A stretch of 64,000 bases of DNA from Rhabdophis nuchalis. Lineage: Eukaryota; Chordata; Lepidosauria; Squamata; Natricidae. Location: positions 49,741,110-49,805,109 of the forward strand of contig CM077647.1 in assembly GCA_039707465.1 (NCBI GenBank), read 5' to 3'. Of the stretch, positions 1 through 64,000 are shown in pieces. The notes beneath the pieces were generated by a model. It was not told the DNA's origin. It made no database searches and was given only the letters and a program-made list of their open reading frames with translations. The position numbers were made by a program, and so were the translations under genes. Positions within the stretch are counted from its first letter, which is position 1. Every line of letters starts with the position of its first letter.

Positions 1-179
1 TCACTAGAAATGCTTCCTTGATGGATATTTACTCCAAAACCGCTATATTTTCTTCACACCACAGGCGCTAAGAAGCCTTGCAAAGGTAAGTAGAACAGCA
101 GTGGGGGAACAGCGGTGCCAGATTTCCTGCTTTCTAGCAAATATAAATTGTGCAACACAGCTGATTGTCACACAGCTGA

Positions 180-560
180 TTGCCGGAATTTTTTAAAACT
201 TTTTAAAAGCATTTGTTTACTATGGTTCACCTGTAAAAATGCTTTTAAAAGTTAAAAAAAAAGTTTCAATGATCAGCTGTCCAACAATCAGCTGAGGTGC
301 ATGATTGTTGGAACTATTTTTTTCTTTTTTTTTAGCAATTTTTTAGTACCGGTTCAGCCAAACCAGTAGTAAAAAAAATGCTTTAAAAAGTAAAAAAAAG
401 TTCCGACAATCAGCTGTGCAACAATCAACTGTGTCACATGATTTCCATCAAAAATAAATGACACAGCATCACTAATTGCATACAGGTGATTGACATATAG
501 CATTTTTCTACTACCGTTTCAGGAGAACCAGTAGTATTTTGTACTACTGGTTCTGGTTAA
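180..560. repeat. Degenerate interspersed repeat related to the hAT element at 27.1 kb
   Basis: This stretch repeats motifs such as aaccagtagtaaaaaaaatg, gcttttaaaa tracts and caatcagctg several times. The same motifs occur inside the complete hAT-type element at 27087-27670. No clear terminal inverted repeats or target duplication are visible here, so it is probably an old, rearranged copy. The family assignment is by shared internal sequence only. Confidence 0.5.
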
Positions 561-649
561 CCAACCCAAACAGAGTCTCAGGAAACGTCTACTAATAAAA
601 CCTAAAAATTAATTAAAAATGATACAATCCAGCAAAAGTCTGTCCAGGT

Positions 650-805
650 CATGGTTGATCCAAAGGTGTTTTTTTCAGGAGACAACTGGATTTTCTTGTT
701 GACCATCCAGTCAGAGACGAAGAAGTTTCTTGGATGAGAAGCGAAATGTCTTCAAAGAAAAAACAAGAAAGTCCAGCTACTTCCTGAAAAAGCACCTTTG
801 GGATA
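650..805. mobile_element. Penelope-like 3' ends in inverted orientation
   Basis: Bases 655-703 read on the minus strand, and 704-805 read on the plus strand, both match the 3' end of the Penelope-like element at 48.57-48.66 kb. Shared motifs are ttcttggatgagaag, cttcaaagaaaaa and cacctttggga. The two pieces face each other and form a hairpin of about 45 bp per arm around a central 60 bp. No coding sequence remains. The short reading frames over it are chance. Confidence 0.7.
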
Positions 806-1105
806 TAATCTAGCATATATAATTTTTTTTGCAACAATTCAGATTTTTTGCAACAAGTATTAGTCACAAAACTCATTTACAGTAGCAATAGATTCAGTAT
901 TGCAAGATCTGAAAGACCCAGTTGGGGGCGGACTATTCTCAGTAAAATCTACCGTATGTGATTTCTAAGATTGGACATTGACTTAATGTACATAATCAAT
1001 TAATTAAAAAATAGTCATAAGACTGTGTTTTGTTTCCCCATTCCATAAATATTCCTGAAGTAAGGAACAAGAGGGATCTCTACCCCTTTCACATTAAAGC
1101 TAAGA

Positions 1106-1371
1106 CAGTGATGGCGAACCTTTTCGGCACCAAGTGCCCAAACTGGTACATGCATGCATGTGTGTGCACCAGAGGACCAGAAACTCAAAGGCTACCTGAC
1201 CCGGCATTCATGCCTATTTTGGGGCCATTTTCAGGCCATTTTCCAGAGCTCTGATGCCGACGAAGATGTGCACGGCAGAAACCAGAAAAGCAGTTGACGA
1301 TGGCGGCCGTGCCCACAGAGAGGGCTCTGCATGCTACCGTTGGCACATGTGCTATAGGTTCACCATCACAG
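1106..1371. mobile_element. hAT-type MITE
   Basis: The left end reads cagtgatggcgaacc and the right end ggttcaccatcacag, which are imperfect inverted repeats. The flanks agctaaga (1098-1105) and atctaaga (1372-1379) match at 7 of 8 bases, fitting the 8-bp target duplication of hAT transposases. The interior is non-coding. It belongs to the same family as 40276-40696 and probably 43518-44035. Confidence 0.78.
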
Positions 1372-1379
1372 ATCTAAGA

Positions 1380-2820
1380 GATTGGACTTTTTTTTCCATT
1401 AGTGTTCCTGGGCAGAGTCCAGCCCTGACCATAGCAAGAGAACCAGCTTTTATTCTGGTTCTTTTTGCTACTTTTTGTATTTTGTAACTGTTGGCTGGCT
1501 GGCTTACTTGCTTGCTTTTTTTCTGCAGTGTAGAAAGCAACAGGATACACTTGCATAAAGCATAGGCTAGAAATGAGGCAAGGCCAGTGTCACTGTGGAC
1601 AATGGCAACATTGGAGTTGCCAGACCATTCCCATGACACCACTATAAACCACTACAAAAGTCAAGGTGTAGAGTACAGGTAGGCTAATTCAGGAAGAAGG
1701 ACTCTTTCCGTTACCTGGTTCCCAGTCATTCAGTGTTTCTAGGTCCATGTCATCTCTGGATTCAGTCTGGAAATGAAGAGGTCACCAATTCAGAAATTTT
1801 AGGATTTATGCTACACTTCCTGACCACTGTTCTTGCCAGTCATATTGTGTATCTACCATATTGCTTCTGAATCATTCTTGAGGCTGGGACAGGAGAAAGA
1901 CTGAAGCAGTTGCCTTTATTACTATGCCTCTACATTTCAACCCACCTTCCTTATAGTCAGTGCCATTAGAGTAAAGTGCTTTTTTAAAAACCCTTCTTTT
2001 TATTTGCAATAAAATGCCCTTTCTGATGTTTTTTAAGTTATTAAAATATTCATGCAATGGCACTTTCCTTAAGAAGAAAAGCATTTTAGCCTAAGTTTAG
2101 AAATCAGCTTTTATAAGTTACACTGCTTTTCTGGACAATGCTTTCTTAGCAATGTGTTCCTTTTAAGAATTAATTTTAAACTTACATGACTATTCTATTT
2201 AGCATACAGGTAAAGGGGGGAAACTATTTGTGCAGTTGCAAGTTATTAAAGTTTTAATAAAAAAAACTGTTTTAAAGTAAAAACTGCGTAAACCCAGCAT
2301 GCTTAAATGCACATACTTGCATAATGGTTTGCGTAGCACATTGCCATTCATCTTCTCCATAACAGCAACATGTTAATTCACATAAAACACCAGGGAATAT
2401 AGAAATAATTCAATAAATATTGCAATGAATTTTTGAAAACATTTTATAAAATTTGATCGGATCGGATAGAAACCAACAGACCAAGAGGTAGCCATATTAG
2501 TTTACAGTAACACCAATATCAAGAGATATGTTTAAGGGATTTGTTGGACTCCCGTGGACTGCATAGCCAACATTATATGAAATACAAAGTACTATCCTTG
2601 GTTACCCATTGTACAGCTGCAGAGAAACAATTTCTGCAAATAGATGGTAATGCTTTAGACAAAGGTGTTAGTAAGACCTGATTATTACTTGAATGAGGCT
2701 GTAGGCCAAATTGGGACGGAAAACAATTTCCAGAAAGTGGGGAAAATATGTACTGTGAGGTTGCCAAGAAACCTACTTGGATATATTATTGTAGCCATTA
2801 GAACTCAACTCTCTCTAAGT
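1380..2820. other. Anonymous AT-rich sequence
   Basis: I see no recognisable gene, RNA or repeat here. Small reading frames of 60-96 codons lack family features. The stretch may hold unrecognised old repeats. Confidence 0.4.
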
Positions 2821-2829
2821 TCTTAGATT

Positions 2830-2985
2830 TAGAGCTATATGGAGTTCTATGTTCTGCTCTTTTTCTTTTTACCTATGTTGTCTGATGTAGCACCTTGGTC
2901 CTGGGGCCACGTTTCGTCTCACTGTGTACTGTACTGTATATTGTTGAAATGACAATAAAACCTACTTGACTTGACTTGAAAAGGA
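2830..2985 (+). mobile_element. Non-LTR retrotransposon 3' end (atgacaataaa type)
   Basis: The segment ends with a polyadenylation-like tgacaataaaacc followed by a short cttgacttgactt repeat. Related ends occur in reverse at 8655-8760 and more distantly at 47540-47650. This is a typical 5'-truncated LINE or SINE tail. The exact family is uncertain. Confidence 0.5.
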
Positions 2986-3336
2986 GAACACTCTTGGTAT
3001 GTACTTTATCCTTTATATACAATTGCATGGGTAGCATTTCCTTATAATAAGTTGACCATTTTTTAAATATAGGCTATATGCCTATCAGTTACATGAAAAG
3101 GTCTATCTCATGTCCTGCTCATAAATACATTATTTCCCTTTGATTACAAATAGTTCATACACAAAAAACATGTTGCTTTAAGTTGGTGGCTGTCACCTGA
3201 AAGATTAATACTGTACTGGAGACACAGCAAAGCACATTTTTTGTATAAAAACTCATACATGTAAGCTGAAACATGGAATGTTATGAATTTATCTCTCAAA
3301 TTATCAATACTTTAATCATATGTTGATGTTTTAGAA

Positions 3337-3462
3337 CAGTGTTTCTCAACCTTGGTGACTTTAAGTCCTGTGGACTTCAACTCCCAGAATTCCCCAGCCA
3401 GCTGGGGAATTCTGGGAGTTGAAGTCCACAGGACTTAAAGTCACCAAGGTTGAGAAACACTG
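3337..3462. mobile_element. Palindromic hAT-type MITE, near-perfect hairpin
   Basis: The 126-bp element is an inverted repeat of itself from cagtgtttctcaacc to the mirrored right end, with the centre at ccagccagctgg. Flanks ttttagaa (3329-3336) and ttctagaa (3463-3470) are a 7/8 match, an 8-bp target duplication. Three more copies of the same design lie at 21449, 29211 and 53919. A transcript would fold into a hairpin of about 60 bp. It has no coding capacity and must be mobilised in trans. Confidence 0.88.
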
Positions 3463-4100
3463 TTCTAGAAGATATCTGAATTCTGCTCTAATGAAAAATC
3501 TGATGAAACACTAAAATTTTTGTATGATTCATGTCAGTTTTTTTTCATTTGTGGGTGATTGTGTAGTTTACTCAATAAGTGCTGCAAGTGTTGAGCAGTT
3601 ATTCAATTGTATCTTTTTTTCTACTTATATATTTTATATATTTTCTATTTAGGGTTTTATATATCTGTCTATGTATATGTGTGTACACAGACTGAATTTC
3701 AATAAAAACTGTGGCAGGACAATATAATACATAAATATTAAGTGAATTAATAACTTCTGATTTAAAATAACTGCTAGAAAATAGGATACATCTTTTATAA
3801 AAATAATTGGTTTCCTTTCAAGGTATGCCAGCAATAAAGCAGAAGAATTTGCTAATAGAGGCCACAAATCTGTTATACTTTTAATTGTGCACCAGGGGGC
3901 AGTATGCTACCACATATGCCACAATCTTTGCATTTCTTTTCTAACACGTTTTTACCGATATGGTAAAGATGAAAACTATATACTGCTACCGTAGGTTAAT
4001 ATTTTCCAAAGGATCATAGTACAAATAGGACAATTCTTATGGCCCCAGAGCACAAATTCAAATGCATGTGTAAAATAAATACCTTCTTTTCAAAACAGAA

Positions 4101-4131
<31 letters not shown>

Positions 4132-4172
4132 TGTATGTATGTATGTATGTATGTATGTATGTATGTATGTAT
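4101..4172. repeat. (GTAT)n microsatellite
   Basis: Pure tetranucleotide repeat of about 72 bp. It is the insertion target of the adjacent hAT element, and the repeat resumes for two units at 4585-4592. Confidence 0.97.
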
Positions 4173-4348
4173 CAGTGGTGGGTTTCAAATTTTTTAGAAC
4201 CTACTCTGTAGGTGTAACCTATTTTGTGGGCGTGGCTTGGCAGTCATGTGACAGGGTGGGAGTGGCCACCTTTTAAAATGTGGTGAAACTCATTTAACAA
4301 CGTTCTTGCTTAGCAACCAAAATTTTGGACTCAATTGTGATGATAAAT

Positions 4349-4410
<62 letters not shown>

Positions 4411-4584
4411 TTTCTTTCTTTCCTTTCTTCCTTCCTTTCCTTTCCTTTCCTTCCCGTTGCGTCACTGGCAGCGGCGGGCCAGATTTACTTCCAGGTACGC
4501 CAGTGGAACCCCCTCTCACCGGTTCTCTAAATTTCACCAACCGGCTCTCACGAGTAGGTGCGAGCCTGCAGAAACCCACCACTG
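4173..4584. mobile_element. hAT-type non-autonomous element inserted in a microsatellite
   Basis: Terminal inverted repeats cagtggtgggtttc and gaaacccaccactg are perfect over 14 bp. The flanks gtatgtat (4165-4172 and 4585-4592) are an 8-bp duplication, although inside a GTAT repeat this is only consistent, not proof. The interior carries a piece of the cttaacaac MITE family (about 4286-4350) and a (CTTT)n tract. No transposase is encoded. Confidence 0.85.
4350..4455. repeat. (CTTT)n microsatellite
   Basis: Tetranucleotide pyrimidine tract decaying to cctttcctttcc on the right. It produces serine/phenylalanine/leucine-rich chance reading frames on + and lysine/glutamate-rich ones on -, which are not genes. 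Confidence 0.97.
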
Positions 4585-4592
4585 GTATGTAT

Positions 4593-4710
4593 GTAGTATA
4601 TATATAGTATATAATATTATATATTATATATATATGTAGTATATAATATTGTAGTATATAATATTATATATGTAGTATATAATATTATATATTATATATA
4701 TATAATATTC
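4593..4710. repeat. (AT)-rich low-complexity tract
   Basis: Interrupted tatata/atattatat repeat directly left of hammerhead copy A. Comparable AT tracts flank or interrupt the ribozyme copies at 31.9-32.85 kb. Confidence 0.9.
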
Positions 4711-4940
4711 AAAATAGATCTATCCTAGTCTCCCTTGTTTATTTATTTATCAGCTCAAAACTTAACACACATGGAAACAAAAGACAACAAAACTCATAGC
4801 TTTCTGTCTGGATGGTCTCTGGTGATCAGCGGAAAGACAGAAAAGGAAAGCAGCTTGCTTCCTCCCTTAATTGGGGCTTACCAGGGTGTTGGTAAGTATA
4901 TACACAAGTATATACTTATTCCCCTGTCTCAGCTGATCAG

Positions 4941-5015
4941 GATAAGAACCAGTGGTCTGCTGGCAATTACAACTGCCTCACATGTAAAACTTCCCTGGTT
5001 CAAATCCCAGTAAGG
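4941..5015 (+). promoter_or_regulatory. Possible tRNA-like Pol III promoter of copy A
   Basis: GGTTCAAATCC at 4997-5007 fits the B-box consensus. A weak A-box-like tggtctgctgg lies at 4953-4963, a spacing of about 34 bp. The segment resembles a tRNA-derived SINE head. It precedes the ribozyme by about 20 bp. Promoter activity is inference. Confidence 0.45.
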
Positions 5016-5067
5016 GTATAGCTAGCTGATGAGCGCTAAATAGCTGGAAATAGATCTATCCTAGTCT
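5016..5067 (+). ncRNA. Hammerhead ribozyme motif, type I-like
   Basis: The core has CTGATGA (5026-5032) and GAAA (5047-5050). Stem I pairs gctag (5021-5025) with ctagt (5061-5065), the last pair being G-U. Stem III is ATA/TAT with loop GATC, and the cleavage-site triplet ATC gives a predicted cut after 5060. Stem II (5033-5046) keeps only GCU/AGC because its two outer pairs, next to the core, are mismatched. All core bases visible to me match the consensus, but weak stem II makes activity uncertain. Hammerheads are known in Penelope elements and retrozymes. Confidence 0.72.
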
Positions 5068-5159
5068 CCCTTGTTTATTTATTTATCACCTCAGGTTTTG
5101 AACTGATAAATATATAAACAAGGGAGACTAGGATAGATCTATTTCGAGATCTAAAGTTC

Positions 5160-6764
5160 TATATAATCTTTTTATTTTGCTTTGTACAATGTAACACCCG
5201 CCCCCCTCTTTGCTACCACATTAGTTGACAAATTTGGGCTCGTAGGAATGAAATATTCTAGGAGAAGAATGGGTGCTAACTTACTACAGGCTGAACTAAC
5301 AATATCTAAGGGCTTTCTTATATACTGTCATAAAAGCATTATGACATCCCTGAGCAATACTCAGTCCACAACACTTTCCAAAACCAAAATTGGCAGACAT
5401 TTTATTTAGATATTTTGCTTTTTATTTTGCAGAAATCCGGCCATCATTTCCCTCCTACTCATAGTATTTTTAGATCTCTGCTCCAAGTTCAGATGTATAT
5501 ATATATATATACTTTTATTTACGGTCACAGACCAGATGTACTGATTTAGTATTGCCTTTGGAGAAGCCGTCTTCTGCTACTGCAGGATGCAAAAAGAAGC
5601 CATTTTTTTCATCTCATTCCCAAATGCTTGCAGCTTTAAAGGCATCCTTTGTTTGATGATGACAGTGAGATTAGAATCATATGGCCAATTGGTTCCAAAA
5701 GGGAGGGGGGAAATAGCAGAGTAAAAATAGAAAAGTGAAGACCATGAAATACTTAAGAATAGAACAAAAACAGAAACACATTTGGCACAAGAAGAATGAT
5801 ACAAAATTCATATTAATATTGTACTCTACTCTTTCTAGGAATATTTGTTCATATGTGTTGGATATGGTCCATTTTTGAGTACAAGATCAATAGGATGGAA
5901 TTTTCCATCATAACTAGGAAAAGAAACTACCCAGGGTAGTACTTAAATTTAAATTTACATGAATAACTACAGTACATATTCTTCTTCTTGTACCTGAGAT
6001 TAAAAAAAGTAATTTGAAGAGTATAGAGCAGGCCTCCCAATGTACACAAAACTGATCAATCTCCATCTTTTATTCTGCTCAGATCAGCCCTCAAGCTGTG
6101 AACTCAAGTATAGTCATTCTCATAGCTACCTCTTTATAGTATGGCTGTAAAGTTAGTGCACAAACCAAATGTATATAGAGCAGAAATGTTCTATAAAAAT
6201 GTTTATTTGCTTGTATCTTAGTGAATTGTTGTTGTATTTGTATCCCTCCTTTTATTTTTATAACTAACTCAAGGCAGTGAATATATCCAACATACTTTCC
6301 TCCTCCAGTTTTTCCCACAACAACAAACCTTGAGATAGATTGGCCTGAAAGAGAGAGAGACTGACTCAAAGTCAACTTTCTTGGCAAAGGAAGCACTTTG
6401 ACAGTCTCCTGCTTTCTAGACTTGTGCATTAACTATAATACCAATACTGCAGAACAAAATATGGACCTTAGAAATGGCATATAAAGGGCTGATAAAGCTA
6501 TGTGTTCTTTGATATTATATATAAACTTAGAAATGGTTTCATCATATCACAATACGTATTAACTTATCATTTTCAACGAAGCAGTCATGGTAGATTACTA
6601 TATTGAATTCTTGGTATACCTCTCCAAGATGATGTGAAAATCTTCTGCCAGAGCAACAAATGTTCATTGTCCATCAAAATAAAAAGGATCAAGTAAAAAG
6701 CTAACTGGATCATCTGTCACAAATTAAATTTCCCAGTATACTATACATCATTTTATAATCTTGT
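5160..6764. other. Anonymous AT-rich sequence
   Basis: No gene or clear repeat is recognised, apart from a short (TA)n tract at about 5496-5511. Small reading frames here have no recognisable features. Confidence 0.4.
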
Positions 6765-7142
6765 ACAGACAGTCCACAACTTAAATGAGCCTGATTGGCC
6801 ATAAACCTTACTGGTCATTTAAAAGATCACCATGTGACCATACCTGATTTAATGACCTTTTTGTGATGATCATTGAGTCCATTTTCTGCAATGAAACATT
6901 TTCTGCCAGAAACTGGAAGTAAATGCTGGTTTTCAGCAAAAAATGTTGTCAATCATGGTCACATGACCACAGGATAATGTAATAGTCATAAATGCAGGCC
7001 AGTTGCCCAAAACCCAGATCATGTAATTATTGTGGCCAGCCATCAGATCCTCAAAGTCAAATTGTAAGTAGCCCTGGAGAGATCCATCAGAAATTTGAAT
7101 GGTCACTAAGAGACAAGTTGTAAGTCAGGAATTATCTGTATA
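6765..7142. mobile_element. Old MITE, 'cagtcctcgacttac' family
   Basis: The body carries diverged versions of motifs shared by six copies in the window: a cacaacttaaatg-type start, catgtgaccat, a gtcacatgac-type core and a mirrored agttgtaagtcagg end. The terminal motifs are inverted relative to each other, indicating a DNA element. The target duplication is not resolvable. Confidence 0.6.
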
Positions 7143-8030
7143 ATGAGTATGTTATTATTGTAAAGTTGCTTCATTGTTAATCAATTTTCTGGCTGCTTCC
7201 TTTTTACAAAATGCTAGGCACAAAACATAAAGAACTTGAAAGAAAATTTAGAACTAACATGTTGACAGTGGTGAGAATCCCATATGTACAGAACTGAAAA
7301 GACATACTACTGTAATTCCCATTATGCTCAAAGAGGATAATCTATCTAATTTTGTTTTCATTTGAAAACCAAAATTCTGAACTCCGTATTTGAAACTAAA
7401 AAAAGAAAAGAAAACTTTTTAGTTTTAGGTTTTGACTAGAATAACTTTGCTGTCATATAAATAATTTGAAACACCATGATGCATGTACAAACCAGGTAAA
7501 TTACTCCATGTTGTCTCTTGTAGCTCTTCAAGATGCTTACTATCACCTTCATCTGTTTTCCAGGCAGAGAACTACAATAAAGCACGGAATTGTAAACATC
7601 AATCATTTTTATTTCCTAATAATTCCATGATTCAAAAAACCTCCTGAAATCAAATTTTTTACATTAGCTACACTTCTATTGCAAATATTCCCTCTCTGAG
7701 CATAGCTCATAGCACAAGAGAGATGGCAACTTTTAGAAGATAAAATGATTACCGGTACTATCACTTGTTTTCATCCAAGTTCAGATCCAGGTTTGGCACA
7801 AAAGAACCTGGGTAAGGGAGAGTGCAACCCTGCTGAATGGGAGTTTTTGGTATTTTTTGTCTTAATAATCCACTAAATAATCTGCTCAATTTGGCAAACT
7901 GAAAATTGGAAATAAATGAAACAGAGAGTTCGCTCCTCCTTGTAAATTTATTTCCAAAAGAAATAAACCTATGGGGAATGTTTTAAGAGGTCCTATAATA
8001 TTTCATTCTTTTATCCATGATTTAAAAACA
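7143..8030. other. Anonymous AT-rich sequence
   Basis: I see no supported gene, RNA or repeat in this stretch. Confidence 0.4.
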
Positions 8031-8038
8031 GGGGTCCT

Positions 8039-8226
8039 TAACCCTTGGCCCACAGATCAGTCTAGTCCATTGCCTGTTAGGAAGAGGGCCATGCAAACAG
8101 TGAGCAGGTGAGCAAAGATTCATCTGTGCATGCAGATGTGCACAAAACCATTCCCATCCCCACTGTTCCACAGAAGACTGGTTTTTTTCTGAAAAATTAT
8201 GGTGCCAGATAAGTTGGGGACTGCTG
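8039..8226. mobile_element. Degenerate hAT-type MITE
   Basis: The element begins caggggtccttaacc and ends gttggggactgctg, an imperfect inverted pair. The flanks tttaaaaa and ctttaaac are similar but not a clean duplication, consistent with age. It is non-coding. Confidence 0.55.
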
Positions 8227-8559
8227 CTTTAAACTATCTGCAGGACTACATCAAGAAGAGAGCTCCCAGGATAAAGAACCATCAATATAATTGCCTGCCA
8301 TCTGGAGGAACCACTTGTGTGCCAAATGTCTAGAGATAGCACTGGAGGGAGGGAAAGACAATAAGAAAACATCCTCTGAGGTTCAGGGACTGAATGAATG
8401 CAGCCTTTAGATGTGGTTGTATTCCTGAAGAACTAATTGGGTAGTAGAGGAATCTTCCTTGATACAGCTTTCTCACTGAAGGTTTATCTTTAAATTGCAT
8501 GCCACCTATCACCATTGCAAAGAGGAAAGGAATGCAGCCACACTGACTCGTATTCTGGT

Positions 8560-8760
8560 AACTTTCCATTTAGATTATTGTAAAGTACTTCTTCACCCGA
8601 ACCTGACCTTGAAAATTATCCAGAAAGTAGAACTGGTACAGAAGGCAGCTTTTACTTTACTTACTTTATTTTATTGTCATTGTACGTATATACACAGTTT
8701 TCACATACAACGAAATTCACATAACACCCAGTGACCAGACCCAACACACATAACAACTAG
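8560..8760. mobile_element. LINE fragment fused to a second LINE/SINE tail
   Basis: Bases 8560-8655 (+) translate to a stretch ending LDYCKVLLHPNLTLKIIQ..LVQKAA. It resembles the LDYCNALY...LQLVQNAA segment of the CR1/L2-like LINE at 45 kb, so it is a reverse-transcriptase C-terminal remnant. Bases 8655-8760 are the reverse complement of a tgacaataaa-type retroelement tail related to 2830-2985. Confidence 0.55.
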
Positions 8761-9860
8761 TAGCTTGAACCACTACCAAGAGTCATATGGTGCTGATATT
8801 GAAAAAAGCCACATGGGCTGGTTACTCAGAGTGTTTGTATGATTCAGTAATGACTAATGGCAATGTTTTTGCAAATAAATTTCATTTGGGAATAGCCAAA
8901 CTTTGGCTGGAGGTTCAAGTGACCTACCTCTGCTTTAGATATCTTGAGAGAGAGAGAAATTCATTATATAAATCAGCATATTCAAGTCCCCTTTCACCCT
9001 ATTTTTTGGCAATGCTGTTTCTTCAACCATGATGAGTTGTGAACTGTCCTTTTGTGACTGTGGCTTCAAAATTCTCAAAATGGAGAGAATGAAATAAGAA
9101 CAAAAGATCAAATAAATCACAAAAAATAATTCAAAGATCAAAGGAATGTTTATATTAAAAGTTGGCTACAGTGCGTGCTTGAGTCTGAATAAAAGTTTCT
9201 ATAAAAACTTTTTGAGCCCAGTTTTTGGCCTGTTTTGGACCCATTTTTCATCCCAGTTTCCACCGGCAGAGTGCTGCAGGAGACCATGGAAAGTAAAAAT
9301 GAGGCACAGAGGGACCGCATGTGGCTCATTTTAACCGGCAGACACCACAAGCCAGTCCCCACCACAAGCCAGTTAAACATATTTAACAGTAGGTGTGTAT
9401 TTTATCACACCCTCATAGGAGTTACACATATTGTTGACTAGATCCATCCATTTCTTCCTATAGCAGCAGTCAACCAAAGCACGTAATACACAAACCTTTG
9501 GAACAGGCTGTTCTTATCAAGGTTTATAGGTTATCACTTACTGTGTAGGATTTTTTTGTTTGTTACTTGTTCAGTTCTTATTGAAACATTTACTCATTTA
9601 CAATATCAAAAATAAAATTAGCTGCCCAGCATACCCATGGAGGAACAATAAGAATACCATAGGTATATAGAGCCATTCTGAGAGCGCTGCTACTTGAGGA
9701 AGTGTGGACCAACAAACATTTAGAATTTTGAGACCATTTTGTGGATGCTCACAAATGGCTATTGTGAGGAGGGGTTTATCTATTCACAAAAGAGCTCACA
9801 CTGGAAGTCATTAAACCTCCATCTACCTGAAGGAAGACTAGTGAAGATGATACTACAGAT
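8761..9860. other. Anonymous sequence
   Basis: There is a repeat-like segment at about 9166-9385 with cccagtttttggcc and accggcag motifs also typical of hAT-derived repeats, but no ends could be defined. Nothing else is supported. Confidence 0.35.
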
Positions 9861-9861
9861 A

Positions 9862-10202
9862 ATCTTCGACTACGATAATTCATTTAGCAAAGATTTGAAG
9901 TTACAACAACACTGAAAACAGTCCTTGCATTGGGACTGTGACAGCATTCCATGGCCTGTTGATCAAAAATCATCAACTGGCATGTGTTTATGGTGGTTGC
10001 ACCATCCTGGACCATGTGACTAGCATTTTTGACCTTCCAAGCCAGCTTCTGACAAACTAAGTAATTGGGGGAATTAGATTCGCATAATAACATGATTCAT
10101 TTAATAACCGTGACAAGAAAAGTGATAAAATTGGACATGACCCACTTAAAGATTCCATTGATTAATGATAAAAGTTCTGATCCCAATTTTGGCTGTAAAT
10201 TG
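9862..10202. mobile_element. Old MITE, 'cagtcctcgacttac' family
   Basis: Diverged copy: starts with aatcttcgactacgataat, contains gttacaacaacactgaaaac and accatgtgac, and ends with cccaattttggctgtaaat. The same order occurs at 43098-43462. Confidence 0.6.
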
Positions 10203-10719
10203 CTTTTTCAGGAAAGTGGAATACACTTGTGAATAAAATACCTTTTTATTTTCTTAGATGCCTCTGTGCCTTATTGGCCTTCACGGAAACCGTGGCAGCA
10301 GTGCAGAGTTTCTAGATACTGTTTGACAATTCTGTGGTTCCCACAAACCAGTCAGGCACCAGGCCTGTAGAGGTAGTGAGTGATCAGTCCCCCTACATTC
10401 TGTTTTTTTCAAATTAAAGGAATCAGAAACATGATGGGTATCAATGGACATGCCAGGGTCAAAGCAAATCCCACATAACCATTGCCAACCTGTCATTTAG
10501 CATCTTTAGCACCTCCAGATTCATGGGTTATCAGCCTCTTGTTTATGTATTGTGAAATTTGAAATGTCCACTATAAAAACATTATTCTACTAAGACAAAT
10601 CTTATTTTAAAATCTTTTGCCAGAGCTATTTTGACCTGCTGCTACCTAGCCTTGCCATTGCTGAACAAAGTTAGACAATAACTTCTTCCAAGTAATTTTC
10701 TTATGATAGCCTATACACA

Positions 10720-10772
10720 AACATACATATACAAACACACAAACAAACAGACACACAAACACACATAAAGAC
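10720..10772. repeat. (ACAAAC/ACAC)n simple repeat
   Basis: Imperfect acacaaacaaac tract of about 50 bp. Confidence 0.85.
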
Positions 10773-11165
10773 AAATATTCAAGATGTCAAAATATGATGA
10801 ATTACAAATCGGGATGCTTTAGAAACCCCATATTTTTGAGTATTAGATGTCAATCAGCTTTGTCTCATCTCAGAGAGAAACTCAGCTGTCCACTTAGATG
10901 TACTGTACCTTTCCTTAAACTCTTATTCAGTGATATCTCACTCTTTGGCCTCATACTGTCTATATGGATTATTGTGACTTTTCTTGGGAAAATACCACTT
11001 TTAGTTTAGACTAAGATATTAAGTAAATTGCATCATATTCAGACAGAGGTGGTATTCTACCACTTCGAACCCGTTTGCCCAAACGGGTAGCTCTGGCCTC
11101 AAGCCGAGAGCAAACTGGTTCTCCATTTCTGTTAAAGTGGGCCCACCTGCCCGCCCTGCATTATA

Positions 11166-12038
11166 CGAGGGTGATTCAATAAATAAGGTGAATTTTTCTG
11201 TATAAGGACTTTTAATACAGATAGAAGCTTACTTTTTTATTTTTTTGTGTTTTACTACTTTTTCACATGGATTTAATTTCTTATGCAGATTACAAAAAAA
11301 CCTTGAGAGTTTTACCGATTAACAAAGATGGCCGACCAAGAAGCATGCTCCAGGATTGAACAGCGGTCAGTTATCAAGTTTTTGGTTGCTGAAGGGTGCA
11401 AACCCATTGAAATTCATAGGAGAATGTCAACTGTGTATGGTGCCACATGTTTCAGCTAAAAAAATGTCTACAAGTGGGCTACATTGTTTAAAGAAGGACG
11501 GAGCAGTGTTGAGGATGAAGGCAGGCCTGGGGGGCCTACAGAAGTGAGGTCTCCTGAGGTGATCGAATCAGTCTGACAGAAGGGTGACAGTGGATGACAT
11601 TGCAAGAACTTTGAGCTTATCTGTTGGGACAGCACACAAAATTGTCCATGATGACCTTGGCTACTCGAAGGTCAGCTGCAGGTGGGTCACAGCAGCCCAA
11701 ACGGTGCAGACCATCAAGGAGCTGGGCTGGGAACTGCTCCCTCATCCCCCTTATACCCCAGACCTTGCCCCTTCAGACTTTCACCTGTTTGGTCCCTTGA
11801 AAGCGTTCACGAGAGGCACAAAGTTTGAAAGTGACGATGAAGTCAAAAGTGTTGTGAGCGACTGGCTGAGACATCAGTCTAAAGATTTTTACGCTGAGGA
11901 AATACGGAAGCTTGTGCACAGATGGGAAAAGTGTGTGACAGTCCTGGGAGACTACGTTGGGGGAAAAAAAAGTAAGCTTCTATCTGTATTAAAAGTCCTT
12001 ATACAGAAAAATTCACCTTATTTATTGAATCACCCTTG
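11166..12038 (+). mobile_element. Mariner element with internal deletion
   Basis: It is bounded by TA dinucleotides (11164-11165 and 12039-12040). It has unusually long inverted repeats of about 65 bp, from cgagggtgattcaataaata to its mirror, and they extend to a taagctt site. The interior encodes degraded mariner transposase. At 873 bp it is shorter than a typical autonomous mariner of about 1.3 kb. It sits nested in the hAT element at 11044-12260. Confidence 0.93.
11330..11960 (+). pseudogene. Mariner transposase pseudogene
   Basis: The N-terminal helix-turn-helix region is readable from about 11330 (..SRIEQRSVIKFLVAEG) but is interrupted by stops before the in-frame stretch starting at 11584 (VTVDDIARTLSLSVGTAH). 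The sequence then jumps from CRWV to TIKELGWELLPHPPYTPDLA, so the middle with the first two catalytic aspartates is deleted. The C-terminal HPPYTPDLAPSDFHLFGPLK motif, which holds the third aspartate of a DD34D-type catalytic site, is kept. The product could not be an active transposase. Similar non-autonomous copies depend on an intact relative. Confidence 0.9.
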
Positions 12039-12268
12039 TACAAACCTTTATTTCTGCTTCTGAAGCCCAGCTGATCAGGGGTAGCAGATTGAATTGCTGT
12101 TCCTCAGCTGTTTTTCATGCTCCTTTCCTTGTTTTCAATGCAAAAGTTCAATTTCTCTTAACTGCGCATCCACGCGCATGAGTGCAGAGAGAGAGGGAGT
12201 GAGAAAGAGAGAAGCTGCATTCAACGAACCAGTAGTGAAGCCAGTAGGATACCACCCCAGTATGCAGA

Positions 12269-12915
12269 CCTTGGGTTTATTCCTTAAAATGCAAAAGTCT
12301 GCCTTTGATATAAAATCATATTTAATGGCCTTGTGGTTACTATCACAATATTATTGATACAAATATCTGTTCCAAAGTCTGTTTGAATGGCTAAAGACAC
12401 CCAGCAGTGCTAAATGACTATTCCAAAGTTCAGTTACTGGTAGTGCAGATTTAGTACATTTCCAAGTATCTCAGAAATCAACCGTTTAACATGGTAATGC
12501 TAGTCCCAGAATTTTGAATAATTTCTCTCTTTTGAAATATAAATCACTCTCCTCAACCTGGATGTTTGGGTTTCATAATCCATATAAGATTTATATTTTT
12601 TCATGTGATTATGATATGTTTAGTTCAAAATCCATATTAAACACAAACCTATTAGGAAAACTGGGTATGAGGAAATGTTTCTTATTTCAGGCTATTAAGA
12701 AAACATCCAGTTTTAGCTTAAGAATTTCTTTCCTTAAAATGTGAGTGAGAGAAATTCCAGTGAAAAACAATGACATTTCCAATATGCATGTCAAGTGTTG
12801 GCTGACACAAGGAAAGCCACTTTATCAAGAAAGTGAAATAACAGTGGATTATTTCAGAAGAAAAGCTCAGATCCAACAGAAGTTTAAATCAAATGAAACT
12901 TCCTAGAATTGTTCA
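12269..12915. other. Anonymous sequence
   Basis: No gene or clear repeat recognised. Confidence 0.4.
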
Positions 12916-12918
12916 TTC

Positions 12919-12976
<58 letters not shown>
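12916..12976. repeat. (TC)n microsatellite
   Basis: Dinucleotide tract of about 60 bp with a single ccc interruption. Confidence 0.97.
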
Positions 12977-12978
<2 letters not shown>

Positions 12979-13479
12979 TTTTCCTCTATTGGCACATTTG
13001 TAGGACAACTGATCTAGACAATAGGATCAGCAAATAATCATTAAATGTCAATGATTTTATCAAAAGAAAAGCAATGGTGATATTCACCATGCAGTGACAT
13101 AGCAGTGATATAATATAGTCCACATATAGCACACTGACAAGTGTAGATGCATATTCTCTGATCCAAATATAGAAAAAAGTGTACTAATAACTATGGTAAT
13201 AATGTACAAGTTCCTTACAAAGTATAACTAGAATTCATTGATAATACTTAAACTCCCAGTTTACTGTAATCTGAATGAATCAAGAAACAGTAGGTTCTTT
13301 CTCAATTCCCACTGTTCAATTTGATTCTCTACCACAGCTAAAATGATAATTAATGTATTGTAAATCAGCTACAAACACCACTTTAGAAACATTTAAACTA
13401 CCATGGGCTTATGCATATATGAGTCTTCCATTCTATTACAGATTTGTGGACTAAAAAAGATCACACCTCTATACTGTTT

Positions 13480-13590
13480 ATGGTTTCCGGTTTTATCTAA
13501 ACCCTGTTGATTTAATGTTTTTAATGTTTTTGTATTCTTTCTTTTATTATGGTGTAAGCTGCCCAGAATCGCAACATGATAGATAGATAT
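13480..13590 (+). mobile_element. CR1/L2-like LINE 3' end fragment
   Basis: The gtgtaagctgcccagaatcg motif is the diverged 'gccgcccagagtc' tail of squamate CR1/L2-like LINEs and the SINEs that share it. It is followed by a short gatagata repeat. Confidence 0.6.
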
Positions 13591-13599
13591 GATAGATAA

Positions 13600-14470
13600 C
13601 TAGAGATAGTTCCAAAGTCCCTTTAGTATATTAAATCTTTTAAGAATTCTAGCCCTTGTCCAATTTTCTTTGAATGTACAAAGCTAAATAAGTTATTTAA
13701 TGGAAGATTGCATCTATGACGGACTGACTAAACTATATTTTAGAACATTGGCCACCACCCAAAATGTGTTTACATTTTTCTTTTAGGAAAGTTCAACAAA
13801 TAATAATATTTAATAATACACATGATACACATGATATAAATATATCACATTTCTCAACAAAAGCAACAAGGCAAGAAAAGATATTCCGTGGTATCCCACC
13901 CACCATGATAATTTGTTTGCTTGCTTTAAACTTCTCTTGCATTTCCCCCCTAAAGTAGCTCAGAATAGTGTAATGCTGATAAAAGACAGCCAAATACAGA
14001 AAGCCTGCACAGTATGGCTTCTGGAATGTTCTCCAATTTTTTCATCAGCAGTGGCTATTGAAAATATTTACTGCATATTTTTTTTCCTTGCAGTGAGAAA
14101 ATAAAATGTGTCTCTTCTCTCCCTATTTTGCATATGTGCAAAATATTATGTGAATGTACATATTCATTCACAGAACATATGACATACATGTTGTTCTTCA
14201 TCATGTGAATGGGAGAAAGTGGTAGAAGGGCTTTGAATAGAGCAATTGAGCAGCTCAGCTATCTCTCCCAATTTTTATGTTTTTCTGATCTGATCCAGCC
14301 CATTTTCAACTTCAAATTTCTCCTGTCGTCATCTCTCCCACTCTTCAAAACCCTATAACAACTTTTTATTCAGTTGCTGGACATATAGAGTCCAATGGCC
14401 CGTAACATATCTTCTTTCCAACATTTTGGAAAAAGACAATGGAACAGAACAATTAAAACAGGTTCATTTT
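13600..14470. other. Anonymous AT-rich sequence
   Basis: No recognisable gene or repeat. Short reading frames at 13764 (+) and 13793 (-) have no family features. Confidence 0.4.
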
Positions 14471-14479
14471 TTTAAAAAA

Positions 14480-16250
14480 AGCAGTTTAAAAGATTGCCTG
14501 TTCTAGTCGTTAAACTGGAAAAAAAATGGAGGAACATACCTATTTTTGGTTGTCCACTAAATAAGACAGTGTTGTTGGCACTTCATACCTCCTTGGAAGG
14601 CAGTTCTATAATTTGGAAAATCAGATGGAGAAAAAGGTTAAATATCCTGGAGTCATATTGGCAAATTTTATGCCTGCTTGAAGTCATATTGAAAAAGACG
14701 TACTAAGATGGAATAATTATCCTCACTGGCTAGAATTCCTGTAAATTAGGTTAGCAAAGATTTTTTTTCCAGACATTACTGATATTGACAATTGATGTTC
14801 CATTTAAACAATGGAAAAATGGTATTCTTAAGTTTATTGGCAAGGGGAAAAACTGAGTATTAAAAACAATTGTTGCAAAATGCTAAAGATGTGAAACTGG
14901 ATTTTGATACTTGTTGCTTAGTATGGATGATAGACTGGTATGGACCCTAAAAAATAAATACTTCAAGTGGTAGGTCAATACTTCAAGTGGTAGGTGAATT
15001 AAGATTTTGATGGCATGCCTACTTATAGTATGACAAGGTTAAAATTCTAGGTTTAATTCTAAAAATCATTTTGTTAGATATGGGTTTGGAATAAATATTT
15101 AAAAAGGCCCACCCTTTAGGTGTCGCCCAAGAGGTTTTCTTCAGAAAAGAAATGGTCAGGCCAAATTAGTGGGTTTATGGTGTATAATACAATATAGTAT
15201 CTTTTAATCAAAATGAACTTAATGTCAAGTCAAGTGTAGAGTTGGAATAAGAAGGAGATAGCAGTCACTGGATCACATACTTCCAGTTGAAGGAAAGGTT
15301 TAATTTGTACCCAAAAAAAGTTATGGGTTTGAACAGGAGAAAAAATAAATTTGAAATTGTACCTTGTGTTTAATGATGAACATGTTATTACCAAGGTTTA
15401 TAAAATGTTGCTGAAATTGACCTTGGAAAATGAATATGTGAAACGTATGTTTCATTGGTCAAGGAATTTTGGGTATAATATTATGTTTGAGCAATAGGAA
15501 AACCTGTGAATGAAATTATAATAAATATTATATTATTGAAAATGTTTTTTACCAAATAATTGGTACCTTATACCTGATAAATTGTCAAAGGTGTGTAAAG
15601 GCATTTCAAATGTATGTTAGAAATGCAATTGTAAAGAAGAGACTTTTTGTCATCTTTAGTGGACTTGAGATAAAACAAAGTAATATTGGGTCCCATTCAT
15701 ATTTTAATGCAGAAGAGTCTTACATTGAATATAAGATTGAAAGTAGAGGTTTTCCTTTAAGACTAGCGGACAAGGAACTTGAAAAAAATAAAACTTTGTT
15801 ATTGCATATGTTGACTGCAAGATAATTTTTAAATGAAAAAAATGGAAAAATATATCAATTCCCACAACAGAAGAATTAGCAGAAATGGCAATCATAACTG
15901 TTTTAATTTAAAAAAATAACATACCTAGTTTTGTTTCTACTTGGAAATTACTTCTAGACTTTGTACTCAAAATAAAAAAAAATGCCACCTTGACTTTAAG
16001 ATTTACTGTTTAGATTAGCTTGTTGTTACAGAAATGGCAAGCACTTACTATCTATTTAAAAGAAAAAGTTGAGACTGTAACTTCATTTTTTTATTTTATT
16101 GTACTGCAAAAAGCTTGAAACCAATGGGTTTTTCAAATCTTTAACCTGCACTTCTCTTTTCCCTTTCTTTTACCTTGCTATTTCCCTATTATATTTATTT
16201 TTATTTGTGTTTTATATTATGGTAAACTTAATTTTAAAAAAATAAAAAGG
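14480..16250 (+). pseudogene. L1-type LINE ORF2 C-terminal remnant
   Basis: Broken frames on the plus strand follow the order of a squamate L1 ORF2 C-terminal half. These are a KWRNIPIFGCPLNK segment, a FKQWKNGILKFIGKGKN segment near 14805, a YFQLKERFNLYPKK segment near 15280, a NFGYNIMFEQ segment near 15470 and a late ADKELEKNKTLLLHMLTAR segment ending at 15825. Many stops and frameshifts intervene. A 3' UTR and an A-rich tail (aaaaaaataaaaagg) end near 16250. The segment is 5'-truncated and inactive. The L1 assignment is from memory of family order. Confidence 0.65.
14957..14996 (+). repeat. 20-bp tandem duplication
   Basis: The 20-bp unit aatacttcaagtggtaggtc occurs twice in a row, the second ending in g, inside the L1 remnant. 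Confidence 0.9.
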
Positions 16251-17990
16251 AAGACAGTTCTACAATTTGAATACTTACCACCGAGGAGGCACTTACTCCG
16301 TAAGTCAGGTCGACATTGTACTTACTGCGCTTAGTAAAATTCATAGTTACTTGATAAGTGCTCTTTGCCTTTCCCCCAAACCTTCTCCTGGAACCATTGT
16401 TGCATGATGATTTCTCAAAACACTTTCTTTTCACCCAGTGGAAAACTCTATGTCTAAATTTTTAAAGTCTATCTGTAAACAGTATCAGTATACTAAACCC
16501 AAGGCACCATGTACTTTGTCAAAAGTTTGTGAACCAGCATTCTTGCTGTGTATTGACCTGTGTGTGACCCATACATTCTGTTGGCTGCAACTCTAACAGT
16601 AGAAAAGGCAAATACCAATGTTGACTCTTCAAGGCTATGTCAGCAGTTTTTGATGTCAGTGATCAGTTTCCACTGAGCATGCACAATTTGGAAAAGGAGG
16701 CATTTAAGTTTTCAAATTAGATTCTAGTCCTTATGGCTGCATTGTTAAGATGAAAGATTCAGATTCTCCTTTTTTGGATTAAAAAAAGCCTCACAAGAAG
16801 GTAGAGAAATCTCATGTGACCCAAACAAGGAGGAATCCAATTTTATAGGTTTCCCCTTTTCCTGAGGAGAGGAACTAAGAAACAATGCAGCAGAATGTAC
16901 TAAACCAGAAAAGATGCCTTCTCTCTTTTGGTCACTTTGAGATTTTCCTTCCTTGGTGATACCATGCTGGTGAAAATAAAACATGGAATTAGTTCCATCT
17001 GTGATTCTGTTCCAGATGTTTGCTACAATATGGAACACACAATATTTGGTCTGATGATGCACACAAATAAGAAATAGCTCCATATTCATTTTGGAGAAGT
17101 TTTGATGGGAAAACAGAGTGAAATATGAACCTCATCTCATATTTCAGAATTTATATCGTCTTTTTTGTTTTCAAGAAAACTAAAAGGAACTTTTAGTAGA
17201 TAGCATGCATAAAACTCAAACTCAAGTCTTTGCTAATGTAATTCTGCAAATTTCAAAACTTTGTAAACCATAGGGCTATGGTTTAGGACATTAATTAATT
17301 TTAAGTTTCTCCTTATTTGTATGAAGGATGATTAAGGTTTTCATGGTTTACATTTGTAACACTATTTACTACTGTTCATCACTTGTACTGGAAAAAGGGT
17401 TCAAAACCCATTAAAATTATGTAAATGCACATTAGCTTCAGACAGAAGGAACTTGAGCCAGGAAAGGGGGCATCATTTCAATTTTCCTCTAGCTACAGTA
17501 TATCTGTGTCTTTATTTTTATTTTATTTTTTTAAAGCATTGCATCAAATTTTTATATTATTTTATTTTTCAGTGTGACTAAAAGCACCTGAAATAGCTTT
17601 GGAATAATTTCCAAAATTGTCTTTGTGGGAGAGTGGGATGGGGAAATTTACCATACAAGCTGATCTATAATTGGGGATTTTCTTTATTGTGAATTAAAAT
17701 ACGACTCACCAATTCTTGAATCAACAGACAACCATGCCAGTATAAAACTTGCTGTCCCTTTATATTGCCAGATAAGTATCTGTATTTACCAAGTACAAGA
17801 GACATTAACAGTATGCATGGGTTATCTTATTTCCACTCTGCAGTAAAGGACTCCAACAGGAAAGAGTACCAAAACGTTTTTTTTTTATATGGAATTAAAT
17901 GTGAGCTAAGATGTAACTGATCATTAGCCTGGGACTTATCCATTTCTCAAAATTCATTGCTTTTCCACGGAGATATTCAAAAAGAATCCC
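16251..17990. other. Anonymous AT-rich sequence
   Basis: No gene or repeat recognised. The 114-codon minus frame at 16745-17089 shows no conserved motif and is probably chance. Confidence 0.4.
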
Positions 17991-17998
17991 AATAGGAA

Positions 17999-18180
17999 CA
18001 GTGGTGGATTAAGGCTCACTGGTGCCCTAAACATTGACAAAGCTTGGTGTGTCCTCCTTCTTTGTACATAGTGTACAAATCTTCATTGGGTTTTTTCTTT
18101 CATTCTCAACTTTGTGGTGCCCCCTTGGGCCTGGTGTCCTAAGCACTTGCTTAGTCTGCTTAATGGTTAATATACCACTG
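17999..18180. mobile_element. hAT-type MITE
   Basis: Ends cagtggtggattaa and ttaatataccactg form an imperfect inverted repeat. Flanks aataggaa (17991-17998) and aataggag (18181-18188) match at 7 of 8 bases. The interior is non-coding. Confidence 0.82.
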
Positions 18181-18639
18181 AATAGGAGGCTCCTTTCAGA
18201 TATGGGTTTTAATGCCATTCCATAAAAAGAACTAAACCAATGCAAACAATAGCTAATAGGTCCAATAGACATGTTATGCAGCAGCAAGCAATCAAGGCCT
18301 ATTTTCTCCCACATCACTCCATATACTCCTTATCCCATCACTAGTCAGCTGCTACCTAGATATCTGGCAAGGGGTCAAATTATCCAGCTTCTATTGGGCA
18401 CTTTAGGTTGCTGCAAACAAACCGCCATACATCCAAATTTGGTTTAGCTTTCACAGAGACATCTGCACTTAAATACACTTTCCAAGTCTGACAAAGATTC
18501 CTTATCAAGATAAACTCAATGTTTTGGAAAAGTTGTAGACCTTTTTAACATGGATTTCATATGCTTTTGAATGTACTCCCTAAGTACTCCGCTAAGAGTA
18601 TTCCAACTATCATCCTGCCTATAAATATTAATATGTGTT

Positions 18640-18765
18640 CTCTCTGAGGCAGTAGAGCATTGTTGGCACCATACTGGGAGTTAATCACAACTGAGAGCCA
18701 CCCAGAAGTTGGTATAAGATAGGCAACTATATAAATGCTTTAAATAAATAAATAAAATTGTCTGA
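18640..18765 (+). mobile_element. LINE/SINE 3' tail fragment
   Basis: The segment contains gagccacccagaag and tataaatgctttaaataaat, a diverged 'gagccgcccagag...tataaat' tail shared by CR1/L2-like LINEs and their SINEs in squamates. Confidence 0.55.
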
Positions 18766-18939
18766 CTCCACAACTCCAGTACACAATTTCTCCATAGCTG
18801 AAAATTGCCTGTTTTAGATAGTGCTAGTCAAGAAGTCAAAATCAGATTCTTGGTAACTCTCTGCCTGCCCTGTCGGCCCCTAGAACATTAGCTGAGGATG
18901 GACCTATTGACTGGAGGTGCAGTGTATGGGACAAATTAC

Positions 18940-18977
18940 ACACAAACACACAAACACACACACACAGACACACACTT
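18940..18977. repeat. (CA)n microsatellite
   Basis: Imperfect acacaaacacacac tract. Confidence 0.9.
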
Positions 18978-19039
18978 ACATACCAATACCTCTAAAAAAT
19001 CCCAACAAGGGATGCTTGGTGGGATATCACACAAAGTTT

Positions 19040-19095
19040 CAATTATTTAGTTTATCGTAAATAAATAAATAAATAAATAAATAAAACTTTGTGTG
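19040..19095. repeat. (AAAT)n microsatellite in a short hairpin
   Basis: A (AAAT)7 tract is flanked by cacacaaagttt on the left and aaactttgtgtga on the right. These are inverted, so the repeat sits in the loop of a possible hairpin. Confidence 0.85.
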
Positions 19096-19250
19096 ATGCC
19101 TCCAGCAAGCATGTTTTGATTTCTTCCTTAAACATAGAGGGAATGGAACTCAGGAGAAGAGAGAAAAGAGAGAAGCCAAGAGAAGGCATTTTAAGGACAT
19201 AAAAAGCTATTTGCATGGGTTTAGGACACTGTGTTAGATTGGACACAGTC

Positions 19251-19620
19251 TAGTAGTGGGATTCAGCCAGTTCGCACCTATTCGGGGAGAACCGGTTGTT
19301 AACTTTCTAAGCAGTTTGGAGAACCAGTTGTTGGAAGAAATCTCATTTTGTTTTTTTCCACTTTACAGGGCTAATCCTGTAAGGACGGCAGGAAGGAGAC
19401 ATTGTGGTGTTGTTTCTGCCTAATTTTTATTGCCCTGCTTACAGAAACTGCCTCTCCGGTTAACCATTATTACATTGTAACAGCTAAGGCAAAGCACCCA
19501 TCGATGTGAGTAATGTTGAATTGGCCAGGCCCACCCAGTCATATGACCACCAAGCCCCACCTACCCCGCAGGCCATTAAGGTAGAAAACCAGTTGTTAAA
19601 TTATTTAAATCCCACCGCTA
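19251..19620. mobile_element. hAT-type non-autonomous element
   Basis: Ends tagtagtgggattcag and aaatcccaccgcta are an imperfect inverted pair. The interior has gttcgcacctattcgggga and paired aaccggttgttaa/accagttgttaaa motifs, typical of this squamate repeat. No clean target duplication is left. Confidence 0.65.
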
Positions 19621-19629
19621 TCATAGCCT

Positions 19630-20285
19630 CATATAGCAAATTTTTAGTTGAAAATTCATATGTAAATTCTTTTGCTTTTCTACTAAATTATAAACAAAAT
19701 AGTTACCTCCATATAAACAATGGTGCCTGCTCTGGAGGTGTCTGGCTGGAGTCATGTACATCTGAAGGGCAAAACACTAAGCCCCCCCTTTGGAGCTGAT
19801 AATATGAAAAATGTGCTCATATTGTGCCTATAATTTAGTTTGTTTTGGGACTTGCTCAGACACTTCAGTGTTGCGGAAATGACATCTTAAGTAGTTTCAA
19901 AAATTGAGTTTGATGTATCAGAATAGCATATGAGTCTGTTCTAGCGTAGGGCCATGTATAAAACACTGTTCATGTCTTGTTTCTGAAGATGCATTTCTAG
20001 AAATAGATAATTTGACTGTTCTGAAGTAAGCTCACATAGCATTCTGGGAATAGACTGCTGTTTTTCACAATACTACTTGCTATCGATTAGAACAGTAGTT
20101 AACTTTTATTTTATTTGAAAAGGCTAAGCAGTATAAAATTTGGGTAGTATTTTGAAAGAAGGCTACCAAGAAATCACAGAGCTTAAGACAACAATGTAAA
20201 ATTTAAAGAAAAATAACCTGGAAGAGAGTAATTGAAAACCATTTCTATACTATTGCTGAGAAAACAATGTAGTCAGAATAACAAA
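19630..20285. other. Anonymous sequence
   Basis: No gene or repeat recognised. Confidence 0.4.
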
Positions 20286-20289
20286 TTTG

Positions 20290-21128
20290 AAAGGGACTTT
20301 AGAAGTCTTCTAGTTCAATCCCTTGCTCAAGCAGAAAACCCTATGCCATTTCATACAAATGCTTGTCCAATGCTCTTCTTAAAAACTTCCAGTGTTAGAG
20401 CATTCATAACTTCTGGAGGCAAGTTGTTCCACTGATTAATTGTTTTAACTGTCAGGAAATTACTCCTTAGTTCTAGATGTCTATGAAGATTCTCAGTGAT
20501 CAAGATCATGGTTACCCCAAAGGTGTCCCCCCCCCCAAAAAAAGCAATTGGACTTTCTTTGGGTTTTTTTGTTTTTTTCCCCTTGAAGACATTTTGCTTC
20601 TCATCCAAGAAGCTTCTTCAGTTGTCTTTGGGGGGGGGGGATCCATCTTTGGTTCTTAGTTCTAAGTTGCTTCTCACCTTAATTAGTTTCCTTCCATTAT
20701 TTCTTGTCCTCCTTTTAAGTGTTTTGGAGAATAGCTTGACTTCCTCTTCTTTGTGGCAGCCCCTTAGATATTGGAACACTGCTATCTTGTCATCCCTAGT
20801 CCTTCTTTTCATTAATCTAGACATACCCATTTGTTGCAGCCATTCTTCATATGTTTTAGCCTTCAGTCGCCTAATCATCTTTGCTGCTCTTCTCTGCACT
20901 CTTTCTACAGTAGCGTCTCATCATCTTTTTTTTTTTTTTTTTATCGTGGCAACCAGAACTGACTGCAATATTCCAAATGTGGTCTTATCAAGGCATTATA
21001 AAGTGGTATTAAGGCTTCACACGATCTTGATCCTTTCCCTCTATTTATATACCCTAGGACTGTGTTGGCTTTTCTGGAAGCTGCAGCTCGTGTTTGAGTT
21101 GAACTCAAATAAAATAGACTTTACTTAA
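20290..21128 (-). pseudogene. CR1-type LINE reverse-transcriptase C-terminus, split by a Penelope fragment
   Basis: Minus-strand frames read QRRAAKMIRRLKAKTYEEWL...RRTRDDKIAVFQYLRG...RRTRNNGRKLIKVRSNLELR, the C-terminal end of a CR1-type ORF2. After an interruption the frame resumes as LELRSNFLTVKTINQWNNLP. The 3' UTR continues to about 20290 with agaagtcttctagttcaatc. LELR is present on both sides of the interruption because the target site is duplicated. The copy is 5'-truncated and inactive. Comparable CR1 pieces lie at 29935-30415, 53205-53345 and 63155-63330. Confidence 0.82.
20475..20655 (-). mobile_element. Penelope-like 3' fragment inserted in CR1
   Basis: On the minus strand the segment reads the Penelope 3' end: aagcttcttggatgagaag, then cttcaaggggaaaa and ccaattgctttttt up to cacctttggggtaaccatg. 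It contains C and G homopolymers. It splits the CR1 frame. The flanks cttagttcta at about 20466-20475 and 20656-20665 look like a target duplication of at least 10 bp. The 210-codon plus frame across it is spurious. Confidence 0.72.
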
Positions 21129-21448
21129 CTGTCTTACCCTAAAACAAGACCATTCATATATATTATATATGATGCCAATCTCATTTTGAGAAATAATGAT
21201 GTTTAATACCCATTTAGAGAAAGAGTGTTTCAACATGAAGACTTTTTCCATTTTCCAATTCTCCCAAATCCAATTTAAAATATCCCTGAAGCTAACATAG
21301 ACTATTTTCAGATCTATCCAGACATTGGGATGTTATAATAGTAGACAAATCTACATATACGTGAAACTACGGATCTTAGAGAAAGCCATTAGGTTGCCAT
21401 TTCTGGCCGTAATCTGAGCCTAGGAATAAAACTGTCAATCACTTAGTG

Positions 21449-21583
21449 CAGAGGTTCCCAAACTTGGCAACTTTAAGACTTGTGGACTTCATCTCCCAGC
21501 ATTCTCCAGCCAGCATAGCTGGCTGGAGAATGTTGGGAGTTGAAGTCCACAAGTCTTAAAGTTGCCAAGTTTGGGAATCTCTG
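21449..21583. mobile_element. Palindromic hAT-type MITE
   Basis: The 135-bp hairpin has arms cagaggttcccaaacttgg and its mirror, with a loop near ccagcatagctgg. Flanks acttagtg (21441-21448 and 21584-21591) are a perfect 8-bp target duplication. A few arm mismatches show modest age. Confidence 0.93.
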
Positions 21584-21599
21584 ACTTAGTGTCTACTTG

Positions 21600-22745
21600 C
21601 TAACCAGTAATTGAGTACACTGTTATGCCATCTCATATCTAAATTCACACCCCTTCCCCTTCAATAGTAAAGAAGAATACATTGTTAACTTTCCACCATG
21701 CTTCTATACAATTTACTAACAATTTGGTATTTTGATTCCTTTTCGTAGCCATGGCAATGTACTGCAGGATCCTAGTACTTTGCAAAACCAAGAATCCCAT
21801 CCCAGCAGAGCACAGACATATAGCGATATTGTATTTCATTTCTGAAATACCATAGAACCCATATTTTTTAATATAAGGGTTAAACAATGCCACTTCAGTA
21901 TACTTTTTTTAAATTGTTTAATTGCAATTTTGTAATTGCAGACACTTATTATATAATCAGCAATAGGGATCATCTTATATATGAAATCTATGTCTTTGTC
22001 AGGATTGCCTTAAGGAATATTTTATCTTATTTAAGTGAAACAGGTCAGTCAAGCAATTGATTTGAGGATTTTAGCCACAATTACAAGACCAATACTTTCC
22101 AAAAACCCTTAAAATCTGTCTGTGCCAAATTAGGCTATATCCTCCTAAAAAAAACATTTCAAGCTTGTTTGTTAAGCTAGGAACACTGCTGAAGGCAGCC
22201 AAACAGCCATTCTCAATTAAGACATATTGGGCTGTGGGCGATTCAACTTAAAGGGATTATATTACAGTTAAGTGAGACATTGATGAACTCTACTTCTGCT
22301 ACTATACAATGACGGTGTCACCTAACTCAATTAATCACAATTTTGCACAGTGAATCTTGTATCACAGACAACGGTTAGAAGAACAAGCTTCTGTTAGACC
22401 TGGCATTTCATTGGACTCTTGAGTCCTGATCAAGCATATTTAACCAGCATTTTTCAGCCTATGAATCCTATCAAATATGCACAGGTTCTCAACTAGACCC
22501 AAGGCAGCTACAGAACTGCACTAATCCTCTTAATATTCATTGACTTATTTTGTTTTCTCAAGCAGTGCATTTTGCTATTGTAATAAATTAGATTTTTAAT
22601 GGATATGACTTTTATGAACAGAACTACAAAGAGCTGTGAAAAATACTTCACCTGGAATCAGTTACATAAACATGTAATTGACTTTTGTCTTTCAGTTTAT
22701 TACACAGGCCAAGGATATATATTAAGGAGGTGAGAGTTTTTCCAC
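21600..22745. other. Anonymous AT-rich sequence
   Basis: No gene or repeat recognised. Confidence 0.4.
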
Positions 22746-22747
22746 TA

Positions 22748-22877
22748 CAGGTAATGTTTAACTTACGATGCTGCAATAGTTGGAAGTGTGAAAATCAGAC
22801 ATAAGTCACTATTTTCAATACTGTTGTAATTTTGAATTAACATTAAATGAATGATTGTAAGTCAAGAGCTACCTATA
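22748..22877. mobile_element. Short MITE, 'cagtcctcgacttac' family
   Basis: Begins acaggtaatgtttaacttac and ends gtaagtcaagagctacctat, an inverted pair. The interior has the ctgttgtaattttgaatt motif of the family. It is an internally deleted copy of about 130 bp. Confidence 0.7.
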
Positions 22878-22879
22878 GT

Positions 22880-23390
22880 GGTTTTGGGGTGTATTTAAGA
22901 ACTTTTTCTTTGGTAATTATGACTGTTACATATAAGAACAAATTCTCTGTAATGCTTTCATTTTCCCTGCTCTGAATACAGCCTGAAACAGCCCTTGATC
23001 TTTCCTGCAATCTTTATTTCTCCTCCTCCACCACCCTGACCCAGTTCCTGATTAGCTCTTGACAGCACTTTGCTAAGCCACTCGTGTGGTTTTCAAAATA
23101 GATTCCTGGGATTTGATATATAAAAACATGAAACACTTTATACCTTCACAGAAGCACTACATAAAAATAAATATCATTACCACCAGCACAAAATATGAAA
23201 CATATCCCAAAGAACTGTAGGATCAGCAAAACTTAAATGGACATTTAAGATTTTATGTTTGGATTGAGGAGTGGGAAAAACTAAATCAGAATCTGCCCAT
23301 AGACCATAGAGAGATTTGGAGTGTACTTCTGCTTCAGAAATGCATGACTGTAAATCAGTTTCTAAACAAAACATGCAAGGTAATAATGAC
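22880..23390. other. Anonymous sequence
   Basis: No gene or repeat recognised. Confidence 0.4.
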
Positions 23391-23395
23391 AATAA

Positions 23396-23620
23396 CAATA
23401 TTAATAACCATCAAACATCCACATCTATCTATTCTAGGTCCTGGGAAGGACTTGATTGGTAGATTTAAAAATGCCAAATCCAGTCTGAACATCTGGCTGA
23501 CTGTACAAAGAACAATTAAAATAATTGTAAAAGACAACTTTATTCGTAACAGCCTACATCTTGTAATGATACCTTTAACACTATTAAAGAACAACATCTC
23601 CCTATCCAAGTTCTTCTAGG
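23396..23620 (+). mobile_element. R4-like LINE 3' UTR fragment, first copy
   Basis: Contains catctatctattctaggtcc, ggaaggacttgattggtaga and gaacatctggctgactgta. This is the same block, in the same order, as at 24365-24460 in the element that ends in (AAT)n. It is a separate truncated copy or an internal duplication. Confidence 0.6.
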
Positions 23621-23629
23621 TGAATAACA

Positions 23630-24591
23630 AAGCCAAATCCTGTTTAACCATATGTGTGCTCTGAGGAAGATGAGAGCTATGCTAGAGGTTCAACCATACT
23701 GGACAGGTCTCATCAGAGGAGACAGACAAAGAGCGTCTCTCACATAAAAAAATATTGTGAGATGTAAATTTCAGAATGCCATACTGGCTCGGATGTTGCC
23801 CATGTTAACAAGGTCCATGATAGATTTTGGAGTTCCTGGATATTTGATGAAAAATGGGATACAGGACTCAGGATTGTTGGCTGAGCAACCAGGACCAGCA
23901 GCTGCAGAACCACTGGAAGAAAACATGTTTACCCATCACAAATATACAGTGATTGAAAAAAAAGAAATAATCTCTTATTAGAGAGCAAGCCCAAAAAGAA
24001 GAGGATATTTGAAAAGATATCAGCACCAGTTCTGGAAAGAACAACATCCAGAATCAGAAATAACAGAACAGAGAGGTAGCAGATCAACATTGATTTATAA
24101 TATGAAATAAAGTATTCACAGAAGCAGAATGGGATGAACGGCAAAGGTTCACCCAGGGCAAAGAAATCAAAGCCTTGCCAGAAGTAATTCAGAATGTAGA
24201 GGCAAATCAGGGAAAGTTGGTAGTAGAAGAATCCAACAGAGAGTCCCAAAACAACTGGAGCACTACTTGAACATCATGGGCATTGACAAATTTGCTGTCA
24301 GTCAATTGCAGAAGGCAGCTTTATTTGGACCTGCTTCCATCCTGCGAAAATACCTGTAACACCATCGAACATCCAGATTTGCCTTTCCCAGGTCCTTGGT
24401 AAGGACTCGATAGGTAGACAAAAATGCCAAACCCAGACCGAACATCTGGCTGACTGTGCGAATAATAATAATAATAATGGTTGGTACCTAGGATGCTGGC
24501 AGCAAACTGTATCAACTATTAGCACCAGTCAATGGTACTCGTAATGCATTTTTAAATGTTCAGTAGGCTAAGTTTCATGTTAAATGAATAA

Positions 24592-24661
<70 letters not shown>
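23630..24661 (+). mobile_element. R4-like LINE 3' region ending in (AAT)n
   Basis: A coding remnant ending SQLQKAALFGPASILRKYL (about 24301-24356) is followed by a 3' UTR block shared with 23396-23560. The end is taaatgaataaagttaataa running into a (AAT)n tail at 24596-24661. The upstream 600 bp is not clearly assignable. LINE family naming is by recognition and should be checked. Confidence 0.5.
24596..24661. repeat. (AAT)n tract
   Basis: Pure trinucleotide repeat at the LINE 3' end. It encodes a poly-tyrosine chance frame on the minus strand. Confidence 0.95.
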
Positions 24662-24662
<1 letters not shown>

Positions 24663-24699
24663 TAATGTAGAAAGAAAAAGACTACCTATCATTCGCGAA

Positions 24700-26552
24700 G
24701 TGCATAGCAAACAAGTGAAAGATCTGTTAACTGCCGTGAACAACATTTTAACTTCCATCTCATCCAGCACACTATATGAAAACAACCAATTAATGTATAG
24801 CACAGCCGCTGTTATAACTGCAGAACTAGGTTATAAAATGCCAAAAAAGAAACCCACTGGAACACCAAAGTGGAAAATTCGACTTGAAAATAAAATTAAA
24901 AAACTACAAAGGGATATCAGCAATCTGAAGTACTTGAAAGAACGAAAACTAAAGAACAAAAAGCTGAAAAATAGTTTACACAAAAAATACAACCTGGAGG
25001 AAAAAACAATAACAGAAATTATGGAAGAACTAAAACAACGTGCGATAGCAACAGCAAGGAAAATTGAAAGATATGAAGGACGAATAAAACAATATCGTGA
25101 AAATGTCCAGAAGAAACCAACACCTCTTCTACCGGTCCCTTCATGAAAATCGAATCCAAACTAATATTCACCCATGTAAAGAAAAAACTTTGAATTTTTG
25201 GAAAGAACTGTGGGAAAACCCAGTAGAACACAACAACACTGCCTCCTGGATCAAAGATATTCAACAACAAACAATACAAAACAAGATGGAAAATATTGCA
25301 ATAAAAACTGATATGGTGACAAAACAAGCAAAGAAGGTCAAGAACTGGAGTGCACCTGGCCTGGATGAACTACGTGGATACTGGCTAAAACATCTGACCA
25401 GCCCACATCATCGCATGGCCACTCAATTTGATCAAATGCTTCAAAATGCAACAAGCAAAGAATGGCTAACAGCTGAACAAACTTACTTGATAATGAAAGA
25501 TCCAGAAAAAGGCAAAGAACCAAATAACTATCACCCAATTACTTGTCTGCCAACAATGTTCAAACTTTTTACAAGGATATTGGCAAATTCAATATTCAAT
25601 CACCTGATAGAAAACAGAACAAAAAAGAAATTATAAAAAATCAAGAGGAACAAAAGATCAGCTGCTCATAGACAAAATGGCACTAACAAATGCAAAACGA
25701 AGGAAAACAAATTTAAATATGGCTTGGATTGATTACAAGAAGGCATTTGACTCATTACCCCAAAGCTGGATTAACACTTGTCTGGAAAACTTTGGAATTT
25801 GCAAAAATATCTGTAAATTTTTGAAAGCAAATATGCAAAAATGGAAAACAGTTCTAACAACAAATGGGGAAAACATTGGTGAAGTCAACATCAGACGACG
25901 AATCTTCCAAGGAGATTCACTTTCACATTGCATTAGTTCATTGCACTGTTCAACATTGCATTAGTTCCCCTGACAATAACCCTACAGAACACAAAACTGG
26001 GATACCAAATCTCAAGACAACATGGCAAGATAAACCATCTACTATACATGGATGACTTAAAAATGTATGCAAAAAGCCCCACTGAACTTAAATCAATACT
26101 CAACACAGTTCAACTGTTCAGCAGTGACATCAAAATGAACTTTGGACTTGAAAAATGTGCTATATTATCCATGCAGTGAGGAAAAATGGAAAGAACAGAA
26201 GAAATAGAACTGGAAAATGGAAATATAGTGAAAGCAATACCAAAGGATGATGGTTACAAGTACCTAGGCATATTGGAAGCAGATAAGATCTTTAATGGAA
26301 AAATCAAAGAGTACTGGCCGCTCAAGAACAAGCACTACAAACTAATGCCATGAAAGCGAAGATTCAAAAATCCACTGACAACCCAAACTGCCGACCTTGC
26401 AATAACAAAGTCGAAACTGTTTCACATTTAATATGTGAATGCAGCAAAATCGCATAGCAAACAAGTGAAAGATCTTTTAACTGCCATGAACAACATTTTA
26501 ATTTCCATCTCATCCAGCACACTATATGAAACCAACCAATTAATGTATAGCT
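24700..26552 (+). pseudogene. R2/R4-clade LINE reverse-transcriptase pseudogene
   Basis: The frame starting at 24700 reads HSKQVKDLLTAVNNI then a lysine-rich KWKIRLENKIKKLQRDISNL region. It shifts frame near 25130 and continues through ENPVEHNNTASWIKDIQ, NWSAPGLDELRGYWLKHLTS and NNYHPITCLPTMFKLFTRIL. It shifts again near 25635 into [19 protein letters not shown] (RT motif A) and [10 protein letters not shown]. The YMDD box is intact at about 26048 and is followed by DLKMYAKSPTELKSIL. A C-terminal cysteine/histidine cluster (CRPCNNKVETVSHLICEC) lies near 26392-26445. Several frameshifts and a stop make it inactive. A 100-bp block from its 5' part recurs at 26452-26552. Confidence 0.78.
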
Positions 26553-26628
26553 AAAAAGCTGACAGGCCAGGGAAAATTGGCTTTGTGAAAAGCAAAGAGA
26601 GCATTGTCTCCATCCCAATGCACCACAC

Positions 26629-26783
26629 CAGAGGTGGGTTTCTGCTGGTTTGCCCTGGATTGGGCGGCAGCAAGAGGCTCCACTCACCCGCCTGGATGCT
26701 TCTACACATGCACAGAAGCATCGCATGAGCACGCGCACGCGCACAAGCAAACAGATAATAAAATGAATGGAAACCCACCATTG
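26629..26783. mobile_element. hAT-type MITE
   Basis: Ends cagaggtgggtttc and gaaacccaccattg form an imperfect inverted pair. Flanks caccacac (26621-26628) and caccacag (26784-26791) match at 7 of 8 bases. The interior has an alternating gcacgcgcacgcgcac tract. Confidence 0.88.
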
Positions 26784-27086
26784 CACCACAGTCTGTTCTA
26801 CTGCTGTTCGGAAAGATTTTGGGTTGGCTGGAGAGTTGGTGGATACGGGGCGGGGGGAAGCCAACTTCGAAAAAACTAGAATTTCTCACTGCTTAAAGCA
26901 GAACAGCTGTGTAAAGAGTGTTCAAGAAGAAAAGGCTTGCATCATATAGATGCCATATTTAAAGGTGATGCAAGCCTCCTGTTCTCAGCTTCACTTTGAC
27001 TGCACCCTTAATCAAATCAATACACAATGAAGCATGCTCGACTGCACCCACAGACGAACTGCAAAAAGTGATTGCTTGCTTTAAGC

Positions 27087-27670
27087 CAGGGGTGAAATCC
27101 TTCCGATTTGGCCCAGTGAAATCTTCCTGGTTCAGCCGAACCGATGTGTGACAATTGTCTATGATTTTGTGAACCAGTAAGTAAAAAAAGTTTCCGATAA
27201 TTGTGAGGCTCAGCTGTGAGCCGTGTGATTGTCGGACCCCCTTTATTTCACTTTTTAAAGCATTTTTTTACTACCTATTCGCCCAAACCAGTAGTAAAAA
27301 AATGCTTAAAAAAGGGGGGGGGATTATTCCAACGATCACATGAATCAGCTGTGAGCCGTGCGATCATCAGACCCATTTCTTTTTCACTTTTTAAATTCGG
27401 GTGAATAGGCAGGAAAAAAATGATTTAAAAAGTGAAAAAAGGAACTTTTGATGATCACACAGCTTACAGCTGTGCCCTGCAATAGTCGGAACCATTTTTT
27501 CCCTACTTTTTTGAATGCATTTTTTCCTGCCTATTCGCCCGAACCGGCAGGAAAGAAAATGCTTTAAAAAGTGAAAAAAGTTAACCAAGCCACTCAGTCA
27601 CATGACCGCCATCCATCCACCAAACCACGCCCACAGACCCAGTGGGCAAGAAAATTAGATTTCACCACTG
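27087..27670. mobile_element. hAT-type non-autonomous element
   Basis: Ends caggggtgaaatcc and agatttcaccactg are imperfect inverted repeats. The 8-bp flanks ctttaagc (27079-27086 and 27671-27678) are identical. The interior consists of several diverged copies of a unit of about 115-120 bp containing cctattcgcc, aaaaaatgctttaaaaagtg and gatcacacagct motifs in alternating orientation. A related block lies at 180-560. Confidence 0.93.
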
Positions 27671-27679
27671 CTTTAAGCT

Positions 27680-29200
27680 GTCATAGTTATCAGGATGGAA
27701 TAAAAGCACTCTCATGAAGCCATGGCAGGGGAGAAAATAAATAATAGGCAAGTTTATTGTGGAGTTAGATGCAAACAGTAAAGGGAAAGGCCCATAGTAT
27801 GCACTGTTCTATTTTCATTAATGTATGATCCATGTGCCATCATCTTTTTGGCACTAAATATAAATCCATAAAAGAATGCTCCTTTTATCATTTCTGCTGA
27901 TTTTTTTGCTTTACATCACGCCATCCATAATTTTGAAAAGCTCTCCATCCTGGCAGGCTCTTAGACAATCTACTACAGAGTTTGTCCTTCATGCATCTGA
28001 ACCCAAATATGTTAACTGCACCTCTTATAAAACAATTTTCATTTAAAAAATATTGCCCAGAAATGATCCTTTTGCATATACTGTAGATCCAGAAACATTG
28101 ACTTTCTTGCAGGAAGTTACTTTAAATTGGGTAAAGCCGGAACATCTATTGAGCATTTATTAATTTTTAGCTTTTAAAACCTTCTGAAAGAATAGCCTGG
28201 ATTGGTTAAAAACCCTCTTCCCAATGAGCAAGGGGATTCAGCTTCTACAATGACTTTCACAGCTGTTTGAATTCCTGAGTTCAATTCTTCTTCCATTTGT
28301 ATGTGGCACATGTAACTCCATTGCCTTTTCCTACTTTTTTACTTACCCTTATATCTTGCTAATGATATACAGTAGGGCCAACAGCCACAGTGGCCCTATA
28401 TCATTTACCTAAACAATTACCAGCTAAACCCATCTGATAATATTACACTTTACCTTTAAATATGCATCAACTCAAGATTAAGAAACAATTAGGTCTGTTG
28501 TAAATGAGTGCTGTAATATAGACCCGCTTTCATATACAACAGAGGCAGATTAAGGCAAGAGGAATAAAATTAAAATTATGCAATTTTTCATTTTACACTC
28601 ATTATGCATGCTATTTTAATATTTCAGGAAGAGACTGTAGATATTAATATATCACTGCTTTCAGAGAAAGTCCCTGTTGATTAAATTAGTTGACTTTCTT
28701 CTATTTCGCCGCTATGGCATTTTTTGTAATCTTCTCTTACTAAGGGCAGTTCAATTCCAACTTCTGTTTTTTTTTTCCTTCAGAAACCTATTCCAGAATC
28801 TGAACCCATGAGCAGAGTGACCCAGAAAGCAAAAAACACATAGATAGAAATGTAATCATCGTAACTATTAAGAGTCTGAATAAAGAACAGAACAATGTAA
28901 GATTTGAATTTAGGCCTCACTAACTCAACAATGATCCTCAGTTATATTTTTAACCCATTTGTTTCAATCCTTCCCTATCAGATGATAAACTATTCTCTAT
29001 CATAGGATGTTTTAGTAAAATAATCTAGAACAACTGCAAGCAATTTGATTGTTTGCTATATTTATGAAAAAGAAGCAACTGCTAAACTTTACACAAGTAA
29101 ATGGTTCTTAAATTAGACAACTTAAGGGTACTAATTTTAATAGCTTGGTTGTGAACTAAGGATTCTTTTTTGGTCTTTAATATATGAATATCTTAGACAA
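27680..29200. other. Anonymous AT-rich sequence
   Basis: No gene, RNA or clear repeat recognised. Confidence 0.4.
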
Positions 29201-29210
29201 TAGTTTAGAC

Positions 29211-29292
29211 CAGGGGTCTCCAACCTTTGCAACTTTAAGTCTGAAGGAATTCAGCTACCAGACTTCTCCAGCCAGCAGGTTGGAGACCCCTG
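29211..29292. mobile_element. Palindromic hAT-type MITE, one arm shortened
   Basis: Left end caggggtctccaacctttgc is the same as at 53919, and the right end ggttggagacccctg is its mirror. Most of the right arm is deleted, so the element is 82 bp instead of about 135. Flanks gtttagac (29203-29210) and atttagac (29293-29300) match at 7 of 8 bases. Confidence 0.9.
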
Positions 29293-29319
29293 ATTTAGAC
29301 AACTTAGAACTACACTGCC

Positions 29320-29725
29320 CTCTGACATAATCATAGTACATAAAATTATTCACTACAATGTCCTACCTGTCAATGACTACTTCAGCTCCAATCACAACAA
29401 TACATGAGCACACGATAGATACAAAATCAAGGTAAATCGCTCCAAACTTGATTGCTTCTTCAGCAACAGAATGGTCAATGCCTGGAATGCACTACCTGTG
29501 CCTTCTTCCCCAAACCCCAAAAATTTAACCTTAAATTGTCTACTGTCAACCTCACCCCATTCCTAAGAGGTCTGTAAGGGATGTGCATAAGCGCACCTAT
29601 GTGCCTACCGTTCCTGTCCTAATGTTCCCTTTTATTCATATTCATTTCATGTAACCAAAATCATACTGATATATGTTATCTAATGCTTGACAAAAAATAA
29701 ATAAAATAAAAATAAAAATATCCAA
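29320..29725 (+). mobile_element. LINE C-terminus and 3' tail
   Basis: Broken plus-strand frames read VNDYFSSNHNNTHEHTIDTK and SSATEWSMPGMHYL, the end of a non-LTR ORF2. They are followed by a 3' UTR and a (AAATAA)n tail ending near 29725. The copy is 5'-truncated. Clade is uncertain. Confidence 0.6.
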
Positions 29726-29934
29726 TATCTGAAATAGTGGTATCTTACATTTAAAGGAAGTTTTATCTGAGAAATATCTTTCTTTCATCAGGTAAGTATT
29801 TTTTGGTTCTTTCGTACATTTTTATTCTTTTAATATTCTATTCCATTTTAATCAGTGAATGTCAACTATTTATACTGTTTTATATTGGCCTTTTGTTTCT
29901 GAGCTGTTTTGAGAATCTATTGTACTAGAATAGG

Positions 29935-30415
29935 GTCAAAGAATAATGGATTGGAAGGGACCTCAGAGATCTTCTAGTCCTACCCCCTGCTCATGGCAGG
30001 AGCGTTATAGTATTCAAGTTAAATTGTTGTCCCAGGCAAATGATTGTTCTGTCTATTGTCCAGCACCCACAACTCCAGAAGCAAGCTATTCAATTGATTA
30101 ATTGTACTCCCTGTCGGAAAATTTCTCCTTATCTCTAAATTGCATCTTTCTTTATCGAACTTCCAACCATTACTTCTTGTCCTGCCCTCTGGTGCTTTGG
30201 AGAATAAGTTAACCCCTTCTTTCTGTGATAGCCCCTCAAGTACTGGAAGGCAGCTATCACGTCCCCCAACCCTTCTCTTTGATAGGCTAGACATACCCAG
30301 CTTCTACAACCATTCGTCATATGGTATAGTCTCCAGACCTGTTATCATCTTTGTTGCTCTTCTCTACACATCTTTTTTATGTCGTGGTGACCAGAATCGG
30401 CATAGCAGAGTATAA
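29935..30415 (-). pseudogene. CR1-type LINE 3' fragment
   Basis: On the minus strand it reads SLSKRRVGGRDSCLPVLEG...EGRTRSNGWKFDKERCNLEIRRNFP, a diverged version of the CR1 C-terminus at 20.6-20.9 kb. The 3' UTR runs to ttggaagggacctcagagat at 29950. It is 5'-truncated with frameshifts. Confidence 0.8.
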
Positions 30416-30778
30416 ATATTGAAGGAAAGGAGGGGGAGTGAATAATAAATTTAGTGTTGACAAGCATGGTTGTTTAAATGAAAGCTTAAAATTATAGTAA
30501 GTGTTTAGAGTGTATGGCATATGAGGCAATTTTCAAGACATGCTCTAGATAGGTGTTTGACTTCTTGCATCTTCTTTTCAAAAGAATAGATATGTTATCT
30601 TTTGAAATGCCACACTCATTTTCTCTTCTGTAGTGCAAGACTTATTAAATTTTATCACCTGATAATATATGAGATGAAACAAATACCACATCGTAAAGGT
30701 CCACAACTTGATTAATTTGCCAATACTGTAGAATCTTAAGAGAGTTCCTTTCATTGTATCTTCTATTCCAGTCTTACT

Positions 30779-31193
30779 ACAGGTACTTCTCGAATTACAA
30801 CTGTAATTGAACCTGGCAATTATGGTTATAAGTTGTGACATTCATAAAGCAAGGCATCATGTGGCTAGACCAATTTTACAACCTTTTTGCAATGATTGTT
30901 AAGTGTAAAAGAAAAAACCCTTTGTTTGCTATGGGACAGTTTCCTCCCAGAAACCAGAAGTAAACATAAATGAATTCTGGTTTCTGGAAAACTGTAAGCA
31001 GCAAAAACATAACTGCAGGGTGCTGCAAATAGCTATAAATGCAGGCCAGTTGCCAAATGCCCAAAATATGGTTACGTGTCTTGGGCGGGGATGGGGGGCA
31101 GAACTTCAGAACTTGGAGTAAGTAGTTTTTGGAGAGTCCACTGTAACTTTGAATATCAATGAGTGACTAGTCGAAAATTGAGGACTACTGTGC
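30779..31193. mobile_element. MITE, 'cagtcctcgacttac' family, longer copy
   Basis: Begins acaggtacttctcgaattac and ends attgaggactactgt, an inverted pair. The interior contains a palindromic ccagaaaccagaagtaaaca / gaattctggtttctgg segment. It is non-coding. Confidence 0.7.
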
Positions 31194-31855
31194 ATTATTG
31201 TTTTACATAATATTGCATATATGAAGCATGGAAAGGGTCCTTATAAAAATTATCTTCCTACTCGCATACCTTTTTTAAAGAGGTCTTGATCATTTTTCTG
31301 AATATAGTTCTGTGTAGCTGTTGCATTTTATCACCTCCCTTTAAATTTCATTATTTGTATCTGTGTTTTCCATAATATTGTTTAACCCCAAACTTAGCAC
31401 TGTTGAATTAAACAGGATCAAATTTATAGTACATAAAAGCTGCAGGAAGTATACAGTTCTGTGGGGATGAGTTGCCTTAGGATAAAAACAAAATTCTGTA
31501 CTTTGTTTCACAAACTTATTAGGGAGATGGTTGATCAAGTTTTGTCTACGGAACTGTTTGTTTAGGAGGCAGTATAAAAAAACTTCTGGCCTTTTTGGAC
31601 ATCTGCCTCTGACCAACTAATGATAAAGAGTCATCATTATTCTTTATGTTCCTATGCAGGAAATTTCTCTTTCCAGCTAAGGACAGGAAACATTATGTCC
31701 AAAGAATTCACCAATTTGTTCAGAGTAGAGGATATCTTATCTAAAACACATTCTATTTCTAGGAAGCCCCACGCATCTGGCAGACTAGTTTGAAGTAATG
31801 ACCAGTAAAACTATTACTACACATGGAAAATTATATCCAGTCTGCTTTTCCTGCA

Positions 31856-31860
<5 letters not shown>
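31194..31860. other. Anonymous sequence
   Basis: No gene or repeat recognised. Confidence 0.4.

Positions 31861-31941
<81 letters not shown>
31861..31941. repeat. (GT)n-(AT)n compound microsatellite
   Basis: About 50 bp of GT repeat passing into about 30 bp of AT repeat, directly left of the hammerhead array. Confidence 0.95.
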
Positions 31942-31945
<4 letters not shown>

Positions 31946-31971
31946 TTATGAGCTGATCAATAAATTAAATT

Positions 31972-32030
31972 AGAAGAGACTAGGATAGATCTATTTCGAG
32001 CTTATTAGCTCTCATCAGAAATAGATCTAT
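31972..32030 (-). ncRNA. Hammerhead ribozyme core, minus strand, unit 1
   Basis: Read on the minus strand: CTGATGA (32018 down to 32012), stem II GAGCT/AGCTC closed by loop AATA, GAAA (31997-31994), stem III ATA/TAT with loop GATC, and cleavage-site ATC ending at 31984. Core and stem II are perfect. Stem I can pair 11 of 12 positions between agaagagaccag and ctagtctcttct, but 13 extra bases (GATAGATCTATTT) separate the 5' strand from the core, so folding as a normal three-way junction is doubtful. Confidence 0.72.
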
Positions 32031-32169
32031 CCTGGTCTCTTCTAATTTAATTTCTTGATCAGCTCATAAAACTAACACACATATCTAAAATATTATACAA
32101 CGTAATTCTTGGCTTGCTGTTTGGATGGTCTCTAGCGATGAGCCGATGGGCAGTAAGGGAAATTAAATT

Positions 32170-32228
32170 AGAAGAGACCAGGATAGATCTATTTCGAGCT
32201 TATTAGCTCTCATCAGAAATAGATCTAT
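32170..32228 (-). ncRNA. Hammerhead ribozyme core, minus strand, unit 2
   Basis: Same as unit 1 shifted by 198 bp: CTGATGAG complement at 32209-32216, GAAA complement at 32192-32195. The base that differs between units (c32179) lies in stem I and restores the pairing partner that is mismatched in unit 1. Confidence 0.72.
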
Positions 32229-32414
32229 CCTGGTCTCTTCTAATTTAATTTCTTGATCAGCTCATAAAACTAACACACATATCTAAAATATTATACAACG
32301 TAATTCTTGGCTTGCTGTTTGGATGGTCTCTAGCGATGAGCCGATGGGCAGTAAGGGAAACAGTATGTCTCCTCCCTTTAATTGGGGCCTAATAATAACA
32401 GGTTGTTGTGAAAC

Positions 32415-32521
<107 letters not shown>

Positions 32522-32522
32522 G

Positions 32523-32847
<325 letters not shown>

Positions 32848-32899
32848 TCATACAATATAGGAGTAATGGGACACTGCATGGTTGATCATCATCTTTCCT

Positions 32900-33430
32900 T
32901 TGCTCTTTTCTTTTATCCTTGTTTTTCAGTTGAATACTTCACATTAGCATCAGTGATTGTTTGCAACACCACTAAAAATATACATTCTAACTAAAAAAAT
33001 TTTTTTAATCCTCTTAATTCAAAAGAAAAATACAAAGGATTTTTAAAAGATAAAGCCTTCTTAAAAGAAGATACCCAAGATGTTAACGTGAAAATATTGC
33101 TTTGATAATCTTTATTGCTTTAATAATCATTTTTTTAAAAAGTCTCCATTTATAAAATACAATTACTGTACAGTACTGTTCAGTTAGATAAATTGAATCA
33201 AGTCCTCTCACTAAAATCAGGTGCTGTTATCTTAGGAAAATAACACATAGAGAGATAGCATTAGGAGCTAAACACGAATCCTAAATGAATCAGTTCCTCA
33301 CTTTAGATGCCATTAGATCTACATAGAATTCTTTGTTCACAGAAGAGAATATCTGCCTTGCCTTTAAAGATAGGAAAACAACTCAGGTGGTATTCTTAAA
33401 TTTGTAGGTCTGTAAGGGAATCATCAATTA
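32900..33430. other. Anonymous AT-rich sequence
   Basis: No gene or repeat recognised. Confidence 0.4.
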
Positions 33431-33436
33431 CTCAAG

Positions 33437-33765
33437 TGCCTTTGTTGTTAGTTGCGAAGTTTTATCCAACCCATTGCAACCCCATGAACAACATTCCTCC
33501 AGGCCTTCGTGTCCTCTACCATCCTCTGGAGTCCATTTAAGCTCAAGCCTACTGCTTCAGTGAATCCATCCAGCCACTTCACTCTCTGTTGTTCCCTTCT
33601 TCTTTTACCCTCAATCTTTCCCAGCATTAGGCTCTTCTCCAGTGAGCCCTTCCTTCTCATTAGGTGGCCAAAGAATTTGAATTTCATCTTCAGGATCTGG
33701 CCTTCTAAAGAGCAGTCATGGTTGATCTCCTTTAGGGCTGATTTGTTTGAAAACCATAGTGCCTA
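33437..33765 (-). pseudogene. BovB (RTE) LINE 3' end
   Basis: On the minus strand the frame 33687-33448 reads KFFGHLMRRKGSLEKSLMLG...KRRREQQRVKWLDGFTEAVG...AWRNVVHGVAMG, the conserved end of the BovB reverse-transcriptase ORF. The last residues and short 3' UTR end near 33437. It is strongly 5'-truncated. BovB is abundant in squamates and known for horizontal transfer between reptiles and ruminants. Confidence 0.92.
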
Positions 33766-33769
33766 AGTT

Positions 33770-34480
33770 TCTCCATTTGAGATTTCATGAATCAAAATCA
33801 GAATCTCTATCAACGTGTTGCAACCATCTAAACTTCCTAAATTTAAACAGCACTGATTCACAAAGACTTCTCTAATATGCTCTTCATTATATATATTTAT
33901 GGTATAGTATTCATTTCAGATAGCTAGAAAAGTTTTTTTAAGTTGCTCTTTAACATCATGACACTGATTCTACCTGTTACATATACCTTAATTTTATTTA
34001 TTTTAAATGAAAACATACTTCAAAATCCTTCAGCAATGAAGTGTTCCAGACTTTCCCAAAATAAGTCTTCAAATTGCATCAGTTAGCATATATTTACTAG
34101 AACAAAATAGAGGCATGGGGACAATCCAGAACATTTACAGTAGTAGCACTAAAACTACTAATCCTTGGCATTTTTCAAGAATAAACTGTAATGCTACAAC
34201 TGCATTAGACCTATTTATAAGCCATTGTATTCAACCAAGGTAACAATTTCATATCCAAGTTCCAGCTTTTCTAACAAATGTATTTGTGCCTATTACTATG
34301 TATCTTTCCACTCATCCATAAAAATGCAGACTGAATTCATTACATTATATAGTTTCCTGTTTTGTGACTTTGTACATAGATGAGATCTAGCTAGATTTAA
34401 TAAGCTATGTTTCATAGCTGTATATAACATGGAAATCCAACTAGTTGCAGCTTACTCTGTATGAACTCAGCCTCAGTCCC
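33770..34480. other. Anonymous AT-rich sequence
   Basis: No gene or repeat recognised. Confidence 0.4.
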
Positions 34481-34484
34481 TGAG

Positions 34485-34722
34485 ACCATCTTATAAGACT
34501 GTGTTTTAAATTGATATAAGGTTTTAATTAGTGGGATTTTTAGTGATTTTTAGCACAGGGCATTCCAAATTTAATCAGTTTTTATTGTGTTGTATTATTT
34601 ATGGCGTGTCTATTTATTTATATGTTTATACTTGTTTTAATTTCCTGTGCACCGCCCTGAGTCCCTTCGGGGAGATAGGCGCGGTATAAAAGTCTAAAAA
34701 TAAATAAATAAAATAAATAAAA
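34485..34722 (+). mobile_element. CR1/L2-like LINE 3' end
   Basis: Ends with caccgccctgagtcccttcg, gagataggcgcggtataaaa and a (AAATAA)n tail. This is the same 3' UTR that appears in reverse at 44525-44600 and 62320-62400. Confidence 0.82.
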
Positions 34723-34724
34723 TA

Positions 34725-36585
34725 TAGCTGGATAGTCATGGAATGTTTTGTCCATTCACAATTCATCAATCTACTTTTAAGGTAAACTGAAGAAAAAAAA
34801 TACTGTTTCCACTAACAAGTCTTATTAGTCTGCTACGGGTCCCATAGGAACAGGGTTAATAATACGCTATAGTTTAGAAGGGATGTTGCAATGTTTATTG
34901 TGTTAGGCTTGTGTTTTCTTCTTGCATATACTGTACACAAGTCATTTTGGAAGGCTTTTGGTTCTAAAGGAAGTGTGAGACTATTAAAATAAACCACTGG
35001 CAATGATGAATAAAATAATTACTTATTGCACTTTTGAACCTAACTTCAGAATTCAAGTATGGAAATAAAAACTAAATATTTGAAAACTATCATTGCATAA
35101 TAGGTAAAGTTGTGCCCTTTTCAATGTAGTATCTTAAAAATTAGAGAGTTCTAGTACAAGTACAATTTGGGATTGGAAGGGCAGTAAACTATCTAAAATG
35201 GAATTATCATTAGCACTTATTTTATAATAAAGTATCACATTTTTTATTATTATTTCAACCACCAACTTCTATGCACTTGCAGTCTGCAAATAACCGTGAC
35301 TTACCATTATTACAAAGCACAAAAAGGGCATCACATATTTTCAATATTTGACAGGATTATATAAACATTGCCGTTTTTTTAGTTCACCTGAATAAAATGA
35401 GTATCCAAATCTCACTATAAAACAGGACCTATTGAAATTGATAAAACATCTAAATAAATGTAATTAAATTCAGATAAATAAGCAAAGCAAAAATAACATT
35501 AAAGACTTAAAGGTAGAAGAAAGTCATTCCAAAACAAAATGAACTGCATGTGCTGAAACTTGATTAACATATGTTGAATTTATTCCAAATAAAAGATTTA
35601 GACCAAGTAAGCCCTTTACATCTCAAAATATTTTTTTCCACATTTTCAAATGTTCAAGAATTTTGTAGGATTATTTATGGCTGGTTAAATTGGAACATCA
35701 AAATTTATAAACTATTTCACTTTTTAGAATTACTGTGCAATTTTTTGTATAGGTCTACTTCATAATCCAACAACTTCCTGCTATTAACATTTAATCAGAA
35801 TGCTCCATTAAGTAGTCTAAATCTGGACTACGTATCACATGACTCACTAAAATAAACATATTGTGGGAAACAAAGCATATGAATGGTATGTACTCTACCA
35901 ACTGCTACACTAGAACAAGGCTGAATCATGTTTGCAGTTGATCAGTGGCTATATGTTCTTGCATGGATGAAAGAACTGTATTCAGAAAGTCATTTGGAAA
36001 CAGGTTTTATATGTTTCAATGCAATTATTAAAGAATACCTTTCCAATATGAAAGTACACGTTCTAAACTTTTAAGAATTTAACAACCTGCACAAAATTGC
36101 AAAAATGCAACACATCGTTAAGAGAAAATGTAATTGTTGTATTGAATGCACAAATAAAACAGTCACAAATTCTTTCCTTATATTTTGCTAGAGAACTTAT
36201 TTTCTGCAGTAGGTGCTGAATATAAATATCACAATTTTACATTACATTGTTATTTTGTATCATTGAAGACTGATATATTGTATTATACCTTGTGAATTTT
36301 TCTCTATGACCACTTTTGTAAGAATCTAACTTAAGCAATACCTGTCACTCTCACCATAGGAAGCCATAAATGTATGCTATATAGATATCCACCAAAAGAT
36401 GATCAAAATATGTACCTTCCAGCTCAAAACTTGGATTCAATGTATTATTCCCAAGAATGCTTTAGTGCAAATGCATTTGCTATCAACTGTGTATTTATCA
36501 AAGTAGAGGGCTTTCATAAAGGAACTGCCTATTGAATTTTACATATGAATTAATTATGCCTCTCTTTTTTTGGTACTAAAAAAGA
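34725..36585. other. Anonymous AT-rich sequence
   Basis: About 1.9 kb without a recognisable gene, RNA or repeat. It is a good region to test for conserved non-coding elements. Confidence 0.4.
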
Positions 36586-36601
36586 ACCAGTTTGTGTAGT
36601 G

Positions 36602-37239
36602 CAGGGTTATTAGACTCAAGGCCCGGGGCCAAATCTGCCCCCCAGGGTGCTTAGATCTGGCCCACAAGGCCACCCTGGAAACAGTAAATGCCAGCAAAAT
36701 GGAGTTCGGGAGGGCCGTGTGCAGCCCTCCCAGGCTCCCTTTTCAGCCACAATAGCCTCCTGCAGCCCTCCACTAGCAAAAACAGTGCAGGGGGGTGCAA
36801 AAGGCTGTTGCAGCCAAAAGGGGGGCCAGGGGGGCGGCCCTTGCAGCTCTGTTTTTGCTGGCAAAGGGCTAGCAAAACAAACTAAAAACAAACTAAAGGA
36901 GAAATGTTTCCCTTTTGCATTTGAGCATCCAAGATGGGACAGGAAAGGAGAAAGGGAGAGGAAAAACAAAGAAAAAGAAGGAAAGAGCAAGGAAGGAAAA
37001 ATAAGGAGAAAGAGGAAGAAGGAGAATGAAGAGGGAAGGAAAAAGAAGAAAAAGAAAGGAAGGAGGGAGGGAGGGAGGAAGATAATGAGTGGGAGGGTCT
37101 GAGGGAAATTCTGCCTTAGCACTTGGCCACCACAGATTCCCCCAACATGACTGATGTCAAGCTGGCGATGCCCCCACCACCCACACGGTCAAATGCAACC
37201 CTGTTGCAGCCCTCAATGAAACCGAGTTTGACACTCCTG
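36602..37239. mobile_element. hAT-type non-autonomous element
   Basis: Ends cagggttattagactcaagg and ccgagtttgacactcctg are imperfect inverted repeats. Flanks gtgtagtg (36594-36601 and 37240-37247) are identical 8-mers. The interior is GC-richer, with a purine tract (gaaaaggaag) at 36940-37085. The 151- and 168-codon frames across it are low-complexity artefacts. Confidence 0.92.
36940..37085. repeat. Polypurine low-complexity tract
   Basis: About 145 bp, nearly all A and G on the plus strand, inside the hAT element. It could adopt triplex structures, but that is only inference. Confidence 0.9.
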
Positions 37240-37451
37240 GTGTAGTGGTTAAGACGTTAGACTAGAAAGTGAGTGACCATGAGTTCCTACCTAAGTCTGG
37301 AAAGCCAGCTGGGAACCTGGGTCAGTTACTCTGTCAGCCCAACTTACCTCACAGGGTTGTTGCTGTGGGGAAAAGAGGGGGTCTGTTGTATATGTTTGCT
37401 GCCTTGAATTATTTATAAAAATAATAAAAGCAGATTCAAATAAATATTCAT

Positions 37452-38281
37452 TTTATTTTTAAAAAATCATTTTATTAATGGGTGCTTTTATTAAAAGTAG
37501 AAAATCAGGAAAGCTGTTCTAATAACAGGTGTTAAATATAATTTTCCCACAACACATTCAATGACTTTTAAAAGTCCTCATAGTGTTTACAAGTAGGATG
37601 TTAAACTCAATTACTTGTTATTAAGTAATTAAGAAGCAAGCACATTCAATGCAGCACAATCATTTAATTCAGAAACCTATATAGATCTCCAAGTAGGTGT
37701 ATTACTGCAAAATCTTCCCAAGCAATTACACAACTAATCAATGCTATAACAATTGCAAATTTAATAAAGGTTTACATTTAAAAGCAATTATTAAACTTCA
37801 GTCTTTTAGCAGCACCAATATACACAATCACTAAGACAACTTGAAATTAACGATTTACAGCATTTTGTAAAGCATTCTTTTTGAAACTTCTGTCAGAGGA
37901 CATGTAAATAACACCCAGATGCTGTGCTATTTAAGATACTAGAAACTAAAAGACCAAGTTTCAAAAGAACAAAGTTGTTTAAACACAAAAATATACTTAG
38001 TGCTTTTACATAGCTACTAAAGAAGTGCCACTTTCCCATAAGAGTTCCTTTCAGCATTTCCATCCTATTTTGTTGAAAGCAGCTGGCAGTGACGTGTCCA
38101 CCTGAGTTTCAGGAGCTCTGTGTTAACTCCTTGGCTGCTGCAGCCCCTGAAGAGAAAGTTCTGTAGTGCACTGACTTCTATTATAATCAGAGTCAAAGTG
38201 TCACAGAACTTTCTTTCCAGAAGCCAAAACTTTTTCTACTAAAGGAGCTTCATCAGCTGCAAGGCATCCATTTCTTGTCCA
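37452..38281 (-). other. Candidate terminal exon and 3' UTR of a minus-strand gene
   Basis: Read on the minus strand, a strong acceptor (tttatttctgttgtag) precedes 38281. The first bases stay open in two frames. Frame 0 gives WTRNGCLAADEAPLVEKVL then ASGKKVL and a stop. Another gives GQEMDALQLMKLL and a stop. About 800 bp of repeat-free sequence follows, with AATAAA signals at 37476-37471 and 37457-37452. I cannot identify a product. Confidence 0.4.
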
Positions 38282-38939
38282 CTACAACAGAAATAAAAAA
38301 GGAGCATATATTATTCAGAAAGTACACAAATAGTTATTTTTAAAAGAAAGCAAACCATTTGAACAGTCCCAGTTTCCAACTTATGTGTATTCCACCTTTG
38401 GACAGAAAATAGCAGCCAAATTATTGCAATCAGACAATTATTGCCAGCTGCGTTCCTAAAAGACTGCTGGTTTAGGCTCAGGTATGTTTCAGTCAGCTGC
38501 CACATGAGATGCCACGATAGATTTCCGCATTGATAACCGACCCCACGATGGAAGCAAAAACTAGTACCCATATGCTCTAGAGTTTGCTTCAAGAAGAAGG
38601 TAGTAGTTATGTGGAATATCCCATGAGGCCACGTAGGCATACATCCCGGAGACAAAAGTATACAACACCTGAAGAAGAAATTGTATGCCTTCTTTCTCCT
38701 CTCTACTATAAGCTCCGAAAATCGAAACTAACTCTAGAAAGCAAAACCGGCAACCAAATCAAGAAACAGGAAGCCCACCTGCTTCTCTCTATGCAACGAT
38801 CCAGATGTGAAGGAGAGAAGGGGGATCCCCTGCATCCAGGAACCTACTTGCTTCTATCCCCATCCCAAACGTCCTTAAGCATGCCGAAGCGACATTGGGA
38901 GCGTTGCCTGCAAAAAACGCATCGGCGCAGGAGGCAAGC

Positions 38940-39780
38940 CCACCACGCCGTACAATAGGGGGTGGGTGGTGGAGGGAAAGGAACTCACCCACTTCGCCTC
39001 CTTGGCACCTGGAGCAACCGGGACGCCCAATGCAACAAGTCCGTGCAGCGCTTCCTCCAACGGTCCTTGCTGCAGCAGCGCTCGCCTTTCCCTGCAGAAA
39101 GAGAAAAAGGAAGAGCCCGGCGGGTGATGTGTAGCGGAGCTGCCGCGATTCGTATTTCTCGCGGCGGTGCCGCAGCCTCCTCTTCCGATCGGTGGTTGCA
39201 ACAGCGGCTGCTGCTACGGCAACGGAGCGGCAGTTAACCAGTGCCCCTCCAGCCGTCGCGTTGGCCGTCATTGCCCATTCCTTCTCCGTTGCTCCGCTTC
39301 CTCCGCCTGCCTGCTCGCAACTGCCCGGTTCCCGCGAGCTCCGCTCCATTTTGACTTTTGCCGACGTGGAAATTTTGGGTTTGGAGACGAGCTGCGCTCT
39401 TATTGGCTGGCGGAGAGCGGGGTCGGAGGTCATGGTTGCTGTAGCTGCTCCGCGCCAAGGAATCTATCTCTTTTTTATGTATCTCAGACATTGGAAAGAA
39501 AGGGGCGGTATAGGAACCGGAGCCCCAAGATCACGCTGGCCCGATCAAGGCTGAATGAGGTGCGAGTGGGAGGCAGCACCTGCGCGAGCTATGAGCGCGC
39601 CCCCGCCCACTCAGCTATTCCGCTGTCCCACCGGGAGGACTGACAAGGCGAGGAGAAGGCGGGAGAGGGACGGCAAGGACGATGTGATGTGGGTGGCCGG
39701 AGAGAGAAAAAGCTCTGTCCGCGCTTTAAGATGTCCTGGGGATCCTGCAGGGAGGGTCGGAGAAGCAGCGCTGCTGGAAT
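38940..39780. promoter_or_regulatory. CpG island, likely promoter
   Basis: This is the only extended GC- and CpG-rich non-repetitive segment in the window, against an AT-rich background. On the minus strand it holds a CCAAT box (attgg at 39402-39406) and an AAAATGGAGC element at about 39353-39344 resembling a YY1/initiator site. Spliced-exon signals lie downstream. A divergent transcript to the right is possible. Confidence 0.75.
38989..39091 (-). other. Candidate internal exon of a minus-strand gene
   Basis: On the minus strand, ctttttctctttctgcag (a strong acceptor) precedes 39091, and a consensus donor GTGAGT starts at 38988, giving a 103-nt exon. One frame is open throughout: ERRALLQQGPLEEALHGLVA then LGVPVAPGAKEAKW. 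It ends in phase 0, which would join the phase-0 frame of the terminal exon at 38281. A second frame (KGERCCSKDRWRKRCTDLLH...) is also open, so the coding frame is undecided. Upstream in the island an ATG at 39350-39348 opens MERSSREPGSCEQAGGGSG, but no good donor links it in frame. It could equally be a non-coding RNA. Confidence 0.45.
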
Positions 39781-40275
39781 GATGGGGGGGGGGGGGGCGA
39801 GGGATGGCAGGCAACTCACTCTGGGGTGAAGGGAGTAGAAGAGGCTGTGGGTACTGCAAGCTAACCCAAGTGGCCAGAGAAGAGATGAAGGCGAGGTACC
39901 CAAAAAAGTCACCTTACACCAGGATTTGGGGATCTAGTTGGAATCTAGGTATCTTGGTGGACAATCACTTAAGTATTAGACAGCCATGTACTGCAGTTGC
40001 CAAAAAAAGCAGGTAACCCAACATTGCAAAATTAGAGCCTACTGTAATACACAAAAAACACTCTCCTACTGGCAGTCCTAAGTCCCCATAGAATCTCTAC
40101 CATCAGAATTTCCTTTGATTGTTAGAACCTCTACTTTGGAGGACACACTCAAAAAGGGAAGGGCAACATAGCATCCTATGAAGTTTCTTGCCCAAGATTA
40201 CTACAGAAAATGCACACATGGGCTAGGTGCTGATGACACATTCTTACACCAGGAGACTCTGATTTTAGTATAACC

Positions 40276-40696
40276 CCATGATGGCTAACCTATGGCATGT
40301 GTGCTAGAGGTGGCACTTGGAGCCCTCTCTGAACACATGTGCCATCACCAGCTGCTCTTCTATTTACGGCGTGCATGTGGCCATTTTTGGGGTGTTTTTA
40401 GGGCCATTTCCCAGGCCATTTTCCAGCCGCTTTTTTGGGGGGGGGTCAAAATGGATGAAAAAAGGCCTAAAATGGTCTGTTTTTTGGCTGTTTTCCAGGC
40501 TATTTTTCAGGGAATTTTCAGGCTGTTTTTCAAGCTGTTTTCGAGCTGAAAACAGCCCCCAAAACAACCCCTCGGCAAAAAATAGGCATGCACATGCAAG
40601 CCAGCTGGGTTTCCAGTGCTCTGGCACGCGTACATGCATACACATGTACACATGTTCCAGTTTGGGGACTCGGTGTGAAAAGGTTCACCATCACTG
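40276..40696. mobile_element. hAT-type MITE
   Basis: Ends ccatgatggctaacct and aggttcaccatcactg are imperfect inverted repeats. Flanks gtataacc (40268-40275 and 40697-40704) are identical. Internal ggccattttccagg units are repeated with variation. Same family as 1106-1371. Confidence 0.93.
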
Positions 40697-40719
40697 GTAT
40701 AACCTGTTGTGGGAATTGA

Positions 40720-41003
40720 GGGATGTGGTGGCTCAGTAGCTAAGACGCTGAGCTTATCAATCAGAAAGGTCAGCAGTTTGGCGGTTTGAATCCCTAGCAC
40801 CGAGTAACAGAGAAAAATAGGAACCACATTTGGTGGGAAGATAACAGCGCTCCGGGCACCTTTGGCATTTAGTCATACGGGCCACATGACCAAAAAGGTT
40901 TTTGGACAGCGCTGGCTCTTTGGCTTTGAAATGGAGATGAGCACCGCCCCCTAGAGTCGGGAATGACTAGCACACATGTGCAAGGGGAGCCTTTACGTAT
41001 TGT
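40720..41003 (+). mobile_element. tRNA-derived SINE
   Basis: The head gtggctcagtagctaagacg (A box region) is followed by ggtttgaatccctag (B box region). The body has ccacatttggtgggaaga, cagcgctggctctttggctt and gagcaccgccccctagagtc. The order matches a SINE family common in snakes. It is truncated or diverged in the middle. Confidence 0.85.
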
Positions 41004-41262
41004 GGGACTATGACATTAGTACACTATGCTTTGGGCCTCTGTTTTACAATATCAGCCAACTGTGCCTTATAAGGCAAATCCTGACTTAATTTTGTAGGTC
41101 AGCCTACAAAATGTCTTTTCCCTTACATACCACGGTGTAGTTTTAATCTTTTCAATTTTTTGGAATGCAGTACAGTTTGTTCTTCATTTTATTTATTTAC
41201 GATGTTTTGTCTCTACTTGCAACTCCACGTCTTAAGTTTCAAGATACCACATCTATAAGTAG

Positions 41263-41640
41263 AGGTAGTCCTCGACTTATGACCACAATTGAGCCCAAAT
41301 TTTTTGTTGCTAAGTGTGACAGTTGTTAAGTGAGTTTTGACCCATTTTGTGACCTTTCTTGCCACAGTTAAGTGAATCACTATAGGTGTTAAGTTTGTAG
41401 CCACAACTATTAAGTGAAACTGACTTTGCTTGTCAGACGGTCACAAAAGGGGCTCATGTGACTCCGGGGCACTGCAACTATTGTAAACATGAACCAGTTA
41501 TCAAGCATATGAATGTAAATCACATGGCCATGGGATGATGCAATGGTCATAAGTGTGAAACATGGTCATAAATCACTTTTTTCAGTGCTGTTGTAACTCC
41601 AGTCACTAAATGAACTGTTGTAAGTTTAAGAATACCTGTA
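41263..41640. mobile_element. MITE, 'cagtcctcgacttac' family, best copy
   Basis: Left end aggtagtcctcgacttatga and right end gtttaagaatacctgta are inverted relatives. The interior has tcacttaacaac-like motifs, a ggctcatgtgactccggggc block and gctgttgtaactcc. About 378 bp, non-coding. Confidence 0.75.
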
Positions 41641-41816
41641 TTCTAGGAGGAAATCAGTATACTCTGATCTCTAGGAAGGAACGTAGGTTGCTATTTATGC
41701 TGAGAACTATTTCCAGAATTAAGGTTCCTTTCCTTATTCCCCATAGCCAAGTTTCCTTCGTGACAACTGTGTGTATAGCAGACAAATTACAGATACATTT
41801 CCAGATTGCATTAAAC

Positions 41817-42026
41817 CAGGGGTAGTATTCGCTTACCTTCCCTACCAGTTTGCAAATGTGAGCGCACGCCCCACCTCCACATATCTGCCCAGTCTTCCGC
41901 ACATGCGCTTTTGGTGAAAAAAGGGCCTAAATGGGGTGCCAGAGGTGGGGCGTGTGGGCGGTGCCATCTACAATTTCTGCTACTGGTTTGGGTGAATCAG
42001 TCTGAACCAGTAGAATACCACCTCTG
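41817..42026. mobile_element. hAT-type MITE
   Basis: Ends caggggtagtattcgct and agtagaataccacctctg are imperfect inverted repeats. Flanks cattaaac (41809-41816 and 42027-42034) are identical. Same family as 11044-12260 and 59679-59850. Confidence 0.95.
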
Positions 42027-42142
42027 CATTAAACAATAAGTAGTTTAATTTTTGCTTAACATGTTATGTGAATCCTTCACTACAATTTGTAAAACATGGT
42101 GTATAAACTTATTATTCTTTATTCAATAAATAGTCGGTTTGC

Positions 42143-42378
42143 TTTAAAGCATCAAGCTGGAAATTGGGAGACCATAAGTTCTAGTCCTGCCTTGGGCATG
42201 AAACCAGCATGCTGGTTTTTATGCCCAAGGCAGGGTGATTTTGAGCCAATCACTCTTTTAATCCAATCTACCTCACAAGGTGGTTGTTATAAGGAAAATA
42301 GAGGAAAAGATTTTAAGTATTTTTACCATCTGGAGTTACTTAGAAAAGTAATAAAGGTAGGATATAAATAAATAAACT
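42143..42378 (+). mobile_element. Sauria-type SINE with internal inverted duplication
   Basis: The head holds the B-box-like agttctagtcctgccttggg, the body cctcacaaggtggttgttat, and the tail ggtaggatataaataaataa. At 42188-42233 ctgccttgggcatgaaacca and its mirror make a 20-bp hairpin around catgctgg, which is not part of the usual SINE and looks like a local foldback. Confidence 0.8.
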
Positions 42379-42389
42379 GCAGTTCAAAT

Positions 42390-43090
42390 ATGACACAGCA
42401 CAGTGCAAAAATAATCAACAATACACCTCTCCGATAGTAGATCTAAAAAAGGTAGCTTTGGCAGAAAAGTTAGCTGGCAGTTCTGCTTCTCTTAAGTTTC
42501 ATCATTTCTGAAATGTTATAATTTTTGGTCAGAGAAAAATGAGCAAAAAACCCCAATGTTTTTACTGCTGGTAATATCAGCAATTCCTTAAACCCACATT
42601 TAAGTGGCTCTGGCTGTGTTTGCTTAAATAGTACTTGATTAGAACATAGCTGTTAATAAACAAAAGATTGTTTACAGAAAATAAGATATGTGCAATGTAC
42701 TTCTAAGATTTATCTAACTTTCAGTCAGATACAACATTCTTGTTGTTATAGAAAATGATACACTGAATATAGATAGGGACATTATTATGTTTCTTCATGG
42801 TTAGAAAGGAAAATAGAAAATTAGAAGGTATATAGAATAATATCTGGAAACTTAAAGAAACTAAATAATGCCATTTCATGTAAGAGAAAATTCAGAAGAA
42901 AAATCAGTACTAATTATTTTGCTGATTATTTTTTGTACCCATGAAACAGTAAAAGTAGGCTATTTATTTATAAAATGTATGTCCAATTCACAAATTGCAA
43001 TCCTAGGCAGCTAAGAGTAGATTAAAACCACATAACAAAACAGCTGATAAGCAGAAAACTGGAGAGAAGCAACAAGAAATTACTAAGATC
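42390..43090. other. Anonymous AT-rich sequence
   Basis: No gene or repeat recognised. Confidence 0.4.
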
Positions 43091-43097
43091 AGAATGT

Positions 43098-43462
43098 ACA
43101 GTTAGTCATCAATTTACAATAGTTCATTTAGTGACCGTTCAAAGTTATGACAATTTTTCATACTTATGACCATTGCAGCATCCCCATGGTCACGTGATTT
43201 TTCATCCGGATGCTTGATAACTGACTCACATGCCAGTTACAGTGCCCCAGTGCCCCAGAAGGTCAGTGCTGACCTTCTGACAAACAAAGTCAATGGGGAA
43301 ACCAGATCCTCTTAACAATCATGTTACCAATTGAAGAACTGCAGTCATTCACCTAACAAATGTGTCAAGAAAAGTCATAAAATGAGGCAAGACTCACTTA
43401 ACAAATTTCTCACTTAGAAATATAAATTTTGGCCTCCATTGTGGTTGTAAATTGTTCCTGTA
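43098..43462. mobile_element. MITE, 'cagtcctcgacttac' family
   Basis: Begins acagttagtcatcaatttac and ends ggttgtaaattgttcctgta, an inverted pair. It contains tttagtgaccgttcaaagtt, ccccatggtcacgtga and atggggaaaccagatcc. Opposite orientation to 41263-41640. Confidence 0.72.
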
Positions 43463-43517
43463 CTCTCATTCCAAAGGACATTTATCAGAAAGACTCATCC
43501 AATTTCCTAACCCTATA

Positions 43518-44035
43518 ATGGTGAACCTATGGCAGGTGTGTCACAGGTAGCACACAGAGCCATAACCCAGGTAAGTTCCACTGCACATACGTGCATGCCT
43601 CCCAACGGCCAGCTGATTTTTGGGTCTGCTGGGAGATACACGCACATGCGCGGAGGTAGGGGTGTTGCACACACATGCATGGGAAGGTTGCACACACATG
43701 CATGGGGGAGGGGATGTGGTGCCCCTGCACATCATTTTTGGCTCTAGAAGGCTTCAGGGATACCTGCTAGCACCAAAACGGGAGGGTGCGATATGCCCAC
43801 TACCTCCCGTTTTTGTGCTAACAGGCCCCCCTGAAGCCTCCTGGGACCAAAATGGGGGAGGTGCAGCACACCACACCACCCCTGTTTTTGGTCCCAGGGG
43901 GCTTCAGGGACGCCTGCTAGCACCAAAATGGTGGGTACAGCACATATGCGGGGGGAGGGAGGTCACGAGAGTGGGTGCTGGAAGGAGGGCATTAAATTCT
44001 GGGCATACATGTGTGCCCTATCTCCATTGCTCGTA
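43518..44035. mobile_element. Diverged hAT-type element of the 1106/40276 family
   Basis: The left end ataatggtgaacctatggca matches the left ends at 1106 and 40276. The interior is made of alternating inverted blocks (cctgctagcaccaaaac..., gggaccaaaatgggggag...). The right end near tctccattgctcg is weak and no target duplication is clear. Reading frames here are repeat artefacts. Confidence 0.55.
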
Positions 44036-44189
44036 TCCATTTCCTAGCCGAGGGACCCAGCATTGTCCAAAGATGCTTTCATGGTCAAGTGGTCTGCGTG
44101 ATGTGCCAAGGTGCCTGGAATGCTGTTACCTTTCCACCAAAGAGATAATTACTTGCCTTTGTGTATTTTCAAACTGCTAGGTGGCAAGG

Positions 44190-44290
44190 CTAGACTGGGA
44201 GCTCACCTGGTCACAGTACCCTTGTATCTCAAATTGCCAACCTGCTGGTCAAGAAGCCCAGCATCTTAACCACTAGGTCACTATGCCCTT
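44190..44290 (-). mobile_element. tRNA-derived SINE head fragment
   Basis: On the minus strand it reads tgacctagtggttaagatgc then gctgggcttcttgaccagca and ttggcaatttgag, a tRNA-like SINE head related to 40720. The B-box region is diverged. Confidence 0.65.
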
Positions 44291-44524
44291 TACCTTCTGA
44301 GTAACCTTCCTCCTAAAGGAACACAGGGTAAATTGTATTTCATTGTCCCTAGAATTGATTCAAGTAATTACTTACTGAGTAATATACCTGTTTAAATGTC
44401 AGCAAAACCACTCATCAAGATTCCATTCATCACCACCTGAGTCCAGCTAATTGTAATACATGGGTAGTCACACTTACGGTACCTCAAGTATTCTATCCAT
44501 TTCCTTAGGGCCAACAGGCATGAA

Positions 44525-46502
44525 CTCTTAAGTTTAAGTTTATTGGATTTGTATCCCGCCCTATCTCCCCGAAGGGACTCAGGGCGGCGCACAGGTAAAT
44601 ACAAAAATACAATATAACTACAATAAAAATATATTACATTTTAACCCTAGCTAAAAACATCTTTAAAACCCATCTAAAAACCCTTACTAAAATCCCTACA
44701 ATTTGTTATTAAAATCTAAGCCAGGCCAACCAGATGAAAAAAGTGAGTTTTAAGCTCCCGGCGGAAGAGACGCAGGTCCATGATGGTACGAATGTTGGGG
44801 GGTAGGTCGTTCCAGAGAGCCGGACCCGCCACAGAGGCAGCCCTTCCCCTGGGGGTCACCAGCCGGCATTGGCCGGCAGACGGCACCCTGAGTAGGCCCT
44901 CCCTATACAAGCAGACAGAACGGAGGGAGGTATGTGGTAGGAGGCGGTCTCGCAAATACCCAAGTCCCGTGCCATGGAGCGCTTTAAAGATGGTTATCAG
45001 TACCTTGAAGCGCACCTGGAAGGCCACAGGCAGCCAGTGCAGCTCGCGCAGGAGAGGTGTTATATGGGAGTATTGAGAAACTCCCAGAATCCCCCACGCG
45101 GCCGCATTCTGCACTAGCTGGAGCCTCCGGGTGCACCTCAAGGGAAGCCCCATGTAGAGAGCATTGCAGTAGTCTAGGGGGAATGTCATGAGGGCTTGAG
45201 TGTGCAAAGGGAGTCCCGATCTAGAAAGGGGCACAACTGGTGTATCAAGCGAACCTGATAAAAAGCCCCCCTGGCCACGGCCATCACATGGTCATCCAAG
45301 GACAGCCGCGAGTTCAGGAGGACACCCAAGTTGCAAGCCCTTTCCGTGGGGGCTAATGACTCACCCCCGATAGCCAACGATGGAACCAGCTGGCTATATC
45401 GGGACACCGGAAACCACAGCCACTTGGTCTTGGACGGGTTGATCCTCCCCATCCAGACCCACATGGCCTCCAAACACTGGGACATCACATCAACGGCATC
45501 GTTGGGGTGGTTAGGGGTATAGATGTACAGCTGGGTGTCATCAGCCTACTGATGGTACTCTACCCCAAAACCACGGATGATCTCGCCCAGTGGCTTCATA
45601 TAGGTGTTGAACAGGAGAGGCGAGAGAACCAACCCCTGAGGCACTCCACAAATGAGGGGCCTCGGTGCCGATCTCTGCCCGCCTTGCCAACACAAGTTGC
45701 GACCGACCGGAGAGATAGGAGGAGAACCACCGCAAAACGGTGCCTCCCACTCCTAACCCCTCCAGTCGGTGCAACAGGATACCATGGTCGATGGTATCGA
45801 AAGCCACTGAGAGGTCTAATAGGACTAGGATAGAGGAATGACCTCTATCCCGAGCCCGCCAGAGATCATCAACCAACGCGACCAATGCCGTCTCCATGCT
45901 GTGTCCAGGTCGAAAGCTGGACTGGTGCGGATCTACATAGACAGTTTCCTCCAGGTGCCGGGGAAACTGATATGCCGCCACACTCTCAACAACCTTCGCA
46001 AGGAAGGGAAGGTTGGAGACCGGACGATAATTAATCAACATTGCTGGGTCCAGGGAAGGTTTCTTGAGGAGGGGTCTCACCATCGCCTCTTTCAAGGCGG
46101 CTGGCAAGAACCCCTTACTCAAGGAAGCGTTCACTATTTCCTGGAGCCAGCCTCGTGTAACCTACCAGGAGGCCAGTACCAGCCAGGAGGGACACGGGTT
46201 CAATAAACATGTGGTGGCATTCAAGCGCCCCAGCAACCTGTCCATGTCATCTGGAGTCACAGGGTCGAACTCTTCCCATAAAACAGTCTCAAGACCTGCC
46301 TCCGTCGCCCCCCCCCCCCCAGACTAACTTCACTGGAGACCAACTCGTCCCGGATCTGAGCGATGGTCTTGGATTGGACCATATTTGTGTAAATTTACTG
46401 TGCCTGTAGAGTTCAAAGTTTTCAAAGGAACCCCAGATAGTAGAAGTGTGTCCTGCTGGAGAAAAACAAGAAAGAATCCAATTAACTACAGATTAAAAAC
46501 TT
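44525..46502 (-). pseudogene. CR1/L2-type LINE, reverse-transcriptase pseudogene
   Basis: Minus-strand frames in order: an SKTIAQIRDELVS segment near 46370, [33 protein letters not shown], and [20 protein letters not shown] (motif A with the first catalytic aspartate). A frameshift follows near 45655. The catalytic YADD box is changed to stop-ADD near 45555. Then come LYIYTPNHPNDAVDVMSQCL, LDYCNALYMGLPLRCTRRLQ and a C-terminal LHWLPVAFQVRFKVLITIFK...ALWNDLPPNIRTI. The 3' UTR ends at about 44525 with gggcgggatacaaatccaat. It is 5'-truncated and inactive, but relatively GC-rich and young-looking compared with other copies here. Confidence 0.85.
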
Positions 46503-46906
46503 CTCTTCTAGATAATCAAGACAAACTGAGTCATTTCCAAAACCTGCTGTCAGAATCAAAATCAAAATTAATCTGAGTGACTTTATTCAGCAGATGTCTT
46601 CAATAATTTTCATCATAATCTTGCAAATGTGCCATTAGGCCCATTCTTAACCAAGAGGGATCAGGTCACTTGAACAGAACCACAGTCTGGCTACCTGTGG
46701 ATACAGTAAAAATGAAGAATCTTTTACATTTTTTATTTTATTTCATGAGGTTAAATTGTTAATATTAAGTTTTTAATCTGTAGTTAATTGGATTCTTTCT
46801 TGTTTTTCTCCAGCAGGACACACTTCTACTATCTGGGGTTCCTTTGAAAATTTTGAACTCTACAGGCACAGTAAATTTACACAAATATGGTCCAATCCAA
46901 GACCAT
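46363..46906. repeat. Inverted repeat, 140-bp arms
   Basis: Bases 46363-46502 and 46767-46906 are near-perfect inverted copies (atggtcttggattggaccat... and its mirror), separated by about 264 bp. The left arm belongs to the 5' end of the CR1/L2 LINE at 44525. The right arm is the same LINE segment in opposite orientation. Confidence 0.9.
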
Positions 46907-47539
46907 TGTCTCCTGTTTTCAAGCAATACCTAGGGCCTTGACTGAATCATGCATCAGAGTCTTAGAAACAACCCAAATTATACATGGGAATTGGAACTCA
47001 GTGTGGGCCCATTAGGGACACGTGATGGTTCAATCAAGGAAGTTCTCCCTGTGGTAGTAAGAGGCCACAGGTAATTCCGAGGCTATTAGAGCGTGAACTG
47101 ACCAGAATTTGCAACATTCTTCAGAACTAGATCATATCACTGTCCCAAGACAAAAACACAAATTTATGTGTGACTTCGGTAATGTAGGCCAGGCCTATGT
47201 TTGCCATGGGCTGGCCTACATCATGAAAGCCTAAGCTGCATTAGACTCATATTCTAGGAAGGCAGATTAAAGTCCCCCAACATAATTCCAAAGCCAAACC
47301 ATTCATAGCATCAAGATCAACTAGGGAAGCTACTGTATTGCAGGAAATATGCCATAGAGGCAATAATTCCTTCCAGTCCCTAAAACTCAAAATTATCAAT
47401 AGACTATCCCAATGAGTTGCCCTTGAAAACCACCAGAGTCTCTTGAAGAACTGTAATGTCTCCATCATTTCTGCATTATGGTTATGGCTGGTATCATATT
47501 ATAGTGATTATTTATTTATGCTAATCAGGTTTAGGTAAT

Positions 47540-47657
47540 TAAGTTGAATTGAATTGAATACTCTATTTGGCCAAGTGTGATTAGACATTCAAGGAATTTG
47601 TCTCCAGTACAGAAACACTCAATGTACATGCAAAGCAACAGAGAGAATAATACTAAG

Positions 47658-47690
<33 letters not shown>
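47540..47690 (-). mobile_element. Retroelement 3' tail with (CAA)n
   Basis: Contains aggaatttgtctccagtac and a (CAA)n tract at 47659-47689. It is a common reversed tail in snake repeats, loosely related to 2830-2985. Confidence 0.5.
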
Positions 47691-47894
47691 AAAAGGGGGA
47701 AAGTAAGTAAGATAATCAGGACATAGTCAGATTTCAGTAGGTGATTTAAATTTACATTTTTGATTCCCACCACCCACTGAAACACAACACAGGAGTCATC
47801 CAAACCCTACAGCACCAAGCTGAAGGCCTATCTACCAGCAAAGATGGGAAAGAAAAAAATTAAAACACATCAAGGAAGCCCTCAGAATGTGCAA

Positions 47895-48662
47895 CTATCC
47901 CAAGTGGGCCTTCATTAAATCTCAAAAGAGACCTTAAGGGAGCTCCTTCATAAGAGAACAATAAATGAAGCAACCTTATCATTCCATACATTGCAGGAAT
48001 ATCAGAAAAGCTCAGGAGAATCTTCAGCTAACATAACATGCGTACACATTTCAAACCCAATAATACATTAAGACAAAAGTTTGTCCACCTCAAAGATAAA
48101 ACACCCAGACGTAAACAGCAATGTGGTATATGCAGTACAATGCAGCAAGCCATGTGCAGATCTGTACATTGGGGAAACAAAACAACCACTTCATAAACGC
48201 ATGTCACAACAGAACAAACACATCAGGACTAGATTCAGCAGTCAATCTGCATTTAAAAGATACAGACCACTCCTTTAATGTAGCACAAAATCTACATTTT
48301 GGATAAGACTGCTGATTTGAAAGAGGGGTCAAAGAAGCCATCTATGTCAAAATTAAACAGCCTTCTCTCAACAGAACGGGCGGGATATGAAGCAATCTCC
48401 AATTACAGTCCTTTTAACAGTTCCAAGAAGGCTCCATGTCAATTTGCACAACTCAGGTGACCCTGATGAGACAGATAATTCTCCAGGTAACCCTAACAAC
48501 TCATTAAAAGAATGCAGATGTCCAGCTGTCTGCAAGGAATATAAATCCTTCTGTTCCCTACCATCCAGTCAGAGCTGAATACATTTCTTGGATGAGAAGT
48601 GAAACATCTTCAAAGAAAAACCAAAACGTCCATTTGCGTCTTGAAAAACACCTTTGGGATAA
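47895..48662 (+). pseudogene. Penelope-like element: GIY-YIG endonuclease remnant and 3' end
   Basis: The plus frame at 48081 reads KHPDVNSNVVYAVQCSKPCA then DLYIGETKQPLHKRMSQ. This is a GIY-YIG domain in which the Tyr of VVYAV, the YIG and the following arginine are visible. The frame then shifts (48121 frame: SGLDSAVNLHLKDTDHSF) and continues as VKEAIYVKIKQPSLNRTG-like codons near 48330, with a stop. A 3' end with ttcttggatgagaagtgaaa and cacctttgggata follows. The GIY-YIG endonuclease makes the target nick in EN+ Penelope elements. The RT part is missing or unrecognisable upstream. The element is inactive. Confidence 0.85.
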
Positions 48663-48798
48663 AGTTGAATTCTAAGTACAAGTACCAGGAAATAAGTCCC
48701 ATTGGAATCCATAAGACGAGAGTAGAAATGCTCTTACAATTGATCAAAATTGGAAGATACAACAAAGAATAAAAATGAAGATATGTCATAGTGGCACA

Positions 48799-49030
48799 AT
48801 GAGCCTCGGTGGCGCAGTGGTTAGAGTGCAGTACTGCAGGCCACTTCTGCTGACTGCCTACAATTTGGCAGTTCAAATCCCACCAGGCTCAAGGTGGATT
48901 CAGCCTTCCATCCTTCCAGGGTCGGTAAAATGAAGACCCAGATTGTTGGGGGCAACATGCTGATTCTGGAAACTACTTAGAGAGGGCTGTAAAACAGCAG
49001 TAAAATCTAAGTGCTATTGCTAATGCTATA
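48799..49030 (+). mobile_element. tRNA-derived SINE
   Basis: Head gcctcggtggcgcagtggtt (A box), B-box region agttcaaatcccaccaggct, body cttccatccttccagggtcg and ggtaaaatgaagacccagat, 3' end gagagggctgtaaaacagca and taagtgctattgctaatgct. A well-known squamate SINE layout. The 3' end resembles CR1/L2-like LINE tails. Confidence 0.9.
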
Positions 49031-49039
49031 GTATAAACT

Positions 49040-50220
49040 TGCACGTTTTTAGCCAGAGATGGGTTACTTATTTTCCATTCTAGGACAGTCTTAAAATATC
49101 AGAGTACAACTAGTGTATATCAAATCCTGGCCTTCTCTTTCAAAATTGTATGAAGCATTTAAAAAACAATGAAAATAATAGCAATATGTTTTTCTAAAAT
49201 AGATTGCTATATTTCAGGGAACTTCTATACAAGTTTTGCATCAGTTTTCTGCACCAGCAATGCTATATGATTGTATGATGGTGAATATTTTGAGAGTTGG
49301 TTACTTTTTTGTGGATTTGTCTGTTTTTTTACAAACCAGAGGATAGCTGTTTATCATGGAACATTGCTGTCTGCTAATTTGGGACAACCTGTTCTCTCAT
49401 TAGTGGCAATTCTTATCTTTGGCTCCTAGAGTCAAGATAGCCATTCCCTAGTTCCTCTCTCAGTATTTTTAGAAGCTATCTCTTCCTCCTCCCTTCCTAT
49501 CAATGCAGCAATATGCAACCAAAGTGATAGTTATTGGAGAAAGTATTTGGTCACAAATTTGCTCACGTTTTCATTTTTTTTTTTAAAAAAAGTTTTTGTG
49601 CAGAAAGATTTGTGTCACTGCAGCCAGAAAACTTTGTTTGTGGCAACCTCTTAAAAGTTTTTGCAAATGATCAAACGAATACCATGTTAAACTATACAGT
49701 GTCTGCATATACAGAGATTGCAGGACAACATATTTAGAGGGAAATAGAATGGGGGAAAGGTGATGTAAATTTACAATGGAAAAGGCAGCTATATTCAGCT
49801 AACAGCGAAGACTTTTCTATAGGTAGTAGAATGAATGGCCAACATGCCACAGCATATTGTATGGAATAGGGGGGCTTTAAAAAGAGTTTAAAATTGTCAA
49901 ATGAGCCTCATATTAATTTATCAATTAATTCTTGGTGCTTGATTTTTAAAACTGAAAGTAAGGAGCTTGTCCTTAGAGAGCTGAAGAAGCCCTGCCTCTA
50001 ATCTAAATATTTGAAAAGTTAATAGCCATTAAAATAGTTCCAGATTTAACTGTATTATATTTTTCCCATGCAAATAGAAATGAAATGAAAATGGTAGTAA
50101 GCAAGAACCCATAATGGCTTAAGGGTAAAAGTATGAAAGCCCCTGGAAGTAAATCAACAGTCACTCGCTAACCTAGGCAGTGATTTTTCTTCACTATAAT
50201 CTTCCTCATATTGTATTTTT
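49040..50220. other. Anonymous AT-rich sequence
   Basis: No gene or repeat recognised. Confidence 0.4.
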
Positions 50221-50229
50221 TTTTTAAAG

Positions 50230-50641
50230 GGAGTAGCAGAGCAGGGAGAACACAGTTCTAAGTGAATATATAGGGAGAATAGAATATACATATATTGAAT
50301 GAAATGCTTGCCATAACTCCCAATTTAAAATATCAAGATATACTGTAATGAAAAAGGCATGATAATCATTAATTAGTAGAGTTAGCCAGAGCCTTAGCTG
50401 TAGCTAGCTCTACTAATAGCCCAAGCTATTTCTGATGAGGACATCAGTTAAGAATTCATTCAAATGTGAGTCATTCTCCTCTGGAAACGTCTCCTGACAA
50501 GATCTCCACCAGCGAGGGGGCAATCCAGAACCATATTTTGCAGCCAGCCAGCCAGCCAGCCAGCTAAGCTACGAGTGTGGCCCTGAATAAGGAAGATTAA
50601 AGAATCCTTCGTTGTAAGGACAGATTTGATATCTTCTCACC
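50230..50641 (+). promoter_or_regulatory. Possible 5' UTR exon of the integrase-domain gene
   Basis: A polypyrimidine run and AG (ttttttttttaaag) at 50217-50229 could be a splice acceptor for an exon running into the coding frame at 50642. It includes a short (AGCC)n repeat at 50552-50572. No TATA box or CpG island is seen, so if the gene is expressed an upstream first exon may exist. Inference only. Confidence 0.3.
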
Positions 50642-50893
50642 ATGGCTTCTCAGTACAGCGATCCAGAAGAAGCCGAGATTGATTTCCCACTGCATCCATA
50701 CAAGGTTGGAGATTTGGTTGTTCTGAAATGGCCGGATGATTCCTCTCAGCACAGATGGAATGGTCCTTTCAAAGTGAATTCGATCACCTTCTCATCCCTG
50801 AAGATGGATGGAGTGGAGAACTGGGTCCACCACACCAAAGTGAGGCGATACGTTCCACCCCCTGAGGAAGAGGAGAAAAAGAAGTCGGAGTGA
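50642..50893 (+). CDS. Stand-alone retroviral integrase C-terminal domain protein, candidate domesticated gene
   Basis: An 83-residue protein with an intact frame and a strong Kozak start (caccatgg). An in-frame stop lies 5 codons upstream, so it is not the tail of a longer pol frame. Residues 18-70 (HPYKVGDLVVLKWP ... HRWNGPFKVNSIT ... LKMDGVENWVHHTKVRRY) match the fold pattern of the SH3-like C-terminal domain of gammaretrovirus-type integrases, the part that binds DNA and host factors. The zinc-binding and DDE catalytic domains are absent, so it cannot integrate DNA. It has an acidic N-terminal tail (DPEEAEID) and a highly charged C-terminal tail (EEEEKKKSE). I see at least 7 CpGs in the frame, more than nearby DNA. 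No LTR, gag or env was found nearby. Alternatives are the last exon of a larger gene or a young ERV fragment that has not yet decayed. Confidence 0.7.
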   Translation: MASQYSDPEEAEIDFPLHPYKVGDLVVLKWPDDSSQHRWNGPFKVNSITFSSLKMDGVENWVHHTKVRRYVPPPEEEEKKKSE

Positions 50894-51095
50894 TGAAGTG
50901 TCAAACTTCTATATCAAGTTTTGATCAGTCATTTTCCTTCTTTCTTTGACTATTACAGAAAAGGCTAATGTGAGAAACAGTTCGTGTGCTCCCAAAAATA
51001 CATTTGTTGCTGCAGTAATGAACAAATGGATTGGCTTTAAAAACAAAGAATTCAACTTTCCTCTATTAATTCAATAACATTTGTTTGCTATAACA

Positions 51096-51101
51096 AATAA
51101 A
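51096..51101 (+). terminator. Polyadenylation signal AATAAA
   Basis: AATAAA about 200 bp after the stop of the integrase-domain frame. It is followed about 20-40 bp later by a GT/T-rich stretch (tgttgcttgttttgttttgg), a normal downstream element. No A-tail is encoded, arguing against a processed retrocopy. Confidence 0.55.
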
Positions 51102-51129
51102 TGGTACTACTTCACAATGTTGCTTGTTT

Positions 51130-53200
51130 TGTTTTGGTATTGTATATTGTGCACCAGTAACTAAGCTCCTGTGGTTTGCAAATCATAGTTTAAATATAAT
51201 CTGAATTCAGCCACTTGTTTATTTAACAAACTATAGTTAAGCAAAGTATAGCTGTGCAGAGTGTAAACCAATTAGTACTCCATGTTCTGTAGCAATATTA
51301 TTGTTTCTTGAATTATTAATGTTTTCTCAGTAGGGTGTTGTGAATTTCTCACCCTCTCTTCCTTGTTTATAGGACTACAATTTCTGCAAATAATGGTTTC
51401 TTTATATGTTCTGAGGTATTTAACATGTTTCATGCAATGCACATTGAAACTAACTTCGTAGCAGATCTATTTTTATGGCAAGGCTCAAAAGATTACTTTT
51501 CTGGTTGAACTGGTTCTTTTAAAAACGCATCCTGAAATTGTACATTTAATGCCAAGGTTTTACAGAAAATTTGCTCCCACATGCATATAATTACAACTAC
51601 AAAATTCTTTAATTCTACTAACATATTAATATTAATGCAACTTACTCAATGGTATATTTGTGTTTTCAATTTTTTCAAACAACTTTTATTCCTGTATGAT
51701 AAGTTGCTCATCCTGAAACTTCAGAACCACATATAATACCCAAAATTATGTGTGTGGCTCTATGTGATGTTACACAATTGTAATTTTTAATGTGACAGTG
51801 AGGGAAATTGTTTAGTACAGGAATAAGTAATCATTGCAACTCCATTAGATTTTAATGTAAATGAAATATTATCAATTTTGGTTTTGTGCAATGTTTAACA
51901 ATTAAAATAGGTTTAATTATTTTTTATAATGCAATAACTGGATCTATGTGTAGCCCTTTTGAAAGTGCTTATCAAATATTTATACTGAGAAGACTGATAT
52001 ATTATCTTGTTTATGTTATAATCACATAATGTATCCTTTGTGTGATATCAGAATGTTGAGCCAGAATAGATATAACTTAACCAAGGTCCATCTAATTAAT
52101 TTTCCAAACAATTTGGACTCACTGTGGTTAGGCTTGGTTTTTATCTGAATAAAGTGATAAAACAAAGAACAAAAGAGAACAAAAATAATGTTTGGTTTTG
52201 GGCATTGAAAAAAAACTTGAAACTTATCAGTCAAATGGGATTACCTCATAATCTGTGTAAAAACAAATACAGGTTTAGGCACACTATTTTGAAGTCCACA
52301 TTAAACTCCTATTTACCACTGTTAACCACAGGTGAAAGAAGCATGTAATGTGCAGTAGCTACAACATTTGACTAGGACTAGAGAGGCCATGCACCCCCTG
52401 CTGTGGAAATATACTGGGTGATTTGGAGTTAATTTTTCTCAACCCAACCTCAGAAGTTTGCTGGGAATTAAAAGATGTGGAAATGAATATTGTGTATGCT
52501 GCCTTGATCTGAAAAACTATAAATACAATAATATTCAAAGGACCAGTGTATTTTTCAACCATTAGCATGGAAAAGTGGCCAGACAGGAGGAGCAAATGGG
52601 GAGAAGATTGTTCGGTTATTCAAGGAAGAACCACAGAATCCAAGTCTTCCTAAAGCGATTTTTTCTTTCCCTGAGTATTGCAACAGCAAAGGTACAGCTA
52701 TCCTTAACCATGGGAAAAAATAAATCTAGAAAAAGGGCTACTCCTGTGTGATAATTACAGATTCTTTCTTATGACTGTAATTTCCCAAATTAAAATAACT
52801 GTGATTAAGATCACGAAAATAGTAATGATGGATCCATCTTGATGGCTTCTTCAGGGCAGGACCCACTTGAAAAAAAATGCAAAGGAGCTCCCTCAGGCAC
52901 ACATGTATAAACAATTAACTAATGGCCTTCAGGTTTATTTTTCCAGGAACAACAAATTACTCAGGATGTTTATACCACATGTCACCATGAACTGACCTTG
53001 CTATATATATGGAAATTACATTTTCTTCGTTACTGCGGCTAATAGCGGTTGATGAAATAAATACTTTGTATTATTTCTTTTTTTCACAAGTCACAGTAAT
53101 TGTCACTATATTTAATTACACAATTCCCCACTACTATGAAGCTATATGAATAGAAAAACATGGATTATGAATGAAGGGATAATTATCTTTTTCTGTTTCT
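51130..53200. other. Anonymous AT-rich sequence
   Basis: No gene, RNA or clear repeat recognised. There is no LTR-like structure that would pair with the upstream flank of the integrase-domain gene. Confidence 0.4.
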
Positions 53201-53204
53201 CTGA

Positions 53205-53345
53205 GGGAGAATAAGAATGAACATACCCTGGAAGTCTTTAAAAAGATGTTAGATAGCCATTTGTCTGAAATGGTATAAGGCTCCTGCCCACGCAGGGGGT
53301 TGGACTAGAAGACCTACAAGGTCCCTTCCAACTCTGCTATTGTAT
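53205..53345 (+). mobile_element. CR1-type LINE 3' UTR fragment
   Basis: Reads ctggaagtctttaaaaagat, gcagggggttggactagaag and aaggtcccttccaactctgc, the plus-orientation counterpart of the CR1 ends at 20290, 29935 and 63155. Confidence 0.85.
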
Positions 53346-53349
53346 AAGC

Positions 53350-53905
53350 TAAATAGTGAAGTTAGTCCTGGAGTTTAATTTAGGTTCTTACACAAATTCA
53401 GAAGTAATGAACAAATGATAAACAAGACAGCACGTCTAATATTCATATTTATGGCTAATGTCATGCATCTGTGGTAGTTTATTTGTATAGCCATGCACCT
53501 TAGAAGACGTATATCTGTTGCTTTAAAAAAAATGTTCTTGCCAATGCAATTTGAAAATACTGGTTTTTCAAATATTTTATTGTCATAAAATTATAATTCA
53601 AATTAATTTCAGCTTCCTACATGTGTACTTTAACAATAATCTTGGTAAAGAAGGCTATTTGTATTGATGTTTGCTGCATTCTTGCATGATTATATCTATG
53701 TCATCCGCTTTCATTTTTATGTATGTTTAGTATTTTCTCTATTTTTCTTGCTCTCCTTCAATATCTTCATCTTCGGTACATGTTAGTGAATTTCTTCCAT
53801 CCAAAGGGCTTTGTTTGACTTCCACAGCCTTCTTCCTTTTCATTTCCCTTTCCCCTTTTTCCTTCCCTTCCCTTTCTTTCCTTATGTTTTTAGCTTTCCC
53901 ATATC
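53350..53905. other. Anonymous sequence
   Basis: Pyrimidine-rich ttcccttccc run near 53835-53885. No gene recognised. Confidence 0.4.
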
Positions 53906-53918
53906 CCATCCTTTACAC

Positions 53919-54053
53919 CAGGGGTCTCCAACCTTTGCAACTTTAAGTCTGAAGGACTTCAGCTCCCAGACTTCTCCAGCCAGCAAAGCTGGCTGGAGAA
54001 CTCTGGGAGCTGAAGTCCTTCAGACTTAAAGTTGCAAAGATTGGAGACCCCTG
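53919..54053. mobile_element. Palindromic hAT-type MITE
   Basis: A 135-bp near-perfect hairpin with ends caggggtctccaacctttgc and its mirror, loop at ccagcaaagctgg. Flanks ctttacac (53911-53918 and 54054-54061) are identical. Same subfamily as 29211-29292. Confidence 0.95.
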
Positions 54054-54069
54054 CTTTACACCCTAATCT

Positions 54070-54785
54070 TTGAATATACACTTACATACAGTGTGGATGA
54101 ATCGGCTTTTATAGTGTAACTACTCTGCTATATATACTGGATATTGATTTTACTCTGTATGTGTGCAATCCAAAAATCAATATTTCAGTAGACTGAACAG
54201 AATGTGTGCCAGTGTAATGGAGCTCTGCCTTCTAATGCTATAATATGCAGAGTCCTCATTCAAAGATTGAGGTCAGTCACTAAATGGAAATGTATTTTCT
54301 TATTTTGTCTATTTCCTAGAGAGTATAAAGATGAACATATCAGCTTAAAGTTGTGTTCTACAAAATATATCACAGAGTTCAAATTACAGAGCACAAAGAC
54401 ATATTTTTCAATACACTATGGATTTTTAAAAAGAAATTTTCATTGCATTTAAATAATAGCTCTCTTCCTTCATGTCATATGTTTAATTTGCTCTGTTGAA
54501 TTATTGAAAGACATGGCAGAAATGCACAGGCAAATTCCATAATTTGACCATTGAAGTACAATTTCATGGCTATATAGTTAGAAGTAATTTTGGTTGAGTG
54601 CCAGGACTGGGATTTATGCCAAGAAAATGGTATGTTAAATTGCAACCTAGATTTAAGTATTTTAAATAAAATTGACCCCAAATTACAGATCAATCCTATG
54701 TGTGTGTAGCCTGGTGGGAGTTTTGTTGATACTCCTAGAGACTGCAACCTATAGCACATGACTTAGAAAGAAAACCTATGTGCAT
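54070..54785. other. Anonymous AT-rich sequence
   Basis: No gene or repeat recognised. Confidence 0.4.
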
Positions 54786-54809
54786 TTACCCAGAAGAAAG
54801 CCCATTAAA

Positions 54810-54900
54810 CTGAAGTAAACGGTCCAGTACTTTCTGAGATTAGTGGCTTTGCACAAACTATTTTACATTTTTATTTATATAGACTAGCAGTACCCAGCCA
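54810..54900 (+). repeat. Dispersed repeat flank, left copy
   Basis: aacggtccagtactttctga, ggctttgcacaaactatttt and tatttatatagac match the segment at 56720-56800 that follows the minisatellite. Family not identified. Confidence 0.7.
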
Positions 54901-54955
54901 CTTGTTGCTATGGCCCGGTCAGGTTAAATGGCCAACCAAACTGTGTACATACAAC

Positions 54956-56062
54956 CACCATATAACCCCCAACATACCTACCTACTATATTTCTCCCTTT
55001 CTCTCTATCCCTCTACATACCTACATACCTACATACCTACATACCTACCTACTGTATTTCTCCCTCTCTCTCTAGCCACCTACCTACCTACCCACCTACC
55101 TACCTACCTACCTACCGTATTTCTCCTTCTCTCTCTTTATCCCTCTACCTACCTACCTACCTACCTACCTACCTACCTACCTACCTACCTAACTACCTAC
55201 TGTTTTTCTCCCTCTCGCTCTCTATCCCTCTACCTACCTACCTACCTACCCAACTACCATATTTCGCCCTCTCTCTCTATCCCTCTACCTACCTACCTAC
55301 CTACCTACCTACCTACCGTATATTTCCCTCTCTCTATCCCTCTACCTACCTACCTACTGTATACTTCTCTCTATCCCTGTACCTACCTACCTACCTACCT
55401 ACTATATTTCTCGTTCTCTCTATCCCTGTACCTACCTACCTATTGTATTTCCCCCTCTCTCTATCCCTCTACCTACCTACTGTATTTCTCCCTCTCGCTT
55501 TCTATCCCACTACCTAACTACCTACATAACTACCATATTTCTCCCCCTCTCTCTATCCCTCTACATACCTACCTACTATATTTCTCCCTCTCGCTCTCTA
55601 TCCCTCTACCTACCCACCTACCATATTTCTCCCTCTCTCTCTCTATCCCTCTACCTACCTACCTACCTACCTACCTACCTACCTACCTACCGTATTTCTC
55701 CCTCTCGCTCTCCATCCCTCTACCTACCTACCTACCGTATTTCTCCCTCTCTCTCTATCCACCTACCTACCTACCTACCTACTGTATATCTCCCTCTCTC
55801 TATCCCTCTACCTACCTACCTACCTACCTACTGAATTTTTCCCCTCTCTCTCTATCCCTCTACCTACCTATCTACCTACCTACTGTATTCTTCCCTCTCT
55901 CCCTCTACCTACCTATCTATCTATGTATTGTATTTCTCTCTATATACCTGTACCTATCTACCTACCTACCTACCTGCTGTATTCATTCCTCTCATCTATC
56001 CCTGTACCTACCTACCTACTGTATTTCTTCCTCTCTTTGAATTCTTCTACCTACCTACCTAT
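54956..56062. repeat. CTAC-rich composite minisatellite
   Basis: Runs of (CTAC)n alternate about twenty times with a unit of about 30 bp reading tatttctccctctctctcta plus tccctcta. Array length is about 1.1 kb with varying CTAC counts. A four-base repeat reads LPTY in every plus frame without stops, which explains the 370-codon frame across it. That frame is not a gene. Confidence 0.95.
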
Positions 56063-56089
56063 CCCTCCCCAGACCACCTCCCCCACAGT

Positions 56090-56470
56090 CAACCTCCTCC
56101 AGGGCCCCCTCCCTCCCTCTCTGCCTCCCTTGAGGCCAAGGGCAGCAGCCACCTGGTGGCTTCGTGGGACGCCGTGTCTGGCTTCTCCTGGGGGTGGAGG
56201 GGAGGTTTCCACCTCCGTGCCTCCTTGCTGATGTTGCTGCTGTGGCTACCACTCCTGGCGCTTTGCCGCCTCCCCACAGTTGGCCTGCCCCTCTCTCCCT
56301 CCCTTCCTTGGGGCCGGCGGCGGCAGCCACCTTGTGGCTTTGCGGGGCACCATGTCTGGTTTCTCCTGGGGGTGGGGGGAGGTTTCCACCTCCTTGCTGA
56401 TGTTGTCGTGATGCCTGCCACTCCTGGTGCTTCTGCCACCGCCGCCACTGCAATGGCCTCGCCCTCCGCC
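56090..56470. repeat. GC-rich tandem repeat, about 178-bp unit
   Basis: Two full units (about 56104 and 56282) share cagcagccacctggtggctt-like, ttctcctgggggtgg and ggtttccacctcc motifs at an offset of 178 bp. The start of a third (gccaccgccgccactg) follows. Long plus and minus frames are GC-rich artefacts. Confidence 0.8.
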
Positions 56471-56569
56471 TCCTGCTGGCCCTCCAAGCTCTTCGTGGTG
56501 GCAGCATGTGCAGATTCCCGTGTTGCCCTTGGCAACGCACCGCCTCAAGGCTGTTCACTGATGCATCAG

Positions 56570-56810
56570 CTGAGTGGGAGGAGTTACAGGAAGGTGAAAA
56601 CCTCACAAGTGGGTACATTTTACGTTTGTGTACCGTGCACATGGCACACGTGTGCTAGCCACAAAAAAGGTATGTATGATATCATCGGAAGTCCTTGGGA
56701 ACATTGTATGAAAATTTGGTGTCAATCGGTCCAGTAGTTTCTGAGATTACCGGCTTTGCACAAACTATTTTACATTTGTACAGTATTTATATATAGGTTG
56801 GAGCAAACCT
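56570..56810 (+). repeat. Dispersed repeat flank, right copy
   Basis: Contains gtgtcaatcggtccagtagt and ctttgcacaaactattttac, matching 54810-54900. Together the two copies bracket the minisatellite and GC-rich repeat, which may be internal parts of one element. Confidence 0.65.
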
Positions 56811-56829
56811 AGAAGGAACATAGTTATCT

Positions 56830-59430
56830 TTCTAAACATTTAACCAATGTTGCATCAAATAAGTATTGTTTTCAGTGTACAACAAGTTAGGGAATCTAAC
56901 AATTCAGAATGTCCTGTCAACAATTTCCTCCTGTCATCAGCTTCTTTAGATTGGATATTGGGAGGGTCCTTGGTTGCTATGGAAACTCAATCAGATTGCT
57001 GTGTTTCAGCAAGACATGGAGGTCATGCAGGATGCCAGTAAAAGCTCATATATAATGTTGCCAGGATTAGTATCCAATCAAGTAAATAAACAGTATAATT
57101 TGTTTTTCCAGTGATTAGTCATGTGTCCCCCCCTCATTCTTTTTCCAAAGCTGATATATCTTCTTGCAACTGACTGAAATAAGTGGAACATAATTGGGCA
57201 GAAATAAACCAAAGTTTACAGCCATAATATATATGTGAACTGAAGTTGTGATTAATTGTTGCTTCACAATGATGCAAAAAAGTCTTTAAATGATATAGAA
57301 TAATCTTATTAGAATTTCTGGGATGATCAACTTCTTATGTTATGTTGTGTTATGTTATGTTGTGTTGTGTTGTGTGTTGGTATGTGATATATGATATTTC
57401 ACTATGGATCCAGAATATACTAATTGGCACACATTATTTAAAATTCACAAAGGTAAGTATCATATATGCATATGCAAGGTAAGTATCATATATGCATAAT
57501 TGTGCTTTAACTATAGATCCATAATTATAATATTACATCTGGTAAACTGAAAAGCATGTCCATGGCAAAAATTCTGTATGTATAGATGTGCTAATGAATA
57601 GGAGCTTTATTTAGAGCTTTCAATAATTTCATATTGAATAATTTCTGTTTAGTTCACAATTGGGTATTAAGCATTATCCACAGACATTTTATTTCTAAAA
57701 GTTATTTGCAGATAGAAGTATACATGCAAATTGGAGCATTTGTTATCTTCAGTGTGAAATTTCATTTGGACGAGTAATATAAATACATATAATAGAGAAT
57801 TAATGGAGCAAGTTTATTGCTGAATACAGCAAAAGCTTTTTTCCAGTATCAGGGTAAAAAAAATAAGTCAAAATATTATTATCCACACAGTTGTTAGAGG
57901 ATGTGAATTCTGGTTGTCTTTAAAGGATGCAAACTTTCTTTAGCCAACCCCGTAATACTGAACTGAAGGAACTGCACCTAAAATGGGATCCATCTGGATA
58001 AAGAATTCACATAACTCATATCTTATCAGTTCTAGTTATTATGGAAACAATAAATGATAAGTCTGGTAAGAAAAATGTTCTCTGCATAACTGGAGAAAGA
58101 TTTTAAGGTGGAAAAAATAAAAAATGAAGATCTTCCAATTTAATTGAAGAATGTACATACATTTGGTATATCATATTCTAAATAGAAAGATTTTTTTTCT
58201 TCAGGGATTTCTGTCCATTGATGAAGATTAACAAGCAGAAGAGTTCATCTTCTTCCCACCAGTGAATTCATCTAGTTTAGTTCGTGATACAGGGTTACAT
58301 GGTTCAGGAAATTGATTTGGTTTTGCAGTGTTTTTAATTATGATTTTGAGAGCCAATTTGATAAACTAATACCTAGAACCATAAGGAAAATTGCCATCTC
58401 AGCTTGTCACAGCTATTTCTACAAAAGAGATAGTTTCAATTTTTTAAATTTTAGTTTGTTTATTTTTATTATTGACCTATTTTAATTCATTATGTATTTT
58501 GCTTTGTTCTGAAAATCCTTCATCACACAGTTGGACAGAGTTTTATTGTAGCAAAAAGTCTACAATCAGGAAATTATGCTATTTAATTCAAAAGAAGGAG
58601 TCAAAGATGCTTTCAAATCCACAACTACTGGTTTTCTACCTTTGTTCTAGTTTGTATTGTAACCATTATGCTATTCTGTTTGAAGACCATGAAGTTATTC
58701 CACCTAATGACTTCTTTATTTTACATGCACACAAATCAGTAAATATAGTTCACACTTTCCAAGAGTCTATTGTTGCCATGTAATTCAAAAATCCTGTTTG
58801 ACAAGTTTGGCCTTTATTCTCAGTGGTTGCCTAATCCAAATGTATGGTTTTTGTTAAGTAGTTGATGATTAAAGATATAATGAGCGGTCTGGTGTGGTTT
58901 CAAACAGAAATGTTTCCGTTTATTGTTAGATTCAATTAAAACAAAAAAGGCCTTTCATATCAAAATACTAAGACATTTCATAGAAATAGTGCCTACTTCA
59001 CTATCATTCTTACAATACATCTTTTATTATAAATTCTGTGGTTGATCATGGATTTGATCCTGTCTTGTGGCTATTTTGAATGTCAGAAAATTGCATATGG
59101 TTTTGCAGGTGTTCCACAACCTGCCTTTTCAATGCTAAACTTTTTGTCATTGGAGGTTATCAGGAAACATGGTTTCTTAAAGTACTGTAATATTGAAATA
59201 GTTTTCATTGCTCCACTTGTAGCTTTGTTTATGGGAAACGGGAAGCTCTTCCTTGTCCATTCTTCCAGCAGCCAGATATTAATATATGGTTTGGTCCAGG
59301 GAAACAGAACATTTATCTGTCTAGTCCATTGTCACCTATCAGATTGCCACTGACATCTAAGATTCAATGTACGGCTCTTTCCCCTCCCCTTTTTTATTTC
59401 TTATATTTTGCAGCAGAGATTGGAAAATGA
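56830..59430. other. Anonymous AT-rich sequence
   Basis: About 2.6 kb without a recognised gene. It holds a ttatgttgtgttg repeat at about 57338-57378 and a two-copy 30-bp tandem (aaggtaagtatcatatatgc) at about 57450-57502. The frames at 58472 and 59042 (103 codons each) show no family features. Confidence 0.4.
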
Positions 59431-59433
59431 AGA

Positions 59434-59640
59434 AGCAGACTGGTGTAGTAGGTAAGGCATTAAGTTACAAACCAGTTTTGCTTTAGGCACATTACCAACT
59501 GGATGGCATTGGCCCAGTCATTCTCTCTCAAGAAACAGGCAATGGCAAACCATTTCAGAAATCCTAGCCAAGGACTTCCTTTCTTTCTTAGGAAGTTGCC
59601 AGGAGTCAAGAAAACCTCAAAAGAACTCACTCCAAACAAT
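59434..59640 (+). mobile_element. tRNA-derived SINE, diverged
   Basis: Head tggtgtagtaggtaaggcat, body ggcccagtcattctctctca, aggcaatggcaaaccatttc and gttgccaggagtcaagaaaa. The order fits a squamate SINE with the 'ggcaatggcaaacc' middle. Confidence 0.72.
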
Positions 59641-59678
59641 GGAAAATAAATCCATATGTAGTATATCTACAGTATGGT

Positions 59679-59850
59679 CAGTAATGGTTTCCTCTTATCT
59701 TTGCTACCGGCTCAGAACCGGGAGCATGTGCAGCGCTTCTGCACATGTGCAGAGCGTCTGTGATGACATCTGGGTGAGTGGGTGGAAACTTCCGCCATCG
59801 CTGCTACTGGTTCGCCTGAACCAGGGCAAATCAGCAGAATACTACCTCTG
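59679..59850. mobile_element. hAT-type MITE
   Basis: Ends cagtaatggtttcc and agcagaatactacctctg are imperfect inverted repeats. Flanks agtatggt (59671-59678) and gttatggt (59851-59858) match at 6 of 8 bases. The interior cagcgcttctgcacatgtgc block also occurs in related elements. Confidence 0.72.
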
Positions 59851-59859
59851 GTTATGGTC

Positions 59860-61440
59860 ATTCATTGTATATGGTGCTAACATATCACAATTCCTAGCCT
59901 GCTTTTGTTTTGTCTCCAAAGGAATTTTCAAGTTTATTTTGAAACTGCTAACTCATCCTTTTTCCATATTACAGTAGTAAGAATGTGGATTGGAACACAT
60001 AGCCAAATAACTGAGAACAATTTTTTTCCAATGGAATTCAAAGGTTTTTTTCATAATATGTCATTATTCAGGTCTTAAATCAGATGCTACCAGTTTTATG
60101 GGAAGAAAATTTGTTTGACCCCACTTGTCAAATAGTAATTAATATAGTCTGATTGAGGACGTGATTAAGGATGGGAACAATCTGCTTTAGCAATAAACAC
60201 AAGGATTGCTCAGGGAATGTCAATCCAGGACATTTGTACTACCATGCTAGCAAGAGTCAGTGCAACTATTATTTGCCACAAGTTAGCATTATTGCACTTG
60301 TGTGGAGCTTTGTGCAACACAAAGAATGCATGTTAAAAAAAAAAACCAGCCATAATACTAATAGAGAGGAGATTCCTATATGTATCCTAGATTAAATGAC
60401 TGGTTTATTTCTGGCCTCAATTTAATTAGTCAGTATTTTGCCATCAAGTTCTATATAGCCTATAGCATCTTTCCAAGCACAGTGCTTGTTTTCCAAGACC
60501 AGTTTGGTGAATACTAGTTTCATCTTGAAAGGCATGAGCTTTTTCTATTAGATTGTCAGTGATAAAGTAATAATGCTCACAATCTTCTTGGAAGCTATGG
60601 AAATCAAATATTTTCTGTTCTTATATAGCCACTTAAGCTTCTCAAGCATGATGGTTATAGTGTTTCTTTTAAAAAGTTTTCCTTTATGTTATAAACACCA
60701 TTATATTTTCATTTGTTTTATACTAGAAATGCACAAGCACACTCTAAGACACACAAATATCAGACTAGTCCCTGTTGTAGCAGAGGCTGCTTCTACTTCA
60801 AATATTGTGGTTTTCCGCTCCTATCTGTTACCAATCCTGGACAATAGAAAAAGATTGTTAGGCACTGAATATGAAGAATTGTCTACTTTTGCATTATGAG
60901 ATTATGTCCTAATTTTGCTGAGAAATAATTACCAACAAATAACATGGGTTTCCTCTTTTAGGTGGACTTATTTTGATGCTCAAAACTTCATCTTATTGAA
61001 CAAGTACCGGTATATCTAATGATCCAAGGTCATAGAAGCTCAACTCAAAATTTGTATTGCTACCTTAGAGGCTATCCATAAGTGACCACCAGCATGGTCT
61101 TTAGAATTATATTCCCCATAGGTCAGTGTAGCTGATGATGTTTTGGAAGTGTTTAGAAACTTGACTCCCAAGACTTGGAGTAGGGTGTGCTTGGACCTTC
61201 GGTGATGGTTTGATTCATGGTTGTCCAGAAGATCAGATTCTTTTTATTGTTGTTTTTTTTGGTCTATTTTCAGTGCTGCCCATGCAATACTCTTTCTGGG
61301 GTCAGGCAGTTTCTAAATCAATCAAATAAATAAATACATTAATAAATATTAATTTTAATACCAGTATCACAAAAGTAATCATGTTATCCTTCATATAATT
61401 AAGTAGACAGCCCATGTCCAGTGGAGTATCCTTTCAGAGA
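59860..61440. other. Anonymous AT-rich sequence
   Basis: No gene or repeat recognised. The 108-codon frame at 60573 has no family features. Confidence 0.4.
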
Positions 61441-61453
61441 TATTTCTTTAAAC

Positions 61454-61744
61454 CAGTGTGGGATTCAATTTTTTTTTACTTTCAATTCTTGGGCGTGTCT
61501 TGCTGGGCATGATGTGGCTTGGTGGGCGTGGCAGGGGAAGGATACTGTAAAATCTTCATTCTCTCCCCACTCCAGGGGAAGGGTACTGCAAAATCCCCAT
61601 TCCCTCCCAATCAACTGGAACTCGGGAGGCAGAGAGTAGATGGGATGTGGCCAGTCAGAGGTTGTATTTACCAGTTCTCTGAACTACTCAAGATTTTCGC
61701 ACCGGTTCTCAGAGCTGGTCAGAACGTGCTGAATACCACTTCTA
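61454..61744. mobile_element. hAT-type MITE
   Basis: Ends cagtgtgggattcaatt and gctgaataccacttcta are imperfect inverted repeats. Flanks ctttaaac (61446-61453) and atctaaac (61745-61752) match at 6 of 8 bases. Contains an internal tandem of aaggatactg/aagggtactgcaaaatc blocks. Confidence 0.75.
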
Positions 61745-61759
61745 ATCTAAACAGAGAAG

Positions 61760-62310
61760 CAGTATGATCAGATTGCTCTTGTCTATCAGCTCTGGGTCCA
61801 TCTTTTGTCAGACTTTATAGAGCTGCTACAGTGGGAATGGGAGAGTAGCAAAGGGAGTAAATCATAACAACATTCTTTCACATGAGATCAAGGTTGGGCT
61901 GCTGGCATCTGGAGGGGAGTAAACAAAGTTTGATGGCAGCTGAGTCGGGATTGATTGGGCCATGTGATGTGAATGTCACTGGACAAGGCAGGGTGTGAAG
62001 TTTAGTGTGCGGGGGGGTATGGGTGTCAGTTTGTGAAGTATCTCTATGAATATCATCAAACTGCCATAGAGAGAGGGGGGAATTCCAAATATACCTGTGG
62101 TCAAAAAGGAATCTCAAACTGGCTTGTGAATGCGCATGTCTAAGCTACCATCTCTCATTGGCTGTGATTTATGACGAAGGCTGAAGGGAGGACAGTAATG
62201 CGGGCAAAGTTCAGAAGCAGATAAAGAAAGCAAAAAAGATGGCTGCAAACAAAAAATGCCTAATGAGGAATGCCTAACGAAGCTGTTAAAAAAATCACTG
62301 CTTTTTGTAT
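61760..62310. other. Anonymous sequence
   Basis: No gene or repeat recognised. Confidence 0.4.
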
Positions 62311-62317
62311 TACAGTA

Positions 62318-62450
62318 TCTTTTTTTTATTTTATTTTATTAAATTTATATCCCGCCCTTCTCCAAGAGGACCCAGGGCGGCGCACAGGAAATTAAAATAC
62401 ATACAAAAAACACAATACAAAATTTAAAAACCTATTAGATCCCCATCCTG
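62318..62450 (-). mobile_element. CR1/L2-like LINE 3' end
   Basis: tttatatcccgcccttctcc and cccagggcggcgcacaggaa match the 3' UTR end of the LINE at 44525 in the same orientation. Heavily 5'-truncated. Confidence 0.85.
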
Positions 62451-62459
62451 CGCTATCGT

Positions 62460-63150
62460 TTGCTTATTATGAAGTAGGCATCATTAGGGTACTTGACAGT
62501 GGGATTTCAGATTCGGATTTTCCCCAGATGTGCCAATATGACTTCTCTAATAAAATCTTACTTTGATGGACTTTGTCTCAGAGTTCTGAATTGCAATGAG
62601 AAATTGGTTAGAACGTTGACACAGTCTCGCTCTTCAATTTTGGTAACATGCCAACCATATATAGTTGCTTGTCTTATTAGAAGGCCATTAAACTTATTGT
62701 CATAACTCATTTTTCTCTATGCATAATAACACAGTGCAGTTCATTTCTCACTATTCATCATTTGGAGCCGATGATACCAGCCATTATCTCTATGAGGAAA
62801 TAAAAGTTTATATTGAAAATTGTTATAGAAGTGAGAAGTATCTGAAATTATTTGCAAATCACCTTCTCATTCTTCCAGCATAATATGCCATGATGTTGTC
62901 CAGTTTTGTATTCTTTGGTATAATGACGGTGACTGGAAATTTGTACTTTTTAATGTTTAAATGCTGGTCTCCAGACAGCAACAATGAAAATGAAAACTTA
63001 TGAAATATCTCAAATTTGTTATTTTGCAAGTTGAAAGAGAAAACCTATGAGTTACATTGTTGTAATAATTGAAGAATTTCATGTTGAATCCCATCATTGT
63101 AGAGTAGACTCATTTTTCAACTTGACACACATGAGGTAAATTTGAATACA
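62460..63150. other. Anonymous AT-rich sequence
   Basis: No gene or repeat recognised. Confidence 0.4.
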
Positions 63151-63154
63151 GAAT

Positions 63155-63330
63155 AATACAGAATAATAGAGTTGAAAGGAACCTTGGAGGTCTAGTCCAA
63201 CTGAAGCAGGAGACGATACAATTTCAGACAAGTGCTATCCAGTCTCTTCTTAAAAGCTTCCAGCGATGAAGCACCAACAATCTGAAGACAAATTGTTCCA
63301 CTGCTTAATTGTCCTCATAATAGAGCACAG
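63155..63330 (-). mobile_element. CR1-type LINE 3' end
   Basis: agaataatagagttgaaagg, aaccttggaggtctagtcca and caaattgttccactgcttaa match the minus-strand CR1 3' region seen at 20290 and 29935. Confidence 0.85.
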
Positions 63331-63828
63331 AAATATTTATTTTCAGAGAAAAAACATTAGGATCAAATGAAAGAGGAAATTATTACCATACTACCCCTAA
63401 AAGGCTACAGATTTGGGAAAAAATGTATATCCATGGTACAAATGTAAAAAGATGCATAGATGTTTAAGTTTAACTGTGAAGTTGAATAACATCAGAGTAG
63501 CATGAGACTTCTAAATATGCAAAGCTTCTATTTGAGTTGCTGGTTGGGATCTGGCATTAAATGTCTGATATAATGATGGATTTGCCTTTGAATAATCACA
63601 AAAAGATTTCCTTCTTTCCTTACTGGAAAGACTTCACTAGCACTAAAGGACGTCATTTATACAAGCAGCTGTATTGTCTGATGTTCTTCCTGAACTTCTT
63701 TAAATTAGGTTCATCATTGTGATATAAATTAAGAAATTCATTAAGTAGTGGTTGCAACTTCCAATGGAAATTGGAAGTTTGTCCCAGCAGTAGGAGCAGT
63801 AGGAGCACACAATGAAAAGATAGAAATA

Positions 63829-64000
63829 ATTACATTAAGTTCTCTGTACAATTTGCAGCAAAAAAGGGGTTTTTTAAAATTGCATAATATAGCAATCTAC
63901 CCTCCCCCTCAATAGTGAGGGGGAGGGTAGATTGCTATATTATGCAATTTTTTAAAAAAACCCTTTTTTGCTGCAAATTGTACAGAGAACTTAATGTAAT
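63829..64000. repeat. Near-perfect palindrome at the window edge
   Basis: Arms of about 84-86 bp mirror each other from attacattaagttctctgta to the window end, with a 4-base loop (atag, 63912-63915). Only a small length difference in the T/A run near 63870 and 63955 breaks symmetry. No terminal motif of a known element is visible. It may extend past the window. Confidence 0.92.

Follow-up and report, generated by a model that had tools for sequence, protein, structure and literature searches.

A dispersed family of probable non-LTR retrozymes with a hammerhead ribozyme in a squamate genome

We find that the repeat at positions 4711–5147 of the 64,000-nucleotide stretch analysed here, which we call the window, consists of one 336-nt unit followed by part of a second and is a member of a family dispersed through the genome. 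This family very probably represents non-LTR retrozymes, of which the window copy is one decayed member and for which the reverse transcriptase of a Penelope-like element is the likely motor. Its members show several marks of metazoan non-LTR retrozymes, namely a type I hammerhead ribozyme with helices I–III, in-phase tandem units that fall in the range of about 150–450 bp of such elements, a non-coding body, many copies and a GC content below 50%. The original prediction had read the window repeat as retrozyme-like, and that reading is supported by related genomic copies, by matches to the Rfam hammerhead model RF00163 above its cut-off and by tandem copies.

The window copy and a second locus in the window

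The features of the window copy are as follows.

4712–4757 (+): arm 1, the 3′ part of a ribozyme and the start of unit 1; direct repeat, 98% identical to arm 2
4725–5060 (+): complete cut-to-cut unit of 336 nt, subfamily 1; matches the whole unit profile (1–328), being itself among the 28 units from which that profile was built
4800–4843 (+): internal hairpin common to the copies at 31942–32727; suggested by fold and covariation
4997–5007 (+): B box GGTTCAAATCC, the internal promoter box of Pol III type 2 promoters; by motif
5010–5076 (+): type I hammerhead, stem II decayed in this copy; RF00163 18.3 bits, below cut-off
5048–5093 (+): arm 2, the start of the incomplete second unit; direct repeat
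5060/5061 (+): predicted self-cleavage site, after the unpaired C that follows stem III
5099–5147 (−): inverted arm at a fold-back junction; inverted repeats

Our measurements bear out the earlier description of this copy and strengthen it at one point. The two direct arms said to lie 336 bp apart around the predicted cut are identical at 45 of 46 positions at exactly that spacing, and a third arm follows in inverted orientation. The ribozyme elements that had been named can all be placed, with CTGATGA at 5026–5032, GAAA at 5047–5050, a stem III of the form ATA-GATC-TAT and a weak stem II in which only two of four pairs form. Stem I is stronger than had been claimed, since the fold gives it an inner helix (GCUAG/CUAGU) and an outer one (UAAGGG/CCCUUG) separated by a small internal loop. 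The B box, placed about 20 bp upstream in the original prediction, lies 18 nt ahead of the core. No open reading frame of at least 100 amino acids overlaps 4711–5147.

The hammerhead of the window copy is decayed, its stem II being broken at two pairs, and it scores 18.3 bits against RF00163 (Hammerhead_1), for which the Rfam cut-off is 34; a whole-window Rfam scan at the cut-offs lists no hammerhead, its sole entry being mir-148. A structural descriptor scan of the window returned the hammerhead site of this copy as its only match, and 300 dinucleotide shuffles searched at the same minimum gave 53 matches, 20 of them with an outer stem of at least five pairs. Taken alone, the motif is moderately significant and suggestive, not proof; we hold the hammerhead to be real because of homology, that is, because genomic relatives carry better, covarying ribozymes. 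In the body of the unit, the hairpin at 4800–4843 is paired in 27 of 27 cells across three distinct copies, with two of nine pairs changed on both sides, a level of covariation equalled by 54 of 500 shuffles, and both this covariation and the wider consensus fold of the three copies are suggestive. The circular fold of the window unit (z of −2.5 against shuffles) was not used as evidence. Rfam microRNA matches over the arms fall below their own cut-offs, and we took them as reflecting the fold-back hairpins. Just upstream of the window copy, at 4170–4587, is a segment with 17-nt inverted ends (94%), which is perhaps a small hAT-type element.

When compared with the window, the element showed relatives at 31942–32727, a locus that the original prediction did not mention.

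31946–31996 (−): inverted arm; window comparison
31984–32018 (−): intact hammerhead core without the usual stem I; window comparison
32019–32159 (+): partial unit, young subfamily 2; window comparison and profile match
32182–32216 (−): duplicate hammerhead core in the 198-bp tandem duplication; window comparison
32217–32405 (+): partial unit of subfamily 2, running into (TA)n; genomic matches
32559–32709 (+): diverged third partial unit; nhmmer E 7.7e-36, with a profile that contained this copy

This locus thus holds three partial units on the forward strand, with two perfect hammerhead cores on the reverse strand that lie between inverted arms and within a 198-bp tandem duplication spanning 31962–32357. 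Both cores have an inverted arm where the 5′ half of stem I would otherwise be, so that neither should form the usual stem I. The diverged unit at 32559–32709 is also matched by both unit profiles, neither of which includes it. Between the two window loci, the higher arm identity of the ribozyme half gave a Fisher p of 0.052 and was not used as evidence.

A genomic family with tandem units, a conserved ribozyme and preferred ends

Copies with the same arm and core, whose absence was to count against the original prediction, are present elsewhere in the assembly (1.92 Gb in 348 contigs), where a search with the window copy gave 181 matches from the best 40 of 4227 first-look candidates. After the window's own match, the best of these are 87–92% identical over most of the query, and some are tandem. 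With 32217–32405 as the query, the best 40 of 1433 first-look candidates, the window's own row included, are 99–100% identical over 188–189 of 189 nt and lie on many contigs; subfamily 2 therefore looks recently active. The figures 4227 and 1433 count first-look candidates that are mostly unscored and give no family total, and the best-scoring copies indicate that a young subset exists rather than the age of the whole family. Scans of viral and prokaryotic contigs gave no match to the arm, and scans of viral contigs none to the core pattern; the body motif had one and four short matches in viral and prokaryotic contigs, extending over at most 33 nt at 85%, which we took as chance.

We analysed 46 loci, 45 with family matches and one (L034) without; they are best-scoring matches rather than a random sample, and the counts omit L043, L053, L054 and L006–L013 as duplicates of other loci or of the window. 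The tandem copies that had been expected about every 336 bp were found at spacings of about 330 bp: of 42 distances between neighbouring cut sites on the same strand, two of which merely join the two window loci, 28 fall at 300–345 nt, and 23 of those 28 at 327–333 nt. At subfamily-2 loci, 14 of 18 distances are 343–347 nt, and the units so delimited average 98.2% identity; the four distances outside 330–360 nt were dropped here, as were units outside 320–342 nt from the subfamily-1 unit set. Family units measure about 328–347 nt, with subfamily 2 at 343–347 nt, and their GC content is 0.41 (14 units) and 0.407 (28 units). The longest arrays in the loci examined hold about three and a half units (L057, L061).

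Covariance scores, expected to stand above background, do so genome-wide: with 73 of 227,684 candidates scored, nine places exceed the RF00163 cut-off, eight of them in the family, and none does so in 14 control genomes. The ninth, at L034 1501–1543 (38.1 bits), shows no similarity to the family and is perhaps a separate hammerhead.

Gapless matches to the 35-nt core with at most nine substitutions, taken from the 46 loci and the window, gave 128 ribozymes, 91 of them distinct. Across thirteen pairs of helices I–III, 92.7% of cells in these 91 are paired, and 41 cells show double changes, compared with a shuffle mean of 8.2 and a level reached by none of 500 shuffles; when the partner strand is slid, pairing falls to 25–45% and double-change cells to 11–15. 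The number of pairs with any double change, eight, shows no excess over the slid versions (six to nine). Core and tested pairs are complete in 39 of the 91, by a criterion that covers neither the outer stem nor pair five of the inner stem I, which is usually G-U. An alignment of 30 family ribozymes picked for diversity (29 distinct, the window copy being one of the rows), which covers 18 pairs including the outer stem, is 95.4% paired, with changes on both sides in nine pairs spread over all four helices and 32 double-change cells as against 8.7 in shuffles, none of 500 reaching that count. Shared ancestry and the picking of rows inflate these covariation counts, but the subfamilies hold separate compensatory states, for instance in stem I (GGCUAG/CUAGUC and GGCCAG/CUGGUC), and helix III is a 10-nt palindrome.

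Free 3′ ends are concentrated in two regions of the unit, with 42 of 73 in subfamily 1 falling in bins 46–60 and 166–210 and 32 of 49 in subfamily 2 falling in bins 46–60 and 181–210; 14 (8 and 6) lie at the unit end. For these counts 44 of 179 subfamily-1 segments, and none of 92 in subfamily 2, were dropped as overlapping a better one. Free 5′ ends are more spread, yet 23 of 73 in subfamily 1 lie at unit positions 1–15. A microsatellite follows 46 of 77 3′ ends in the preferred regions (here 44–60, and 166–210 or 181–215), the other 31 having none. Elsewhere the frequency is lower: inner 3′ ends outside these regions have one in 7 of 31 cases and free 5′ ends in 11 of 101, and the background is 0 of 5000 positions in control DNA and 146 of 20000 in the window, from small controls of 40 kb and 64 kb. 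Most microsatellites at the first preferred region are (AC)n, seen at 11 of 27 ends and at 8 of 14, and this site resembles its own (AC)n target; at the second the microsatellites are mixed, (TA)n being the commonest in subfamily 2 (5 of 19 ends). Copies that end in simple repeats show only short AT matches and no clear target-site duplication.

These results bear on the possibility that the family is an ordinary satellite or tandem repeat that spreads by unequal exchange at the DNA level and carries the ribozyme as a passenger. Units in phase would be expected of such a repeat, and the 198-bp duplication at 31962–32357 ignores unit borders; however, the arrays are short and scattered over many contigs with parts that are 99% identical, their 3′ ends are preferred ones, and covariation maintains the ribozyme, all of which make a satellite improbable.

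Promoter boxes and neighbouring Penelope-like DNA

In the genomic loci, 69 ribozymes have a complete 5′ side; a perfect B box precedes 38 of them, and one with no more than a single mismatch precedes 54. Of the complete units, 12 of 14 and 21 of 28 carry the box in perfect form. TTTT is nearly absent from complete units (0 of 14 and 2 of 28). In subfamily 2, a candidate A box matches 11 of 12 positions in all 14 units and lies 57–58 nt ahead of the B box, a level equalled by 95 of 2000 shuffles. In subfamily 1, the best candidate matches 10 of 12 positions in 20 of 28 units, 11 in six and nine in two, with a spacing of 44 nt in 18 of 28. The A box is thus unproven, seeming unconvincing in subfamily 1 and borderline in subfamily 2, and Pol III transcription of the family is possible. 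An ordinary tRNA gene was ruled out, ARAGORN finding no tRNA in the window; on 26 loci it made one odd tRNA-like call, which overlaps the L048 B box. The frequent B box also led us to consider a possible origin of the family from the Squam3 SINE (excerpts of PMC10702118, PMC7983390).

Fragments resembling Penelope-like elements adjoin several family copies. Three probes, cut from L047, L049 and L055, match 13 of 46 loci, those three by construction, and the matched pieces lie within 15 nt of a family segment in six; the same probes match none of 10 random 4-kb loci and nothing in the 64-kb window. Minimal hammerheads reading CTGATGA-stem II-GAAACGTTGC occur in the recurring flanks of 10 of the 46 loci. 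At L055 and L063, the DNA that starts 1 nt beyond a family copy runs into a frame of the RT/GIY-YIG type, which at L063:460–1056 carries a GVY...YIG motif. Pfam assigned this frame to no convincing family; a search for relatives found 21, several with RT or GIY-YIG domains (PF00078, PF26215, PF01541), and those assigned to named reptiles belong to Ahaetulla, Crotalus and Phrynocephalus. The remaining two probe types owe the label Penelope-like not to a frame but to their hammerhead form and to 71–75% similarity with pieces of the L055 type or of one another.

At L045 and L055 the family copy and the Penelope-like piece are directly joined. We read such junctions as template switching or as shared insertion by one machinery; a simpler alternative is that a shared preference for simple-repeat or AT-rich targets may explain the association. 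The retrozyme family is perhaps moved by Penelope-like machinery. A snake-lineage label for the family is plausible, kinship to squamate proteins being the only pointer to it. At L049 1736–1960, end pieces of the Penelope-like type fold back on each other almost perfectly and contain two minimal hammerheads, one on each strand.

We also weighed a tRNA-derived SINE mobilised by a LINE, in which the hammerhead fold would be incidental. The frequent B box fits such an element, as do 3′ ends at simple repeats, which occur in many SINEs. It is nevertheless very unlikely: the tandem units keep phase with the cut site, the 3′ ends cluster at two preferred places, the ribozyme helices show compensatory changes, subfamily 1 has no clear A box, and Penelope-like pieces occur at loci of the family. 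The 94% complementarity of the arms at 4709–4761 and 5095–5147 would fit a MITE-like DNA transposon bounded by 53-bp terminal inverted repeats, but this reading is hardly credible and was rejected: at 31942–32727 the inverted arms point the opposite way and flank the ribozyme core, direct tandem units and inversions of varied form occur at other loci, and no clear target-site duplication is present.

Proposed cycle and relation to known elements

For the non-LTR retrozyme that we favour, we infer from sequence a cycle of cleavage, circularisation and copying by a Penelope-like enzyme, with possible use of Pol III. Transcription of tandem units would use either an external promoter or Pol III acting at the B box, the hammerhead would cut the RNA to unit length, and a host ligase would close the unit RNA into a circle. 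A reverse transcriptase, most likely that of a Penelope-like element, would then copy the retrozyme RNA, starting at one of the two preferred internal regions and often on simple repeats; by running round the circle or along a multimer, it could give rise to copies longer than one unit, to varied 5′ ends and to fold-back inversions. More tentatively, and with rather less than an even chance, the family may be a still active amniote retrozyme–SINE hybrid that combines a tRNA-derived Pol III promoter, hammerhead-made circles, copying by a Penelope-like enzyme from the two internal regions on simple repeats, and occasional switching of that enzyme from retrozyme to Penelope-like RNA or back; if true, this would tell which machinery moves animal retrozymes.

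Several known systems resemble the family. The SMalpha elements have Pol III boxes; they differ in host, being found in Schistosoma and not in a squamate. As described in an excerpt of the source, from which the likeness is drawn, these SINE-like elements share with the family a type I hammerhead, a non-coding body and a similar length, an element similar to SMalpha measuring 335 bp (PMC8490949). Among metazoan non-LTR retrozymes, those of the axolotl, with units of 331 and 353 nt (excerpt of PMC7229834, by Cervera and de la Pena, 2020), come closest to the family by description, both having a type I hammerhead with a short palindromic helix III, tandem units of about 330–350 nt, GC below 50% and many copies. 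Compared with the axolotl elements of that excerpt (PMC7229834), the squamate family has an amniote host, a frequent B box and two microsatellite-linked 3′ ends. Amphibian retrozymes have a weak palindromic helix III and cut better as dimers, the likeness to the squamate family lying in the palindrome (PMC7229834, same excerpt). Newt satellite 2 likewise has tandem units of about 330 bp and a hammerhead whose helix III is weak and whose cutting improves in dimers (excerpts of PMC7229834 and PMC6155905), whereas the squamate arrays are short and dispersed with retroelement-like ends.

Penelope-like elements themselves, as represented by PAc/Poseidon of Anolis, resemble the family: both have a hammerhead and copies in full or partial tandem, and both go with AT-rich targets, two internal start sites of reverse transcription (putative ones in the family) and an AC-rich start region (PMC11167929). 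AT-rich DNA is the preferred target of the Anolis protein, whose reverse transcription begins at two internal sites within a stem loop rich in AC; this start is not homologous to the target (PMC11167929), unlike the first 3′ site here. The family is not itself a Penelope-like element, because its unit is non-coding: an RT plus GIY-YIG frame is absent from within the unit and is seen only in neighbouring DNA (L063:460–1056). The ribozymes differ too, those of the Penelope-like pieces at the examined loci reading CTGATGA-stem II-GAAACGTTGC, whereas that of the retrozyme family has a stem III.

In excerpts of four papers (PMC7229834, PMC7761336, PMC6155905, PMC3088659), retroelement hammerheads are reported from invertebrates, coelacanth and amphibians, and isolated intronic hammerheads from amniotes, including reptiles; the vertebrate retrozymes of PMC7229834 are amphibian. 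Our search of the open-licence literature found no reptile or snake retrozyme, and an earlier notice elsewhere is possible; the element's own sequence, looked for in paper texts, gave no match. As the machinery that moves animal retrozymes, Penelope-like elements have been put forward as no more than a strong candidate (excerpt of PMC7229834). The squamate family, with its near-identical copies and adjoining Penelope-like pieces, offers a direct test system for retrozyme mobility, since a Penelope-like protein from Anolis shows activity in vitro (PMC11167929). The family is also a hint that living amniotes may contain small circular RNAs made by ribozymes.

The window holds other features apart from the family. 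A mir-148/mir-152 precursor lies at 38147–38219 (−), scoring 73.9 bits against a cut-off of 53. A frame at 11584–12063 (+), to which Pfam gave no match, resembles a remnant of a mariner-type transposase. The frame at 25097–25636 (+), likewise with no Pfam match, has weak similarity (best E 0.058) to R2 retrotransposon proteins whose structures have been solved, and a reverse transcriptase fragment is present at 45541–46134 (−), matching PF00078 with an E-value of 2.3e-11.
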